Origin: Turicibacter sanguinis
GTDB taxonomy: Bacteria > Bacillota_I > Bacilli_A > MOL361 > Turicibacteraceae
DNA length: 64,000 bases
Assembly (NCBI RefSeq): GCF_013046825.1
Contig: NZ_CP053187.1
Coordinates: forward strand, 2,638,001-2,702,000
Direction: 5' to 3'
Within the stretch, counting starts at the first letter, position 1, and every line of letters starts with the position of its first letter. Below, one piece after another: positions 1 to 64,000 of this stretch. The position numbers and the translations under genes were made by a program. Under the pieces are notes generated by a model. The model made no database searches, was not told the origin of the DNA, and was given only the letters and a program-made list of their open reading frames with translations.

Positions 1-592
1 AGTAATTTTTAGACAATCCCGTTTCTTCATCACACCAGAACATTGATTTCGACTCATCCCATGCATGATAATATAATCCGCATTCTTTATTACGGTGTGT
101 TTTATACACTTCCATGAATTGTTTATAAATATCTTCATACTGTTGTTTTCCATTAAATACCGTTTCATATTCGGTAAAAAACGGTAATGCCATGTACAGC
201 CCATCTAACCATACTTGATGTGGGTATCGATTTTTATGCCAGAAGTTACCACTATTTGTTCTAGGATGTGTTCTTAATTGATCCATTTGATGTTCGATGG
301 CTACTTTATATCGCTCATCATTTGTTTTTTCATAAGCAAAGAATAAAACTTTTCCAGCATTTACGTGATCAATGTTATATTCTGATGAATTATACCCTTT
401 TAAATTCCCCTCTTGATCCACGAATTCATTTAAATAAGCTTGTATATAATCCCAATAAAACTCATCATTTGTTGCGATATATAAGTCTTGTGCTCCCTTT
501 AAAATGACACCATCTTCATAGCACCAAAATCCCTTATATGGTTTAAACTGATTAATATAAGATTTAAAATATGTTTCTAATTGCTTCAACAT
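1..592 (-). CDS. GH105-type unsaturated glycuronyl hydrolase, partial (C-terminus outside window)
   Basis: The reading frame runs from an ATG at 592, preceded by a GGAGG site at 601-605, and stays open to the left edge, so about 197 codons of the N-terminal part are present. It is rich in aromatic residues, with NIDHVNAGKVLFFAYE near residue 70, WLDGLYM near residue 130 and YHAWDE near residue 175. This pattern fits the alpha/alpha-barrel of family GH105 (YteR/YesR), which removes the unsaturated uronic acid from pectin-derived oligosaccharides; the Asp of WLDG corresponds to the catalytic acid of that family. No signal peptide is seen, so it should act in the cytoplasm on sugar brought in by the ABC transporter encoded just upstream. 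A hairpin at 665-700 lies between it and the transporter genes. The family is fairly sure, the exact substrate is not. Confidence 0.8.
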   Translation of the reverse strand, partial: MLKQLETYFKSYINQFKPYKGFWCYEDGVILKGAQDLYIATNDEFYWDYIQAYLNEFVDQEGNLKGYNSSEYNIDHVNAGKVLFFAYEKTNDERYKVAIEHQMDQLRTHPRTNSGNFWHKNRYPHQVWLDGLYMALPFFTEYETVFNGKQQYEDIYKQFMEVYKTHRNKECGLYYHAWDESKSMFWCDEETGLSKNY

Positions 593-664
593 CCTCACAT
601 CCTCCAACTTTAGATAACCCTGGTTTGTTTTTTTGTGAAACTTTTCTTTTTATTCTAATAAAAG

Positions 665-700
665 ATAAATAACTAATGACCGAAGTCATTAGTTATTTAT
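665..700 (-). terminator. Hairpin terminator after the sugar permease genes
   Basis: A perfect 16-bp stem (665-680 paired with 685-700) with the loop cgaa lies 11 bases beyond the stop of the second permease. It is followed on the minus strand by a broken T tract. The stem is AT-rich, so termination may be partial and leave some read-through into the GH105 gene. Confidence 0.6.
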
Positions 701-710
701 GGTTAATAAA

Positions 711-1571
711 CTATTCTTTTGAACCTGTTGATGCAATACCGTCAATGAAATATCCTTGTGCACAATAGAATAAGATAATTGAAGGGATAATTGACATTAA
801 TGACATTGCGAAAATATTTCGATATTGAACAGCTGAATCTGTGTTATCCATTGCTAAACGCATCGCAATTGATAATGGATACTTGTCAATACTTGAAATA
901 TAAATTAACGGTCCTTGGAAATCATTCATTCCCCACATAAATGTTAATAATGCTACCGTAACAATTGTTGGTTTCATCACTGGAATTAAGATGTGAACTA
1001 ATGTTTGGAATGAGTTACATCCATCCATTTTAGCTGCTTCATCTAACTCTTTAGGAATGGTACGCATAAATTGAATTAACATGAAAACAAAGAATGAGTT
1101 AGTTGCAAATGCACTATCTAACCATAAAGGAATATGTGTATCTAATAAATTAAGATCACGCCAGAATAAGTATAGAGGAATACGGAAAATAACATCTGGC
1201 ATTAATAAAGTCCCAATTACCATCACAAATACAAACTTTTTAAATTTAAAGCTACGGCGTGTTAAAACATAAGCCGTTAAAATGCTTGAAACAACTGTGA
1301 AAATTGTTCTTGGAATTAAATATTTCATTGAGTTCATGAAATAATATCCTAAGTTAAATGGTGTATTTGTTTTCCATCCATTTACGATTGATTCCCAACC
1401 ATTTTGAATATCTTTTGGCCAGAATGCTGCTGACGTAAAGATTTCTGTGTTTGTTTTAAAGATTGCTCCTACAAGCCAAAGCAAAGGGTACATCATGAAG
1501 AATCCAACGATTGCGAGGACCATGAAACGTACTGTTGCATTGATTTTTTGTTTTGAAAGACCTTTCACCAT
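711..1571 (-). CDS. Carbohydrate ABC transporter permease, MalG/LacG type (CUT1)
   Basis: About 286 residues with six predicted membrane segments. The cytoplasmic EAA loop (EAAKMDGCNS, near residue 180) contacts the ATPase in binding-protein-dependent sugar importers. I chose the ATG at 1571 because AGGAG at 1578-1582 lies six bases upstream and overlaps the stop of the preceding permease gene; an ATG two codons earlier (1577) is too close to that site. It follows the MalF-type partner almost without gap, so the two are translated from one message. No ATPase gene lies nearby, so a shared MsmX-like ATPase encoded elsewhere probably powers the importer (inference). Confidence 0.93.
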   Translation of the reverse strand: MVKGLSKQKINATVRFMVLAIVGFFMMYPLLWLVGAIFKTNTEIFTSAAFWPKDIQNGWESIVNGWKTNTPFNLGYYFMNSMKYLIPRTIFTVVSSILTAYVLTRRSFKFKKFVFVMVIGTLLMPDVIFRIPLYLFWRDLNLLDTHIPLWLDSAFATNSFFVFMLIQFMRTIPKELDEAAKMDGCNSFQTLVHILIPVMKPTIVTVALLTFMWGMNDFQGPLIYISSIDKYPLSIAMRLAMDNTDSAVQYRNIFAMSLMSIIPSIILFYCAQGYFIDGIASTGSKE

Positions 1572-1581
1572 ACTCATCTCC

Positions 1582-2508
1582 TTAATCGTTATAATGTACC
1601 CAATAATTTGAGCTTCTGAATACTACCGCTGTTAATGCCATAATGATAATGAACATTACCCAAGATGCGGCAGAGGCATATCCCATTTTAAAACTACTAA
1701 ACGCATTTCGGTAAATGAAAAGGTTTAATAAGTAAGTTGAGTTTAATGGACCTCCATCAGAAATTAAGTAAGCTGAGTTGAACTCTTGGAAAGACTTAAC
1801 TAATAATTGAACCGCGTTAAATAAAATAACTGGTGTAATGGATGGAACGGTAATCGCAAAGAATGAACGCCATTTTCCTGCTCCATCAATTGAAGCTGCT
1901 TCATATAAAGATTGTGGAACATTTTGAAGTGCTGATAAGAAGATTAACATAACTGATCCAAACTGCCATGCTTTTAATAAACTTAAAACAATAATCGCAT
2001 AACGTGTATCTGTTAACCACATCACTGATTCTAACCCCACTAAATTTAAACAAGCATTGATAACTCCATCATTACCAAAAATAAATTTCCAAACGATTGA
2101 AACGGCAACACTTCCCCCAAGAATCGATGGAATATAATAAGCGGTACGGAAGAAGTTAACCCCTTTAATTTTAAAGTTTAAGATGTATGCAATAAATAAT
2201 GCAAACACAAGTACTAACGGTACCGTTAAGAAGACATATTTGAAGGTAACCATTAATGATGTTTTGAACAATTCATCTTCCATTAATAAGTAACGATAGT
2301 TTTCAAATCCAATAAATTTTGGTGCACGAATCAAGTTGTTTTGTTGTAAACTCAAAACTAATGCATCGATGAATGGATTTAATTTAAAAACTAAGAATCC
2401 AATTACCCACGGTAATACATATAAATAAGAACTATTAAACTTAAATTTCTTTTTTACTTTCGCCTCATTTTTGATTGTGCTATTCGCAACCTTTTTTACA
2501 TTTTCCAC
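1582..2508 (-). CDS. Carbohydrate ABC transporter permease, MalF/UgpA type (CUT1)
   Basis: 308 residues. A positively charged cytoplasmic N-terminus (residues 1-25) is followed by six hydrophobic segments and an EAA loop (EAASIDGAGKWRSFFAITVP) at about 203-222. It forms the heterodimeric channel with the downstream MalG-type permease. Translation starts at a GTG (2506-2508) three bases after the TAA of the lipoprotein gene. There is no separate strong Shine-Dalgarno site and an in-frame stop lies just upstream, so translational coupling to the lipoprotein is likely. Confidence 0.93.
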   Translation of the reverse strand: MENVKKVANSTIKNEAKVKKKFKFNSSYLYVLPWVIGFLVFKLNPFIDALVLSLQQNNLIRAPKFIGFENYRYLLMEDELFKTSLMVTFKYVFLTVPLVLVFALFIAYILNFKIKGVNFFRTAYYIPSILGGSVAVSIVWKFIFGNDGVINACLNLVGLESVMWLTDTRYAIIVLSLLKAWQFGSVMLIFLSALQNVPQSLYEAASIDGAGKWRSFFAITVPSITPVILFNAVQLLVKSFQEFNSAYLISDGGPLNSTYLLNLFIYRNAFSSFKMGYASAASWVMFIIIMALTAVVFRSSNYWVHYND

Positions 2509-2511
2509 CTT

Positions 2512-3855
2512 TTATCGCCCCATTGCTTCATCCATAATTCTTGGCATTTCTTTAATAACTTTTTCAGCCGCTTCTTGTGGTGTCATTGTTCCAAACACGA
2601 CAGCCTCTCCTGCACCTTCATATAAATCTTTTACATCTGTGTATTCAAAGAATGGATGCATGATTGTTGATTCAATATTTGAGTGCATATTGTAAGCCTC
2701 TACCGTTACACCAGTTAATAATCCTTTATCAACTAAAATATCATATCCAGCTTGGTTAGCAGGAATTCCACGTTGAGTTCCCATGATTTCAACTGCTTTT
2801 TCATCTGTTAACATCCAGTTTAAGAATTTTGCAACTTCTTCAGGATTTTGAGCATTTTTACTAATTGCAAATCCCATTGAAGGTTTTTGAATATTACCAG
2901 TTAATTTTGCTCCATCCATTGTGAATTGAGCGAACGGTTCTACTACTTGACCTTCTTCTAACGTATCAATGTATTTAGCGGCACTTGAATCCCACTCATT
3001 AATTCCACCGTATTCTCCAGTGATCCATTTTGGATTTTTCTCATCTAATTCATTTGAATCAACATTTCCAGCAGGCATTACATGATTTTCAACCATGTCT
3101 GCTAATAATTGATATCCAGCTGTTAATTCTTCAACTGAGTATTGAATGTTTCCATCAGTATCAAAGAATGTTTTCCCTGTTTCTTGCTCTAAGTAACTGA
3201 AGACTAAATACATCATTCCTGCTTTTCCTAATTTACTTAGTGCGTAGTAGTTATCTCCTAATGATGATTGAATTGCTTTACCAGCATCCATTAATTCGTC
3301 CCAAGTTGTTGGAATGTCGACTCCAGCATTTGAGTAAAGCGTTGTATTTAAGAATGGTACACGAGCGGTAATACTTGTTGGAATAGCTTGAAGTTTATTT
3401 TCAATTGTCATTGCATCTAATAAAGATGAATTATAGTTTCCTAATTCTAAATTAGATAACGTATTTAAATCGTAGAACCCATCACCATCTGGTGAGTAAA
3501 TCCATAACCAGTTGTAGTTTACTTGCATTAAATCTGCATTTGTTCCCCCTGCATATTGCGTTGTAAATTTATCTTGAAATCCAGACCAAGCCGCATATTC
3601 AGGTATGATTGTAACGTGTGGATTTTCCTCCATGTACAATTCAATCACCTCTAATGTCGCCGCATGACGTGAATCTCCTCCCCACCAAGAGAAACGGAAT
3701 GATACTGGATCATTTGATTCAGTTGTTGTCCCCTCTTGTGTTGTTGATGATTCTGGTGTTGTTGTTGAACCGTTATCTTTTGCTTCGTTCCCTGAACAAG
3801 CCACTAATGTTGCAGCACAAGCAAAAACAGTTGCTAAAGACCATATTTTTTTCAC
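2512..3855 (-). CDS. Extracellular solute-binding lipoprotein, family 1 (sugar)
   Basis: 447 residues. A lipoprotein signal ends in LVAC with the lipid-bearing Cys at 20, then a Ser/Thr-rich linker (about 25-50), then the two-lobed family 1 fold, including the typical stretch near residue 110 where the ligand cleft is built. It captures an oligosaccharide outside the cell and hands it to the two permeases encoded directly downstream. The GH105 hydrolase at the end of the cluster suggests a pectin or rhamnogalacturonan fragment (inference). The AGGGAGGG-type ribosome site ahead of the ATG is strong. This is the first gene of the operon. Confidence 0.93.
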   Translation of the reverse strand: MKKIWSLATVFACAATLVACSGNEAKDNGSTTTPESSTTQEGTTTESNDPVSFRFSWWGGDSRHAATLEVIELYMEENPHVTIIPEYAAWSGFQDKFTTQYAGGTNADLMQVNYNWLWIYSPDGDGFYDLNTLSNLELGNYNSSLLDAMTIENKLQAIPTSITARVPFLNTTLYSNAGVDIPTTWDELMDAGKAIQSSLGDNYYALSKLGKAGMMYLVFSYLEQETGKTFFDTDGNIQYSVEELTAGYQLLADMVENHVMPAGNVDSNELDEKNPKWITGEYGGINEWDSSAAKYIDTLEEGQVVEPFAQFTMDGAKLTGNIQKPSMGFAISKNAQNPEEVAKFLNWMLTDEKAVEIMGTQRGIPANQAGYDILVDKGLLTGVTVEAYNMHSNIESTIMHPFFEYTDVKDLYEGAGEAVVFGTMTPQEAAEKVIKEMPRIMDEAMGR

Positions 3856-3950
3856 TTAAAAACCCTCCCTAGATTTTTTTACAACTTAATAGCTGTTTTT
3901 GATTTAGTGAATCCCCCCGGTTGGTTCACCAGATTGCCCCTCTTTTTCTC

Positions 3951-3966
3951 GTTCGTATATGCGAAC
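3951..3966. promoter_or_regulatory. Candidate operator upstream of the sugar transporter operon
   Basis: An imperfect 16-bp palindrome, gttcgtatatgcgaac (14 of 16 positions symmetric), sits about 100 bp upstream of the lipoprotein start and 3' of the possible promoter, where a repressor would block transcription. No regulator gene is adjacent inside the window. Confidence 0.35.
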
Positions 3967-3998
3967 TTCATTCGGTTGGAAACGCTTAACTCAAAATT

Positions 3999-4027
3999 AT
4001 CATACTTTTTCCAATGTCACAAGATAA
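3999..4027 (-). promoter_or_regulatory. Possible promoter of the sugar transporter operon
   Basis: On the minus strand TTATCT (4022-4027) and TATGAT (3999-4004) are separated by 17 bp. The -35 box is weak. The remaining gap between 3856 and 4194 is AT-rich and shows no gene. Confidence 0.3.
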
Positions 4028-4194
4028 TTCCACCAAATAATTTGTGAATTTGTTTAAAATCTTTGTGATTTTTTGAATTTTTTCCCAAAAGACATATGCT
4101 CAGAACCAAAACAACTAGGATTGTTGGTTTTTGTCGATTTTGTCGTTTTTTACTTTGAACTTCAACTTTTTTACCTGATTAATTTAATAAAAAA

Positions 4195-4216
4195 AGATGG
4201 TAACTCTTTACCATCT
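4195..4216 (-). terminator. Terminator of the TetM/EF-G-like gene
   Basis: A 9-bp stem (4195-4203 with 4208-4216), loop ctct, ends two bases past the stop codon and is followed on the minus strand by seven T residues. Confidence 0.8.
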
Positions 4217-4217
4217 G

Positions 4218-6164
4218 TTAATCACAATGCATATAATCATCCGCTAAATCCCAAGGAACAATAAACCCGCTTCCTTTTGAACAAAAAATAGAGGCAGAAG
4301 GATTTGAGCGATCCTCCTCTTTATTATATTGTTGCAATTCAATGATACTTGCTTGGTTATGACACACATCATATCCCCTAACACGCAATGAAATTTTCCC
4401 TAATCCTTTTGTATAAGATAAAAATTCAATGGGATAATCCATAAATGTTGCAACAGGAACTCTCCCTTTAATAATACATTGATCATTTCTAGTGACTGGC
4501 GATTCAAATGTCCCAGCAGATTTTTGAATATCCGTGATAACTTTTCCCATTAACGATAGATCAACTTCTATTTTAAAATCGTAATACGGTTCTAAAATTA
4601 TTGAGTTTGCTTTTTCTAAACCTTGACGAATCGCACGAGATGTTGCCTCATAAAAATCTCCTCCACTCGTATGCTTAGGATGAGCTGCTCCCGTTAATAA
4701 CGTTACTTTAATATCCGTGACTCGAGACCCTGTTAAAATCCCTACAATTTTTCTTTCTAATACTTGCTGTTTGATGAGATTTTGATAATTGATTGGTAAC
4801 TGTTCTATATGACAATTCGATTGAAACTGGACTCCACACCCTCGGTCTGCGGCCTCAATTAAAAGATGAACTTCTGCATAATGCTTTAATGGTTCATAAT
4901 GTCCTCTCCCAATCACTGAATCAGCAATCGTTTCAAGATAAATCACCTCACACGGTCCAAATGAAATATCCTTGTGATATCTCTCTTTCATCAGATTCTT
5001 CAAAACATCTAATTGAATGATGCCCATAATTTGAATCTGAATTTGTTTGGTCTCTTCATTCCAAACAACACCTAGCGAAGGATCCTCATCCTCTAATCGC
5101 CTAAAATAAGATAACATCTCAAGGGGATTGATAGATGAATCATAAAGAACCGTCACACTTAAGGCAGGCAATAATTCACAAGAGTGTCTTTCAACTAAGT
5201 CACCTATCCCATCAAAAATTCTAAAATCACATAATCCCGTCACACCAACTAATTGTCCTGCCTCGACATAAGAGACACTTTCATATTTACTTCCTTGATA
5301 GACTCGAATCTGATTAATCTTTTCCTGACATTGCGTCTTTTGGTGAATAAACGTATCTTTAACGGATAACGAACCCGATAATAATTTAAGAAAAGTGACT
5401 CTTTCCCCTTTTTCATCATATCGAATTTTATACACACGTCCTGAAAAAGAATCCTGTATGGAGTAGTTTGTTTCAGTTAATTCATCTAGCACCCATAAAA
5501 AATCAGCAATTCCGATATTCTTTAAAGCAGAACCCGCCATAACGGGGATCATCTTTTTTTGCTTTATTTTAACTTTAAGAGCTTTAATCCAATAATCACG
5601 TTCAAGATTTCCTTCAAAATATTCTGACATTAAAGACTCATCTGTTTGAGCAACTGTTTCAATTATTTCTAATGATAACTCTTTAATTTGTTCACTCGCT
5701 TCAATAAAAATGGAATCGACTTTAAATTTCTGCTCTATTTCGTTTAAGAGAGTTGAAAGATCGGTGCCTTCACGATCTATTTTATTAATAAAAATAAAAA
5801 TCGGAATCTGATACCTCTCTAATAAATTCCAAATCGTTTCCGTATGGCCCTGAATCCCCTCGACTGCACTGATAACTAATATCGCATAGTCCATAATCTG
5901 AATAGAGCGTTCCATCTCCGTTGAAAAATCAATGTGCCCAGGTGTATCAATTAAATAATAGTCATGACCATTATAAGAAAAAGTTGCTTGTTCTGCAAAT
6001 ACTGTAATCCCACGTTTTTTTTCAATATCGTGATGATCTAAAAAAGAGCTTTGATGATCGACACGTCCACATTGCCTAATGGAATTCGTTAAATAAAGAA
6101 GTTGCTCTGCTAATGTTGTTTTACCACTATCCACATGCGCAAACATTCCAATCGTTTTTTTCAT
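4218..6164 (-). CDS. TetM/EF-G-like translational GTPase (ribosomal protection protein family)
   Basis: 648 residues with the EF-G plan. The GTPase domain has AHVDSGKTT (9-17), RGIT (51-54), DTPGH (73-77) and NKID (127-130), followed by a beta-barrel domain II and the C-terminal domains III-V. The length and DSGKTT motif match the Tet(M)/Tet(O) group of ribosome-bound factors rather than canonical EF-G of about 690 residues. These GTPases bind the A-site region of the ribosome; some remove tetracycline, many chromosomal relatives do not. Without the C-terminal loop residues being tested I do not call this a resistance gene. It stands alone with its own promoter and terminator. A LexA-like box lies upstream. 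Confidence 0.85.
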   Translation of the reverse strand: MKKTIGMFAHVDSGKTTLAEQLLYLTNSIRQCGRVDHQSSFLDHHDIEKKRGITVFAEQATFSYNGHDYYLIDTPGHIDFSTEMERSIQIMDYAILVISAVEGIQGHTETIWNLLERYQIPIFIFINKIDREGTDLSTLLNEIEQKFKVDSIFIEASEQIKELSLEIIETVAQTDESLMSEYFEGNLERDYWIKALKVKIKQKKMIPVMAGSALKNIGIADFLWVLDELTETNYSIQDSFSGRVYKIRYDEKGERVTFLKLLSGSLSVKDTFIHQKTQCQEKINQIRVYQGSKYESVSYVEAGQLVGVTGLCDFRIFDGIGDLVERHSCELLPALSVTVLYDSSINPLEMLSYFRRLEDEDPSLGVVWNEETKQIQIQIMGIIQLDVLKNLMKERYHKDISFGPCEVIYLETIADSVIGRGHYEPLKHYAEVHLLIEAADRGCGVQFQSNCHIEQLPINYQNLIKQQVLERKIVGILTGSRVTDIKVTLLTGAAHPKHTSGGDFYEATSRAIRQGLEKANSIILEPYYDFKIEVDLSLMGKVITDIQKSAGTFESPVTRNDQCIIKGRVPVATFMDYPIEFLSYTKGLGKISLRVRGYDVCHNQASIIELQQYNKEEDRSNPSASIFCSKGSGFIVPWDLADDYMHCD

Positions 6165-6196
6165 GATGACACCTCTATTTATAAACTTATTTTTTT

Positions 6197-6225
6197 ATTA
6201 TATCAAATCTTTTTTAAACTGTCCT
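6197..6225 (-). promoter_or_regulatory. Sigma-A-like promoter of the TetM/EF-G-like gene
   Basis: TATAAT (6197-6202) lies 17 bp from AGGACA (6220-6225) on the minus strand. The -10 box is perfect and the -35 box matches at four of six positions. Transcription would begin about 25 bases before the start codon, which leaves no room for a Tet(M)-type attenuator. Confidence 0.55.
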
Positions 6226-6237
6226 TATAACATTATT

Positions 6238-6251
6238 CGAACATTTGTTCT
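6238..6251. promoter_or_regulatory. LexA/DinR-like box
   Basis: cgaacatttgttct matches the Gram-positive SOS box core GAAC-N4-GTTC exactly. It lies 13 bp upstream of the -35 box of the TetM/EF-G-like gene. Position and a single copy make its function uncertain. Confidence 0.3.
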
Positions 6252-6370
6252 AAAAATAGTTGCTATCCTTCAAATAATATGAGATAATAGCATGGTTAGA
6301 AAATACACCACTCTAAAAACGGATAAACTCTCCCCAAGTTTTTATCCCCTATCCTATTTTTCTACTTATC

Positions 6371-6401
6371 AAAAAAGCACCGCTTCATGCGGTGCTTTTT
6401 T
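6371..6401. terminator. Terminator of nhaC
   Basis: A strong 13-bp stem, aaaaaagcaccgc (6371-6383) with gcggtgctttttt (6389-6401), loop ttcat. It lies immediately after the nhaC stop and carries A and T tracts on both sides, so it can act on both strands. Confidence 0.9.
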
Positions 6402-6403
6402 GA

Positions 6404-7699
6404 TTATTTTTTATTTATTTTCGGAAAACCAAACATAATGGCTAATAATCCGAAAAGTCCCATTAACATTGGATAATGAACATATGGGATAATTTCAAAT
6501 GGAGAAATAGCTGCTAAACCAGCTGCTCCTAAAAGTTGAGCTCCGTATGGAATTAAACCTTGCCAACATGATGAGAAAATATCTAATAAACTAGCCGAAC
6601 GCTTAGGATCAATCTCATATTCATCAGCAATATTTTTTGCTAGAGGACCAGATACCACAATGGCAATCGTATTGTTAGCTGTACAAATATCAACTAAACT
6701 AACTAATCCTGCAATAGCAAATTCAGCACCTTTTTTAGATTTAATTCGAGAAGTTAAAAGATGTAATAAAAATTGAATCCCACCATTAAACTTAATTAAC
6801 TCTAGTGTTCCCCCTACAATTAAACAAATGATAGCTAATTCTTGCATTCCAGCCATTCCTGAAGACGCAGATTGAATTAAATCAGGGAACGTCGCAGCAT
6901 GAGTGAACAATCCAATAATTCCCGCTACTAAAACACCACTACTTAATAAGGTAAATACATTAATTCCGACTAATGCTCCTACTAAAATATACAAGTACGG
7001 TAAAACTTTAATCCATTCAAAACTTCCAACACTTGTGGTCGTTTGATCAAATGACATTGTCGTCACGACTAATAATATCAAAGAAATAATCGCAGCTGGT
7101 AAGACGATAAAGAAGTTTACTTTAAACTTATCCTTTAATTCACAACCTTGAGTTCTAACAGCAGCAATCGTTGTATCAGAAATCATCGATAAATTATCAC
7201 CGAACATTCCTCCCCCTACAACCGCTCCAACAACAAGAGCCACAGGAATTCCTGTGGCATTAGCAATCCCTAATCCAATTGGTGTTAAAGCCGTAATCGT
7301 TCCAACCGATGTTCCCATTGAAATAGAAATAAAACTTGCAATAATAAACAATCCTGCAACGACTAAATTAGGGGGTAACACAGATAAACTCATATTTACG
7401 GTTGCGTCCACGGCACCAATAGATTTTGCAACACCTGAAAAAGCTCCAGCTAATAAAAAAATAACAATCATCATGATAATATTTTCATGACCTGCTCCCT
7501 TACAAAAAACGGCGATTTTCTCGTTAAAGGTTGCTGTACGATTAAATAAAAAGGCACAAGCAGCTGCTAACATAAACGCAACTAACACCGGCATATAGTA
7601 AAAATCACCTGTGATAACTCCACTTCCCACAAACAATACTAAAAATAATCCTAGCGGTAATAACGCCCACGGATTTCCCTTATCTTTCAACTTATTCAT
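6404..7699 (-). CDS. nhaC: Na+/H+ antiporter, NhaC family
   Basis: 431 residues, almost entirely hydrophobic, with about 11-12 membrane segments. Two features typical of the NhaC group of the IT superfamily are seen: the Gly/Thr-rich loop MGTSVGTITALTPIG (near residue 129), and GGGMFGDNLSMISDTTIAA (near residue 161), which carries the conserved acidic and polar residues in the membrane. It should exchange Na+ for H+ at the cell membrane. Some relatives instead exchange malate for lactate, so the substrate is not certain. It is monocistronic, with two candidate promoters upstream and a strong terminator behind. Confidence 0.85.
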   Translation of the reverse strand: MNKLKDKGNPWALLPLGLFLVLFVGSGVITGDFYYMPVLVAFMLAAACAFLFNRTATFNEKIAVFCKGAGHENIIMMIVIFLLAGAFSGVAKSIGAVDATVNMSLSVLPPNLVVAGLFIIASFISISMGTSVGTITALTPIGLGIANATGIPVALVVGAVVGGGMFGDNLSMISDTTIAAVRTQGCELKDKFKVNFFIVLPAAIISLILLVVTTMSFDQTTTSVGSFEWIKVLPYLYILVGALVGINVFTLLSSGVLVAGIIGLFTHAATFPDLIQSASSGMAGMQELAIICLIVGGTLELIKFNGGIQFLLHLLTSRIKSKKGAEFAIAGLVSLVDICTANNTIAIVVSGPLAKNIADEYEIDPKRSASLLDIFSSCWQGLIPYGAQLLGAAGLAAISPFEIIPYVHYPMLMGLFGLLAIMFGFPKINKK

Positions 7700-7772
7700 T
7701 TTCTCAACCTCCTACAAACCTACATATAGCTTCATTGTTGATAGTTTAGCCTAAAAATTTATAGACTTTTTA

Positions 7773-7801
7773 AGTTTACTTTGATTGTCGAATGTTGTCA
7801 A
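7773..7801 (-). promoter_or_regulatory. Sigma-A promoter of nhaC
   Basis: TTGACA (7796-7801) and TAAACT (7773-7778) on the minus strand are 17 bp apart. A second pair, TTGACT and TAAAAT, lies about 40 bp further upstream and could be an additional promoter. Confidence 0.6.
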
Positions 7802-7940
7802 CTATTTAGAACATCATTTTACATAACTTCTTTACATTTAGTCAAAAAAACTCATTTCTTTCGACAAAAATTCCGATACTTTCACTACTCATATAAGATA
7901 TAGTAAAGAAAACGTTTATAAATGTAGGAGAGACATAATA

Positions 7941-8576
7941 ATGAGTGTAAAGCAAGTAATCTTAGGCCGACTTAACTCCATTGAGCGGGAAGGAATGGAA
8001 GACCTAATAAAATTTCTAAATAAAAGTGATTACTTCCTTGCACCTGCTAGTGTAAGGGGGCATTGTAATTATCCATATGGATTAGCCATCCATAGTCATA
8101 ACGTTGTTGAATTACTAATCGAAAAAAACAAACGATTCCATCTAGGATTAACACTTGAAAGTATCTACTTAGCAGGCTATTTACATGATTTATGTAAAGT
8201 GAATATTTTCAAACCCGTTTTAAAACTTCGATACAATCAAAAAAATGAAAAAGAATGCTACTTCACCTATGACTGCATCGATGATTTTCCTCTCGGTCAT
8301 GGAGAAAAAAGCGTCATTATTGCGCAGCAATATATTCGTCTAACACTTGAGGAAATTTTATTAATCAGATGGCATACAGGACCCGCTACACCTTGTGAAA
8401 ATACTTACCGATACGATCAAGCATTAAAAATATGCCCTGCTATCAAAGCGATTTTTACCGCTGATGAAGAAGCAGCAACCTTCTTAGAAAAAATTAAAGA
8501 ACCTCAAGTCTATCAACTAAGTGTCTATTATGCTTGGAAAAAAACAGGTATTCTACCTAAAAATCTATTACATTGA
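7941..8576 (+). CDS. HD-domain phosphohydrolase
   Basis: 211 residues. Metal-binding residues of the HD superfamily are visible: H51 and H53 (HSHN), H82-D83 (LHDLCK), H120 (LGHGEKS) and H145 (RWHTGP). This order resembles the HD part of YhaM-type 3'-5' exoribonucleases and related nucleotide hydrolases, but there is no OB-fold in front, so the substrate cannot be named. It is the only plus-strand gene in this part, stands alone, and has an AGGAG site ten bases upstream and its own terminator. Confidence 0.75.
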   Translation: MSVKQVILGRLNSIEREGMEDLIKFLNKSDYFLAPASVRGHCNYPYGLAIHSHNVVELLIEKNKRFHLGLTLESIYLAGYLHDLCKVNIFKPVLKLRYNQKNEKECYFTYDCIDDFPLGHGEKSVIIAQQYIRLTLEEILLIRWHTGPATPCENTYRYDQALKICPAIKAIFTADEEAATFLEKIKEPQVYQLSVYYAWKKTGILPKNLLH

Positions 8577-8586
8577 ACTAAAGTAG

Positions 8587-8616
8587 AAAAGGAGCCGCCT
8601 TTAAGAGGCTCCTTTT
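8587..8616 (+). terminator. Terminator of the HD-domain gene
   Basis: A 10-bp stem aaaaggagcc (8587-8596) with ggctcctttt (8607-8616), 10 bases after the stop codon. Confidence 0.85.
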
Positions 8617-9076
8617 CCTTAATGTCGACTCAAATTTTTAATAGGTAATCCCTATCTAATAGACTTTTTTTTCTTATTTAAGAATAATCAAATCTTAATC
8701 TGTGCATAAACAATGTTTTTTTACTTTATAGGCGGCTTGAGAAAAGCATGTATGTCATCTGGTTCAAAAAATCATTATGAACTAGATAGTATAAATTTTG
8801 AACACAATCAACGCCTCACTTAATTGATCTTTTCAATCAATATTTTAATTGCTTTCATGAATGTTTTTTCTAAATGAAGTAAGCTAACTGCTACCTGTTC
8901 AAACGTTTAGAGAATTAAATCAGGTAGCACACTTTTAACTCGTTCTACTTCTAATATCGGCTTCATTTTTTGAGTTTACCATCTCTTCATATCCCTTCAC
9001 CGTTCTAGTCAAAATTCCACCCTATCCCCCCTTCTTTTATAAGATAAGAATTTTTTAAAATAATCGCATTAAAACA
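8617..9076. other. Gene-poor region with a possible decayed gene
   Basis: No intact gene of useful size is seen. On the minus strand an ATG at 8966 opens a frame of 19 codons, then a single TAA, then 28 more codons in the same frame that end at 8820; the second half (LLHLEKTFMKAIKILIEKIN) looks protein-like. There is no Shine-Dalgarno site. A 9-bp inverted repeat, tgctacctg (8889-8897) and caggtagca (8921-8929), crosses the stop. It is best read as remnants of a lost gene. Confidence 0.35.
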
Positions 9077-9112
9077 AAAAAATCGTCATGAAACAAATCA
9101 TGACGATTTTTT
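9077..9112. terminator. Terminator of the ecf ATPase-ecfT operon
   Basis: A 15-bp stem (9077-9091 with 9098-9112), loop aacaaa, ends two bases beyond the ecfT stop; A and T tracts flank it on both sides. Confidence 0.9.
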
Positions 9113-9114
9113 AT

Positions 9115-9945
9115 TTAAATAAAAGGATTATAAAAGCGCGTTCCATTAGAAAAGGTAATAACTAAAAAAATGGCCATTAAAACGCTAAATCCTACAAGTG
9201 TATAAGTATCTCGCTTTAAAAACGGACGTTCAGAATAAAAGGTGCGTTTTTTATGTTTACCGAATGCCCTTAATTCCATCGCATAGCTGATTGTTTCAAT
9301 ACGATCTAAACTAGTCAAAATAAGAGGCATTAAAATGGCAGACGTATTTTTAAGACGAACCCATAATGTTGCCTTGCTAGACATATCAATTCCACGCGCT
9401 TGCTGAGCTTGAGAAATCTCAACAAAATCACGTTGAATATCTGGAATATAACGCATAGCAATCGCAACAGAATAAGCCAGTCGATAACTAATTCCAATTT
9501 TGGATAGTGACGCTGCAAATTCACTTGGATCAGTTGCTGATAAGAAGACTAAACCAAGGGGAATAATCGTTAAGTACTTCAAGGTCATATTAAATTGATA
9601 AAATAATTGTTCCTGCGTTAAGACATACGGTCCAAATAATTTAAACAAATCATGCTGTGTTCCGTAAATATGAACGCCTTCAACTGGGGAAAAAATAAAG
9701 ACCGCTATATTATTGATAACTAAGAAAATTAAAATAAAATAAAAGACGAGCGCCACTTGTTTAAATTCAACTTTTGATAGCTTAAATAAAATTAAACTGA
9801 TGATAAACATCATCCCAAGAACACGCGTATCATAACTTAACATCGCCGTGATAGACCAAAGTAAAAAGCAAATTAGCTTCGTACTCCCTGTTAAACGGTG
9901 TATGGGTGAATCCACATCAATATAAGCAAGCATTTTAGTATTCAT
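9115..9945 (-). CDS. ecfT: Energy-coupling factor transporter transmembrane protein EcfT
   Basis: 276 residues with about five membrane helices. The cytoplasmic coupling motifs carry QQARGIDM (ARG at 183-185) and MELRAFG (RAFG at 226-229), the two Ala-Arg-Gly-type signatures by which EcfT docks on the ATPases. It transmits ATP hydrolysis to a substrate-binding S-component. Its ATG overlaps the end of the fused ATPase gene by one base, so the two are one operon. The S-component encoded at 11862-12416 is the likely partner. Confidence 0.9.
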   Translation of the reverse strand: MNTKMLAYIDVDSPIHRLTGSTKLICFLLWSITAMLSYDTRVLGMMFIISLILFKLSKVEFKQVALVFYFILIFLVINNIAVFIFSPVEGVHIYGTQHDLFKLFGPYVLTQEQLFYQFNMTLKYLTIIPLGLVFLSATDPSEFAASLSKIGISYRLAYSVAIAMRYIPDIQRDFVEISQAQQARGIDMSSKATLWVRLKNTSAILMPLILTSLDRIETISYAMELRAFGKHKKRTFYSERPFLKRDTYTLVGFSVLMAIFLVITFSNGTRFYNPFI

Positions 9946-11648
9946 TAAGTTCTCACCGCCTTATCTGCAAAAATAAATTTTCGAATAAAGTCCACCGCAC
10001 TCGGAAGTCCTGTCTGCATGGCCAGTTGATAAAGTGATGTTTTCTTTAAATGAGAGGCTTCAATCAGTTGATCGTCAGTTAAAACATGCCACGTTGACGT
10101 ATCAGCTAACACTTCCCCATTTGTAATCACAATAGCACGAGTTGTGTATTCAAGCATTAAATGCATGTCATGTGTAATCATTAAAATGGTAATGCCACGT
10201 TGATTAAGTTCGACTAAAAACTCCATAATTTCGGTGTAATGACGTAAATCTTGTCCGGCAGTTGGCTCATCTAAAATTAAAAGTTCTGGATTTAAAACCA
10301 AAATAGCTGCAATACTTACACGTTTTTTCTGACCAAAGCTTAAAGCTGAAATCGGCCAATTACGATATGGATAAAGACCACAGATTTTTAATGTTTCAAT
10401 CACACGTTCCTGAACTTCTGTTTCTGATATCCCACGAACACGAAGTCCAAGAGCCACTTCATCAAAAATTTTTGTCTTTGAAATCATCTGATTCGGATTT
10501 TGCATCACAAGCCCTATCTTATCTGCTCGTTCCTTAATCGTTTGAGTTCCCATATCTTCGCCATTCAATAAAATCGTTCCTGAAATCGGTTGATAAAATC
10601 CACTAATCAACTTTGAAATTGTTGATTTTCCTGCGCCATTTTTTCCAACTAAACTCAACATTTCACCTTTACGAATTTGGAATGAGACATCCTTTAAGGT
10701 TAAGCTATCAGATTGATAACCAAAACAAACTTTCTTAAACTCAAGCAAAATGTCTTCCTGATTTCGTTCTTTTTGAATTTCCGTCTGATCATACCAACGA
10801 TGAAGTGCCTCTTGACATCTTGATAAATCCATTTGATTTAAAGATTGTGGATTCATACTCGCTAAAATCTCGCAATTTGCGTATTTTAACGCTGTCACAT
10901 ATAAAGGTTCGCGAATTCCAATTTGAGATAAAAGATTTGAGGCTAATAACTCATTTGGTGTCATATCAGCAATAATACAACCTTCATTCATTACAATAAT
11001 TCGATCAATGCATGCCTGTAAAACGTCTTCTAAACGATGCTCAATAATCACAATCGTTTTATGCGTTTTTCTTGAAATTTCATCAATTAATGACATTGTC
11101 TGCTCTCCAGCTGCTGGGTCTAAATTGGCTAATGGTTCATCAAATAATAAAATATCAATATCATCCACCATAACACCGGCAAGCGTAACACGTTGCTTTT
11201 GTCCGCCTGATAATTCGTGTGGAGCAGATTTTAAATGCGTCTTGATATCAACAAGTGTAGAGACTTCATTCACAATTGACTTCATTTCAGCTTGTGGCAC
11301 TTCTAAATTTTCAAGTTTAAACGCAATATCCTCTCCTACCGTTAAGCCAATAAATTGGTCATCGGGATTTTGAAGAACTGTCCCTACATAATTAGATCGT
11401 TTAAACAGATTATGCTTTAGAGCATTTTCACCTTTAATTTTAAGATTTCCACTTAACTGACCTTTATAAATATTAGGCACTAATCCATTAATACAATGAG
11501 CTAACGTACTTTTCCCAGAACCAGAAGGCCCAACGATTAAAACCTTTTCACCTTCATAAATACACAAATTTATATTTTTAAGGGTTGGACTTGACTGCAC
11601 ACGATATTGAAAACTAAAATTTTCAAATTCAATCATCGGTTTTCGCAT
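9945..11648 (-). CDS. ECF transporter ATPase, two fused nucleotide-binding domains (YkoD-like)
   Basis: About 567 residues holding two complete ABC ATPase domains in one chain. Domain 1 has GPSGSGKST (near residue 40) and LSGGQKQR; domain 2 has GKNGAGKST (near 335) and LSFGQKKR, in which Phe replaces the second Gly of the usual LSGGQ. It replaces the separate EcfA1/EcfA2 pair. Fused ATPases of this size are typically found beside UPF0397 S-components, as here. I chose the ATG at 11648 because GAAAGG (11658-11663) lies nine bases upstream; ATGs at 11654 and 11657 are too close to it. Confidence 0.9.
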   Translation of the reverse strand: MRKPMIEFENFSFQYRVQSSPTLKNINLCIYEGEKVLIVGPSGSGKSTLAHCINGLVPNIYKGQLSGNLKIKGENALKHNLFKRSNYVGTVLQNPDDQFIGLTVGEDIAFKLENLEVPQAEMKSIVNEVSTLVDIKTHLKSAPHELSGGQKQRVTLAGVMVDDIDILLFDEPLANLDPAAGEQTMSLIDEISRKTHKTIVIIEHRLEDVLQACIDRIIVMNEGCIIADMTPNELLASNLLSQIGIREPLYVTALKYANCEILASMNPQSLNQMDLSRCQEALHRWYDQTEIQKERNQEDILLEFKKVCFGYQSDSLTLKDVSFQIRKGEMLSLVGKNGAGKSTISKLISGFYQPISGTILLNGEDMGTQTIKERADKIGLVMQNPNQMISKTKIFDEVALGLRVRGISETEVQERVIETLKICGLYPYRNWPISALSFGQKKRVSIAAILVLNPELLILDEPTAGQDLRHYTEIMEFLVELNQRGITILMITHDMHLMLEYTTRAIVITNGEVLADTSTWHVLTDDQLIEASHLKKTSLYQLAMQTGLPSAVDFIRKFIFADKAVRT

Positions 11649-11680
11649 TCTCATCATCCTTTCTTTTCACGCGACAAAAA

Positions 11681-11739
11681 ATTAGATGAATTAAAATCAA
11701 TCTAACAAATTTGTTATCATTCTTTTTAATTCACCTAAT
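11681..11739 (-). promoter_or_regulatory. Leader hairpin of the ecf ATPase gene, possible attenuator
   Basis: In the transcript, attaggtgaattaaaa (11739-11724) pairs over 16 positions with the segment 11696-11681, with a single G-U pair. The 27-base loop contains the palindrome aacaaatttgtt. Six T residues follow the 3' arm directly, so it has the form of an intrinsic terminator lying between promoter and start codon. No known riboswitch class was recognised. Confidence 0.45.
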
Positions 11740-11762
11740 CTCGATTTTTATTTAACTTCAAT

Positions 11763-11792
11763 ATTATAACACAAATTTTATAAAACAGACAA
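11763..11792 (-). promoter_or_regulatory. Sigma-A promoter of the ecf ATPase-ecfT operon
   Basis: TTGTCT (11787-11792) and TATAAT (11763-11768) on the minus strand with an 18-bp spacer. Transcription would start near 11756, giving a leader of about 100 nt. Confidence 0.65.
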
Positions 11793-11816
11793 ACTTCGAC
11801 AATGTTTTTTATGTAA

Positions 11817-11852
11817 AAAAAGCATCTGATAACGCTTCTTCAGATGCTTTTT
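11817..11852 (-). terminator. Terminator of the UPF0397 gene
   Basis: A 13-bp stem (11817-11829 with 11840-11852), ten bases beyond the stop codon, with A and T tracts on both sides. Confidence 0.85.
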
Positions 11853-11861
11853 AACTAAGGA

Positions 11862-12416
11862 TTAATATTCAGGTTTTAAACTTCCCTTTGGGGTACGTGT
11901 TTTTGCATAAGCCCCAACTAATAAAGAACCTAAAATTCCAATCGTAATCATGTTAAACGATCCCGCAACCGCTCCTTGAAGATAAACTTTATCTGACGGT
12001 TCAGCATAAATCAATACGTCAAGCATCGGTGCTACAATAAACCATCCGACGATATTTGCCGCGATTTGAGCTAGGTTAAAGATAATGATTTCTCGTTTGC
12101 CAAAGATACCATCTTCCATGTCAATTCGTTTGGCTAGTAATCCAATCACAAGTCCAATCATTCCTGAGGCAATAATCCAACTAAACCATGGACTTCCCCA
12201 AATTAAAATATCTTTTAAAAAGTGACCAATAAGCCCTGTTGCTAACCCAGCCATTGGACCATATAATAATGCAATTAAAGCTAAGACAGCATAAGCTGTT
12301 TCAAAGTTTGTATTTGGAATTCCGGTTGGTAATGAGGCAAAACGCGATAAAACGACAAAAATGGCAGCTCCAATCCCAATCGCAACGACCGTTTTAATTG
12401 ATAGTCTTTGATTCAT
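11862..12416 (-). CDS. ECF transporter S-component, UPF0397 family
   Basis: 184 residues from the ATG at 12416. It begins with the family signature [20 protein letters not shown] and continues with PTGIPNTN and the C-terminal [11 protein letters not shown], giving five to six membrane helices. UPF0397 proteins are substrate-capture subunits of ECF importers and are often annotated for riboflavin; the true vitamin is not fixed by sequence. The frame is open further upstream, but I reject longer starts: GGGAG at 12426-12430 is spaced correctly for 12416, and the upstream part lies on the promoter. It is transcribed separately from the ATPase-ecfT pair. Confidence 0.88.
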
Positions 12417-12459
12417 TTCTAAACTCTCCCTTCGAAAAAGGTAAAAATCAACACTCACT

Positions 12460-12488
12460 AGTATATCGGTCTGATTATGTGATGTCAA
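12460..12488 (-). promoter_or_regulatory. Sigma-A promoter of the UPF0397 gene
   Basis: TTGACA (12483-12488) and TATACT (12460-12465) on the minus strand, spacer 17 bp. One of the best promoter matches in the window. Confidence 0.75.
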
Positions 12489-12517
12489 GAAAATACAAAC
12501 TTCGACTATTGTAAGTT

Positions 12518-13738
12518 TTAAGCATTAATTGCTAAAGACGCAATGTATCCCATTGAAAACGCTGCTTGGATATTATATCCACCTGTATCGCCATCAATGT
12601 CTAATACTTCTCCCACAAAGTATAGATTCTCAACTTTTTTAGACTCCATCGTTTTGGATTTAATTTCTTTAATCGAAACACCGCCTGTCGTGACCATGGC
12701 CACATGATAGCCTCCAAGCTCTTTAACTTCCATTTCGTACTCCGTTAATATCGTTAATAATTTTTGGCGTGTCACCTTACTAATTTCAGCACACTTTAAG
12801 TCATCACTGATGTGACATAGTTCAAGTACCTTATCAGCAAAGCGTTTCGTCAGATTTAAATCACGTACAATCGTTTTGACAAGTGTTTTTCCACCCGCTG
12901 CTAATTTTTTTGTTAATTGACTTCTAAATGCTTCAATCGACTCAGCTCCAACGAAGTTACATTTAATAACATCACCAGCTTGCATATAGCGTGAATGATT
13001 GATAATTCCAGGGCCTGAAACACCAGTATGTGTTAATAAAAAGTCCCCGTGATAAGCGCCTATTTTTTTTCCGCCACGCCAAAGTGTATATGATAAGTCT
13101 TCAAATGACGTTCCCGACATATCCACAAGTTCGTAATTTTTAATTTTTAAGGGCGTTAAAGCAGGCTTCATTGGGATAATTTTATGTCCGAATGACTTTG
13201 CTATGACTTGTCCATCTCCTGTTGACCCAGTATGAGGATAACTCAGTCCTCCTGTTGCAATCACAACTTTTTTGGCTTCATATGACACTTGATTGGTTTT
13301 CACAGTAAAAAGATCATCTACTTTTTCGATTGACTGTACAGCCGTTTCAGTGATGATGTCAATGTGACGTTTGTGACATTCTTTTAATAAAACTTGTAAG
13401 ACATCCATCGATTTTTGTGATTTTGGAAAAATCTTTCCCTTTTCAGTTGTCATAAATTCTAAGCCACGTTTTCTAAAGAAAGCTAGTAAGTCTTCATTTT
13501 GAAATGAAAGGAGGGCATGTTTTAAAAATTTTGCATTAGGTCCATAACACTCTAAAAAGTGATGAATGTCACCCGCTTGTGTAATATTACATTTCCCTGC
13601 ACCCGCCATTAATAATTTACGCCCACACGATTTATTTTTTTCAAGAATGGCAATGCGCTGTTTTTTTTCAGCACACATAATAGCTGTAAAAAGACCGGCT
13701 GGTCCTGCCCCTACGATAAGTACATCATATTTATTCAA
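12518..13738 (-). CDS. FAD-dependent oxidoreductase, HI0933/YhiN/BaiN family
   Basis: 406 residues. The N-terminal dinucleotide-binding motif VGAGPAGL (near residue 9) is followed by [16 protein letters not shown] (near 38), and the C-terminal [18 protein letters not shown] closes the FAD site; all are hallmarks of the HI0933-like flavoproteins. Members reduce varied substrates (one clostridial member acts on bile-acid intermediates), so the reaction here is not known. The start is a TTG at 13736-13738 with GGAGG eight bases upstream; no nearer ATG would keep the FAD motif. Confidence 0.85.
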
Positions 13739-13814
13739 CGTTTTTTCCTCCGATTCTTAGGTTGCTTTGTTTATTGTATTACGAGGATATTTTTTTAGTC
13801 AAGCGAAAGAAAAA

Positions 13815-13835
13815 ACTAGCAACTTGGTTGCTAGT
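13815..13835 (-). terminator. Terminator of the phospholipase C-like gene
   Basis: A 9-bp stem actagcaac (13815-13823) with gttgctagt (13827-13835), followed by six T residues on the minus strand. It overlaps the last codons of the gene. Confidence 0.75.
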
Positions 13836-14451
13836 CTTCAAAGAGATGAAAATAAGTCACGATCTGCTGACAACACCTTTCAATAAACAACAAAATATCA
13901 GTCATATAAAAGGCTTCAAGTTCCGTGTCACCTTGCTTATCTTTTTCTAAATCTTGCTTTAAAACTTTAAGGCGCCATTGTTCAACCTCATCCCGACTTA
14001 ACAAGGGACAGACCGGCATTGCAATGGCTTGTTTTAAATCAGCCGATAAGGGTAAGACCTGTCCTTTTAATAAATCATCGATTCGTTGCATATCACGGTA
14101 ATAAAGGGCATGCAACTCTAAGCGTTCCATCCTTTCTTTTCGAGCATGAAAATAAGGAGCATAAATAATTTCACGCCATAGGTAATCTGTATATAAATGA
14201 ATTAAATATCCAAGTTTAAAGTCTTGAGTCACGCCTGTAATTATTTGTTTCGCTTGTAAAATCGCCTCAACATAATCGTCATCTGCTATGTCATAAAAAT
14301 GTGTGACCGCCTTATCTGCCCACGTTTGATTCGGCCTCATATGAATGGCATCAGGACTAATTGAACCAAGCAACAAATCAGATGTCATGGGAATCGATAA
14401 ACGTTTTGAAACGTTTTGGATAACATTCAAGTGCACAATCGGTGATGGCAT
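13831..14451 (-). CDS. Zinc-dependent phospholipase C-like domain protein
   Basis: 206 residues. The N-terminal PSPIVHL, the GSISPDAIH segment (near 29) and KLGYLIHLYTDYLW (near 79) place His and Asp residues as in the Zn-dependent phospholipase C/S1-P1-like fold. No signal peptide is present, unlike secreted phospholipases, so the protein is probably cytoplasmic and its substrate unknown. It starts 13 bases after the stop of the large unknown gene upstream and likely shares its transcript. Confidence 0.65.
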   Translation of the reverse strand: MPSPIVHLNVIQNVSKRLSIPMTSDLLLGSISPDAIHMRPNQTWADKAVTHFYDIADDDYVEAILQAKQIITGVTQDFKLGYLIHLYTDYLWREIIYAPYFHARKERMERLELHALYYRDMQRIDDLLKGQVLPLSADLKQAIAMPVCPLLSRDEVEQWRLKVLKQDLEKDKQGDTELEAFYMTDILLFIERCCQQIVTYFHLFED

Positions 14452-14463
14452 CTTTGCCCCTCC

Positions 14464-15507
14464 TTATAATATGTGGCTCATAATTGTCAGATAGCGTTGA
14501 TTAAACTGATCAACCTCTACTTGTTCAACAACTTCTACTAAATAATCAGAGATAGATTGAGAACTTATTTTCGGATGAGTCTGCATATAATGATAAAACA
14601 AGGTCGAAAGTTTGTATGTCCCAAATTGATAGCGTCCTAAATATTGATAAGGTTGATCACAAAGATGAAGTTGAGTGTTTAAATACATTTGATACGCTAG
14701 TTTCACATTAGCTTCTAAATAAGAACCTAAATCCTTATATTCCTCTTTCACATGCTTTAAAGCATTTAAAAGCATTTGATCATGCTTTAACGCTCGGACA
14801 CGCGCTCTTAATTGCCTATGAATCGAAATGGGTTGTAATAATTGTTCTGTCAAGCATTCTAACACCTGTTTAGTTGAGCGTTTAATCGAAACGACAACAT
14901 CTTCATTAAACAGTTGAATCGACTTTAAATCTAGTAATTCAAAACTCACCACATATACATTGCGTCGCTCAATATGCTGTGGCGTGAGTGATTGATTTAA
15001 CGTTTCAATCACGTTTAATGGCTGGCACTCTTTATCATAACGTTTTATTTGTTCATTAATCAATGGCAAACGATTTTCTAACCAAAAGTTCTTGAATTTA
15101 CATCGCTCAAGTTCCGCAATAACGAGGCCTAATTGTTCAAAAACCTTCTCTACATCTTTATTTAAAAACTTTTGATAAGCTTTAGAAAGATTTTTTTTTA
15201 TCGTTTGTTTTTTTAATTGAGTGACTAGATACTTTGGACTTTGTAACAGTTCTGACAAACGAAGATCATTAAATTCTGAATCCGTTGCAATTAAAGGAAT
15301 TAAGGTGCTTCCAATTGATTCTCCCTTTGGTAAAGTGTTGCGCACTTTATTTAATAATCCCTCACAATTTTCACTTAATTGCTCTTCTAAGTAACGAACG
15401 AACTCCGTATCCTCATCAATTTCACCTGAAAAAAGTAAGTCTAGTAATCCAATCACATCTAATGTGTAGGATGCCTCAAAAGACAATTTATTTTTCTGTT
15501 CGTTCAT
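14464..15507 (-). CDS. Uncharacterised protein, 347 residues
   Basis: I do not recognise a family. The protein is soluble, rich in Leu, Gln and Lys, and predicted to be almost all alpha-helical, without membrane segment, signal peptide or a clear catalytic motif. The N-terminus (FEASYTLDVIGLLDLLF) is the most hydrophobic part, and basic segments occur near residues 95-110 and 215-245. The ATG has an AGGGGGATT site upstream. It is followed after 13 bases by the phospholipase C-like gene, so both may act together. Confidence 0.7.
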   Translation of the reverse strand: MNEQKNKLSFEASYTLDVIGLLDLLFSGEIDEDTEFVRYLEEQLSENCEGLLNKVRNTLPKGESIGSTLIPLIATDSEFNDLRLSELLQSPKYLVTQLKKQTIKKNLSKAYQKFLNKDVEKVFEQLGLVIAELERCKFKNFWLENRLPLINEQIKRYDKECQPLNVIETLNQSLTPQHIERRNVYVVSFELLDLKSIQLFNEDVVVSIKRSTKQVLECLTEQLLQPISIHRQLRARVRALKHDQMLLNALKHVKEEYKDLGSYLEANVKLAYQMYLNTQLHLCDQPYQYLGRYQFGTYKLSTLFYHYMQTHPKISSQSISDYLVEVVEQVEVDQFNQRYLTIMSHIL

Positions 15508-15894
15508 GAAGTTAATCCCCCTAAATTTTTCACCTAATTACTTTTATTTTATCATACAACGAAAACACATAACAGAATTAAATGAATCCCTTACAATAAA
15601 ACTTAGATGCTTCATTCAAATTTAATCAATCAACAGACTCACCCCCCATCTTTTTCTTATCGTTGTTAAAAAAATTTGAAATAGAATGATTTTTAAACGT
15701 ATCAATTTCATCGTTATCGAAATCACTCTACTCTCAATGTCAATCCCGATTAAACGATCTAAATCTCTTCACCAATACGATTCTTTATTTTAACACTCAT
15801 ACACAAGCTGACCATCTGCTTATGTTCCATTCAGGCACCTCCTTCATTGGATTAACCCGCCTATACCATCCTATAAAAACTTGAAAAAATAAGA
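15508..15894. other. AT-rich gap with a short broken frame
   Basis: No intact gene is evident. On the minus strand an excellent Shine-Dalgarno site (GAAGGAGG, 15838-15845) stands seven bases before an ATG at 15830, but the frame closes after 23 codons (stop at 15759). A neighbouring frame remains open and protein-like beyond it (DRLIGIDIESRVISI), so this is more likely the start of a frameshifted gene than a real peptide. Confidence 0.3.
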
Positions 15895-16480
15895 CTAAAG
15901 AACAAAAGCAGCTAAAATTTTATTTAAAAAAGTCAAAGTGGCTTGTTCTTGAGAATCGACAAAGAAGTTGATCCCTGATGGGATTAGAGTTCCCATAAAA
16001 TTAACACCAGCATCGTCATTTAACTGACTAACTTGAATCACATAGATTATCGCCCCTCTAATGTGTACAGGATTAAGGAACATCATTTCAATCGTCCAAT
16101 GAAAGACTACTATTGTCGTCTTACCACTGACTGGTTAAAACTCACCATCTCTAACGCAATACGGTCAAGTATCCCAAACACCGACTGGTCATTGGAACGT
16201 AATCCTTCAATTAACCATTCCCAATCACTAGCAGTGGTTATCAATTCAATACTAAAACAACGTAGTTTACAAGATTAACGTCTTGAAGATGAACACCTCC
16301 TTCACAGTCAATTAGGAGCCTTTAAATAGCATAGTCCCTAATCTCCCCTAGACAGTGATTTTGAATGTCTCAACTTCAACACCTTACTTCGTTTCATTTA
16401 ATCGAATAGTCAAAATTTTTCCTAGCAAGTCAAACTCATAATCATATCAGCATCCGTGCAGATAGATGTCATTTAAAGAT
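15895..16480 (-). pseudogene. Decayed protein gene, family not recognised
   Basis: Three protein-like stretches follow each other on the minus strand but in different frames: YDYEFDLLGKILTIRLNETK (16387-16446), a segment with SDWEWLIEGLRSND and RIALEMVSFNQSVVRR (16110-16226), and a 63-codon stretch ending at 15895 with VIQVSQLNDDAGVNF. Stops and frameshifts separate them, and a GGAGGTG site at about 16293-16299 has no usable start codon. This is what a gene looks like after inactivation. The opposite-strand frame at 16033-16278 is its complement, not a gene. Confidence 0.4.
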
Positions 16481-16551
16481 TTACGTGCGGCTATATGTAA
16501 TCCTATTTTAAATCCGTAAAATGATTAACAGCATTCTCTTCTCTCTTTACC

Positions 16552-16592
16552 AAAAAAAAGCACTCGATTAAACTAATCGAGTGCTTTTTTTT
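16552..16592. terminator. Terminator of the pot operon
   Basis: A 19-bp perfect stem (16552-16570 with 16574-16592), loop aac, flanked by eight A and eight T residues. It overlaps the potD stop codon. Confidence 0.92.
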
Positions 16593-17637
16593 ATTTTGAA
16601 GCTGCTAAAACTTGTGTCCAAATATCATCATACTCTCTAACAAACTCCCCTGGATCTCTAAAGGTTTCCATCGGTAAGAAGTCTAATAAATCTTGTGAGG
16701 GACTGTATGCATCATTTTGTGTCCACTCCTCTTCTGAAACCATCTCTAATGTTTCAGTATTAGGTGTAGAATACATGACATACTCTGTATTCATTAAGGC
16801 AATCTCTGGACGTTGCATAAAATTAATAAACTCATGGGCTAAATCAACATTTTGAGCTGTTGATGGAATAACCATGGCATCCACCCATGTATTTGATCCT
16901 TCTTTTGGAATGGCATATTCCATGTTTTCATTTTCATCCATGATATAGGTCGCATCACCTGAATAGACAACCGCTAATGCTGCATTTCCTGCAATCATAT
17001 TATCAATGACTTGATCTGTAACATAGGCATAAACAAGCGGACGTTGATCGATTAAAAGTTGCTTCGCTTGTTCTAATTCATCAATATTTTGAGTATTCAT
17101 TGAGTAACCTAATAATTTTAAAGCGACCATTAATGAGTCACGTTGACTATCATACATAAAGATATTCCCTTTATAATCTTCATCCCACAAAATTGACCAA
17201 GAATCGACAGGTTCTTTAACAACGGTTTTATCATATAAAATTCCAACGGTTCCCCAGAAATAAGGAACTGTATACAAATTATCAGGATCATAAGGTAAAT
17301 TTTTATACGCATCTGAAATATATTCAAAATTTGGAATTTTGCTGTAATCAAGTGGTAGAACAAGATTTTCTTTGATCATTTTTTCTACCATATAATCCGA
17401 TGGGAAGGCTACGTCATAGTTTGTTCCCCCCGCTTTAATCTTTTGATACATCGTTTCATTTGAATCATATAATTCATAATACACTTTACAATTAAATTCA
17501 GATTCAAAAATATCTAATACCTCAGGATCAATATATTCTCCCACGTTGTAAACATAAAGTTTTTGTGTATCACCACTCGAACAAGCCGCTAACATGGCAA
17601 CAAGGGAAAGACCCAAAAGCTTCAACCAATTTTTCAT
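16591..17637 (-). CDS. potD: Spermidine/putrescine-binding lipoprotein PotD
   Basis: 348 residues. A lipoprotein signal with lipobox LAAC (Cys 19) is followed by the polyamine-binding fold: YNVGEYIDPEVLDIFE, an acidic and aromatic cleft with VAFPSDYMVEKM (near 75) and PYFWGTVGILYDK (near 125), and MYDSQRDSL. It captures polyamines outside the membrane and delivers them to PotBC. It is the last gene of the XRE-potA-potB-potC-potD operon and ends on a strong terminator. Confidence 0.93.
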   Translation of the reverse strand: MKNWLKLLGLSLVAMLAACSSGDTQKLYVYNVGEYIDPEVLDIFESEFNCKVYYELYDSNETMYQKIKAGGTNYDVAFPSDYMVEKMIKENLVLPLDYSKIPNFEYISDAYKNLPYDPDNLYTVPYFWGTVGILYDKTVVKEPVDSWSILWDEDYKGNIFMYDSQRDSLMVALKLLGYSMNTQNIDELEQAKQLLIDQRPLVYAYVTDQVIDNMIAGNAALAVVYSGDATYIMDENENMEYAIPKEGSNTWVDAMVIPSTAQNVDLAHEFINFMQRPEIALMNTEYVMYSTPNTETLEMVSEEEWTQNDAYSPSQDLLDFLPMETFRDPGEFVREYDDIWTQVLAASK

Positions 17638-17644
17638 GAGATTC

Positions 17645-18424
17645 CTACACCTCCTTTTTCTTTCTAATTGAAAGATTATTTGAAATTAAAACTGAAATTA
17701 ATACAAAACTTACCATAATAGTCGCTAAAGCATTAACAGTCGGACGAATTCCTCGTTTTGCCATTGAATAAACTTCAATGGATAAGTTTGTCGCACCATT
17801 TCCAGCTGTAAAGTAACTAATCACAAAGTCATCAATCGACATCGTAAAGGCCATTAAGGCTCCTGCCATAATTCCTGGCATAATCTCTGGAATAACGACT
17901 TTACGAATCGCTTGCATCGGTGTAGCACCTAAATCCATTGCCGCTTCAGCCATATTCGGATTCATCGCATAAAGACGAGGTAAAACAGATAAAACAACGT
18001 AAGGAATACAGAACATGATATGAGCAAGTAGCATGGTCGTAAATCCAAAGTTTAATTTAACGGTTTTAAAGAGCATCATTAAGGCAACCGCAATCACGAT
18101 ATCTGGACTAATAACTGGCAAATAGTTAATATTTAAAACAAAGGCTTTCGTTTTCTTTGTTAGTTTATAAATTCCAATCGAGGTAAAGGTTCCAACGACA
18201 ACCGAAATAGCTGTGGCAATAACGGCCACAACCACGGTATATAAGACGGCTGTTTGCATTTTGCTATCTTGGAACAACTCTTGATACCATTGAAGTGAAA
18301 ATCCAGTCCACTTTCCGCTCGATTTTGATTCGTTAAACGAGAATAAAATAAGAACGCCAATCGGTGCATATAAGAAAAGGAACATTAAAGCTAAGTAACA
18401 TCTTGATAACCACTTATTTACCAT
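17645..18424 (-). CDS. potC: Spermidine/putrescine ABC transporter permease PotC
   Basis: 259 residues from the ATG at 18424, with six membrane helices and the EAA loop EAAMDLGATPMQAIRKVVIP near residue 170. It forms the channel with PotB. The frame is open further upstream, but GGAGGTG at 18432-18438 fits this ATG and the earlier residues are polar and not family-like. The start overlaps the end of potB by seven bases, so the two are translationally coupled. Confidence 0.93.
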   Translation of the reverse strand: MVNKWLSRCYLALMFLFLYAPIGVLILFSFNESKSSGKWTGFSLQWYQELFQDSKMQTAVLYTVVVAVIATAISVVVGTFTSIGIYKLTKKTKAFVLNINYLPVISPDIVIAVALMMLFKTVKLNFGFTTMLLAHIMFCIPYVVLSVLPRLYAMNPNMAEAAMDLGATPMQAIRKVVIPEIMPGIMAGALMAFTMSIDDFVISYFTAGNGATNLSIEVYSMAKRGIRPTVNALATIMVSFVLISVLISNNLSIRKKKEV

Positions 18425-19263
18425 GGTAAGGCACCTCCTGCTTGTCCATCTGAATCGAATTTTTTCATCAACCAGATTGAAAGTAAGATAAAGAGCATCA
18501 GAATCATGGATAAAGCTGATCCAAAGTACCAATTACCTGTTAATAAGAATTGTTTTTCAATTAAGTTCCCAATCATCATAAATTGTCCACCACCAAGTAA
18601 CTGTGGAATGACGAACGTACTCACAGCCGGTAAGAAGACCATGATAATTCCTGTAATAATCCCTGGTAATGTTAACGGAAATACGACACGGGTAAAGACT
18701 TGTTTGCTATTAGCTCCTAAATCACGGGCCGCATCAATCAAGTTCTTATCTACTTTAGAGATAGCCGTATGAATTGGTAACACCATAAACGGCAAGAAGT
18801 TATAAACCATCCCTAACATAATTGAAAAATCAGAATACATAATGTCCACGGGCGCAATTCCGAAGAAATCTAAAATATTATTCAAAATACCATTTTTTCC
18901 AAGAATTGAGATCCATGCATACGTACGTAATAACATGTTAATCCACATTGGCATAATAAATAATAGTAAAATAGAAGATTGTCGTTTGGGAGATAATTGA
19001 GCAATAATCCAAGCTAGTGGATACCCAAACATAAAACATAATAATGTCGAAACAAAGGCGATCCATAACGAACGCCCAAGAGTTGCAATATAGATTGGAT
19101 TAAAGAATTTAACATAATTTTCAAGCGTAAATCTGAAGGCCATTGGATTTCCATCACTTGGATCAATGATACTATATAAGAAAATCAAAATCATTGGGAT
19201 GATGATCATGATTGAAATCCACACAATATAAGGATAACTTAAACGTTTTGTTGATTCATGCAT
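18418..19263 (-). CDS. potB: Spermidine/putrescine ABC transporter permease PotB
   Basis: 281 residues with six membrane helices and the EAA loop DAARDLGANSKQVFTRVVFP near residue 178. It pairs with PotC to form the import channel. The ATG lies three bases after the stop of potA, and its own end overlaps potC. Confidence 0.93.
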   Translation of the reverse strand: MHESTKRLSYPYIVWISIMIIIPMILIFLYSIIDPSDGNPMAFRFTLENYVKFFNPIYIATLGRSLWIAFVSTLLCFMFGYPLAWIIAQLSPKRQSSILLLFIMPMWINMLLRTYAWISILGKNGILNNILDFFGIAPVDIMYSDFSIMLGMVYNFLPFMVLPIHTAISKVDKNLIDAARDLGANSKQVFTRVVFPLTLPGIITGIIMVFLPAVSTFVIPQLLGGGQFMMIGNLIEKQFLLTGNWYFGSALSMILMLFILLSIWLMKKFDSDGQAGGALPW

Positions 19264-19266
19264 GAG

Positions 19267-20310
19267 CTATACCCCAACTTCCATGACATGAATATCAGCT
19301 GGAGCAACTGTCATCCCAACTTCTGCCCCGACTTCTGCACTTTGTGTACTATGTACAATATATTCGCGCCCCTCGACCATCACAATAATTTCATAATGAA
19401 CCCCTTTGAAGATGACCGTATCTACAACTCCTGTAAAGGCTCCCTTATCTTTTGAAACAATTTGTAAATCCTCAGGACGAATGACGATATCAACTACTTC
19501 ATTTGCATTGTATCCTCGATCGACACATTCAAAAACATGATTTTCAAATTCAACTTTGTAATCTTCAAGCATCACTCCGCGGACAATGTTACTTTCTCCA
19601 ATGAAGTTTGCAACAAAACGATTACGTGGCTCATTGTAAATATCAACTGGTGTTCCAATTTGTTGAATTAATCCATCATTTAAGACAACAATGGTATCCG
19701 ACATCGTTAAGGCTTCTTCTTGATCATGAGTAACAAAAATAAACGTAATTCCCATTTCACGTTGGATTTCTTTTAATTCATATTGCATGTCTTGTCGTAA
19801 TTTTAAGTCAAGCGCTCCTAATGGTTCATCAAGTAAAAGAACTTTTGGACGATTAACTAAGGCACGAGCAATCGCAATACGTTGCTGTTGTCCTCCAGAT
19901 AATGAATCGATACGACGATTAGCATAATCAAAAAGTTTAACCATTTTCAACATACGGTTTACACGTTCTTTAACTTCAGACTCTGGCACTTTTTTCATTC
20001 TTAATCCAAATGCGATGTTATCGAACACGTTTAAGTGCGGAAATAACGCATATTTTTGGAAAACTGTATTAATTTCACGTTTATAAGATGGAATTTGAAT
20101 AAGGTCTTTTCCATCAAACTTTACCTCACCCGATGTCGGTGTATCAAATCCACCAATAATACGAAGAAGGGTTGTTTTACCGCAACCAGATGGTCCTAAT
20201 AAGGTAACAAATTCATTTTGATGAATCGTTAAATCGATTCCTTTTAAAATAATGTCCCCATCGTATTCTTTTGTTAAATTTTTAATCTCAACTAATGGCA
20301 CTTTTGTCAT
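19267..20310 (-). CDS. potA: Spermidine/putrescine ABC transporter ATPase PotA
   Basis: 347 residues. Walker A GPSGCGKT is at 39-46, the Q-loop near 85, signature LSGGQQQR and Walker B VLLLDEP near 138-160, and a C-terminal TOBE-type regulatory domain covers about 235-347 ([10 protein letters not shown]). It hydrolyses ATP to drive PotBC. It follows the XRE-cupin regulator gene by 21 bases and leads the transporter genes. Confidence 0.94.
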
Positions 20311-20331
20311 ACCAGATCCTCCTCAAAATAA

Positions 20332-20874
20332 CTAGAAAGTTGGTGGCGTCGCGACCCAAAGTACAGATGCAGGTGCTTTTGAACTGTTCTTTAACTTGTG
20401 GTCAACATCTGCTTTATAATAAAAACTCTCGCCTTTTTTCACTTTATATCGTTTAGTTCCCAGGACAAGCTCAACTTCTCCTTTTAACACATAACCAAAT
20501 TCCTCACCATGGTGAGGCTCATCATCATATGACATTCCACCTGGTTCTAAATCCACAATGATCGGCTCCATTTCATTCTTTTGAGCATTTGGAATAATCC
20601 AGCGAATGGTCATATTATAATCTAACTCTTCTTTTATAAATACATCTTCACGTTGAAAAACAACTTTCTGATCATTTTTTTCTTCAGCAAAAAACTCACC
20701 AAGAGTTGTTCCTAGTGCTTCTAATATATCAACAAGGGTTGCGATCGATGGTGAAGCTAAATCACGTTCTACCTGTGAGATATATCCTTTTGTTAATTCG
20801 GTACGATCAGCTAATTCTTCTTGTGTTAACTGAAGTTCCATTCGTAAACGCCTAATTTTTTCTCCGATTATCAT
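20332..20874 (-). CDS. XRE-family regulator with C-terminal cupin domain
   Basis: 180 residues: a helix-turn-helix of the XRE type at about 7-60 (LTQEELADRTELTKGYISQVERD) and a cupin barrel at about 105-178 with the metal-type motif EPHHGEEFGYVLKGEVEL. Regulators of this design (PuuR type) sense small ligands such as polyamines in the cupin. As the first gene of the pot operon it probably controls its own operon (inference). The short palindrome at 20905-20919, between promoter and start, would be a suitable autoregulatory operator. Confidence 0.88.
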   Translation of the reverse strand: MIIGEKIRRLRMELQLTQEELADRTELTKGYISQVERDLASPSIATLVDILEALGTTLGEFFAEEKNDQKVVFQREDVFIKEELDYNMTIRWIIPNAQKNEMEPIIVDLEPGGMSYDDEPHHGEEFGYVLKGEVELVLGTKRYKVKKGESFYYKADVDHKLKNSSKAPASVLWVATPPTF

Positions 20875-20938
20875 GGCAACACCTCAACTTTTCGACTAAA
20901 TAAATAAACTATTTGTTTACTAATAATAAACCTATTCT

Positions 20939-20966
20939 ATTATATAATTAATCAATAGTTTGTCAA
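20939..20966 (-). promoter_or_regulatory. Sigma-A promoter of the XRE-potABCD operon
   Basis: TTGACA (20961-20966) and TATAAT (20939-20944), both perfect, with a 16-bp spacer. Confidence 0.8.
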
Positions 20967-21121
20967 TATCTTAACTAGATAAAAATATACTTATTTTCAC
21001 AGTTTTATCGATATTTGCCTAAATGTGTGCCACTTTACTTAGTGTCTCCGAAATTAAATTGTTTAATAAACGAATTAATTAAAATGTTAATAAATCTTAA
21101 GAAAGTTCAAGCTTTAACAAA

Positions 21122-21151
21122 TTGACATGGTATTTTTAAACAGAGTATAAT
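21122..21151 (+). promoter_or_regulatory. Sigma-A promoter of the PASTA gene
   Basis: TTGACA (21122-21127) and TATAAT (21146-21151), both perfect, spacer 18 bp. The transcript would have a leader of about 80 nt. Confidence 0.8.
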
Positions 21152-21236
21152 GATTGTATTCTAATTAAAGGATATTTAAACATTTTAAGGAGAAAATTAA
21201 CTAATTTAGGTAGGTAACGTGTTATAGGAGGAAAGT

Positions 21237-22805
21237 ATGAGTCAGAAAAATAATGATTTTTTTAATCAATTTTTAAACAATGAATTACCAAAAGAAACAC
21301 CTCTTGAATCAAAACCTTATGAAAAAGCATTTACGCAACAACCCGTCAAATCAACACCAACACCCAAAATTGAAGTAGATTTACGTCAAACGGTCAAATC
21401 AGAACCAGAAAAAGTTGAAGTAAATTCACCAAAAGGACCCGGTGTTTCAATTAAAACAGATGAAAAATATGAACGTTTTATTAATCCTAATAAAAAAAGA
21501 AATCAAATCATTGCCTTAATAACAGGTGCCGTTGCCGTTTTATCTGTTATTTTCTATCTTATCTTTGGGAATAAGGTAGAGGTTCCTGATTTCTCAGCCT
21601 ATACGCCTTCGCAAATTGCGACATGGGGAACCAAAAATAACATGACGATGTTATATGTCGAAGAATATAATCACGAGTTTGAAAAAGGAACACTTATTTC
21701 ACAAAATATCGCACCCGGTAAGAAAGTAAAAAAAGGGGGCGAGATGACGTTGGTGATGTCTCTTGGAATCGATCCTGAAGTCATCGTGACACTTCCAGAT
21801 TTTGATGAAACATGGACAACCGACGAATTAATGAACTGGATTGATGAAAATAATTTAATGAATGCGACCATTAAAAATTTAGCAGATGAAACCATTGAAA
21901 AAAATCACTTTATTAAATCGGATTTAGATAAAGACCTAACCGAAATTAAACGTAAGACAAAAGTAACGTTTTATGTTTCAACAGGTTCACCTTTTATGAT
22001 GAGCATGATTGATTTAAAAACTAAAACAGAAGATGATGTCAAAGCATGGGCTCAAAAAAACAACGTAACCGTCGTATATGAGAAAGTGGCGCATGATACG
22101 GTGCCAGAAAACCAAATCATCACTCAAAGCATTGAACCAGAAATTGAATTTAATCCAAAAACTGAAACACTAACGGTTGAAGTTTCAACAGGACCTGGTA
22201 TTACAGTGCCAAGTCTAAATTCAATGACGATTGAAGAAATCAAGGCTTGGGCGACTGCAAATACAGTAAACTTAATGTTGACTGAAAAATACCATAACTC
22301 GGTGGCAGCTAATACGATTATCGAATCGAGTATTTCTTCTGGTGAAGTGATTAAAAAAGGCGATTTAGTCACAATTACAATATCACTTGGTAAAGTAGGC
22401 GTAAAAAATTTCATCGGAGATACTGAAATTTCATTTATGGAATGGGTAGATGAGCAAAATTTAAAAGGTGCTAATATTACGCCATCGATTACCTATCAAT
22501 ATGTTGACTCAGCTGAGAAAAATAAAATTATTGCGCAATCTCTTTATGATCGCCGTGTTGAAACAGGTGCTAATATTCAAATCGTTGTTAACCTTGGCGG
22601 TCATTTAACAGTTCCTGCCTTAACAGGATTATCTGAATATGATGCTCGTCAAACTTGCGAGTATAGCGGATTAACGTGTGTCTTTACTTATGACTATTCA
22701 AATGCTCCTGATGGAACCATTGCAAGTCAGGATCGTCAAGCAGGATACAATGCAAGTGAAGGTGATATTATGAACGTCATTATTTCTAAAGGTCCACGTC
22801 CTTAA
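21237..22805 (+). CDS. Membrane-anchored protein with multiple PASTA repeats, no kinase domain
   Basis: 522 residues. A polar, Pro/Lys-rich cytoplasmic part (1-88) is followed by one membrane helix (about 89-110) and then five to six PASTA-like repeats to the end, each with a VPxF/L-type start and a closing VxVSxG (MTLVMSLG, LTVEVSTGPG, VTISLGK, IQIVVNLGG, NVIISKGP). PASTA repeats bind muropeptides or beta-lactam-like ligands and are usually the sensor of Ser/Thr kinases or of class B penicillin-binding proteins; here neither enzyme domain is attached. The last repeat carries two Cys (TCEYSGLTC) that could form a disulfide outside the cell. GGAGG lies upstream of the ATG. A role in cell-wall sensing is inference. 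Confidence 0.8.
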   Translation: MSQKNNDFFNQFLNNELPKETPLESKPYEKAFTQQPVKSTPTPKIEVDLRQTVKSEPEKVEVNSPKGPGVSIKTDEKYERFINPNKKRNQIIALITGAVAVLSVIFYLIFGNKVEVPDFSAYTPSQIATWGTKNNMTMLYVEEYNHEFEKGTLISQNIAPGKKVKKGGEMTLVMSLGIDPEVIVTLPDFDETWTTDELMNWIDENNLMNATIKNLADETIEKNHFIKSDLDKDLTEIKRKTKVTFYVSTGSPFMMSMIDLKTKTEDDVKAWAQKNNVTVVYEKVAHDTVPENQIITQSIEPEIEFNPKTETLTVEVSTGPGITVPSLNSMTIEEIKAWATANTVNLMLTEKYHNSVAANTIIESSISSGEVIKKGDLVTITISLGKVGVKNFIGDTEISFMEWVDEQNLKGANITPSITYQYVDSAEKNKIIAQSLYDRRVETGANIQIVVNLGGHLTVPALTGLSEYDARQTCEYSGLTCVFTYDYSNAPDGTIASQDRQAGYNASEGDIMNVIISKGPRP

Positions 22806-22810
22806 CTCCT

Positions 22811-22839
22811 AAAAGACCCGAATTTTTTTCGGGTCTTTT
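22811..22839 (+). terminator. Terminator of the PASTA gene
   Basis: A 12-bp stem aaaagacccgaa (22811-22822) with ttcgggtctttt (22828-22839), followed by A/T sequence. Confidence 0.88.
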
Positions 22840-22871
22840 AAATTTAAATAAAAATGGTTTTCCCTAAAAAT

Positions 22872-22914
22872 AAAAAAACGTCTCAGTAGCAAAGTGCCAC
22901 TTAGACGTTTTTTT
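22872..22914. terminator. Terminator of typA
   Basis: aaaaaaacgtct (22872-22883) pairs with agacgttttttt (22903-22914), with partial pairing inside the loop. It lies 10 bases beyond the typA stop. Confidence 0.82.
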
Positions 22915-22923
22915 AATGAAACA

Positions 22924-24750
22924 TTACTCAGCATTACGTTTACGTTTGTCGTATTTTTTACGCTCATTTGTATCTAAGATTTTTTTACGTAGACGAACTG
23001 ATGTTGGGGTAATCTCAACTAATTCATCTTCGTTAATATATTCTAAGGCGTATTCGAGTGTAATTAAGCGTGGTTTCTTTAATACCACTGTATTATCTTT
23101 ACCAGCTGAACGACAGTTTGTTAATTGTTTTGCACGCGTTACGTTTACGGCTAAATCTAAATCTTTGTTGTTTTCTCCCACGATCATCCCTTCATATACG
23201 GCAGCTCCTGGTTCGATAAACATGATTCCGCGATCTTCAAGTCCCATTAAACCGTAGTTTGTTGCTTTTCCGTTTTCCATTGAAACTAAAGCCCCATTTT
23301 TACGTTCTCCGACTGAACCTTTTTCCATCGGACGGTATTCAGAGAAAGTATGGTTAATGATTCCGTAACCTTTTGTTAAAGTTAAGAATTCTGTCATGAA
23401 TCCAATTAAAGCACGTGATGGTACATCATAAATTAAACGAACTTGTCCATTTTCATTATGAATCATATTTTGTAATTGACCTTTACGGTATCCCATGGCT
23501 TCAATCACACTTCCGACATGCTCTTCAGGTGACTCAATTTGAACATATTCATATGGTTCGCATAAGACACCATCGATTTCACGGATGATAACTTCTGGTT
23601 TTGAAACTTCAAGTTCGAATCCTTCACGACGCATATTTTCAAGTAAGATTGATAAGTGAAGTTCTCCACGACCTGAAACAACCCACTCTTCTTTCGTTCC
23701 AACACGTTCAACTAATAATGAAACATCACGTTGAATTTCTTTATATAAACGCTCATCAATTTTAGAAGCTGTGACGTGTTTTCCTTCTTGTCCTGAGAAT
23801 GGAGATGAGTTCGTTGAGAATGTCATTTTTAACGTTGGTTCATCAATATGTAAAATTGGTAATGCTTCTTCATGACCGATTTCACAAACCGTCTCACCTA
23901 CGTTGATATCAGGTAATCCAGCAATGGCTACAATATCTCCAGCTTCTGCTGATTCAATTTCGATACGTTTTAATCCTAAGAATCCGAATAATTTCGTGAT
24001 ACGGAATTGTTGAGTTGTTCCATCTAAACGACAAATTGAAACCATTTGGTTCACATTAATCGTTCCGCGTACAACACGTCCTACCCCAATACGCCCTACA
24101 TATTCATTATAGTCTAATAAAGCAGGTTGGAATTGAAGTGTACCGTTTGGATCCATTCCTGGATCTGGAATGTTTTCTAAAATAGATTCAAAAATAGATT
24201 CCATGTTTTCTTCTTGATCCGCAGGATCTGAACTTAAGCTTGCTGTTCCGTTTAAAGCTGAACAGTAAACAACTGGGAATTCTAATTGATCATCATCTGC
24301 CCCTAATTCAATGAATAATTCTAACACTTCATCGACTACTTCCTCTGGACGAGCAGCAGGACGGTCAATTTTATTAACCACAACGATTGGTGTTAATTTT
24401 TGTTCTAATGCTTTCTTTAAGACGAAACGAGTTTGAGGCATTGTTCCTTCGTAAGCATCAACAACTAATAAAACACCATCTACCATGTTCATGATACGCT
24501 CAACTTCCCCTGCAAAGTCAGCATGTCCTGGTGTATCTAAAATGTTAATACGATAATCTTTATAATCAATCGCAGTATTTTTCGCTAAAATCGTAATTCC
24601 ACGTTCACGTTCGATATCATTTGAATCCATCACGCGATCAGCAACTGCTTCATTTTCACGGAATGTTCCCGCTTGGCGAAGTAATTGATCGACTAAAGTC
24701 GTTTTACCATGATCAACGTGGGCAATAATGGCAATATTTTTAATATTCAT
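22924..24750 (-). CDS. typA: Ribosome-associated GTPase TypA/BipA
   Basis: 608 residues from the ATG at 24750. AHVDHGKTT (10-18), [16 protein letters not shown] and NKIDRP define the GTPase; domains II, III and V are followed by the BipA-specific C-terminal domain with [13 protein letters not shown] and [13 protein letters not shown]. It assists 50S assembly and growth at low temperature or under stress. The frame begins three codons earlier with a GTG, but AGAGGTG is spaced six bases from the ATG chosen here. Confidence 0.95.
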
Positions 24751-24958
24751 GCTTTGCACCTCTATCTGGCTAGATTAAAAAATTCATACTCGATTATTAT
24801 ACAACAAAAAAGGAATAATGTATCGAAAAATGATATCATTTTATGAAAATTTTTCAAAAGCACTTTCAAAAGAGACATAAATAAAGTTGTTTTGTCGAAA
24901 TCTCTTATAGTTTGGACGGCTTGACGAACACTATCCTTTGTTATTTATAGCAAAAAAA

Positions 24959-24983
24959 AGCAAAACTTATGAAAAGTCTTGCT
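24959..24983 (-). terminator. Terminator of holA
   Basis: A 10-bp stem with one G-U pair (24959-24968 with 24974-24983), followed by eight T residues on the minus strand; it overlaps the holA stop codon. Confidence 0.8.
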
Positions 24984-25962
24984 AATATCGTGATTTTAAA
25001 TTGAGAATAAACATTTCAAGTGCTAATTCCTTTTTTAAAAGACCTGTTTTAATCTTATAATCAATTTGAGCTAATTGGTATAAATAACTTTGAATTAAGT
25101 CTAACTCAAAACGATGAGATTGTCCGTGAATTAATTTAACACGATAGGGATGTACATTTAATGTTTTAGCCACTTCTGCTTCACGGTATCCTTGACGACT
25201 TAGCTGAATAACCTGTGACATTAAGCGGAATTGATTCGCGATCATAATTAAAATTTTAAAGGGTTCCTCATTTTGCGTGAGTAAGTCCTGGTAAATAAGA
25301 TAAGCATCTTTTACTTTTTGTTGCATCAAAGCATCTGTTAGTAAGAATATGTTATCCTCTAACTGTCTTGGAACTAGCAGATGAATTAAGTCAACAGATA
25401 AATATTTAGAGGTCGCATCATCTAAAAAATATAAAAAGATTTTATCTAGTTCTTGATACATTAAATCAAGCTTAGCATGCGTGAACTTCACTAATAACTC
25501 GACTGCACGAGGATCAAATTCAATGCCTTCTTCTTTTAATTTTTTTTGGGCCCATTGGATGAGCGTGGTTTCTGAGTAAGTTTCAAAGGTAAAAAACTCC
25601 GACTGCTTCTTTAATAACTTCACCACTTTTTTACGTTCATCTAATTTATCATAAGGGGCATAAATAATTAAAATATTATCACTAATCGGATGCTCTAAAA
25701 ACGCCATAAACTTTTCTAAATCATGATTTAATTCGCCTTTTGAATCTTTTCCAGTTAAAAATAAAGGATTCTTCACTAAAATGGCTTTTCGATTACTTAA
25801 AAAAGCAACTGTTTGCAAATCAAACAACGCTTCCTGAATCGTTGATTCTTTCATATCATAAGAGATGACATCAAACGATTCAATTTGATGTTGCTCTAAA
25901 ATTTCATTAATTTTCTTTTCACAAAGAACAGATTGTTCACCAAGGATCGTATAAATGGCCAT
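24982..25962 (-). CDS. holA: DNA polymerase III delta subunit HolA
   Basis: 326 residues, the usual length for the clamp-loader delta subunit. The N-terminal LGEQSVLCEKKINEIL and central FLSNRKAILVKNPLFL match the AAA+-like delta fold, which lacks a Walker A motif. It opens the beta sliding clamp within the clamp-loader complex. As in Bacillus it follows comEC, here after a 169-bp gap that contains an inverted-repeat cluster. Confidence 0.92.
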   Translation of the reverse strand: MAIYTILGEQSVLCEKKINEILEQHQIESFDVISYDMKESTIQEALFDLQTVAFLSNRKAILVKNPLFLTGKDSKGELNHDLEKFMAFLEHPISDNILIIYAPYDKLDERKKVVKLLKKQSEFFTFETYSETTLIQWAQKKLKEEGIEFDPRAVELLVKFTHAKLDLMYQELDKIFLYFLDDATSKYLSVDLIHLLVPRQLEDNIFLLTDALMQQKVKDAYLIYQDLLTQNEEPFKILIMIANQFRLMSQVIQLSRQGYREAEVAKTLNVHPYRVKLIHGQSHRFELDLIQSYLYQLAQIDYKIKTGLLKKELALEMFILNLKSRY

Positions 25963-26002
25963 AAAAACACCTCAGTCCCTATTTTATCACACTAAGGGCT
26001 CT

Positions 26003-26102
26003 GTCACAACCAAACACTTATCGTCCGTATTTTCTTTTGGTGTGACTTTTTTGTTTTTTTTATTGTGAGATTCAATTTGGTACTATACTTTTTCGTTGTG
26101 AC
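26003..26102. repeat. Inverted-repeat cluster between comEC and holA
   Basis: The 8-mer gtcacaac (26003-26010) is repeated inverted at 26095-26102 (gttgtgac), and a third, variant copy lies inverted at 26035-26045 (tttggtgtgac) and pairs with the first. The inner hairpin is followed on the plus strand by a long T run. The left tip, ggctctgtcacaacc, and the inward-facing terminator-like hairpin resemble the layout of the ISL3 end at 28986. It may be the remnant of an IS or a small mobile repeat. Confidence 0.4.
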
Positions 26103-26131
26103 TTTATTTAGAGAATTGTCTAATTTTTTAA

Positions 26132-28390
26132 TTATTGAATATTATAAACATAAGGTGGAAAAGATTGAATCGATAGCCTATCCCTTCTAATTTTAAATTG
26201 AATACTTCCATCGTATTGTGTATTCAAGAGTGGAATTTCGAGTTGTTTCAAATTTTCGATTAACTCTACACTTGGATGACCATAACGATTTTTTCGTCCT
26301 GATGATACAAGGGTAATCATGGGACTTAATCTTCTCAAAAATGAATTTGAATTTGAAGTTTTCGAACCATGATGGGCTGCTTTGTATACTGTTAATTGGT
26401 TTAACTGATACCGACTCAAAATCTCAGCCTCCTCACTCACCCCCATATCTCCAGTCAATAGTGCGCTAAATCCATCCATCTCTAATGTAAACACCAATGA
26501 CGCAGCATTCTCATCTGATTTGATCTGATTTGATTGTAAGAACGTGAGAATTTGATTCCCACACGTTAACACTTCTTCTTGTTTGACCTGCCGAAAAATC
26601 GTTCCTACTTCCTTTGCTACCTCTTCAATTTCTTTCATCAATTCATTTAAAGGTTGCCCATTTGTTAACACTTCTTTCACCTCAAAAGTTTGAAGTAGCG
26701 AAACGGCCTCTCCCACATGATCGAAATCACCATGTGTCAAAATCAAATAATCAATCGTTCGAATCCCCTCTCCCTTTAAAAAGGGCTCTAGCGTGGTTGA
26801 AAAAATGGGTTTAGGCTTCCCCGTAAACTGATAGGTACCACCCGTGTCAACCACCACACTACATCGCCTGTAGGACGATTGAATGATAACACTGTCGCCT
26901 TGACCCACATCAAGCATCGTGAACTGACTTTCACTGACAAAAAATCGATGGGATTCCAATAGAAAAATAACCAGGATTATGCTAATGGCATAGTTTGAAA
27001 AACAACGCTTTTTCTCAAACACATATCCATTCCCCAAAAAAAGCAGCAACAATCCTAGTAATAAATTTAAAGAAAACTCGCCTACAATCCAGTTCCACGT
27101 GAATAAACTGGCACTCCCTACAATGACACTTTCAAATAACATGAGAAGATGGTTCGTTAAGGGTGCAATAAACGGTATGAGAATCGTGAGGATTAAAAGC
27201 GGTAAAAGACATAGGCTCACAAGTGGAATCACCCATAAATTAACAAGATAACTCAACACATTTATTTCATCATAAAAGTATAATTGAATTGGAGCTGAAG
27301 CACATTGAGCAATAAACGGCAAAAAGAAGAATAAACTTTTAGTACCTAATTTTTGAAAAGTAGGTTGAAAACAAATTAAAATAAACGTCATCCAATACGA
27401 ATAAATAAATCCAAGTTGATAAATTTGTCGTGGATTTAAGCATACATTGACAAGAAAGAGAATTGAAAAAACATCTAATGACGAGAGATTCAATCTTAGA
27501 CGCTTATTAATCATCAATAAGATACTCATCCCACTCGCCCGAACAATTGAAGGACTTCCTCCACTGATGACCATAAATAAAACTAAAGCGACAATCACAA
27601 TGAGTTGACTTAACTCCTCAATCACCCCTAATCGCTTTAAAACAAACCGTAAAAGAAAACTTAATAAGCCGACGTGTAATCCACTAATCGCAAACAAATG
27701 AATAATCCCAAGCTCAGAATACAGGGTTTGAATCTCTTCTTCTAAATCATCTGTCATTCCAAGCAACCAAGCTTTCATGTAGGCACCTGTCAGTGGTGGA
27801 AAGTTCATTTCTATTTGCTGAGCTAATTCATATTGCCACTGCCTAATTGTAAACTGATGCCCGATTAATTCAAATTCATTCGTATATAAGGTCAAATAAA
27901 CCTTTTGATGAGACAAATATTGCTTAAAATCAAATCCATTGGGAACCGTTGCTGCCATTGGAACATTTAACTCACCGTTTACTAATACAATATCTCCTGG
28001 CATTAACTTCGGCTCAACAGAAGAAGTTGTCCAATAAATTCTTTCACTCCCTATTTCTAGAATAGCCGTTTGTTTCTCACGACTCTGCTTTTTGATTTTT
28101 ACGACCAACGCTTCTGATGGCTCTAACGAGGCATTGGTATGAAGTTTTGTTTGATGTTCTAATGTATGGTAATAGCTAAAACTAATCAAAAAAATAAGGA
28201 AATAAATCCAGTATGTCTTAGGAAATCGGCGAAGATAGACAAGAAAAATAAACATCAGATACCAGGCCCCACCATTCATCAAGACTCCGATTAAAATAGC
28301 AAAAACCAAGTAAATCATATGCTGTCTTAACTTAAAGTTCGATAAAGTCTTCCAGGCTTTCAAAAGTCTTTTCTCCAATTCCTGTAACAT
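26132..28390 (-). CDS. comEC: DNA-uptake channel protein ComEC/Rec2
   Basis: 752 residues. N-terminal membrane helices (about 25-65) flank an OB-like region, followed by the Competence domain with many helices (about 210-470, LFAISGLHVGLLSF) and a C-terminal metallo-beta-lactamase-like domain (about 495-752) with HGDFDHVGE, LLTGDMG and AAHHGSKTSN. It forms the channel that carries single-stranded DNA across the membrane during transformation. The ATG at 28390 has GAGGAA eight bases upstream and lies inside comEA, overlapping it by 59 bp. The gene appears intact. Confidence 0.93.
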   Translation of the reverse strand: MLQELEKRLLKAWKTLSNFKLRQHMIYLVFAILIGVLMNGGAWYLMFIFLVYLRRFPKTYWIYFLIFLISFSYYHTLEHQTKLHTNASLEPSEALVVKIKKQSREKQTAILEIGSERIYWTTSSVEPKLMPGDIVLVNGELNVPMAATVPNGFDFKQYLSHQKVYLTLYTNEFELIGHQFTIRQWQYELAQQIEMNFPPLTGAYMKAWLLGMTDDLEEEIQTLYSELGIIHLFAISGLHVGLLSFLLRFVLKRLGVIEELSQLIVIVALVLFMVISGGSPSIVRASGMSILLMINKRLRLNLSSLDVFSILFLVNVCLNPRQIYQLGFIYSYWMTFILICFQPTFQKLGTKSLFFFLPFIAQCASAPIQLYFYDEINVLSYLVNLWVIPLVSLCLLPLLILTILIPFIAPLTNHLLMLFESVIVGSASLFTWNWIVGEFSLNLLLGLLLLFLGNGYVFEKKRCFSNYAISIILVIFLLESHRFFVSESQFTMLDVGQGDSVIIQSSYRRCSVVVDTGGTYQFTGKPKPIFSTTLEPFLKGEGIRTIDYLILTHGDFDHVGEAVSLLQTFEVKEVLTNGQPLNELMKEIEEVAKEVGTIFRQVKQEEVLTCGNQILTFLQSNQIKSDENAASLVFTLEMDGFSALLTGDMGVSEEAEILSRYQLNQLTVYKAAHHGSKTSNSNSFLRRLSPMITLVSSGRKNRYGHPSVELIENLKQLEIPLLNTQYDGSIQFKIRRDRLSIQSFPPYVYNIQ

Positions 28391-28910
28391 TTTTTAATTC
28401 CTCAATGCTTTGAAACGGACCATAATCCATTCGATATTGAATAATAGCAGCTGCTTTGGTCTTTCCGATACCTGGTAAATTTTTGAGTTCATCCTCATTG
28501 GCTTGATTAATGGATATTTTTTTAGATTCTGACGATGATTCAAAAGACCACTGGAAATTTACGACCTCCTCTACATGAGGAACATAAATCACCATTTCAT
28601 CCTTTATTTTTCCCGCTAAATTGATAGCATTCTGATCCGCTTTTTCAGTCAGTCCTCCCGCAAGCAAAATGACCTCATGAATTCTTGAGTTAGCCTCTAC
28701 CTCATAAACACCAGGACAATAAACTTCTCCCTTTACATCAATTATATAATAAAGGCTTGAAACTTCTTCTAATTCAGATTTTGTAATCTCCTCTATGCTT
28801 GATTGTGATTCGATTACAATAGGAACCGACGTATTCTTAGGTTTGGCACTCATAAAGATGAGTGACATAACAATTCCACTCACGAATAAATAAACAAGTT
28901 GCTTTTTCAT
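28332..28910 (-). CDS. comEA: Competence DNA-binding protein ComEA
   Basis: 192 residues from the ATG at 28910: an N-terminal membrane anchor (about 5-20), a SLBB-like domain (about 52-115, IIDVKGEVYCPGVYEV) and a C-terminal double helix-hairpin-helix (about 130-192, NLPGIGKTKAAAII and NVTGIGEKTFESLE) that binds double-stranded DNA outside the cell. GAGGTG lies six bases before this ATG; an in-frame GTG three codons earlier is inside that site. An ISL3 element sits 75 bp upstream. comER and comEB, neighbours in Bacillus, are absent. Confidence 0.93.
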   Translation of the reverse strand: MKKQLVYLFVSGIVMSLIFMSAKPKNTSVPIVIESQSSIEEITKSELEEVSSLYYIIDVKGEVYCPGVYEVEANSRIHEVILLAGGLTEKADQNAINLAGKIKDEMVIYVPHVEEVVNFQWSFESSSESKKISINQANEDELKNLPGIGKTKAAAIIQYRMDYGPFQSIEELKNVTGIGEKTFESLEDFIEL

Positions 28911-28960
28911 CGTTTTCACCTCATTTTTCTATACGCAAAAAAAAGGTGTTTTCCTTTTAA

Positions 28961-28985
28961 AAAATAAAAAAGACTTGAGAATAAC
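28961..28985. repeat. Left copy of 25-bp direct repeat flanking the ISL3 element
   Basis: Identical over 25 bp to 30472-30496 and ends directly at the IS tip GGTTCT. It contains agacttgagaataac, i.e. the A tract, one arm and the loop of the yqeM terminator, but not the other arm. Confidence 0.9.
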
Positions 28986-29000
28986 GGTTCTATAATATTT

Positions 29001-29029
29001 GGTGTTGCTAACTAAGCAACGCCTTTTTT
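29001..29029 (+). terminator. Terminator hairpin inside the left end of the ISL3 element
   Basis: ggtgttgct (29001-29009) pairs with agcaacgcc (29015-29023) with one G-U pair and is followed by six T residues. It would stop transcripts entering the element from the left and so shield the transposase gene. Confidence 0.65.
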
Positions 29030-29110
29030 ATGGCATCAAAAAAAGAGACATCAAGTCTCTATCCTGTTACAATGTTATCGGCTAAAACAATATTGAAAGG
29101 ATAATTTTTG

Positions 29111-30397
29111 ATGTCTCACTCATATTCTACTAGAAAATTTTTAAATATTAAAGATAAAAATATCATCTTTCCTGAAGATTATTTTGAAGAAGTTAAATTA
29201 AATGGGATCACTAGCTTTGTTTTTAAGGGAATCTTATCTTACCAACCCACCCATTGTGAACACTGTGGAACTCTTTTTGATTCCAATTTTAAAAAGCATG
29301 GGTTTAAAACTTCTCGAATTATCATTCCAAAAGTATCACTCCATGATACCTATTTAGTTTTAAAGAAACAGCGTTATTATTGTGGGCATTGTCAATCCAC
29401 CTTTACATTAAAAACATCTATTGTTGAAAAGAACTGTTATATTTCTTACAATACGAAACACGCGATTGCTTTAGAAGCTCAAAATAAAATTTCAGAGTGC
29501 GATATTGCCCGTCGCCATCAAGTTTCTCATTCAACCGTTAATCGGATCATTCATAGCTTTTATGAATCTCAAACTTTGAACTTTAATGATCTACCTGAAA
29601 ATCTTTGTTTTGATGAATTTAAATCGGTAAAATCGGCTGAGGGTCATATGTCTTTTATCTTTTGTGATGCAGATACCAAGCAGATTATTGATATCATTGA
29701 AGATCGACGCTTAACCTCTCTTCAGACTTATTTCAAGCGATACACAAAAGAAGCTCGTGCGCGTGTGAAACATATTGTCACTGATATGTACGCCCCTTAT
29801 ATCAGTTTGATTAAGGAGCTTTTTCCTCATGCCAAAATTGTCCTTGATAAGTTTCACCTCGTTCAACATATCTCCCGTGCACTCAATAAAACACGTATTC
29901 GATTAATGAAAAAATTCAAAAAACATGGTCGTAAATTCAAACGTTACTGGCGACTATTTTTAAAATCACATACCCTACTCGATACCACAACTTATCGATC
30001 TGTTTATTGTTTTAAGCAACCGATGCGTGAAATAGATATCTTAAACTTCCTTCTCGATTTATCACCTGAATTAAAAGCAACTTATGAGCTTTATCAAGAT
30101 TTACTATTCGCCATTCAATCGAAAAATGTGAATCGATTTAATCACTTACTTGAAACAGAACATCCAATGATTTCACCCGAACTTCAAACATCTTTTCAAA
30201 CCTTTAAAACCTATACTTCTTATATCTACAATACTCTGACTACTCCCTATACTAATGGTCCTATTGAAGGAATCAATAATAAAATTAAAGTCATCAAACG
30301 TATCGCGTTTGGATATCGCAGCTTCTATCATTTCAAATCAAGAATTCTTATGATTCAAAATCTAACTAAACCCAAAAGAAAAATCCTAGCAGCATAG
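29111..30397 (+). CDS. tnp: ISL3-family transposase
   Basis: 428 residues from the ATG at 29111, with GAAAGGA nine bases upstream (a TTG one codon earlier is possible). An N-terminal zinc-binding region with C49, C52, C91 and C94 is followed by a helix-turn-helix (about 125-150, ISECDIARRHQVSHSTVNRI) and the DDE domain: D168 (FDEFKS), D225 (VTDMY) and the Glu of GPIEGINNKIK near residue 385. Length and motifs are complete, so the enzyme should be active. It cuts and pastes the 1486-bp element. Confidence 0.95.
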   Translation: MSHSYSTRKFLNIKDKNIIFPEDYFEEVKLNGITSFVFKGILSYQPTHCEHCGTLFDSNFKKHGFKTSRIIIPKVSLHDTYLVLKKQRYYCGHCQSTFTLKTSIVEKNCYISYNTKHAIALEAQNKISECDIARRHQVSHSTVNRIIHSFYESQTLNFNDLPENLCFDEFKSVKSAEGHMSFIFCDADTKQIIDIIEDRRLTSLQTYFKRYTKEARARVKHIVTDMYAPYISLIKELFPHAKIVLDKFHLVQHISRALNKTRIRLMKKFKKHGRKFKRYWRLFLKSHTLLDTTTYRSVYCFKQPMREIDILNFLLDLSPELKATYELYQDLLFAIQSKNVNRFNHLLETEHPMISPELQTSFQTFKTYTSYIYNTLTTPYTNGPIEGINNKIKVIKRIAFGYRSFYHFKSRILMIQNLTKPKRKILAA

Positions 30398-30471
30398 CTA
30401 CTAGGATTTCAATTCGGTCGTTCATTATAATAGGTTACAAATTAATCAGCAACACTATTTGACAAAGAACC

Positions 30472-30496
30472 AAAATAAAAAAGACTTGAGAATAAC
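30472..30496. repeat. Right copy of 25-bp direct repeat flanking the ISL3 element
   Basis: Identical to 28961-28985. Together with tctcaag that follows, this copy restores the complete yqeM terminator. Confidence 0.9.
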
Positions 30497-30511
30497 TCTC
30501 AAGTCTTTTTT
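30477..30511. terminator. Terminator of the yqeG-yqeM operon
   Basis: A perfect 15-bp stem (30477-30491 with 30497-30511), loop ataac, with A and T tracts on both sides. It overlaps the stop of the methyltransferase gene and is the insertion target of the adjacent ISL3 element. Confidence 0.9.
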
Positions 30512-31235
30512 ATTTTTGTGCGACAAAGATAATTCGTTCTGACTCGTCTGTTGGCGCCTGATCTAAGAAATCAGCTGAAATTTCTAAAATTTTAAATCCA
30601 ACATCTTCAAGCATTTGAATATACTCTTCAATCGCAAACGTACGTTGGTAATGTGTTTCTTCAAAACGCTCATAAGTCTCACCTTGACGTTTAAAGAACG
30701 TTAATTCATGTTCAATCGAATACGGATATTTTCCCTCACACACGTGCCAAATATACGTTAAATCAGGATTCGTGTCTGCAAATAAGTAATCATTGAAAAT
30801 CTCAGTCATTTTGTATAATGAATGCACATCAAAAATTAACACGCCACCTTCTTTTAAACTCTCGTATAGATGTCTAAATGTTTGGAAAACTTCTGTATCT
30901 TTTTTCAAGTAGTTTAATGAATCCACATAAATCACAGCTCCATCAAAACCACTAAATCCTTCTAGACGACACATGTCTTGTTGAACGTAATGAATGCCAA
31001 GACCTTCTGCTAACGTTTTTTCATAGGCAATCGCCAACATATCTTCTGATAAATCAATACCTGTGACATCATATCCTTCTTTTGCTAAAAGAATTGAAAT
31101 GGTTCCCGTTCCACACCCAACATCTAAAATACTTGAGCCTTGTGGAAGGTACTGCTTCGTTTTGGCCATCCATTTACTATACGGAACATCTTGCATTAAG
31201 ATATCATAATAATAAGAAAAAGCCTCGTAAGCCAT
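30510..31235 (-). CDS. yqeM: Class I SAM-dependent methyltransferase YqeM
   Basis: 241 residues with the SAM-binding motif ILDVGCGTG (36-44), an acidic residue after beta-2 (VTGIDLSEDML) and FDGAVIYVDSLNYL. Its substrate is unknown. It is the last gene of the cluster, as in Bacillus, and its start overlaps the stop of rsfS by one base. Confidence 0.85.
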   Translation of the reverse strand: MAYEAFSYYYDILMQDVPYSKWMAKTKQYLPQGSSILDVGCGTGTISILLAKEGYDVTGIDLSEDMLAIAYEKTLAEGLGIHYVQQDMCRLEGFSGFDGAVIYVDSLNYLKKDTEVFQTFRHLYESLKEGGVLIFDVHSLYKMTEIFNDYLFADTNPDLTYIWHVCEGKYPYSIEHELTFFKRQGETYERFEETHYQRTFAIEEYIQMLEDVGFKILEISADFLDQAPTDESERIIFVAQK

Positions 31236-31594
31236 TATGCTAACATCCCTTCAACGTCAAGGCGAGGAACATCTCTCCATAATTTTTCTAAGTTATATTC
31301 AAGACGCGTTTCAGGTGTAAACACATGAACAATAACACGTCCAAAATCGGCTAAAATCCATTGTGCAGCATGGGCACCTTCAATACGTTTTAATTCAAGT
31401 CCAGTTTCTGCTTCTAAATCTTTTAATTCGCGTAAAATTCCCGCTGCTAAACGATCATTTTTAGCTGTTGTAATCACCATGTAATCATAAATGGGTGAAA
31501 ATTGTTGCATATCTAATACAACGATATCTTCTGCGTGTTTTGCGTCTAAAGCTTTAACGATTGTTGTTAAGTTTTCCAAATAAATCAACTCCAT
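31235..31594 (-). CDS. rsfS: Ribosome silencing factor RsfS (DUF143)
   Basis: 119 residues, full length for the family, with DAKHAEDIVVLDMQ, a VITTAKNDRLAAGI core and the C-terminal DFGRVIVHVFTPETRLEYNLEKLW. It binds ribosomal protein L14 on the 50S subunit and blocks subunit joining when nutrients are short. It overlaps both neighbours by one base. Confidence 0.94.
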   Translation of the reverse strand: MELIYLENLTTIVKALDAKHAEDIVVLDMQQFSPIYDYMVITTAKNDRLAAGILRELKDLEAETGLELKRIEGAHAAQWILADFGRVIVHVFTPETRLEYNLEKLWRDVPRLDVEGMLA

Positions 31595-32148
31595 TATAAA
31601 AAATTACGATAATAATCATAAGCAGCCAAAGTATCAGGATGAATCGCTCCTTGATTTTTTGAACTTAAGTAGGCGACTGTATCCGATAAAGTCTTAGCGA
31701 CTGCCTGATCTAAATTTTTAGTGGCAAGGTCTCGAATGACCTCAACCCCCGGTTGCGTACGCCCCGGTTCAATATAATCTGCTAAAAAGACAATTTTCTC
31801 AAGATCCGTCATTGCTGCTTTTCCTGTTGTATGATACTTGATTGCATTTAAAATCTCTTCATCTTCAATTTGACACGCTTCTTTAGCGACAATAGCTCCT
31901 ACCGGTGCATGCCACACGAGCGGAGAATAGGCTAAATAATCTGTTTCATGTGCCTGAATTAACTTTTGCTCCAAGATTTCATTTGATAAATACTTTGCAA
32001 TATCATGCAATAAAGCGGCCGTTTGTGCCTTTTGCACATCCGCATTAAAACGCTTTGCCAACTCGACACTACTCTCACATACACCAAGTGTATGTTGATA
32101 ACGTTTAGCTGGCATTTGCTGTTTAACGAAAGACTTCAATTGTTCCAT
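31594..32148 (-). CDS. yqeK: HD-domain nucleotide hydrolase YqeK (Ap4A hydrolase type)
   Basis: 184 residues. The HD motif is complete: H19 (YQHTLGV), H48-D49 (LLHDIAK), H78-type WHAPVGA and IKYHTTG. YqeK proteins are iron-dependent symmetric Ap4A hydrolases. In most Firmicutes the gene directly follows nadD; here only nine bases separate it from yhbY and nadD is missing. Confidence 0.92.
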   Translation of the reverse strand: MEQLKSFVKQQMPAKRYQHTLGVCESSVELAKRFNADVQKAQTAALLHDIAKYLSNEILEQKLIQAHETDYLAYSPLVWHAPVGAIVAKEACQIEDEEILNAIKYHTTGKAAMTDLEKIVFLADYIEPGRTQPGVEVIRDLATKNLDQAVAKTLSDTVAYLSSKNQGAIHPDTLAAYDYYRNFL

Positions 32149-32157
32149 AGCATCTCC

Positions 32158-32451
32158 TTATTTAGGTAATACGATTTGTTTTTTCTTGCGAGATTGTTTG
32201 TATAAAATAATCGTGCGTCCAATCACTTGAACGACTTCTGCCTCTAAAACATCGGCAATATCGATTGCCATTGTCTTAGGTTCTTCTAAACAGTTTTGTA
32301 ACACTGAAATCTTAATTAATTCACGCGCCTCTAGTGCATCTTCAATCGTTTTAACTAACATTTCATTGACACCATTTTTTCCGATTTGAATAATCGGCTG
32401 CATGTTGTGTGATAATCCTTTTAAATAACTTTTTTGTTTACCTGTTAACAT
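32158..32451 (-). CDS. yhbY: Ribosome assembly RNA-binding protein YhbY (YqeI)
   Basis: 97 residues forming a single CRS1-YhbY domain: LTGKQKSYLKGLSHNMQPIIQIGKNG at the N-terminus and VVQVIGRTIILY with a basic tail. It binds pre-50S particles. The start overlaps the end of aroE by 14 bases. Confidence 0.93.
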   Translation of the reverse strand: MLTGKQKSYLKGLSHNMQPIIQIGKNGVNEMLVKTIEDALEARELIKISVLQNCLEEPKTMAIDIADVLEAEVVQVIGRTIILYKQSRKKKQIVLPK

Positions 32452-33226
32452 ATAGTTCCACCTCTAATTGCTGCTTCATCATCGTGCGATTGGCTTCTTG
32501 ATTAAACCAAATCTCAAAGGCTTTTGCGCCTTGAATCAATAACATGTCTAACCCAAATTCATAGCGACAATTTAATTCTTTTGCACGCTTTAGTAAGGTT
32601 GTCAACTTTGGTTTATATATTAAATCCATCACGACATGATTCGAATTTAAATTCTTTAAATCAATCGGGCATTCACCTTCGATTAATCCAACAGATGTCG
32701 TATTGATGATACATTGGTACGATTCTAACTGCTCACCTGCTTGTACTAAAGAAATTGAATTGTCACATATATCCTTTGCTTTGTCAAGTGTTCGATTCGC
32801 AATGGTAATATTTTGATAACCATTTTTGATTAATGCAAAATACACGGCGCGGGCCGCCCCACCTGCTCCAAGAATTAAAATAGACGCGTCAAGTTTAACG
32901 TTTAAACCTTGAAAAGATTCAAAAAATCCATCCACGTCCGTATTATATCCCATTAACTTCCCATTCACATTTTTAACCGTATTAACGGCTCCAATCGCTT
33001 TGGCAATGGGATCAACATCATCTAAAAATGGAATAATCATCTGTTTATATGGAAGGGTCACATTAAAGCCGTCTAACTGCTTTAAATCCTTCATTTCTTT
33101 TTCTAAATTAAGCACTTGCTTCAACTCATAGCTTGCCTCAATGCCCAATGCTAAAAAATTAGCTCGGTGCATACAAGGTGACAAACTATGCACAATGGGA
33201 TTTCCAATCACAGCGAATCTTTTCAA
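32438..33226 (-). CDS. aroE: Shikimate dehydrogenase AroE
   Basis: 262 residues. The substrate site is visible in NPIVHSLSPCMHRANF (8-23) with its two Ser, the catalytic Lys in NVTLPYKQ (near 62) and NTDVDGF (near 95); the NADP site is LGAGGAARA (near 120) and NRTLDKA. It reduces 3-dehydroshikimate in the aromatic amino acid pathway. The start is a TTG (33224-33226) preceded by a strong AAAGGAGGTGG site. Confidence 0.94.
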   Translation of the reverse strand: MKRFAVIGNPIVHSLSPCMHRANFLALGIEASYELKQVLNLEKEMKDLKQLDGFNVTLPYKQMIIPFLDDVDPIAKAIGAVNTVKNVNGKLMGYNTDVDGFFESFQGLNVKLDASILILGAGGAARAVYFALIKNGYQNITIANRTLDKAKDICDNSISLVQAGEQLESYQCIINTTSVGLIEGECPIDLKNLNSNHVVMDLIYKPKLTTLLKRAKELNCRYEFGLDMLLIQGAKAFEIWFNQEANRTMMKQQLEVELYVNR

Positions 33227-33242
33227 CGAACGTCCACCTCCT

Positions 33243-34352
33243 TTAAATTAAAGAAGGGCGAATCATCACTCCAACACCTTTTGGCGCATAAATATTAATA
33301 TCTTGCCCTGTTCCTGATAGTGTGAACCATCCCAGTCCTGAAATCACTAAATCCGTTTTTTCATGACCGATATGGAACGTATGTTTTTCCATCTCCATTA
33401 GTTGATCATTATCCATCGCGACAGGCTTTAACACGGCCCCTGCCTGAGTTGCCCAAAGGTGATCTGCTTTTTCAAGTTTGGTGCGGTGAATGTGTAATTG
33501 ATTAGCAAAGTGAGTCACAAATGATGTGCGTTCTCCTTTCACAAAATCCATACGAGCCAATCCACCTACGAATAACGTTTGCTCTGCATTTAACTGATAA
33601 ACACCGGCTTTAATTTCTTTTTTAGGTGTGATTTCTTTTAAAACTTTCGGTGTCACATAATGGGCTAACTGATGTTCATTAATAATCCCTGGTGTATCGA
33701 CAATAGCTGAACAATCATCTAATGGAATTTCGATAATATCAAGCGTTGTTCCTGGGAAGTGAGACGTTGTAATAATATCTTCACGCTCCTCTGTGAAACG
33801 TTTGATGATACGATTGACTAACGTTGATTTTCCAACATTCGTACATCCTACAATATACACGTCACGTCCTTTACGATACTTTTCAATCATTTCCATTAAT
33901 TCATCAATTCCAAACCCTTTACCGGCACTGACTAATGCCACATCTAAAGGTTTTAATCCATATTCTTTTAATGAACGACGCATCCAATGGTTTAATTTCG
34001 TTTTATTTACTGATTTAGGAAGTAAATCAACTTTATTACCAACTAATAAAATATCATTTCCATTAATATGACGGCTTAACCCTGCTACCATACTTCCTGA
34101 AAAATCAAAAATATCCACGATATTGATTACTAAAGCATCTGTCTCTCCAACACGTTGTAGGATTTTTAGGAAATCATCACTTGTTAAGGCGACATCTTGC
34201 ACTTCATTATAGTGTTTTAATTTAAAACAACGTTGACAATAAATAATTTCATTTTCCATTTTTGAAATACTTGAGGCTGGCGTATATCCAATTTCTTTTG
34301 GATTTTCAGTTTGAATCGTTGCCCCACATCCAATACATTTTAATTCTTCCAT
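33243..34352 (-). CDS. yqeH: Ribosome biogenesis GTPase YqeH
   Basis: 369 residues. A treble-clef zinc site (C6, C9, C39, C42) is followed by a circularly permuted GTPase: NKVD (106-109) precedes GCTNVGKST (169-177) and DTPG (219-222). The C-terminal part binds RNA. It is needed for 30S assembly. Gene order and spacing (16 bases to aroE) fit the conserved yqe operon. Confidence 0.95.
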   Translation of the reverse strand: MEELKCIGCGATIQTENPKEIGYTPASSISKMENEIIYCQRCFKLKHYNEVQDVALTSDDFLKILQRVGETDALVINIVDIFDFSGSMVAGLSRHINGNDILLVGNKVDLLPKSVNKTKLNHWMRRSLKEYGLKPLDVALVSAGKGFGIDELMEMIEKYRKGRDVYIVGCTNVGKSTLVNRIIKRFTEEREDIITTSHFPGTTLDIIEIPLDDCSAIVDTPGIINEHQLAHYVTPKVLKEITPKKEIKAGVYQLNAEQTLFVGGLARMDFVKGERTSFVTHFANQLHIHRTKLEKADHLWATQAGAVLKPVAMDNDQLMEMEKHTFHIGHEKTDLVISGLGWFTLSGTGQDINIYAPKGVGVMIRPSLI

Positions 34353-34362
34353 GATGTTCCTC

Positions 34363-34887
34363 CTACTGCTTATCTAAATACGTTGGAATTGGTAAGTTAC
34401 GCTTTTTTAATTGGCTCACAACATAGCGCTCTAGTTTTCGATTGAACTTGGTGCTGCTCTCATCGGCTGATAAGACAATGGGTTCTACTAATATCGTATA
34501 AAGACCTAATCGTTTAGAGACTAAGACATCCGTCATGAGTTGATCACCCATCATCACCACCTCAGATTTTTGATGATTTTTTAAAACACGACGTAATTTA
34601 ATCGTTAAAGGTTTTAGTGATTTGTGATGTGCGACAATCGATAAATCTTTTGCAAATGTGGACACACGTTCTTGATTATTATTAGACACAATAATCACTT
34701 CAAACCCTAATTCCTTAGCCTGGTTTAAAAAGGTAATAATTTCTGGTGTCGGTAACGCCACATTGGTTCCGACTAATGTATTATCTAAATCTGTTAAAAT
34801 GACTTTTTTTCCTTGTTGTTTTAATTTATGTAAATCAACTTCAAAAACACTTTTAACATATTCATCCGCTACGAAATGTTTTAACAT
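34363..34887 (-). CDS. yqeG: HAD superfamily phosphatase YqeG
   Basis: 174 residues with the HAD nucleophile motif LTDLDNTLVG (D33 and D35), a second motif IVSNNN (near 67) and MMGDQLMTDV (near 113). It belongs to the YqeG IIIA subfamily, whose relatives include phosphatidylglycerophosphatase GEP4; the bacterial substrate is uncertain. First gene of the operon. Confidence 0.92.
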   Translation of the reverse strand: MLKHFVADEYVKSVFEVDLHKLKQQGKKVILTDLDNTLVGTNVALPTPEIITFLNQAKELGFEVIIVSNNNQERVSTFAKDLSIVAHHKSLKPLTIKLRRVLKNHQKSEVVMMGDQLMTDVLVSKRLGLYTILVEPIVLSADESSTKFNRKLERYVVSQLKKRNLPIPTYLDKQ

Positions 34888-34981
34888 CGATTACTCCCCT
34901 TTCTCATGATGATTAATTGAATCAGACATTCAAAATTTGACGTATTCATTTAATTTTATCATAAATTCACGATTGTTTTAA

Positions 34982-35010
34982 GTCTATCGACACGAACTTG
35001 TGCATATAAT
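34982..35010 (+). promoter_or_regulatory. Possible sigma-E-type promoter of sigK
   Basis: CATATAAT (35003-35010) differs from the sigma-E -10 consensus CATACAAT at one position. A weak -35 (gtctatc, 34982-34988) lies 14 bp upstream. No sigma-A -35 box at proper spacing is seen. In Bacillus sigK is transcribed by sigma-E. Confidence 0.4.
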
Positions 35011-35044
35011 CTACTAAGATTACCTGATGAGGAGGATTATGCCT

Positions 35045-35734
35045 ATGTTTTTACTTCAATTTATTGTCTCATTATTTTCCAACTTGATTCCACTTATGGG
35101 ATCAATTAGCAATCAAGCGTTTCCTAATCCTCTATCTGCTGAAGAAGAAGAGCACTACTTAACCTTAATGGCTAACGGAGACAAGAATGCACGAGAAAAA
35201 TTAATTGAACACAACTTAAGACTCGTGGCTCATATCGTAAAAAAATATCAAAACCAAACGGATGACAAAGAAGATTTAATTTCTATTGGAACCATCGGTC
35301 TAATCAAAGCAATTGACTCTTTTTCACCTGATAAAGGAACTAAACTGGCCACCTATGCTGCAAGATGTATCGATAATGAAATCTTAATGCTCTTTCGTTC
35401 TACCAAAAAGATGCGCAATGATGTCTCATTATACGATCCCATTGGATATGATAAAGAAGGAAATGAAATTTGTCTGATTGATGTCGTCAAAGATGAAAAT
35501 AAAGACTTAAACGATATCATCATTCAGCAATTAGCGTTCGAAAAAATTGAAAAAAACTTAAAATCATTAACCCAACGTGAACGAGACATTATCGTGAGAC
35601 GTTTCGGACTTGAAAATCATGAGGAAGAAACTCAACAAGAAATCGCGAAATCCTATGGAATTTCAAGAAGTTACGTCTCTCGAATTGAAAAACGAGCGTT
35701 AATGAAGCTCTATCGGGAATTTATCAAAAATTAA
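35045..35734 (+). CDS. sigK: Late sporulation sigma factor sigma-K, uninterrupted
   Basis: 229 residues from the ATG at 35045, nine bases after AGGAGG (35030-35035); two earlier in-frame ATGs are too close to or upstream of that site. A hydrophobic pro-sequence (about 1-20, [18 protein letters not shown]) is followed by AFPNPLS, region 2 with [13 protein letters not shown] and [17 protein letters not shown], and region 4 ending in [25 protein letters not shown]. These match pro-sigma-K closely. It directs mother-cell transcription late in sporulation after cleavage by SpoIVFB. There is no skin-type element in the coding sequence. Confidence 0.94.
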
Positions 35735-35735
35735 T

Positions 35736-35764
35736 AAAAAGGAGGGATGATCCCCCCTTTTTTT
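35736..35764. terminator. Terminator shared by sigK and nadE
   Basis: aaaaaggaggga pairs with tccccccttttt around the loop tga with one mismatch; it ends on the nadE stop codon and serves converging genes. Confidence 0.8.
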
Positions 35765-37688
35765 ATGATAAACGACGGCGATACTCCGCATCTGATGGCA
35801 TACGCCAATCAGTACGTGGCGATAATGAAATATCTAAAACTTTTGGTCCATCTGGTAAGGCTGAACGTTTAAATTGTTGAGAGTAGAAACGACGATAGAA
35901 AATTTGTAGATATTCTAATAATTTTTCCTCATCAAAATCATCTTTAAACGCGATTTTCATTAAATCAAAAATACGATCCTCTGTATCTCCATTGTTTAAC
36001 ATATGGTATAAAATAAAATCGTGAATTTCATATTTTCCAATAATTTCTTCGGTATTTTGCTCCGTATTTAATAACTCTGGTGAAATGGGTGTATCTAAAA
36101 TATCTGCTAATGTATATTGTAATAACTCTGCATCTTCAGCATTGTTTGTTAACGTAGCACTTTCAAGTAACATAAACTGTTTCACCATGAACTTGACTAA
36201 TGTTTTTGGAACACCCGCATTAATAGCATACATCGACATGTGATCGCCATTATACGTGCACCAACCAAGTGCTAATTCAGACATATTACCCGTTCCTAAT
36301 ACTAATCCGTTCATTTTATTTGCTAAATTCATTAAAATATTCGTACGTTCCCTTGCTTGAGCATTTTCATACGTAATATCGACTTGATTTGGATCATGCC
36401 CAATCGTTTTAAAATGAGATAAGACAGATTCTCTTAAATCAATATCATGATGCGTCACTCCGAGCGTTTTCATCAAATTATTTGCATTTGTATTCGTACG
36501 ATTTGAGGTTCCAAAACCACGAATTGTGTATGCAATAATATTTTTTCGAGGTAAGTTAATTAAATCAAACGTTTTAGCCGCTAATAGTAGCGCTAAGGTT
36601 GAATCAAGACCACCTGAAACCCCAATCAATAACGTTTGGGCTTTTGTATGAATCATACGTTTAGCGAGTCCTGCCACTTGAATATTCATAATTTCTTCAA
36701 ACGATTCTTTTTCTTCCACTTTAGGAACAAATGGGGTCTCATCTAATGGCTTTTCAAACGTATATTCATCATTTACCACTAATGTAAAAGGAACACGTTG
36801 AACATAGGCCATATTATCTTCTCCACTTTGTCTAAATGGGGTTGAACGACGACGGTTAAATTGAATTCTTGAAACATCAATGTCTGCAATCGTCATATTA
36901 AGTTCATCACGTGAGAATAATTCAGATTCTGTCAAAATTTCTCCAATTTGAGAAATGATGCTATGTCCTGAAAACACGCCATCGGTTGTTGATTCATAAA
37001 CACCTGATGAACAATACACATAACCAGACACAAGTTTAGAACTTTGGACTCTCACTAAGTCTCGACGATAACGACTTTTTTGGAATAATTCATTACTTGT
37101 TGAAAGATTTAAAATGATATCTGCTCCATTTAAAGCTAATCGAGAACTTGGAGAAGAAGCAACCCATAAATCCAAACAAATCTCAACGGCAAACGAAACA
37201 TTGTGCAATTCATTTTCAAAAATTAAATCCCCAAATGGTACCGTACGATTTAGGTAGTTAATTTCATCAAAATGACGAACGATTTCATGGCCACGTGTAA
37301 ACCAACGACCTTCATAAAATTCACTATCATTTGGTAAATAATACTTTGGAATAATTCCTAAAATTTCATTCTTCTGAATCACGACAGCACAGTTATATAA
37401 ATTACGATGAATTGAAATTGGAGCTCCTACCACGACAATCCCATCAAATGGATTTTTTTCAAGCAAGAGTTCAATCGCACGATTAACATCTTGTAATAAG
37501 TAAGTCTGTAATAATAAGTCTCCACACGTATAACCAGAAACAGATAATTCCGGGAAAACTAAAATTCCTAATTGTTTTTGTTTTGCGACTTCTAAAGCTT
37601 TTAGCATCACTTCAACATTGGCTATTGGATTTCCAACTGATACACGTGGAGAAGAAGTTCCAACTTTTATAAATCCATTTTTAATCAT
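35763..37688 (-). CDS. nadE: Glutamine-dependent NAD+ synthetase NadE
   Basis: 641 residues in two domains: an N-terminal nitrilase-type glutaminase (about 1-290) with Glu 47 in FPELSVSGYTCGD, a Lys in IIPKYYLPND (near 118) and a Cys in EICLDLW (near 175); then the synthetase domain with PP-loop GVSGGLDST (near 360). It makes NAD+ from nicotinate adenine dinucleotide, ATP and glutamine. Its start overlaps the nadD stop by four bases, so the last two steps of NAD synthesis are coupled. Confidence 0.95.
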   Translation of the reverse strand: MIKNGFIKVGTSSPRVSVGNPIANVEVMLKALEVAKQKQLGILVFPELSVSGYTCGDLLLQTYLLQDVNRAIELLLEKNPFDGIVVVGAPISIHRNLYNCAVVIQKNEILGIIPKYYLPNDSEFYEGRWFTRGHEIVRHFDEINYLNRTVPFGDLIFENELHNVSFAVEICLDLWVASSPSSRLALNGADIILNLSTSNELFQKSRYRRDLVRVQSSKLVSGYVYCSSGVYESTTDGVFSGHSIISQIGEILTESELFSRDELNMTIADIDVSRIQFNRRRSTPFRQSGEDNMAYVQRVPFTLVVNDEYTFEKPLDETPFVPKVEEKESFEEIMNIQVAGLAKRMIHTKAQTLLIGVSGGLDSTLALLLAAKTFDLINLPRKNIIAYTIRGFGTSNRTNTNANNLMKTLGVTHHDIDLRESVLSHFKTIGHDPNQVDITYENAQARERTNILMNLANKMNGLVLGTGNMSELALGWCTYNGDHMSMYAINAGVPKTLVKFMVKQFMLLESATLTNNAEDAELLQYTLADILDTPISPELLNTEQNTEEIIGKYEIHDFILYHMLNNGDTEDRIFDLMKIAFKDDFDEEKLLEYLQIFYRRFYSQQFKRSALPDGPKVLDISLSPRTDWRMPSDAEYRRRLS

Positions 37689-38275
37689 TTTGATTCACCT
37701 CGTCCATATAAATGATGCGCATGTACATATGCATCAACCTCTTGTAAAACTAGTTTATCGTTCTTGACATCTTGACGATATTGTGTGGAAGAAACATCCA
37801 TCTCACCAAATGAATCTAAAACAATAAAACGTTCGATTTGCTCCTTAAATAAGGTTTGAATCAAATCATCCACGTCAATATCGTCCCGACGAAAGACAAT
37901 GATTTTAAAATAACGAATTAATTCGTCTGCTTGCACCCAATTGGGCAAATCTTTTAGGTTATCTGCTCCAATGACAAATCCAATGTCATCATTCGGATAT
38001 TGTTGTCGAAAAAGGCTTAACGTTTCAAAACTTGTTAAGACATGATCCGCCTCTACTTCTAGTGTGCTAACAGAAGTTCGTTCTAACTTCGCACAAAGAA
38101 GCTTTAACATGTCGACACGAAACTTCGCCTCAATCAATTCTTTTTTAGGATATTGATCCCCTACGGGTAAAAAGAAAAAGTGTCGACAATCAAGATTTTT
38201 CAAAATATGTTTAGCAATATTATAATGAGCAATCGTAGGGGGATTAAATGAACCTCCAAAAACAACTAACATCAT
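37685..38275 (-). CDS. nadD: Nicotinate-nucleotide adenylyltransferase NadD
   Basis: 196 residues. VFGGSFNPPTIAHY (5-18) is the nucleotidyltransferase motif, and VSSTQYRQD near the C-terminus is the second nucleotide site. It joins ATP and nicotinate mononucleotide. In Bacillus this gene lies between yhbY and yqeK; here it has moved beside nadE, about 5 kb away. GGAG is six bases before the ATG. Confidence 0.93.
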   Translation of the reverse strand: MMLVVFGGSFNPPTIAHYNIAKHILKNLDCRHFFFLPVGDQYPKKELIEAKFRVDMLKLLCAKLERTSVSTLEVEADHVLTSFETLSLFRQQYPNDDIGFVIGADNLKDLPNWVQADELIRYFKIIVFRRDDIDVDDLIQTLFKEQIERFIVLDSFGEMDVSSTQYRQDVKNDKLVLQEVDAYVHAHHLYGRGESK

Positions 38276-38346
38276 TCATCACTCCGTTTCCTAAACATTT
38301 GTATTATGAACCCAAATAAGTTTTCTAATCGAATTTTTATAAAATA

Positions 38347-38384
38347 AAACAATCGAACAGTCAAAGTGCGACGCTCGATTGTTT
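38347..38384 (-). terminator. Terminator of mtnN
   Basis: A 10-bp stem (38347-38356 with 38375-38384) followed by a T-rich run on the minus strand. Confidence 0.7.
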
Positions 38385-38394
38385 CCATACCTAA

Positions 38395-39084
38395 TTAGAT
38401 TAAAGAAACTAATTCAGTAACCATTTCTGATGACTCTTTTGCTGCAACTTCAATAAATTCATTAAATGAAATATGTGATTCTTTTCCTGCAATATCTGAA
38501 AGAGCACGTAAAATAATAAATGGTTTTTGGTATTGATGACAAACTTGAGCAACCGCAGTTGCCTCCATTTCAATTGCTACAACATTTGGACAATTTTTCT
38601 TAATTAATTCCATTTGATCTGGTCGATTAATGAATGAATCTCCTGTTCCAATTTGCCCCATCCAGTAAGTTTTATTCGACTTTTCTAACACTGTTTTCGC
38701 TTTTTCGACCAATGTCGCATCTGGCGTAAAAATGGCTGGCATCCCCGGAACTTGTCCATACGCATAATTAAATCCTGTCACATCAACATCATGATAAATA
38801 GCTCCATCAGAAATCACGACATCTCCAATATTAGCCTCAGGATGTAATCCTCCAGCTGATCCTGTATTAATAACAGCCTCAATATCAAAATGTTCAAATA
38901 ATAAAGTAGTGGCAATCGCAACATTAACTTTCCCAATTCCACTTCTTAATAACACAACTGATGTTCCATTTAATAAACCTTTTGTAAACTCAACATGTGC
39001 AATGGTTTTAACTTCTTCTACCTCCATTGCCTCACGTAAAATCGTTACTTCTTCTTCCATTGCGCCGATAATTGCAATTGTCAT
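38395..39084 (-). CDS. mtnN: 5'-methylthioadenosine/S-adenosylhomocysteine nucleosidase
   Basis: 229 residues. IGAMEEEVTILREAM (5-19), NTGSAGGL (near 75), the substrate loop VVAIEMEATAVAQVC (near 170) and the catalytic Asp in LRALSDIAG (near 196) are all present. It recycles MTA and SAH and feeds the AI-2/methionine salvage route. It follows greA by about 57 bases, separated by a terminator. Confidence 0.95.
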   Translation of the reverse strand: MTIAIIGAMEEEVTILREAMEVEEVKTIAHVEFTKGLLNGTSVVLLRSGIGKVNVAIATTLLFEHFDIEAVINTGSAGGLHPEANIGDVVISDGAIYHDVDVTGFNYAYGQVPGMPAIFTPDATLVEKAKTVLEKSNKTYWMGQIGTGDSFINRPDQMELIKKNCPNVVAIEMEATAVAQVCHQYQKPFIILRALSDIAGKESHISFNEFIEVAAKESSEMVTELVSLI

Positions 39085-39111
39085 ATTAATCCACCTTTTT
39101 TCAAAAAATAT

Positions 39112-39136
39112 AAAAAAGAGCTGCTTAAAAGCAGCT
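39112..39136 (-). terminator. Terminator of greA
   Basis: agctgc (39119-39124) pairs with gcagct (39131-39136), followed by T residues on the minus strand; six bases past the greA stop. Confidence 0.7.
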
Positions 39137-39141
39137 TCAAA

Positions 39142-39612
39142 TTACTGAACGTCAAGAATAACGACTGTGACGATTCCTTTTGGAGTTGAAACCATTGCAA
39201 CGTCTCCAACACGTTTCCCCATTAATGCCTGTGCAATTGGTGATTCATTAGAAATTTTAGCTTCAAATGGGTTTGCCTCTGCACTACCAACGATTTTATA
39301 TGTCATTTGCTCATCAGTTTCTTCTTCTTGATATGAAACTGTTGAACCAATCGTAATGACTTCACTATTTTCATCTGATTCAATGACAACCGCATTTTTT
39401 AAAATGTATTGTAATTCTTGAATACGCTCATAAACCATGGCTTGTTCTTCACGAGCTGCATCGTACTCAGCATTTTCCGAAAGGTCACCTTGTGCGCGTG
39501 CTTCTTGTAACTTAACTTTAATTTCTTCCATGCGCACTTGTTGTAAGTGATCTAATTCATCTTGAAACTTTTTAATCCCCTCAAGGGTTAAATGTTGTTG
39601 TTTTTCTTTCAT
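39142..39612 (-). CDS. greA: Transcription elongation factor GreA
   Basis: 156 residues from the ATG at 39612. The N-terminal coiled coil (about 5-75) carries LTLEGIKKFQDELDHL and the acidic tip ARAQGDLSENAEYDAA; the C-terminal FKBP-like domain ends in TPKGIVTVVI. It restarts backtracked RNA polymerase. GGAGG eight bases upstream fixes this start; a longer frame from 39660 has no ribosome site and is not family-like. Confidence 0.95.
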   Translation of the reverse strand: MKEKQQHLTLEGIKKFQDELDHLQQVRMEEIKVKLQEARAQGDLSENAEYDAAREEQAMVYERIQELQYILKNAVVIESDENSEVITIGSTVSYQEEETDEQMTYKIVGSAEANPFEAKISNESPIAQALMGKRVGDVAMVSTPKGIVTVVILDVQ

Positions 39613-39678
39613 GAAAAATTCCTCCGTATCAATAAGAACCTTGTTGATTGATAATATCAACTATTATTATACATGAAC

Positions 39679-40299
39679 TTAGGCATTTAATATACTATTT
39701 ATTTTAGTGATTAGTAAATCAATGGCAACGGTATTTGTTTTCCCATCTGGAACAATGATATCCGCATATTTTTTAGTCGGCTCAATGAATTGTTGATGCA
39801 TTGGCTTTACTGACTCTGTATATTGTGAAATCACGGATTCAATGGTACGTCCACGTTCTGTTGTATCACGTAATAAACGACGAATAAAGCGAATATCATC
39901 ATCTGCTTCAACAAACACTTTAATGTCTAATAAATCACGAATTTGAACATCTTCTAAAACAAATAAACCTTCCACAATAATAATTTTAGTTGGTTCAATT
40001 TTTTCAGTTAACTCACTACGTGTATGTTGAGTGTAATCATAAATTGGCTTTTCAATTGAATAACCTAACATTAATTTTTTTAAGTGTTTAACTAATAACT
40101 CATTGTCCATTGATAATGGATGATCATAGTTTGTTTTCACACGCTCTTCTAATGTCATATGACTTTGATCATTATAGTAATCGTCTTGTCTTAGTAAAGT
40201 AATGGTACGGTCTGCAAATGCATCATATAAAATCGTTGAAACACTTGTTTTTCCTGATGCCGTTCCACCAGCTACACCGATAATTAATGGTTTATTCAT
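39679..40299 (-). CDS. udk: Uridine kinase Udk
   Basis: 206 residues. Walker A GVAGGTASGKTS (8-19), RQDDYYND (near 38), and the lid arginines in FIRRLLRDTTERGRT (near 145) identify uridine/cytidine kinase. It salvages pyrimidine nucleosides, which may be imported by the nucleoside transporter encoded at 52.6-57.4 kb. The gene lies between a U32 gene and greA as in Bacillus. Confidence 0.94.
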   Translation of the reverse strand: MNKPLIIGVAGGTASGKTSVSTILYDAFADRTITLLRQDDYYNDQSHMTLEERVKTNYDHPLSMDNELLVKHLKKLMLGYSIEKPIYDYTQHTRSELTEKIEPTKIIIVEGLFVLEDVQIRDLLDIKVFVEADDDIRFIRRLLRDTTERGRTIESVISQYTESVKPMHQQFIEPTKKYADIIVPDGKTNTVAIDLLITKINSILNA

Positions 40300-40341
40300 G
40301 ATAGTCTCTTCCTCTTCTTGTCTTTATTATTAGCAATATTT

Positions 40342-41616
40342 TTATTTCTCATTCACCACATGCTTGCGCATCATATCATTTGGATATAGTTTAAATGGTA
40401 CTTTAAATTTTAAAATTTGCTTTGGATGTCTAGCAACGTCTAAAGCCTCGCCTTTTTCATCAAATAATTCTGTAATCGTCATGATTTGAGTGTCAATTTT
40501 AGGACCAAAGAATTCGACGCGCTCTCCCACACGGAAATGATTTCGTTGTTGTAATGTCACTTCATTGGTTTCTTCATTATAATCTAAAACAAGTCCGATA
40601 AACTCTTGAGTTGGATGCTCATCACGATTATTAAACATTTGTTCTTCATGAGATGGAATCCCTTCAAAGAATGCTGGCGCTGTTTCACGGTTAGCACATT
40701 TTGATAATTCGACTAATAAGGCTTCATTGAAGACAAAGTTATCTGGATCTTCACAATATAAGTCAATTAATTTGCGATAGGTGCTCACAACGGTTGCAAT
40801 GTAATGAATGGATTTCATGCGTCCTTCAATTTTCAAACTATCAATTCCTAATTCAATCATTTCAGGAATTGATTTCAATAAATTTAAATCCTTTGGACTC
40901 ATCGCAAATTTAATGTCATCTTCTTTGAATAAGCGTGTGGTTTCGTTTTCTTGTTCTTTGACTAAATCATATTCCCAACGGCAAGATTGACAACATCCTC
41001 CACGATTTGAATCGCGTGCTGTCATATGATTTGATAAGGTACAACGTCCAGAATAAGCGATACACATCGCACCATGAACAAAAGCTTCAATCTCAACATC
41101 TGTTTTATCCATGATTTCTTTAATTTCTTCTTTTGTTGTTTCACGGGCTAATACAACACGATGTAAGCCCTCTTGTTCCCAAAACTTAATGGCCATGTAA
41201 TTCATCGTGGATTGTTGTGTACTTAAATGAACCTCAACATTTGGTGCGACACGTTTACATGTCTCAATAATTAATGGATCCGCCACAATGATTCCCGCTA
41301 CACCGATTTCACCTAAAGCAGTTAAATAGTCTTCAAGTCCCACCATATTCTCGTTATGAGCAATAATATTCGTGGTAATATAGATTTTTGAACCATATTG
41401 ATTGGCAAATTCAACTCCCTCTTTAATTTCTTCAAGAGAGAAGTTTTGAGCATTTGAACGTAGTCCAAATTCGCGTCCACCAATAAAAACTGCATCTGCA
41501 CCATACATCACAGCAATTTTTAATTTTTCAAGTGATCCGGCTGGAGCTAATAATTCTGGTTTTTTAACGATGACACGTTTTCCATCAACAATTGCTGATA
41601 CTGGAGTTCTCGCCAT
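40342..41616 (-). CDS. trhP: U32 family protein TrhP (tRNA 5-hydroxyuridine synthesis)
   Basis: 424 residues from the ATG at 41616. PELLAPAGSLEKLKIAV and YGADAVFIGG open the TIM barrel, and the Cys-rich AMCIAYSGRC and GGCCQSCRW near residues 165-200 match the U32 signature and a likely metal or Fe-S site. In Bacillus TrhP makes 5-hydroxyuridine at the tRNA wobble position from prephenate, together with its paralogue encoded next. AAGGGG eight bases upstream sets the start; an in-frame GTG three codons earlier is inside that site. Confidence 0.88.
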   Translation of the reverse strand: MARTPVSAIVDGKRVIVKKPELLAPAGSLEKLKIAVMYGADAVFIGGREFGLRSNAQNFSLEEIKEGVEFANQYGSKIYITTNIIAHNENMVGLEDYLTALGEIGVAGIIVADPLIIETCKRVAPNVEVHLSTQQSTMNYMAIKFWEQEGLHRVVLARETTKEEIKEIMDKTDVEIEAFVHGAMCIAYSGRCTLSNHMTARDSNRGGCCQSCRWEYDLVKEQENETTRLFKEDDIKFAMSPKDLNLLKSIPEMIELGIDSLKIEGRMKSIHYIATVVSTYRKLIDLYCEDPDNFVFNEALLVELSKCANRETAPAFFEGIPSHEEQMFNNRDEHPTQEFIGLVLDYNEETNEVTLQQRNHFRVGERVEFFGPKIDTQIMTITELFDEKGEALDVARHPKQILKFKVPFKLYPNDMMRKHVVNEK

Positions 41617-41637
41617 AGTGTCCACCCCTTTTTAATA

Positions 41638-42573
41638 TTATTTATGTTTATAAATTGAAGGTTTATAGAAGAAACCTCGATCTAACTGTCGATTATTCGG
41701 TTGAATTTCTTCTAATTTTTTGTATAAGGCACGCCCTATTTGATTGTATTTCTCACGATTTTCAATACACATGTCAATGGCTAAACGGTAAGCTTTTGTG
41801 ACATTTAATAAATACTCACTTGATTTCAATACGCCATCGATACGGAAACTATCCACACCAACCTCAATAAATTCAGCTAAATCATCAATCATGCAAACAT
41901 CGCTTCCATTGAAAATATGAGTTCCTTGTTGATCTTCAAAAATAGGATAATATAGCTTTCGCTCTGGATCAAATAATTGTAGCCCTTCTTCACGCGTCTG
42001 AACTTTTTCTACAACTTGTCCTTGGAATTTTAAATAATTCCCCACTAAATTGCGTCGAGAATGGAACATACAAATCGCACCATGAACTAAAATCTCAATC
42101 TCACCTTTAGCGAATGTTTTTGTCTCAATAACAGATTCTTTCATCATTTCAGGTGCTAAAACCGTACGTTCTACCCCACGATCATACCAATAATTTACTG
42201 TGAAGTAATTGGTTCCTAATGTTTCACTACTCCAATGAAGGCTCATCTGAGGCGCTACTTCTTTAGCAATCATGTAAGCCCCTGGATCTGAAAAGCGAAG
42301 CGCATCAATCGGTAATGATTTTATTTCTTGAATATATGTTTTCAAATCATCTAACAAGCTATTTGGCATTAAAGCATTGATAGCAACATATACTTTTTTA
42401 TTATATTGCTTAATTAACTCAACGGCTTCACGTAAATCATTTAATTTGAATTCACCAGCTAAACGTAATCCAAATTTTTCTTCACCAATGATAAACGCGT
42501 CTGCACCTGCCTCAATTAAATCTTTAATCTCATGGATATCATGAGGTGTTACAATCAATTCTGGTTTTTTCAT
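41638..42573 (-). CDS. U32 family protein, TrhP partner (YrrN-like)
   Basis: 311 residues, shorter than TrhP. It has PELIVTPHDIHEIKDLIEAGADAFIIG at the N-terminus and HGAICMFHSRR in place of the Cys-rich segment, so the cysteine cluster is mostly lost. In Bacillus the yrrN product lies beside TrhP and TrmR in the same tRNA-modification cluster. The two genes are 21 bases apart. Confidence 0.85.
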   Translation of the reverse strand: MKKPELIVTPHDIHEIKDLIEAGADAFIIGEEKFGLRLAGEFKLNDLREAVELIKQYNKKVYVAINALMPNSLLDDLKTYIQEIKSLPIDALRFSDPGAYMIAKEVAPQMSLHWSSETLGTNYFTVNYWYDRGVERTVLAPEMMKESVIETKTFAKGEIEILVHGAICMFHSRRNLVGNYLKFQGQVVEKVQTREEGLQLFDPERKLYYPIFEDQQGTHIFNGSDVCMIDDLAEFIEVGVDSFRIDGVLKSSEYLLNVTKAYRLAIDMCIENREKYNQIGRALYKKLEEIQPNNRQLDRGFFYKPSIYKHK

Positions 42574-42617
42574 TTTATCAACTCACTTTATCATTTATGA
42601 CAATATACGATTATAAA

Positions 42618-43268
42618 CTACTTTAGCTTTCTTTTCAAACTAATTGCTACGCCATCACCAATTGGTAATAACAGGGTGTCATAATCTGGATGATTGGCTA
42701 ACCAATCATTATAACGGTTAATTTTTCGAACTAACTGTTTTAAATTACGGCTTTGTTTTTGATTATTATCAAAAATATGACCATGGAATAATAAATTATC
42801 GCTAATAATCATTCCATCTTCTTTTAATAAAGGTTCATATTTTTCAAAGAACTTCTGATATTGAGCTTTAGCTGCATCAATAAAAATAACATCAAATGGA
42901 GCATTAGGAATGTCTTCATTCAAAATTTCTAATGCATCTGCTTTAATTAATGTCACTCGATCTGAGATGGTACTACGTGCGTGATAATTAACAGCCTCTT
43001 TATAACGGGATTCATCACGTTCAATCGTCACAACATGACTCTGTGGTAAATGGCGCGCCATCATTAAAGAGGAATAACCGATAGCAGAACCTATTTCTAA
43101 AATAGTTTTAGGCTGCTTAACTCGTAGTAATTGTAACATTAATTCAAGACCCTGATCTTGAATGATCGGAACATCATGCTCCTGTGCATATTGTTTCATT
43201 TCTAATGATAAGTCATCATGTTGAATTGTTTTAAATCGACTCATTAGTTCTATTAATTGTTCATTCAT
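42618..43268 (-). CDS. trmR: tRNA 5-hydroxyuridine O-methyltransferase TrmR
   Basis: 216 residues with the SAM site ILEIGSAIGYSSLMMA (near 55), VTIERDESRYKEA and the metal-binding FDVIFIDAAKAQY (near 120) and ISDNLLFHG of the catechol-O-methyltransferase-like family. TrmR methylates 5-hydroxyuridine at tRNA position 34 to 5-methoxyuridine, acting after the U32 proteins encoded downstream. Confidence 0.88.
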   Translation of the reverse strand: MNEQLIELMSRFKTIQHDDLSLEMKQYAQEHDVPIIQDQGLELMLQLLRVKQPKTILEIGSAIGYSSLMMARHLPQSHVVTIERDESRYKEAVNYHARSTISDRVTLIKADALEILNEDIPNAPFDVIFIDAAKAQYQKFFEKYEPLLKEDGMIISDNLLFHGHIFDNNQKQSRNLKQLVRKINRYNDWLANHPDYDTLLLPIGDGVAISLKRKLK

Positions 43269-43289
43269 TGCTCTACCACCTAGTTGAGA

Positions 43290-44381
43290 TTACTGACATA
43301 CATTTGTGCCCGCTTCATATGAAGGAAGTAAATAGTTTCGATAAAATTTCATATGTTCTTCATATGTTTCAAAGAAATGAGTTTTACCATCTACACATCC
43401 ATACATGTCAGCTATAAAATAATAATAGTTATTTTCATCAGGATGTAACACGGCTTTAATAGCCTCAATTGACGGGCTACTAACAGGTCCAATTGGAATG
43501 CCTGGTGTCACATATGTATTATAAGGGGATTGTACTTTTGTCATCGCTTCCGTTACACGCTCATTATGTTCATCTAAGGCATAAAGTACCGTCATATCAC
43601 TTTGTAAATACATACCTGAGTTAATACGATTAAAGAAAACACCAGCTACTATTGGCATTTCTTCTACATTTTGAGTTTCTCCTTCAATGACTGACGCTAG
43701 CGAAAAGACTTGATGAATATTAAGCGATGCTTCATCAAACCAAGACTTCACCGGTTCTAATTTCTTTGCTGTCACATCTAGGATTAAGTGTGTGACTTCA
43801 TCAAGCGTATACACTTGATCTAAAAATGAATAAGTAGCTGGATAAAAATAGCCTTCTAACGGATATCGAATCCCTTCTTTTAAAATATCATCGGTCAAAA
43901 ACCAATATTCATTCACTAATTGTTTCAAATAATCAATATTTTTCCACTCATTTAAAATATCTTCAGCACTTAAATCAACAATTAAAGATAAGCTAGCTGC
44001 TATATATTCTAAATCATAACCTTCTGGAATCACCACTTTTGTGGTATTCGCTTCGACAACATCTCCACTTTCAAATTTTTGATACATTTGCTCTAGTGTC
44101 ATGGAAGGGGATAACTCATACTCTCCTGCTTGAATATGCGACCAATCATTTAATTTAACAATCAAATTTGCCATCTCGGGATGCTCAATCAATCCAAGTT
44201 CTGCTAACTCGCGATTCACACCCTTTGTTGATGTTCCAGGTTGAAGGGTATAATTCATCACTGTTTCATCACTCGGATTCACCGGCTCTTGGGTTTTGAC
44301 ATAAAGGATTCCTAAATACCCCAAAATCCCAGCTAATGCGACAATAAGTGTTATAACGATCCCTAGGATAACCTTCCTCAT
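43290..44381 (-). CDS. mltG: Endolytic murein transglycosylase MltG
   Basis: 363 residues: one N-terminal membrane helix (about 6-28), a LysM-like region with LQPGTSTKGVNRELAELGLI, and the YceG domain with the catalytic Glu in ASVIEGETQN (near 230) and YLQSDMTVLYAL. It cuts nascent glycan strands at the outer membrane face and so limits their length. Upstream neighbour of trmR as in Bacillus (yrrL-yrrM). Confidence 0.93.
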   Translation of the reverse strand: MRKVILGIVITLIVALAGILGYLGILYVKTQEPVNPSDETVMNYTLQPGTSTKGVNRELAELGLIEHPEMANLIVKLNDWSHIQAGEYELSPSMTLEQMYQKFESGDVVEANTTKVVIPEGYDLEYIAASLSLIVDLSAEDILNEWKNIDYLKQLVNEYWFLTDDILKEGIRYPLEGYFYPATYSFLDQVYTLDEVTHLILDVTAKKLEPVKSWFDEASLNIHQVFSLASVIEGETQNVEEMPIVAGVFFNRINSGMYLQSDMTVLYALDEHNERVTEAMTKVQSPYNTYVTPGIPIGPVSSPSIEAIKAVLHPDENNYYYFIADMYGCVDGKTHFFETYEEHMKFYRNYLLPSYEAGTNVCQ

Positions 44382-44412
44382 CTTATCTTCACCTCTACAT
44401 TATATACACACA

Positions 44413-44435
44413 AAAACGGACTTAACGTCCGTTTT
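44413..44435 (-). terminator. Terminator of the ireB-ruvX-DUF1292 group
   Basis: aaaacggac (44413-44421) pairs with gtccgtttt (44427-44435), loop ttaac; five T residues follow on the minus strand. It lies before mltG, which therefore likely has its own promoter. Confidence 0.8.
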
Positions 44436-44454
44436 CGCATCTATTAGATTTTAA

Positions 44455-44748
44455 TTATTCTGCATCCTCATCTTCTTCAGCTAAGAATGTATTAATCACT
44501 TCTTCAATCATATCCCACTCAGCATCTGTTTCAACTGGTAATAATTCTCCACCCTCGTTGTTTTCACCAGGGATGTAAGCTGAAACATGTAAATCTACAT
44601 TTCCTTCTTCATCTTCATTTTCTGCTCCTGCTGGGTAGTAGACAACATATGATTTGTTATAATCATCTGAATCAAATGTAAATAAAATTTCACATAATAA
44701 TTCATTTCCATTTTCATCGATTACTGTTAATTGATTTTCATCTAACAT
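44455..44748 (-). CDS. DUF1292 family protein (YrzB)
   Basis: 97 residues from the ATG at 44748, very acidic ([33 protein letters not shown]; the tail ends in EEDEDAE). This is the complete DUF1292 domain; the function is unknown. It is regularly found after ruvX in Firmicutes, as here. GAGGTG six bases upstream supports this ATG over the GTG at 44757. Confidence 0.9.
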
Positions 44749-44769
44749 TTTGGTCACCTCTTATAAGAT

Positions 44770-45201
44770 TTACACGAATGAACGTGCTTGATTTGAATCT
44801 AAATAACTCTGTAAAATAATGGTTGCTGCCATTTTATCAACCACTTTTTTTCGCTTATTGCGACTAACATCAGCTTGAATGAGGACACGTTCAACTTGCA
44901 TAGTAGTCAATCGTTCGTCCCATAGAATAACCGTGACATTCGTTGCTTCTTCAAGTTTCTTAGCAAACTCTTGTGTCACTTGTCCTCGTTCTCCAATCGA
45001 ACCATTCATATTTTTAGGTAACCCTAAAACGATTTTCGAAATTTTATGAGTTTTTACTAATTCTTGAACGTGTTGAATTGCTTTTTTATAATGATTTTCC
45101 TCAAATCGGAAAGTCTCAACACCATGGGCCATCATTCCAAGGGCATCACTAATGGCGATTCCACACGTGCGAGTTCCTAAATCTAATCCTAAAATTTTCA
45201 C
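44770..45201 (-). CDS. ruvX: Holliday junction resolvase-like nuclease RuvX/YqgF
   Basis: 143 residues of the RNase H-like fold: [15 protein letters not shown] (4-18), [11 protein letters not shown] (near 58) and WDERLTT (near 99) hold the acidic site. Members process pre-16S rRNA ends and may resolve recombination junctions. The start overlaps ireB by four bases. Confidence 0.93.
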
Positions 45202-45464
45202 TTTTTCGTCTCTACAAACTTTTCAAGTAAAACTTCAATGATTTCATCACGTTCAATTTGCTGAATTTTGTTTCGAGCCCCTTGATAGCTCGAAATATAA
45301 GCTGGATCTCCTGAAATTAAGTATCCAACCACTTGGTTAATCGGATTATAACCTTTTTCTTTTAATGCATCGAATACATCTGTCAAAATAATTTCAACCG
45401 CTTGATTTTGGTTCAATTTATTTTGTAGTAAATCGTCTAGCATCATTGTTTGATTCGAGATCAT
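45198..45464 (-). CDS. ireB: IreB/ReoM family regulatory phosphoprotein
   Basis: 88 residues from the ATG at 45464. It holds the full family core: [34 protein letters not shown] and [19 protein letters not shown]. In Enterococcus and Listeria this protein is phosphorylated by the PASTA-domain Ser/Thr kinase and controls MurA stability and cell-wall synthesis; the phosphorylated Thr lies at the N-terminus, where T6 is present here. It sits between alaS and ruvX, its usual place. Confidence 0.93.
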
Positions 45465-45529
45465 GCAACTCACCACCCATAAATAGTTCTTAACTTTATT
45501 TTACAATAATGTTAATGGGATGAAAAGAA

Positions 45530-48151
45530 TTATAAATTATTTTTTAACCATTCATCGACATTCTTTAATGCCTCTTCAATTTTTGTTGCATCTTTAGCGC
45601 CGGCTTGAGCCATATCTGGGCGTCCGCCTCCGCCTCCACCACAAATCGTTGCGACTTCTTTAACAATTTTCCCTGCATGTACCCCTTGTTTCACATAATC
45701 TGGCGTTACACCACAAGAGATTGCAACCTTACCATCTACTGCACTTGCTAACACAATAACTGCCGATGATAACTGTTGTTTAAATTCGTCAACCATTTGA
45801 CGTAAATGGTTCATATCCACATCAACTAAGTTCGCAGTTAACACTGTAATTCCTGCTACCTCACGTGTATTATTAACAATTTCCTTCATTTTTAAATGAG
45901 ATAATTTAGATTTTAATGAATCATTTTCACGATGCGCTTCTTTTAACTCATCTAAAATCCCTTCAACACGTTCTTCAAGTAATGCTGGTTTTGTTTTTAA
46001 TGTCTCAGATACCGCTGCAAATCGTTCAATAAATGAATTCATGTATTGATAAGCTCCCTTACCCGTCACCGCTTCAATACGTCGAGTTCCAGCTCCAATT
46101 CCTGATTCTGAAATGATTTTAAATAAACCAATTTCAGAGGTGTTTGAAACATGACATCCACCACAAAGCTCAATGCTATAGTCTCCTGCTTTGACAACGC
46201 GTACCGTTTCACCATATTTTTCACTAAATAACGCCATTGCTCCCATTTGCTTTGCTTCTTCAATACTTTTTTCAAACACTTCAACTGGAATAGAAGCCCA
46301 AATCTTCTCGTTAACAATCGCTTCAATACGTTGTAATTCTTCTGACGTCAACCCTTGCATGTTGGTGAAGTCAAAACGTAAACGATCAGCAGATACTAAT
46401 GATCCAGCTTGGTTTGCATGCGCACCAATAACATCTTTTAATGCTTGGTGTAATAAGTGAGTCGCTGTATGATTTTTTGTTAAATCTAAACGATTCTCAA
46501 CTTGAACTTGGCAAACAACCTCATCATTTAATGATAATGTTCCGTCTACTTGTACACTGTGTAAATGCTGTCCATTTGGAGCTTTGATAACATCTGTTAC
46601 CATCACATTTGCAGCAGAGGTTGTCATCATCCCTGTATCTGCTACTTGTCCTCCACTTTCAGCATAAAATGGAGTAGTATCTAAAATGACTTGTCCAGCT
46701 CCAGTTAATGAATCAACCACTTCCCCATTTTGTAGTAATAAAATAACGTTTGATGTTGTTGATAATTGATGATATCCTACAAATTTAGAAGGGGTTTTAA
46801 AGCTCATTAAAGCAGCATTCTGTGAATGCATACTTTCAACATCTTCACGAGCATTACGAGCACGTTCACGTTGTGCTTCCATTTGGGCATCGAACCCTTC
46901 TTTATCAACTGTAAATCCAGCTTCTTCTGCATATTCTAAAGTTAATTCATATGGGAATCCGTACGTATCATATAACATGAATGCGTCTTTGCCACTAATT
47001 GTTTTATCTTCACATTTAGCAATTAAATCCGTCAAGATTTTTTCTCCATCTGCTAATGTTTGACGGAAGCGATCTTCTTCAGATTTAATCACTTTTTGAA
47101 CTAACTCAATTTTATCGCAAACATATGGGTAATAATCTTTCATAATATCTGCTACAACAGGAACTAATTCATACATGAAAGCACGATCAATTCCTAATTT
47201 TTTTCCATAACGAACAGCACGACGTAATAAACGGCGTAAGACGTATCCGCGTCCTTCATTAGAAAGAAGTGCTCCATCTGCTACTGCAAAAGTTACCGTA
47301 CGAACATGGTCAGCGATCACTTTAAATGCCGTTGCTGTTTCTTGTGTATATTTTACACCAGACATTTCTTCCGTCGCACGAATGATTGGCATGAATAAGT
47401 CTGTGTCAAAGTTTGTTTCAACGCCTTGAATCACACAAGCCATACGCTCAAGACCCATTCCAGTATCTATATTTTTATTTGGTAACATAGGATATTCACT
47501 ACGATCTAATCCTTCTTTTGAATTATATTGAGAAAATACAATGTTCCAAATTTCAATATAACGATCATTTTCAATATCTTCTTCTAATAAACGGATTCCA
47601 ATATTTTCTGGATCATATTTTGTTCCACGATCATAGAAAATTTCAGTGTTTGGTCCACATGGTCCTTCTCCGATTTCCCAGAAGTTATATTCTAATTTCA
47701 CAATGTGATCAGGCGAAACACCTAATTTGATCCATAAATCATATGTTTCTTGATCGGTTGGATAAACGGTTACATATAATAATTCTTTATCGAATCCAAA
47801 CCATTCTTTTGATGTTAATAATTCCCATCCCCATGTCACTGCCTCTTCACGGAAATAGTCTCCAATCGAGAAGTTTCCTAACATCTCGAAGAACGTATGA
47901 TGGCGAGCCGTTTTCCCAACATTTTCAATATCGTTTGTACGAATTGATTTTTGAGCATTTGTAATACGTGGGTTATTTGGAATTTCACGTCCATCAAAGT
48001 ATTTTTTTAAAGCTGCAACCCCACTATTAATCCATAATAATGAAGGGTCATTAATTGGAACTAATGGTGCTCCTGGTTCGATCATGTGTCCTTTTGATTT
48101 AAAGAAATTTAAGTACATTGAACGAATCTCTGATCCTGTCATGTATTTCAT
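45530..48151 (-). CDS. alaS: Alanyl-tRNA synthetase AlaS
   Basis: 873 residues, full length. The class II core opens with [19 protein letters not shown] and contains [14 protein letters not shown]; the editing domain has HTATHLLHQ and CGGCHVS; the C-terminal C-Ala domain ends near [17 protein letters not shown]. It charges tRNA-Ala. GAGGTG lies six bases before the ATG at 48151. Expression is set by the T-box leader immediately upstream. Confidence 0.96.
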
Positions 48152-48177
48152 TTTGTTCACCTCTTTTAAAAATGAGT

Positions 48178-48405
48178 ATAAAAAAAGCCCTTATTTGATA
48201 TAAGGACGTATTGAACGCGGTACCACCTTAATTTTGTTTTTTAAGTAAACTAAAAAAACAACTCTTTGAAACAGATAACGGCGAAAACCGACAGACTTTA
48301 ACTGTACTCCAGAAGTAGCTTTCGAGCATTGATTGTTAGGATTTATCTCAGCCAAGAAATCCCTCTCTGTGAAACGTTCAATTTTCTACTTTCTTCTATC
48401 AACAT
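48178..48405 (-). promoter_or_regulatory. T-box riboswitch of alaS
   Basis: The T-box sequence AAGGTGGTACCGCG lies at 48216-48229 (minus strand) and is followed by the terminator stem gtccttat (48207-48200) with ataagggc (48194-48187) and seven T residues. Stem I carries the specifier GCT (48317-48319), an alanine codon, in GAAAGCTAC, and AGAGGG at its base side. Uncharged tRNA-Ala would bind the specifier and T-box and prevent termination. Confidence 0.93.
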
Positions 48406-48421
48406 TTTGTTATTCGACTCT

Positions 48422-48450
48422 ATTTTATCGATTTTATCAAGATGTTTCAA
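48422..48450 (-). promoter_or_regulatory. Sigma-A promoter of alaS
   Basis: TTGAAA (48445-48450) and TAAAAT (48422-48427) on the minus strand, spacer 17 bp, directly ahead of the T-box stem I. Confidence 0.7.
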
Positions 48451-48503
48451 GCTTTTTTTATCCAATTTGATAAATTATTAAATTGAAAAGAAAGCTTATA
48501 CAC

Positions 48504-48539
48504 AAAAAAGAACTCTCTCGATTGAGAGAGTTCTTTTTT
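48504..48539. terminator. Terminator of the small membrane-protein gene
   Basis: A perfect 16-bp stem (48504-48519 with 48524-48539), loop gatt, with A and T tracts. It abuts the stop codon of the 55-codon gene. Confidence 0.9.
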
Positions 48540-48705
48540 AAAATGGCATTCTATCGTGTAGGTAGTGTTGCCAACAATCCATTTGCTTACGATATTTTCT
48601 AGATTGTTTTTTAAATTGTTTTTGATAGTAACGAGGATCTTCATAATACATAAGTGTTGCCACTAAAGCCATTAAAAACATAACAAGTACAAGAATTTTC
48701 TTCAT
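48538..48705 (-). CDS. Small membrane-anchored protein, 55 residues, unknown function
   Basis: MKKILVLVMFLMALVATLMYY forms an N-terminal membrane helix or signal anchor, followed by a strongly basic, aromatic tail (YYQKQFKKQSRKYRKQ) and a single Cys 44. GAGGTG lies seven bases before the ATG at 48705 (another ATG directly precedes it), and a strong terminator directly follows the stop, which argues that the gene is real in spite of its size. I know no family. It stands between recD2 and the alaS leader. Confidence 0.7.
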   Translation of the reverse strand: MKKILVLVMFLMALVATLMYYEDPRYYQKQFKKQSRKYRKQMDCWQHYLHDRMPF

Positions 48706-48791
48706 CATTTCACCTCAGTTCAAAGATTACAATCTTTAGTTTGAGTGATTTATGATTTTTTATGTTATCTATCTGCACAAAATTTAATCAA

Positions 48792-51212
48792 TTAATCCAT
48801 TAAATCATACGGTGTGATCCCTTCTAATCCTTCTTCATCTAGGTAATCAAATGGAATATCATGTTCTTTAAAATAATCAGCAAAAGGATTTTCCTTTATC
48901 GGTTTTGTTTGATTTAGTTGAAAGCGAAGTTTCAACGTCGTTTGACGTTCTTCTCCCTCATTTTTAACCCCCTTCTCAAGTGCTAAATACTCTCCAATGA
49001 TAATTAAAGATTTTTTAGCCCGTGTAATGGCGGTATAAATCAACTTTTTTTGTAACATGACGTGATAGGCATGCGTAATCGGTAAAATAACAATCGGATA
49101 CTCAGACCCTTGTGACTTATGAACCGACACGCAATAGGCATGCGTTAAATTTTGAAGATCGCCCTTTTTGTACGTCACTTCCTTAGTTTCAAAACAAGCA
49201 ATTAACTTCTCTTCTTTATCATCATTTTCATTTTTATAAGAAATTCCAATGACTTCTCCAACATCCCCATTCATAATTCCTGTTTCCGGATGATTGGCTA
49301 ATTGGAGTACCTTATCGCCAATTCGAAAAACCTTGGATCCAAATGTCATTTCTCGCTTATCATCTGCTGGTGGATTGAAAATATCCTGTAACATCACATT
49401 CAGATTGTCAATCCCACAATCCCCACGGTACATGGGAACTAAAATTTGAATATCACTTGCTGTATATCCTTTTTGAATGGCATTTAGAACAATTTGTTTT
49501 AGATAACTTGCAATCACCTGATGCCCACATTCAACATATAGACGATCCGGCTTTTTATCTTTAAGATCCGTTGGGAGATGATTATTTTTCACTGCATGTG
49601 CGAATGAAATAATGGACGAATCCTGCGCCTGTCGATGAACCGTTTCAAGCCGTGTCAGAGGAATCACACCACTTTCAATTAAATCTTTTAACACCTGCCC
49701 TGGTCCCACAGAAGGCAATTGATTATCATCACCGACAATAATCACTTGCGCACCCGTTGGAATGCTTTGAAATAATTGAAAGGCTAATAAGGTATCAAGC
49801 ATGGAGCTTTCATCGATAATAATTAATTTATATTCCAGTTGAGCATATTCATCATGTTGAAAAACTCCATCTACTCCATACCCAAGTAAACGATGAATGG
49901 TAGATGACTTTAAGCCCGTTGTTTCACTCATTCGTTTAGCAGCTCGACCAGTAGGCGCTGCCAAAGCAATGGGATACTTTTTCTCACTTGTTGCATATTT
50001 AGACGGATCTAAATCCACATCGTGTAACATCGAATACGCCTTTAAAATACCTTGAACAACTGTTGTTTTTCCTGTTCCCGGGCCACCCGTGATAATGCTA
50101 ACTGGTTCCTTTAACGCCATCAAAATCGCTTCTTCTTGTTCTTTTGAATAGGTAATAGCTAATTCTTTTTTTAATTCGTTTAAACATTGTGGCGCTTTCT
50201 CTTGATTTTCAACTTTAGACGTTAAAAGTCGCTCTATAGAATCAACAATCCCTTTTTCACTATTGACAAGCAACGGAATAAATAAAAAGTCCCCTTCGAT
50301 ATAAATTTTTTTCTTTTTAATCAGTTCATTAATTTGAGATTCAATTTGCGCAAAATCCAGAAGCTGGGTTGATTTTTGATTTAAATACTGTAAAGCACTT
50401 TGAAGCAACTGCTTTTGGTACACATACGTATGACCTTTTTGGATGGCAATTTGATCAATGACATAAAGCAAAGCCGCACGAATTCGACGTGGATCATCTA
50501 ATGAGATCCCTAGACGTCTTGCAAGCTCATCTGCTTTCAAAAACCCAATCCCCTCAATATCATCAATTAAACGATACGGATTTTCATTGATAATTTCAAG
50601 GGCCTGATATTGATATTTTTTGAAAATTTTCATGACTAACTTAGGACTTAAATCATAGCCGTAAAGAGGAGCTAATATCTGTTCTGTCCCCTGTTGATCA
50701 ATCAGTGTCGAATAAAGTTTATCTGCTAATTTTTTGGATAATTTGGGCACCTCATCAAGCGCCTGTCGATTACGTAAAATGACATCGATAGCATTATCAC
50801 CTAATACATCCACAATCTTTTCAGCTGTTTTTTGTCCAATTCCTTCAAAAATATCACTACTCAAATAATGAACAAGCGAAGACTTCCCTTGCACATTAAC
50901 CGAATCATAAGACGTGGCTTGATATTGCCAACCATAACGAGGATGTTCAATTAACTTCCCCTTAAAGCGGTATGTTTTATGTGAAACGAGTTTTGGAAAA
51001 TAACCCGAAATCGTAATTTTCTCATATTTTTTATGCTCACTTAACCCTAGTTGATTCACTATCTTATCATCAACGGGTTTTAAAGCTTTTTGCATTAAAT
51101 CTAAATCTTCACCATGTTCTAAGACAAGTAGCGTTCCAATTGAGAAGCCATTATCTTCATTAAAAAATATATAATCTAAAAAAACACCTTTAATGTATCC
51201 GGCTTCTCCCAT
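48792..51212 (-). CDS. recD2: ATP-dependent DNA helicase RecD2
   Basis: 806 residues from the ATG at 51212. An N-terminal OB-like domain and helix-hairpin-helix region (about 90-230, EGIGQKTAEKI and EGIGFLKADELARRLG) precede the SF1B helicase core: GGPGTGKTT near 375, DESSMLD near 470, VHRQ, and CVSVHKSQGSEYP near 705. It is the RecBC-independent RecD form, unwinding 5' to 3' and limiting replication and mismatch errors. It starts 18 bases after mnmA. Confidence 0.93.
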   Translation of the reverse strand: MGEAGYIKGVFLDYIFFNEDNGFSIGTLLVLEHGEDLDLMQKALKPVDDKIVNQLGLSEHKKYEKITISGYFPKLVSHKTYRFKGKLIEHPRYGWQYQATSYDSVNVQGKSSLVHYLSSDIFEGIGQKTAEKIVDVLGDNAIDVILRNRQALDEVPKLSKKLADKLYSTLIDQQGTEQILAPLYGYDLSPKLVMKIFKKYQYQALEIINENPYRLIDDIEGIGFLKADELARRLGISLDDPRRIRAALLYVIDQIAIQKGHTYVYQKQLLQSALQYLNQKSTQLLDFAQIESQINELIKKKKIYIEGDFLFIPLLVNSEKGIVDSIERLLTSKVENQEKAPQCLNELKKELAITYSKEQEEAILMALKEPVSIITGGPGTGKTTVVQGILKAYSMLHDVDLDPSKYATSEKKYPIALAAPTGRAAKRMSETTGLKSSTIHRLLGYGVDGVFQHDEYAQLEYKLIIIDESSMLDTLLAFQLFQSIPTGAQVIIVGDDNQLPSVGPGQVLKDLIESGVIPLTRLETVHRQAQDSSIISFAHAVKNNHLPTDLKDKKPDRLYVECGHQVIASYLKQIVLNAIQKGYTASDIQILVPMYRGDCGIDNLNVMLQDIFNPPADDKREMTFGSKVFRIGDKVLQLANHPETGIMNGDVGEVIGISYKNENDDKEEKLIACFETKEVTYKKGDLQNLTHAYCVSVHKSQGSEYPIVILPITHAYHVMLQKKLIYTAITRAKKSLIIIGEYLALEKGVKNEGEERQTTLKLRFQLNQTKPIKENPFADYFKEHDIPFDYLDEEGLEGITPYDLMD

Positions 51213-51229
51213 CCTCACAAACTCCTCTC

Positions 51230-52423
<1,194 letters not shown>

Positions 52424-52529
52424 TCAGGAAGATACTTTTATTATCGCCCCTCCTTGATAAGATATATTCTTATATTATAAGCAAAAATAGCAAGATAAGC
52501 AAATCTATGTCTTATCTTGCCCTAAAAAT

Positions 52530-52563
52530 AAACAAAAAGACAGGAGCTCCTGTCTTTTTGTTT
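52530..52563. terminator. Terminator of the nucleoside transporter operon
   Basis: A near-perfect palindrome with arms 52530-52546 and 52547-52563 (caggag against ctcctg at its tip), rich in A and T at the ends, directly beyond the stop of the last permease. Confidence 0.85.
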
Positions 52564-52566
52564 ATT

Positions 52567-53517
52567 TTAACGTTTTCCTTTATCGTAAGGTTCCCCAGCT
52601 GCCTTTGGTCCGACAATATTACGACTAAATACAACTAAAGCGACTAATGTCATCACATATGGTAACGCGTTATAAAACTCCATCGGAATTTCAAATGATT
52701 TTAACGTATCATTAATTAAAGCTAATTGCCCTAATGTTTTCATAAATCCAAAGAAGAACGAAGCGAATAATACGGTCCATGGATTCCATTTACCAAAAAT
52801 TAAAGCTGCTAATGCTAAGAATCCAAGCCCTGCAACCGATCCGTTAAATTCTCCAGATGTGGTAACAATAATTAAAGCGCCTCCGATTCCCGATAGGAAT
52901 CCAGATGCTAACACACCAAAATAACGCATTTTATAAACATTAATCCCCATTGAATCAGCTGCTTGTGGATGTTCTCCACACGCGCGCAGACGTAATCCAA
53001 AAGATGTTTTAAAGACAATATACCAAGTTAAAACTACTAATCCTAATACAATAAAAGTGGTTAAATACATCTTGCTAAAGAATAAAGGTCCAATAATAGG
53101 AATATCCGATAAGATTGGGGCATCAAAACGTGAGACACCTTTGAGGATACTAATATTTTGAGATCCTGTTAAAGTACGTGCTAAGAAAATAGTTAGCGCG
53201 GGTGCTAATAAGTTAATAGCAGTTCCTGAAATAACTTGATCGGCCTTAAGATTAATACTCGCATACGCATGTAATAAAGAGAATAAACATCCCGCTACTC
53301 CACCAAGTAAAATTCCAATCCAAATCGTTGAATCACTACCCTGATAAGCTTGATTGATATAAAATGCAGTCGTGAAAGCCCCAATGACCATTAAACCTTC
53401 TAATCCAATATTAACGACTCCACTGCGTTCACTAAATAATCCACCTAATGCTGTGACTAACATCGGTGCTGTAAACGCAAGAGCATACGGCATCATTGCC
53501 ACAATAAATTCCCACAT
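52567..53517 (-). CDS. nupQ: Nucleoside ABC transporter permease (NupQ/YufQ type)
   Basis: 316 residues with eight to nine membrane helices, of the branched-chain/ribose-type permease family. ERSGVVNIGLEGLMVIGAF (near 29), VISGTAINLLAPA and CGEHPQAADSMGINVYKMRY are typical of the nucleoside (BmpDEFG/NupNOPQ) group. It builds the channel with the upstream permease, with whose gene it overlaps by one base. Confidence 0.9.
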   Translation of the reverse strand: MWEFIVAMMPYALAFTAPMLVTALGGLFSERSGVVNIGLEGLMVIGAFTTAFYINQAYQGSDSTIWIGILLGGVAGCLFSLLHAYASINLKADQVISGTAINLLAPALTIFLARTLTGSQNISILKGVSRFDAPILSDIPIIGPLFFSKMYLTTFIVLGLVVLTWYIVFKTSFGLRLRACGEHPQAADSMGINVYKMRYFGVLASGFLSGIGGALIIVTTSGEFNGSVAGLGFLALAALIFGKWNPWTVLFASFFFGFMKTLGQLALINDTLKSFEIPMEFYNALPYVMTLVALVVFSRNIVGPKAAGEPYDKGKR

Positions 53518-54614
53518 TATTTAACACCTCCATCTTTTCTCTTCGGTGCTACTTTTTTAAAGAAACTTTGAATTAATAAAGCAATCGCTGAGAAGTAAAT
53601 AATTGTTGAAATAATAATATCAATTAACTCTTTTGGGACAGCTGTCATTGCTTGCATGAATTCTCCTCCTACCTTCATAAATCCAAATAAGAAAGCAGAT
53701 AAGAAGACACCAATTGGTGTATTTAATCCAAGTAACGCAACGGCAATTCCATCAAATCCTTGCGTTGGTAAAACACCAATTTTAACATGATTCGTATAAC
53801 CAACATAATAGGTCGCTCCTGCAAGACCTGCTAAACATCCGGCAATAATCATTGAAAGAATGATATTACGTTTAACTTTCATCCCTGCGTAATGTGCCGC
53901 ATCTGGATTAAATCCAACAGCCTTTAATTCATATCCAAACGTCGTTTTATCTAAAATTAACCAAACAACAAGGCAAGCCAAAATCGCTAAAATAAATCCA
54001 ATATTGATCGATGAACCATCAAAAAGTGATGTCATCCAAGCCGTTTTTAATGATGCTGTCTCACTAATGGTTGCAGATTCTGTGCTATATTTTCCTGGAA
54101 TAAATGTCGTTACGCCATATTGAACCATCCAAAGTGCAATATAATTCATCATAATTGATGTCACAACTTCGTGAATTTTAAATTTTGCTTTTAATAAACC
54201 TGGGATAATCGCCCAAACTCCACCTGCTAACATCGCGACTAACACCACCACTGGTAGATGAATAAAACGAGGTAAATCAAGGATAATCCCACAGTAAACC
54301 GCTGCAAAACCACCGACTAACATTTGACCTGAAACCCCAATATTAAATAATCCAGTTCTAAAGGCAAATGCCACTGATAATCCCGTTAAAACTAATGGTG
54401 TCATCTGCAATAAAGTATTTCCAAACTGTTTTAAGTTTCCACTCATGATGCCTTTAAATCCACCTTGGAATAAATACGAAAATCCTTCTGCTGGGTTATA
54501 CCCTAAACATAATAAAACAATAAATCCAATGATGAAGCCAAGAATAACAGAAGCAAAAGGTGCCAATTTTTTTTGAACATTGTCATCCGCTAGACTAAAA
54601 TTAATCTTTTTCAT
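53517..54614 (-). CDS. nupP: Nucleoside ABC transporter permease (NupP/YufP type)
   Basis: 365 residues with about ten membrane helices. AFRTGLFNIGVSGQMLVGGF (near 85) and VGFNPDAAHYAGMKVKRN (near 232) are the paired cytoplasmic signatures of this permease class, and GFDGIAVALLGLNTP lies near the C-terminal third. The gene overlaps both neighbours by one base. Confidence 0.9.
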   Translation of the reverse strand: MKKINFSLADDNVQKKLAPFASVILGFIIGFIVLLCLGYNPAEGFSYLFQGGFKGIMSGNLKQFGNTLLQMTPLVLTGLSVAFAFRTGLFNIGVSGQMLVGGFAAVYCGIILDLPRFIHLPVVVLVAMLAGGVWAIIPGLLKAKFKIHEVVTSIMMNYIALWMVQYGVTTFIPGKYSTESATISETASLKTAWMTSLFDGSSINIGFILAILACLVVWLILDKTTFGYELKAVGFNPDAAHYAGMKVKRNIILSMIIAGCLAGLAGATYYVGYTNHVKIGVLPTQGFDGIAVALLGLNTPIGVFLSAFLFGFMKVGGEFMQAMTAVPKELIDIIISTIIYFSAIALLIQSFFKKVAPKRKDGGVK

Positions 54615-56143
54615 TATTCCTCACCTCTTTGTTTACCTGCACCGGCCATTAATAATCCAATTTCTTTTTCATTTGTGTTGGCTGTTTCTAAAATCGCAAC
54701 AATTTCACCTTCATAAATAACAGCGACGCGATCTGAAACATTTAAAATTTCATCAAGTTCTAACGAGATAAGTAAAACGCCACGTCCTTTGTCACGTTCT
54801 GCAATTAATTCTCGATGAACATATTCAATAGCTCCTACATCGAGACCACGAGTCGGTTGTGCTGCGATTAACAACTTCGGTGAACGAACTACTTCACGTG
54901 CAATAATTGCCTTTTGTTGATTCCCACCTGACATACTACGTGTAATAGTGGTGCTACCCTGTCCACTGCGAACATCGAATCGTTCAATTAACTGCTCTGA
55001 CTGTTCACGAATAGCTTGTCGGTTTAGGAAGCCACCTTTACTAAATGAGGGCTGATAATAGGTTTGTAAAATAAAGTTATCTTCTAATGAATAATCTAAA
55101 ACTAATCCATGCTTATGACGATCCTCTGGGATGTGCCCAATTCCTGCCTCAGTACGTTTTCGAACTGGTAATTTACTAATATCATTTCCAGCTAATTTCA
55201 CTATTCCTGAATCAGCAGGTTTTAATCCTGTAATAGCTTCGATTAATTCACTTTGACCATTTCCTTCAATTCCAGCAACACCTAAAATTTCACCTTCATG
55301 GACCGTCAAAGATAAATTTTTAAGTGCTGAAACGCCACGATTGTTTTTAACCGTTAGATTTTCAACTTGTAAAACAGGGGCTCCAACTTTAGCCGCGTCT
55401 TTATCTAGTTTAAACGTTACTTGACGCCCAACCATTAAATCAGCCAATTCTTGCTCTGAAGTATCAGCCACTACGACTGTTCCAATCCCTTTTCCTTTTC
55501 GGATAATGGTACAATGCTTCGCCACTGCTTTAATTTCTTTCAATTTATGTGTAATCACAATAATAGATTTACCTTCAGCGGTTAACTGACGCATAATTTC
55601 CATTAAATGTTCAATTTCTTGTGGTGTTAAAACAGCTGTTGGCTCATCAAAAATTAAAATTTCAGCATTTCGATATAACATTTTTAAAATTTCAACACGT
55701 TGTTGCATTCCAACTGAAATATCTTCAATTTTAGCATATGGGTCAACATGTAAGTTATAACGTTCTGATAATTCAGCTACACGTTTAGCTGCCTTTTTGA
55801 TATTGATACGCCCACCAAATAGCTTCGGTTCATTACCTAGAACGATATTTTCGGTAACCGTAAAATTATGAACTAACTTAAAATGCTGATGGACCATCCC
55901 AATTCCTAACTCAGTTGCGACATTTGGGTCTGTAATCTTAACTTCTTTTCCGCGAACTTTAATACATCCTTCTTCTGGCTTATATAGTCCAAATAGAACA
56001 CTCATCAGTGTTGATTTACCAGCGCCATTTTCTCCTAAAAGGGCATGAATTTCTCCTGGTTCAACTTGCAGTGTAATATTATCATTGGCTTTAATCCCTG
56101 GAAATTCTTTTGTGATGTTCAACATTTCAATCACGTATTCCAT
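54614..56143 (-). CDS. nupO: Nucleoside ABC transporter ATPase, two domains (NupO/YufO type)
   Basis: 509 residues with two ATPase domains: domain 1 has GENGAGKST (38-46), ISVGMQQR and ILIFDEPTAVLTPQE; domain 2 has the looser GVAGIEGNGQSE, MSGGNQQKAIIAREV and LIAAQPTRGLDVGA. The degenerate second Walker A is normal for RbsA/YufO proteins. It drives the two permeases. It follows the first BMP lipoprotein, separated by a terminator that would reduce its expression relative to the lipoprotein. Confidence 0.93.
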   Translation of the reverse strand: MEYVIEMLNITKEFPGIKANDNITLQVEPGEIHALLGENGAGKSTLMSVLFGLYKPEEGCIKVRGKEVKITDPNVATELGIGMVHQHFKLVHNFTVTENIVLGNEPKLFGGRINIKKAAKRVAELSERYNLHVDPYAKIEDISVGMQQRVEILKMLYRNAEILIFDEPTAVLTPQEIEHLMEIMRQLTAEGKSIIVITHKLKEIKAVAKHCTIIRKGKGIGTVVVADTSEQELADLMVGRQVTFKLDKDAAKVGAPVLQVENLTVKNNRGVSALKNLSLTVHEGEILGVAGIEGNGQSELIEAITGLKPADSGIVKLAGNDISKLPVRKRTEAGIGHIPEDRHKHGLVLDYSLEDNFILQTYYQPSFSKGGFLNRQAIREQSEQLIERFDVRSGQGSTTITRSMSGGNQQKAIIAREVVRSPKLLIAAQPTRGLDVGAIEYVHRELIAERDKGRGVLLISLELDEILNVSDRVAVIYEGEIVAILETANTNEKEIGLLMAGAGKQRGEE

Positions 56144-56260
56144 GATTTAACCCCTTTCTTTTTTATGATAACGTATCCAATGTCGGTGATAATGAACTCC
56201 ATGGTATACTCTCTTACTTAGTATGTGTTAAATCCTATTCTTATTATTTACTTTAAAAAA

Positions 56261-56286
56261 AGTACGCCTGTGAACAGGCGTACTTC
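56261..56286 (-). terminator. Terminator between the first BMP lipoprotein gene and nupO
   Basis: aagtacgcctg (56261-56271) pairs with caggcgtactt (56276-56286), loop tgaa, followed by seven T residues on the minus strand. Confidence 0.85.
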
Positions 56287-56318
56287 GTTTAACAAACAAT
56301 CAATAGTATTTAAATGAA

Positions 56319-57443
56319 TTATTTAAAGTTAATATTGCTTGCGTCATATCCTAATTCTGCTAACATTAATTCTAATTCTTCTGCAGAAGTTGGAGCAACT
56401 ACTGTACCTGCTTTGATAGCTTCGAATACTTCATTTGTTTTGGTAGTTGTATCTTCTGTTAAGTTTGGATTCACTTCAGGTAATCCAATTCCATTTGTTT
56501 TAGCATCCATTGTGATGACTTGCCCACCTGGGAAGTTTCCATTTACAAATGCATCAATGTTTTCATAAGCTGCATTATCAATACGTTTGATGGCAGAAGT
56601 TAAGATAACAGATTTACCATTTGACATGACACCTTCTTCATATTGGTCTACGTCAACTCCAATCACATAAACTTCTTCACCAGCTTCTGCACGAGTTTTA
56701 GCTTCATTGATAACACCATTTCCAACTCCACCAGCTGCTACGAACACAATATCGATTCCTTTATCGTACATTCCACCAGCTTGCGCTTGTCCACCTTGAA
56801 CATCAGTGAATGTTCCATTGTATAAATAATCAGCTACTTCAACTTCTAATCCATAAGTAGCATTCGCGTAAGCAACACCTGCTACATATCCGAATCCGAA
56901 TTTTTCAACAGCAGGAATTTTCATTCCTCCAATGAATCCAACTTTTCCTGTTTGTGTTTGTAAAGCGGCTGCAACACCTGCTAAGAATCCAGCTTCTTGC
57001 TCAGCAAAGTAAATCGCAACTGTATTTTCAGCCATCTCAGCCGGTTGTCCATCTAAAATGATGAATTTTGTATCTGGGTTTGCAACTTGTAATTCGTTGA
57101 TTGCTTCTTCAAATTTGAATCCAGGAGCAACAATAATTTGATTTCCTGACATGATTAAATTATCTGCTGCACTTAAGTAGTCTTCTTTCGCTTCCCCACC
57201 TGGTTGAACATATTTCACTTCAACACCTGTGTGATCAGCTGCATATTGTTGGATTCCAGCCCAAGTTCCTTGGTTAAATGATTTGTCATCAATGGTTCCT
57301 GAGTCTGTCATCATCCCAACTTTTACAGTCGTTTGATTTCCAGTTTGAGGTGTTTCAGTTTTTGCTTCTTCTGCTCCTCCACAAGCAGTTAGTCCAACTG
57401 TAGCACACATTGCAACAGCAAACATAGAAAGTAATTTTTTCAT
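56319..57443 (-). CDS. nupN: BMP-family nucleoside-binding lipoprotein 1 (NupN/YufN type)
   Basis: 374 residues. Signal peptide with lipobox LTAC (Cys 21), then the BMP/PnrA fold: MMTDSGTIDDKSFNQGTW (near 43), YFAEQEAGFLAGVAAAL and VGFIGGMKIPAVEKFGFGYVAGVAYA, VFVAAGGVGNGVI and VILTSAIKRIDNAAY. It captures nucleosides for NupOPQ. It directly precedes nupO and is the best candidate for the cognate receptor. Confidence 0.92.
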   Translation of the reverse strand: MKKLLSMFAVAMCATVGLTACGGAEEAKTETPQTGNQTTVKVGMMTDSGTIDDKSFNQGTWAGIQQYAADHTGVEVKYVQPGGEAKEDYLSAADNLIMSGNQIIVAPGFKFEEAINELQVANPDTKFIILDGQPAEMAENTVAIYFAEQEAGFLAGVAAALQTQTGKVGFIGGMKIPAVEKFGFGYVAGVAYANATYGLEVEVADYLYNGTFTDVQGGQAQAGGMYDKGIDIVFVAAGGVGNGVINEAKTRAEAGEEVYVIGVDVDQYEEGVMSNGKSVILTSAIKRIDNAAYENIDAFVNGNFPGGQVITMDAKTNGIGLPEVNPNLTEDTTTKTNEVFEAIKAGTVVAPTSAEELELMLAELGYDASNINFK

Positions 57444-57649
57444 TTGTATGGCCTCCTCATATTTTATACATCTTAAGTTTAACAGAAAAGCTATTTAATG
57501 TAAATATTTTGTCGCTTTTTGTTAAGTATAAATTGTATTAAAAGACCAAATATTACTTTTCTTTTTTAAAACTACGATTAAGTTTTAAGTTGATTGCATT
57601 GAATATGTTTTTAAAATGATTCCTCCCAATCTAAAAATAGGCGCCTAAC

Positions 57650-57695
57650 ATAAAAGCTTTTAAAGAAGGAATAATCTTTCTTTAAAAGCTTTTAT
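57650..57695 (-). terminator. Terminator of the second BMP lipoprotein gene
   Basis: A 17-bp stem, ataaaagcttttaaaga (57650-57666) with 57679-57695, eight bases beyond the stop codon. The T run behind it is short. Confidence 0.7.
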
Positions 57696-57702
57696 AAATG
57701 AT

Positions 57703-58800
57703 CTAATTATAATTTATTAGGCTAGCATCATATTGATACTCAGCTAAAAAGGCTGTTAATTCTTCAGCTGTCTTAGGAACACTTAACTGATCATTTTTCA
57801 TCAAGTTAAGTGCTGCTTCTATTTTTTCTAATGTCTCAGTTGTTAAATTAGGATTTTCTAAAGGAATCCCAACTCCATTTGCTTTTGCATCCATAATGAT
57901 CACCTCTCCACCACGAAATTCACTTTGACCAATATCATCCAATGCATCATAAGCCGCATTATCAATTCGCTTAATCGCAGAAGTTAGGATAACTGATTGG
58001 TCATCTCCTAATTTTCCCTCCTCATATTGATCAATATCAACCCCAATTACATACACCTCTTCCTGATTCTCAGTACGTGCTTTGGCCTCATTAATCACAC
58101 CATTTCCAACGGCAGCTGCCGCTGAGAAGATAATATCCACCCCTTTATCGTACATGCCTCCGGCCATCATTTGCCCACCTTGTACATCATAAAAGGTCCC
58201 TTGAAATTGATAATCAGTCACTATCGTCTTCGTTCCATACAATTGATTAGCATAAGCAACACCCGCTACATAGCCTCTTCCAAATTTTTCAACAGCTGGT
58301 ATTTTCATTCCACCTATAAAAGCAACTTTTTCTGTTTTAGATTGAAGAGCTGCCGCCATTCCAACTAAAAATCCAGCTTCATTTTCTGCAAAATAGATAG
58401 ACATTGTATTAGGACTTTCTACAGATGGTTGCCCATCTAATAAAACAAATTTAACTTCTGGATTTTCTTGTTGTAATTTCGTAATCGCCTCTTCAAATTT
58501 AAATCCTGGTGCAATGACAATGTTACTACCTGCCATGATTAAATTATCACCTGATGTGACATAATCTTCCGTTGTTTCGCCTGACGGTTGAACAAACTGT
58601 GCCTTTACGCCTTCATGATCCTCAACGTAACGTTGGATTCCTTCCCACGTTCCTTGATTAAACGACTTATCATCGATGCTTCCCGAGTCAATCAACATTC
58701 CAATTTTTAACGCTTCTTCACTCTTTGATGAATTGTTACAAGCGACTAATACAAAGCTAAGTATTAAAAAAAATAGAATGCTTATACTATTTTTTTTCAT
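57703..58800 (-). CDS. BMP-family nucleoside-binding lipoprotein 2
   Basis: 365 residues with lipobox LVAC (Cys 21). It is a close paralogue of lipoprotein 1: MLIDSGSIDDKSFNQGTW, YFAENEAGFLVGMAAAL, VAFIGGMKIPAVEKFGRGYVAGVAYA and VILTSAIKRIDNAAY are nearly the same, while VFVAAGGVGNG reads IFSAAAAVGNG. A tandem duplication is clear. It has its own AGGAGG ribosome site and terminator and probably offers NupOPQ a second substrate range (inference). Confidence 0.9.
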   Translation of the reverse strand: MKKNSISILFFLILSFVLVACNNSSKSEEALKIGMLIDSGSIDDKSFNQGTWEGIQRYVEDHEGVKAQFVQPSGETTEDYVTSGDNLIMAGSNIVIAPGFKFEEAITKLQQENPEVKFVLLDGQPSVESPNTMSIYFAENEAGFLVGMAAALQSKTEKVAFIGGMKIPAVEKFGRGYVAGVAYANQLYGTKTIVTDYQFQGTFYDVQGGQMMAGGMYDKGVDIIFSAAAAVGNGVINEAKARTENQEEVYVIGVDIDQYEEGKLGDDQSVILTSAIKRIDNAAYDALDDIGQSEFRGGEVIIMDAKANGVGIPLENPNLTTETLEKIEAALNLMKNDQLSVPKTAEELTAFLAEYQYDASLINYN

Positions 58801-58886
58801 AGTTGAACCTCCTTTTATGACATTTTTTTATCTTCTTTTATTATTCATCAAATTCACTGACTTATTACTTATTTTCCACAAACATC

Positions 58887-58921
58887 AAAAAAAGAGGGGA
58901 TATCAATCTTCCTCTTTTTTT
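58887..58921. terminator. Terminator of the third BMP-like gene
   Basis: aaaaaaagagg (58887-58897) pairs with cctcttttttt (58911-58921), three bases before the stop codon region ends. A and T tracts make it usable on both strands. Confidence 0.82.
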
Positions 58922-58924
58922 AAA

Positions 58925-60073
58925 TTATTGAGTTAAATCAGTTGAAACGACAATTTCTCCCGAGATAATTTTTTCCTGATAGTCCTGAACGATACTAACA
59001 GTATTCCCTTCTAACTGCTCATTTTCTAAGGTCACCCTAACGCCCCCGTTTTCAAGCCCTAAAATGAGCTGATTTCCAAGCGTAAATTCTTGTGTTAACC
59101 ACCCATTTAAAAGATTAGAAACTGCGACGTCAACATTTTTCAAAACGGATGTTAATACCACTGAGTTTCCATTTGAAAGACGACCTTCTTCTAATAAATC
59201 GATGACTGAATTTATCACCCATACAGGACGATGATTTTGTGTATACTGTTTCGCCACTTCAATGACATCATGTTGTAAAGAACCTACCCTCTCGAATACA
59301 ATATCATGATGATCATCATACAAGCTTTTAACGACCTGCTTTAAATCAACTGTTGAAATTGATTTTAAAATATATTTTTCTGTTACTTCAATATCAGAAC
59401 GAACGGCTTTAGCACCTGCTATAAATCCACAACCATATTTGTTCTCTACTGATGAATCATCTGCATAGCCTAAATAAGCAATCTTATTGGTATTCGTTTG
59501 TAAAGCAGCTATGACTCCTGCTAAAAAGGCTGCAGATTCTTCATGAAATTTAACTCCAAATACATTTGATGACTTCGTGTAATAGTCAAAGGTTAAAAAA
59601 ACAATATCCGGATAATTATTGATGATGGTTTCAAGTTCTTTCTCATATGTTGAATTCGGTATTAAAATCAATTGCGCCCCACTTGCAATTAATTGATTCA
59701 CCGTATTTAAATAACTATTTGCATTATTTTCTTTGGGTGTTTCCACTTCAAATTTAATTTCAGGATATTCCCTATTCAATTCCTTACTTATCTTTTGAAG
59801 TAATTCACGATTTAAATCTTGATGGGGATCATCTACTAAGCCAACTTTCAATTTCGTCGCCACTTCAACCACTTGGCGTGTCATAGGTTGTTGATCCTCT
59901 TGTTCTTCGCTAACCGTCTCAATTGAAATAGGCTGTAGTAATTTAATACTGCTCGTCTCCTCTTCACCTGTTTGAAATGTACCTAGACTCTGATTGAATG
60001 GTTGACATCCCGTACAAAGCAAAAGACTCATTGCAAAGGTTGCAATCGCCACTCGCTTTTGATTAAGCCCCAT
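58925..60073 (-). CDS. Divergent BMP-family lipoprotein 3
   Basis: 382 residues with lipobox LCTGC (Cys 23) and an acidic linker of about 50 residues (EETSSIKLL to MTRQVVEV) before the binding fold. The fold keeps the BMP order: KVGLVDDPHQDLN, FHEESAAFLAGVIAALQT, IAYLGYADDSSVENKYGCGFIAGAKAV and VVLTSVLKNVDVAVSNL. However, DKSFNQGTW and the VGNGV segment are lost (replaced by ERVGSLQHDVIEVA), so the ligand has probably changed. It lies between ftsK/spoIIIE and the other two BMP genes. Confidence 0.82.
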   Translation of the reverse strand: MGLNQKRVAIATFAMSLLLCTGCQPFNQSLGTFQTGEEETSSIKLLQPISIETVSEEQEDQQPMTRQVVEVATKLKVGLVDDPHQDLNRELLQKISKELNREYPEIKFEVETPKENNANSYLNTVNQLIASGAQLILIPNSTYEKELETIINNYPDIVFLTFDYYTKSSNVFGVKFHEESAAFLAGVIAALQTNTNKIAYLGYADDSSVENKYGCGFIAGAKAVRSDIEVTEKYILKSISTVDLKQVVKSLYDDHHDIVFERVGSLQHDVIEVAKQYTQNHRPVWVINSVIDLLEEGRLSNGNSVVLTSVLKNVDVAVSNLLNGWLTQEFTLGNQLILGLENGGVRVTLENEQLEGNTVSIVQDYQEKIISGEIVVSTDLTQ

Positions 60074-60198
60074 TTATAAAACCCCTTTCATCAGCACTCT
60101 TTTATTTTATCACATCTCTTATGTCTAATTAAATCATATTTTGTATCATATGCTTTCCCCTGACATAAAAATGTCAACTCGGCGCTTTTACGATGAAA

Positions 60199-62511
60199 CT
60201 ATTTCAAATTCGACATTAATTCTTGACACTGCCCCTCTGACATCAAGACCTCACGTGGCTTACTTCCTTCACTTGGACCAATTAATCCTGCCGATTCTAA
60301 ATCATCCACAATTCTAGCTGCACGATTATATCCAATACGGAAACGTCTTTGTAAGAGCGAAGCTGAAACTTTTTTACTTTCAATAATATAAGATAACACT
60401 TCTCTCATCAGTGGATCTTCCATCGTATTGCTTTCACTTTGCCCTTGTTCTAAATTTTCTAAGAAATCTTGTTTAATCTCCTCATGTTGGACTTGATTCT
60501 TAATAAACTCTACAATTCGAACAACTTCTTCATCCGAAATAAACGCACCTTGCACACGCGTTGGATTTGAAGCTCCCATTGGTAAAAATAACATATCCCC
60601 TTTTCCGAGTAACTTCTCCGCTCCTGGCATATCAATAATCGTACGTGAATCGACAGCCGATGAAACACCGAACGCAATACGAGATGGGATATTCGCCTTA
60701 ATAACTCCGGTAATGACATCTACTGAAGGTCGTTGTGTTGCGATAATCAAATGAATTCCAGCAGCACGTGCCATTTGAGTTAATCGCATAATACACTCCT
60801 CTACTTCTTTTGACGCAACCATCATTAAATCCGCTAACTCGTCAATAATTACCACAACAAATGGTAAAACCGTCTTTTTAATTTCATTCGTCTCATTTTG
60901 ATGACGAACATAATCATTATAACCTTCAATATTACGAGTTCCACTCTCACTGAACAATTCATAGCGATATTCCATTTCCGTCACCACTTTTTTTAACGCA
61001 AGAGACGCAAGGCGTGGATCCGTCACAACTGGTGCTAATAAATGTGGAACCCCATTGTAACCATTTAACTCTACCTTTTTCGGGTCAATCATTAACATCT
61101 TCACTTCATTCGGAGTCGCACGCATTAAGATACTACAAATAATTGTATTAATACAAACTGACTTTCCTGAACCTGTTGCGCCTGCTACAAGTAAGTGAGG
61201 CATTTTATTTAATGGTGAATACACTGTTTTTCCCGAGATATCTCGTCCGAGAACCATTAAAAGTTTTTCTGATTGCTGTTTTTGCGGAACTTCCTTTACA
61301 ATCTCCTTAAATGTCACTAGCGTTTGTTTAGGATTTGGAACTTCAATCCCAATAGCAGACTTTCCTGGAATAGGAGCCTCGATTCGAATCCCTTTCGCCG
61401 CAAGTGCTAAGGCGATATCATCGGTTAAGCCAATAATTTTACTAACTTTTACACCGACATTTGGTAAAATTTCAAATCGTGTGACAGCAGGTCCGATATG
61501 AACTTCTTGAACTTTTGCCTTCACATCAAAATTCTTAAATGTGTCTTCAAGTTTTCTGGCTTGTGCTTTTGCACTAACCAGCATCCGTTGCGAATTATTA
61601 GTTTGTTGATAATCTACAAGCAAATCTAATGGAGGTAGGGTGTAATTCTCATCACTCATAAACGTTTCAATCGTTGAATGAGGTTCTACTTTTTCCTGTT
61701 TTATTTTTTCAGCAAAATCACTAATTTTAAACTCGAGTTCTTCCTCCCCTTCCTCTTGCAATTCAACCTCTTGATCAAACGTTGTAATGGTTACCTCATC
61801 ATTCTCAAAATCAAAAATAGGAGTGGTTGTGTCGATCATCGCATTCAACTCTTCTGCCTCTTCTTCTATCTCTTCCTGATCGGATCTCTTTTTCACCTTA
61901 GGTTTAGTTGCTTTTTTTACTTTTTTCATTCTTTTTTCTCGATACTCAAGTCTAGATAGTTTGATTCCTTCATATACATCTTTAAATGTTAAATTAAAGA
62001 CGAGTAATGTTCCATAACAAAGAATAACTAAAGATAAAATATATAATCCAATTGCTGTCATTAATGGAACGAAAATCCCATAAATTACAGATCCAATGAA
62101 TCCGCCACCTACTGTAAAGGTCGTATTTAAGACATCATTATTCCAATAATAATTAACCATCCCGGAAAGCAACGGTGTATTGTGTGCATTAAATTCACGA
62201 TAAACCGGGAGATGACTAAATGAAATAAAAGCAATAAACATTAAATAGTAACCAATTTGACGCGTCGTAAAAAACGTCGGAACTTTTCGACTAAAAATCA
62301 TTTTACCACCATTGATAATCATCGCCAGAGCCACTACCCAAAAAAACTCACCAAAAACAAATAAGAAAATTCGCTTCAAAAAAGTTCCGATAATTCCAAG
62401 TTGACCTAGAGTTAAAATAGATAATAAGATTAAGCCAATTCCAATTAACTCAATATATAAATCCGTAACAAACGTTTGTTTTTTTTGTTTCACTTTCTTT
62501 TTTTGTGCCAT
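60199..62511 (-). CDS. ftsK: DNA translocase FtsK/SpoIIIE
   Basis: 770 residues. Four N-terminal membrane helices (about 15-185), an acidic linker (about 195-290), the alpha/beta motor with Walker A VAGATGSGKS (near 450), Walker B VVVIIDELADLMM (near 555) and ATQRPSVDVITG (near 600), and a gamma winged helix at the end (about 705-770, ASLLQRRFRIGYNRAARIVDDLE) that reads orientation motifs. It pumps DNA through the division or sporulation septum. With sigK in the window and this neighbourhood, a SpoIIIE role is plausible; sequence alone does not separate it from SftA or FtsK. Confidence 0.94.
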   Translation of the reverse strand: MAQKKKVKQKKQTFVTDLYIELIGIGLILLSILTLGQLGIIGTFLKRIFLFVFGEFFWVVALAMIINGGKMIFSRKVPTFFTTRQIGYYLMFIAFISFSHLPVYREFNAHNTPLLSGMVNYYWNNDVLNTTFTVGGGFIGSVIYGIFVPLMTAIGLYILSLVILCYGTLLVFNLTFKDVYEGIKLSRLEYREKRMKKVKKATKPKVKKRSDQEEIEEEAEELNAMIDTTTPIFDFENDEVTITTFDQEVELQEEGEEELEFKISDFAEKIKQEKVEPHSTIETFMSDENYTLPPLDLLVDYQQTNNSQRMLVSAKAQARKLEDTFKNFDVKAKVQEVHIGPAVTRFEILPNVGVKVSKIIGLTDDIALALAAKGIRIEAPIPGKSAIGIEVPNPKQTLVTFKEIVKEVPQKQQSEKLLMVLGRDISGKTVYSPLNKMPHLLVAGATGSGKSVCINTIICSILMRATPNEVKMLMIDPKKVELNGYNGVPHLLAPVVTDPRLASLALKKVVTEMEYRYELFSESGTRNIEGYNDYVRHQNETNEIKKTVLPFVVVIIDELADLMMVASKEVEECIMRLTQMARAAGIHLIIATQRPSVDVITGVIKANIPSRIAFGVSSAVDSRTIIDMPGAEKLLGKGDMLFLPMGASNPTRVQGAFISDEEVVRIVEFIKNQVQHEEIKQDFLENLEQGQSESNTMEDPLMREVLSYIIESKKVSASLLQRRFRIGYNRAARIVDDLESAGLIGPSEGSKPREVLMSEGQCQELMSNLK

Positions 62512-62621
62512 AATAATCCCTCTATTACTTCATAATCGTACTTTACTTATTATCTCATAAAATCCCTAATTTTCCATTAATATCTGACGTTCTTTTTTTA
62601 GAAATCTTGAACTAAGTCAAA

Positions 62622-62645
62622 AACAGCTGCCGTTTGGCAGCTGTT
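62622..62645 (-). terminator. Terminator of the RNase J gene
   Basis: aacagctgcc (62622-62631) pairs with ggcagctgtt (62636-62645), loop gttt, followed by five T residues on the minus strand. Confidence 0.88.
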
Positions 62646-62653
62646 CAATTGGA

Positions 62654-64000
62654 TTATAAATTAAATTCTTCTACAATTGGAATAATAATGGGTTTACGTT
62701 TTGTCTTGTTAAACAATAACTTCCCAATTTTATCACGTAATTCTTGACGTAATCCTTGCCAGTTTACATATTGTTCTGTCACAAATTGACCAATAATATT
62801 TCGAACCAACTCATCAAGTGCCGCATATAACTCTTCATTACCTTTTTCGTAAACAAATCCTTTACTCACAATTTGTGGTCCTGCGACAATTTCTTTTGTA
62901 TTTTTATTTAAATTAGCAATCACCACAATAATTCCATCATTGGCCATTAATTGACGATCACGTAAGACCACACTTCCGATATCACCCACGCCCAATCCAT
63001 CAACTAATACTTGATCAATTTGAATATGTTCCGTATGATTAACTAATTCACCTTGTTGAAATTCAACCACATCACCATTATCTAACAAAATAACATTTTC
63101 TGTATTATATCCCATTTTCTCAGCAATTTTAGCATGAGCGACTAAATTACGATATTCTCCAATAACAGGCATAATGTATTGTGGTTTTAATAAGTTCATC
63201 ATTAATTTCAAATCTTCACTACTTGCGTGAGAAGAAGGTAATAAATTTTTATTAATCGCAACCACACTTGCCCCTGTACGGTATAATAAATCTAGTGTGC
63301 GAGCTGCTTTAATTTCATTTCCTGGAATAGGAGCAGTTGCCACAATAACCGTATCACTTTTTTCAATATGAATTAAACGATCCTGATGTTTTGCCATGCG
63401 AATCAAGGCATTAAATGGTTCGTAGCGATTTCCAGTTGCTAAAACAACAAGATTAGACAGATTATTATCATTTTTTTCATCGATATACAGTAAATTCATG
63501 AGCGCAGATTTCGGAATTCGCAAATAACCAAGTTTAACCGAAATATCAACAATACGTTGCATCTTACGTCCAATAATGGCAATCTTACGTCCATTTTGAA
63601 TCGCTAAATCAATCACTAATTGAATACGATGTAAATCCGATGAATAAAGCGAACAAATAATGCGCCCCTCAGCACGTGAAAAAGCTTCTTCTAATTCATA
63701 AGTTAAAGAACTGCCTGTACTTGTATGCCCTGATTTTTCGGCATTGATACTCTCCGATAATAAACAAAGAACACCTTCCTTTGAAATTTCAGAAATACGT
63801 GCATAATTAGTTTGATAACGCCCCTTAGCACTTTGATCGAATGTAAAATCAGACGTATATACAATCACTCCATCTGTTGTATGAATACAAATCGCAACAG
63901 AATCTGGAATGCTGTGAGTTGTTTTGAAGAATGTGACTTTTATATCTCCAAAAAATAGCTCGTTATTTTCTCGAATTTTATATAATTTATAGTTTTTAAA
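62654..64000 (-). CDS. rnj: Ribonuclease J, partial (N-terminus outside window)
   Basis: The frame stays open to the right edge, giving about 448 codons, so some 100 N-terminal residues with the first metallo-beta-lactamase motif (HxHxDH) are missing. Seen are THSIPDSVAICIHTTDGVIVYTSDFTFDQ, the beta-CASP part with GHTSTGSSLT, RIICSLYSSDLHRIQ, IPGNEIKAARTLD and SSHASSEDLKLMMNLLKPQYIMPVIGEYR, and the C-terminal domain. RNase J matures 16S rRNA and degrades mRNA from the 5' end. Its place before ftsK/spoIIIE fits rnjB of Bacillus, but I cannot tell J1 from J2. Confidence 0.93.
   Translation of the reverse strand, partial: FKNYKLYKIRENNELFFGDIKVTFFKTTHSIPDSVAICIHTTDGVIVYTSDFTFDQSAKGRYQTNYARISEISKEGVLCLLSESINAEKSGHTSTGSSLTYELEEAFSRAEGRIICSLYSSDLHRIQLVIDLAIQNGRKIAIIGRKMQRIVDISVKLGYLRIPKSALMNLLYIDEKNDNNLSNLVVLATGNRYEPFNALIRMAKHQDRLIHIEKSDTVIVATAPIPGNEIKAARTLDLLYRTGASVVAINKNLLPSSHASSEDLKLMMNLLKPQYIMPVIGEYRNLVAHAKIAEKMGYNTENVILLDNGDVVEFQQGELVNHTEHIQIDQVLVDGLGVGDIGSVVLRDRQLMANDGIIVVIANLNKNTKEIVAGPQIVSKGFVYEKGNEELYAALDELVRNIIGQFVTEQYVNWQGLRQELRDKIGKLLFNKTKRKPIIIPIVEEFNL

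Follow-up and report, generated by a model that had tools for sequence, protein, structure and literature searches.

We analysed a stretch of 64,000 nucleotides of Turicibacter sanguinis DNA, here called the window, which carries on its minus strand the genes of an ECF transporter. Profile matches identified a fused two-domain ECF ATPase of 570 aa (ecfA, 9945 to 11657; TIGR04520 and PF00005) and, abutting it, an EcfT protein of the CbiQ family (9115 to 9945; PF02361). The gene upstream of ecfA encodes an S component (11862 to 12416; PF07155 and NF010182) that is named for riboflavin by its family. Directly 3′ of the S gene, a terminator-like hairpin with a T-run (11813 to 11853; z −4.67 for a 56-nt stretch) separates it from the ecfA leader. 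The promoter ahead of this leader (11763 to 11792) has the −35 box TTGTCT, a spacer of 18 nt, the −10 box TATAAT at 11768 to 11763, and a TG ahead of the −10 box. Transcription would start near 7 nt past the −10 box, about 12 to 18 nt 5′ of a 59-nt hairpin (11681 to 11739) that was recovered by fold prediction, repeat finder and alignment. Its outer stem has 15 to 16 pairs and its inner stem is weaker. The arms, at 11724 to 11739 and 11681 to 11696, form 16 pairs including one G·U, and a 14-bp palindrome (TAACAAATTTGTTA) lies within the hairpin. Six T's (11676 to 11681) close the stem, the first of them inside it. The ribosome binding site AGAAAGG (11658 to 11664) is unpaired in the predicted fold and stays free at 10 to 16 nt from the hairpin; by eye, an ecfA ATG at 11648 has the better spacing from this site.

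The leader was predicted to fold into a single hairpin. Folding energies were −22.6 kcal/mol for a 118-nt leader RNA (z −3.24) and −20.4 kcal/mol for a 71-nt RNA (z −5.99), with none of 200 shuffles as low in either case; for the 100 nt between the assumed start and the SD the z value was −4.25, and none of 500 shuffles was as low. Sequence and fold thus agree with the sequence-only reading, which had described the hairpin, T-run, promoter, ribosome site and ECF operon, and had remarked that little leader precedes the stem. At the hairpin the plus strand folds less well than the minus strand, and no plus-strand gene ending nearby appears on a crude gene map. The repeat finder listed 22 inverted repeats in the 64 kb, the leader hairpin being I8. 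When those of −15 kcal/mol or better were compared by eye with the crude gene map, I8 alone sat in a 5′ leader and not just behind the 3′ end of a gene, and three others fell within called ORFs.

To follow the leader in related species we used a genus set of five genomes, all with the ATPase, in which G000 is the genome of the window and G001 to G004 are its sisters; three further genomes of the family gave no ATPase match at E 1e-120. All five genus genomes can be aligned at the promoter and at the ribosome site, and in the leader alignment TGTTATAATA at the ecfA promoter shows no differences among the five. The stretch ahead of the promoter aligns poorly by eye, and the stretch between promoter and ribosome site does not align across all five. 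In G004 and G001, the same 59 positions as the window hairpin align free of gaps, giving minus-strand hairpins of equal length with largely shared pairing (L009:3228-3286 in G004 and L010:3230-3288 in G001). The leader fold had a z of −3.38 in G004 and of −3.71 in G001, where of 500 shuffles each one folded as well for G004 and none for G001, and the ribosome site is unpaired in all three predicted folds. The hairpin was not found in the other two of the four sister species, whose leaders folded no better than shuffles (z 0.73 for G002 and −0.04 for G003). The leader hairpin is a real, partly conserved element of the 5′ UTR. As to the T-run, the 59 positions are followed by GAGTAAG in G004 and GATTAAA in G001, so that a U-run after the conserved stem occurs in one of the three hairpin-bearing species, that of the window. 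The G003 leader forms another, weak stem with ATTTTTT after it, as read from the fold by eye. In a small tree G004 grouped with G001 and G002 with G003, while G000 stood apart. On this topology a single gain or a single loss of the hairpin would suffice, and the order of events is not settled by the support of only 0.744 for the branch joining G002 and G003 to the outgroups.

We then compared the pairing across the three hairpin sequences. Eighteen of 24 consensus pairs are intact in all three; 12 of these are invariant, 4 have changed on one side, and 2 have changed on both sides (UA, AU and GC at columns 3/57; AU, GC and GU at columns 10/50). Each of the remaining 6 pairs is broken in one sequence. 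This compensatory change in G004 and G001 is what a check of the stem on relatives' leaders, suggested by the sequence-only reading, brought out in the species that keep it. With 5 to 6 substitutions per comparison, 15 of the 15 outer pairs stand in G000, 14 in G004 and 15 in G001. When equal numbers of substitutions were scattered randomly over the outer stem, the P values for retaining as many pairs were 0.00035 to 0.019 across the six directed comparisons; this null is simple and purpose-made, the stem was picked from the same sequences, and relatedness is uncorrected. Sliding the partner columns by 1 to 3 positions lowered pairing from 91.7% to 38 to 51%. A column shuffle of 500 rounds was a weak control on the pairing: the five observed measures were reached by 51, 97, 51, 214 and 51 rounds, among them percentage paired and the covariation score by 51 each, double-change pairs by 97 and further pair types by 214. 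Selection on the structure is therefore likely rather than proved.

A covariance model built from the three hairpins matched strongly once in each of G000, G001 and G004 (73 to 84 bits), plus the reverse strand of that match, when 150 of 657 to 1678 first-look candidates were scored per genome. Neither G002 nor G003 gave a strong match, the best (E 0.0037) lying elsewhere in G002. In the window's own genome no second good copy was found. The hairpin looks to be single copy, and we rejected it as a repeat or mobile element. Across 85 sources the next best match had an E value of 0.36 (window 45891 to 45956), and against the 80 best named orthologous loci among the matches listed the top E value was 1.1. 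Because the hairpin was not found in G002, G003 or these 80 loci, it would seem dispensable for the operon.

The sequence-only reading had recognised no known riboswitch, and an Rfam scan bore this out: at gathering score there was no match in the leader or in the genus loci (L001 and L009 to L012). At a permissive threshold, weak matches appeared in the 401 bases around the leader, the best being RF02449 on the opposite strand (25.3 of 60 bits, E 0.17); RF00516, the ylbH leader, overlapped the hairpin end on the leader strand (15.3 of 50 bits, E 0.63). We rejected a known riboswitch on these grounds. The sole gathering-score match in the window was an unrelated T-box leader at 48199 to 48411 (104.8 bits), which precedes a minus-strand gene whose first residues resemble alanyl-tRNA synthetase by eye. 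We also rejected a leader peptide: a 7-codon ORF noticed by eye in the window hairpin is not matched by one of equal frame and length in G004 or G001, where an ATG in the hairpin opens longer frames, that of G001 in frame with ecfA, and by eye no ribosome site is apparent. Among the papers that a literature search listed, we found nothing on the ecfA-ecfT leader.

The orthologous operons bear on what the transporter carries. In the best 80 named loci among the matches listed, EcfT was matched in all 80 and an upstream S protein in 79, the remaining locus (L062) having only 161 bases upstream. In the 53 of these that were scanned with Rfam, 5 loci (L018, L023, L033, L043 and L069) have a SAM riboswitch (RF00162) upstream of the S gene and 19 have a T-box (RF00230) there, all 19 from Bacillus-like genera by title; 24 loci thus have one or the other, and in the remaining 29 neither reaches gathering score. 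The L018 S protein is 62% identical to that of the window, and both belong to NF010182. The one T-box examined of the 19, in L028, has by eye the specifier AUG, for methionine. Between this T-box and the S gene lies another gene (L028:1524-2399) that matches the (R)-S-adenosyl-methionine hydrolase model below curated cut-offs. SAM riboswitches and T-boxes before orthologous S genes mean that the name riboflavin transporter may mislead, and they suggest that it is wrong for this branch. A methionine-related substrate, rather than a vitamin, is a fair inference, and the vitamin uptake proposed by the sequence-only reading is accordingly uncertain. A methionine ECF S component, MtsT, is known; its name had no hit in the papers listed by a literature search. 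In the genus loci themselves (L001 and L009 to L012, of which L012 starts just ahead of the S gene and shows nothing further upstream) we found neither a SAM riboswitch nor a T-box. The window leader resembles the SAM and T-box leaders in being a leader RNA of an S-EcfAA'-EcfT operon. It differs from them in that they are sensor RNAs ahead of the S gene (separated from it by a further gene in L028), whereas it is a single plain hairpin ahead of ecfA with no gathering-score Rfam match. Two of the named loci have other repeats in the gap between S and ecfA, both seen by eye and both with ecfA at 3001: L022 has tandem short repeats (units with ATGAGCGAATT) in a gap of 290 nt, and L021 has, in a gap of 432 nt, an inverted repeat of about 200 bases that resembles a small non-coding mobile element.

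The arrangement of hairpin and T-run had been read from the sequence of the window as that of an attenuator, in which the two stop transcription unless a protein or small-molecule signal prevents it. The T's do follow the stem directly in the window, and the orthologous operons bear attenuating leaders, T-box or SAM, upstream of the S gene. The likeness to an intrinsic terminator, however, ends with stem and T-run, since this stem lies in a leader, is AT-rich with G-C at only 2 of its 15 outer pairs, and stands without a U-run in both sisters that keep it. The 12 to 18 nt or so of leader upstream of the stem would not accommodate an aptamer, Rfam offers only the weak matches given above, and the best competing helix seen by eye is of 6 bp. 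A simple consensus terminator scan did not list the leader hairpin, which counts little because the same scan also missed the terminator-like hairpin 3′ of the S gene. With no U-run in either hairpin-keeping sister and no antiterminator seen by eye, a conserved attenuator is not supported, and we consider regulated attenuation unlikely. Given the weak stem with ATTTTTT in G003, termination may occur in some species, even though the fold of that leader is no more stable than those of its shuffles. What stands of the sequence-only reading is thus the hairpin and its setting, and not the attenuator. A terminator-like look in a single genome can mislead, as two relatives here have retained the stem but have no U-run.

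It would seem equally improbable that the two arms are an operator in DNA, bound by a dimeric repressor or activator just 3′ of the start site. They do form an inverted repeat, by eye they share a consensus of about AGRTGARTTAAAA in the three species, and their centres are about 42 bp apart, or four helical turns. The changes within them nevertheless agree more with pairing than with a fixed recognition sequence, as the arms change together in all three species at columns 3/57 and go from A-U to G-C or G·U at columns 10/50. A distance of 27 bp between arms is also unusual for a single dimer, and no second copy was seen in the genome, hence no regulon. A long conserved leader stem could also set ecfA-ecfT expression as a processing site, cut by RNase III or a different enzyme specific for double strands, or as the binding site of an RNA-binding protein; we hold this to be quite doubtful for a hairpin of which we found no relatives outside three species. 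That the inverted repeat arose by chance and has no function strikes us as having a similarly slim likelihood. The region is AT-rich, the hairpin was not found in two of four sister species, and the column-shuffle control is weak; against this, the pairing has survived substitutions in G004 and G001, each with S and EcfT proteins 77% identical to the window's, while alignment by eye is poor ahead of the promoter, and no shuffle among 500 folds as well as the window leader.

The hairpin has probably been selected for its pairing, in part of one genus, and the explanation we prefer, at about an even chance, is that it is a clade-specific 5′-UTR stem-loop of the ecfA-ecfT mRNA that acts as an mRNA protector. 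Such protection increases as the stem comes closer to the 5′ end. The stem would act like the 5′ stem-loop of the Bacillus subtilis aprE leader and hinder RNA decay that depends on the 5′ end, and with slower decay the long transporter message would persist longer; in this species the T-run may add some weak termination. For the aprE leader, a 5′ stem-loop is reported to stabilise mRNA in Firmicutes (Hambraeus 2002, cited in PMC7509114 and in the references of PMC3997798). The two leaders are alike in having a 5′-proximal stem-loop and a single-stranded ribosome site downstream, and probably in a Firmicute host. The likeness noted is one of arrangement, and the stem here would lie about 12 to 18 nt from the 5′ end. 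A stable 5′-UTR stem, a free ribosome site and kept pairing occur together in three of the five genus genomes, taking the start as placed from the −10 box. If the stem is a stabiliser or the target of a protein, it would be a small case of a clade with its own promoter and leader for an ECF energising module, without SAM or T-box leaders.

A further site at the promoter is TTGTCGAA (11795 to 11802, minus strand), which by motif match contains TGTCGAA, the core of the Spo0A box as given in PMC3485338. This 8-mer or its reverse complement is present at the ecfA promoter in all five genus genomes. In the other four it stands in reverse orientation (TTCGACAA), nearer the −10 box and in the same place within 2 nt, whereas that of the window lies further upstream in the opposite orientation. 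It occurs in 2 of 79 of the best named loci, in which we searched the 300 nt before S in all 79 and the gap between S and ecfA where it exceeded 60 nt. The window genome encodes the Spo0A C-terminal domain (PF08769, 2.4e-45). The exact box was found in none of 10 stretches ahead of expected Spo0A targets, namely spoIIGA and a spoIIE-like gene; for spoIIGA of G000 the stretch stopped within the promoter region, and the spoIIE-like genes were below the family cut-off. Nor is the box enriched in the window, with 6 copies of the 8-mer against 4.03 expected and 10 of the 7-mer against 10.11. Spo0A control of the ecfA promoter is at this point an unproved lead. It is a long shot that a clade-specific hairpin, read by a protein, replaced SAM or T-box control of a methionine-related ECF transporter, uncoupling the ATPase and EcfT from the S component, and was joined to sporulation through the Spo0A box. 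Elsewhere in the window, at 7785 to 7867, two TTGTCGAA sites, one on the plus and one on the minus strand, lie about 75 bp apart, with TTGTCAA after the first. They precede a gene (7941 to 8576) with a weak HD-domain match below cut-off, and this stretch is another candidate for a Spo0A-controlled promoter.
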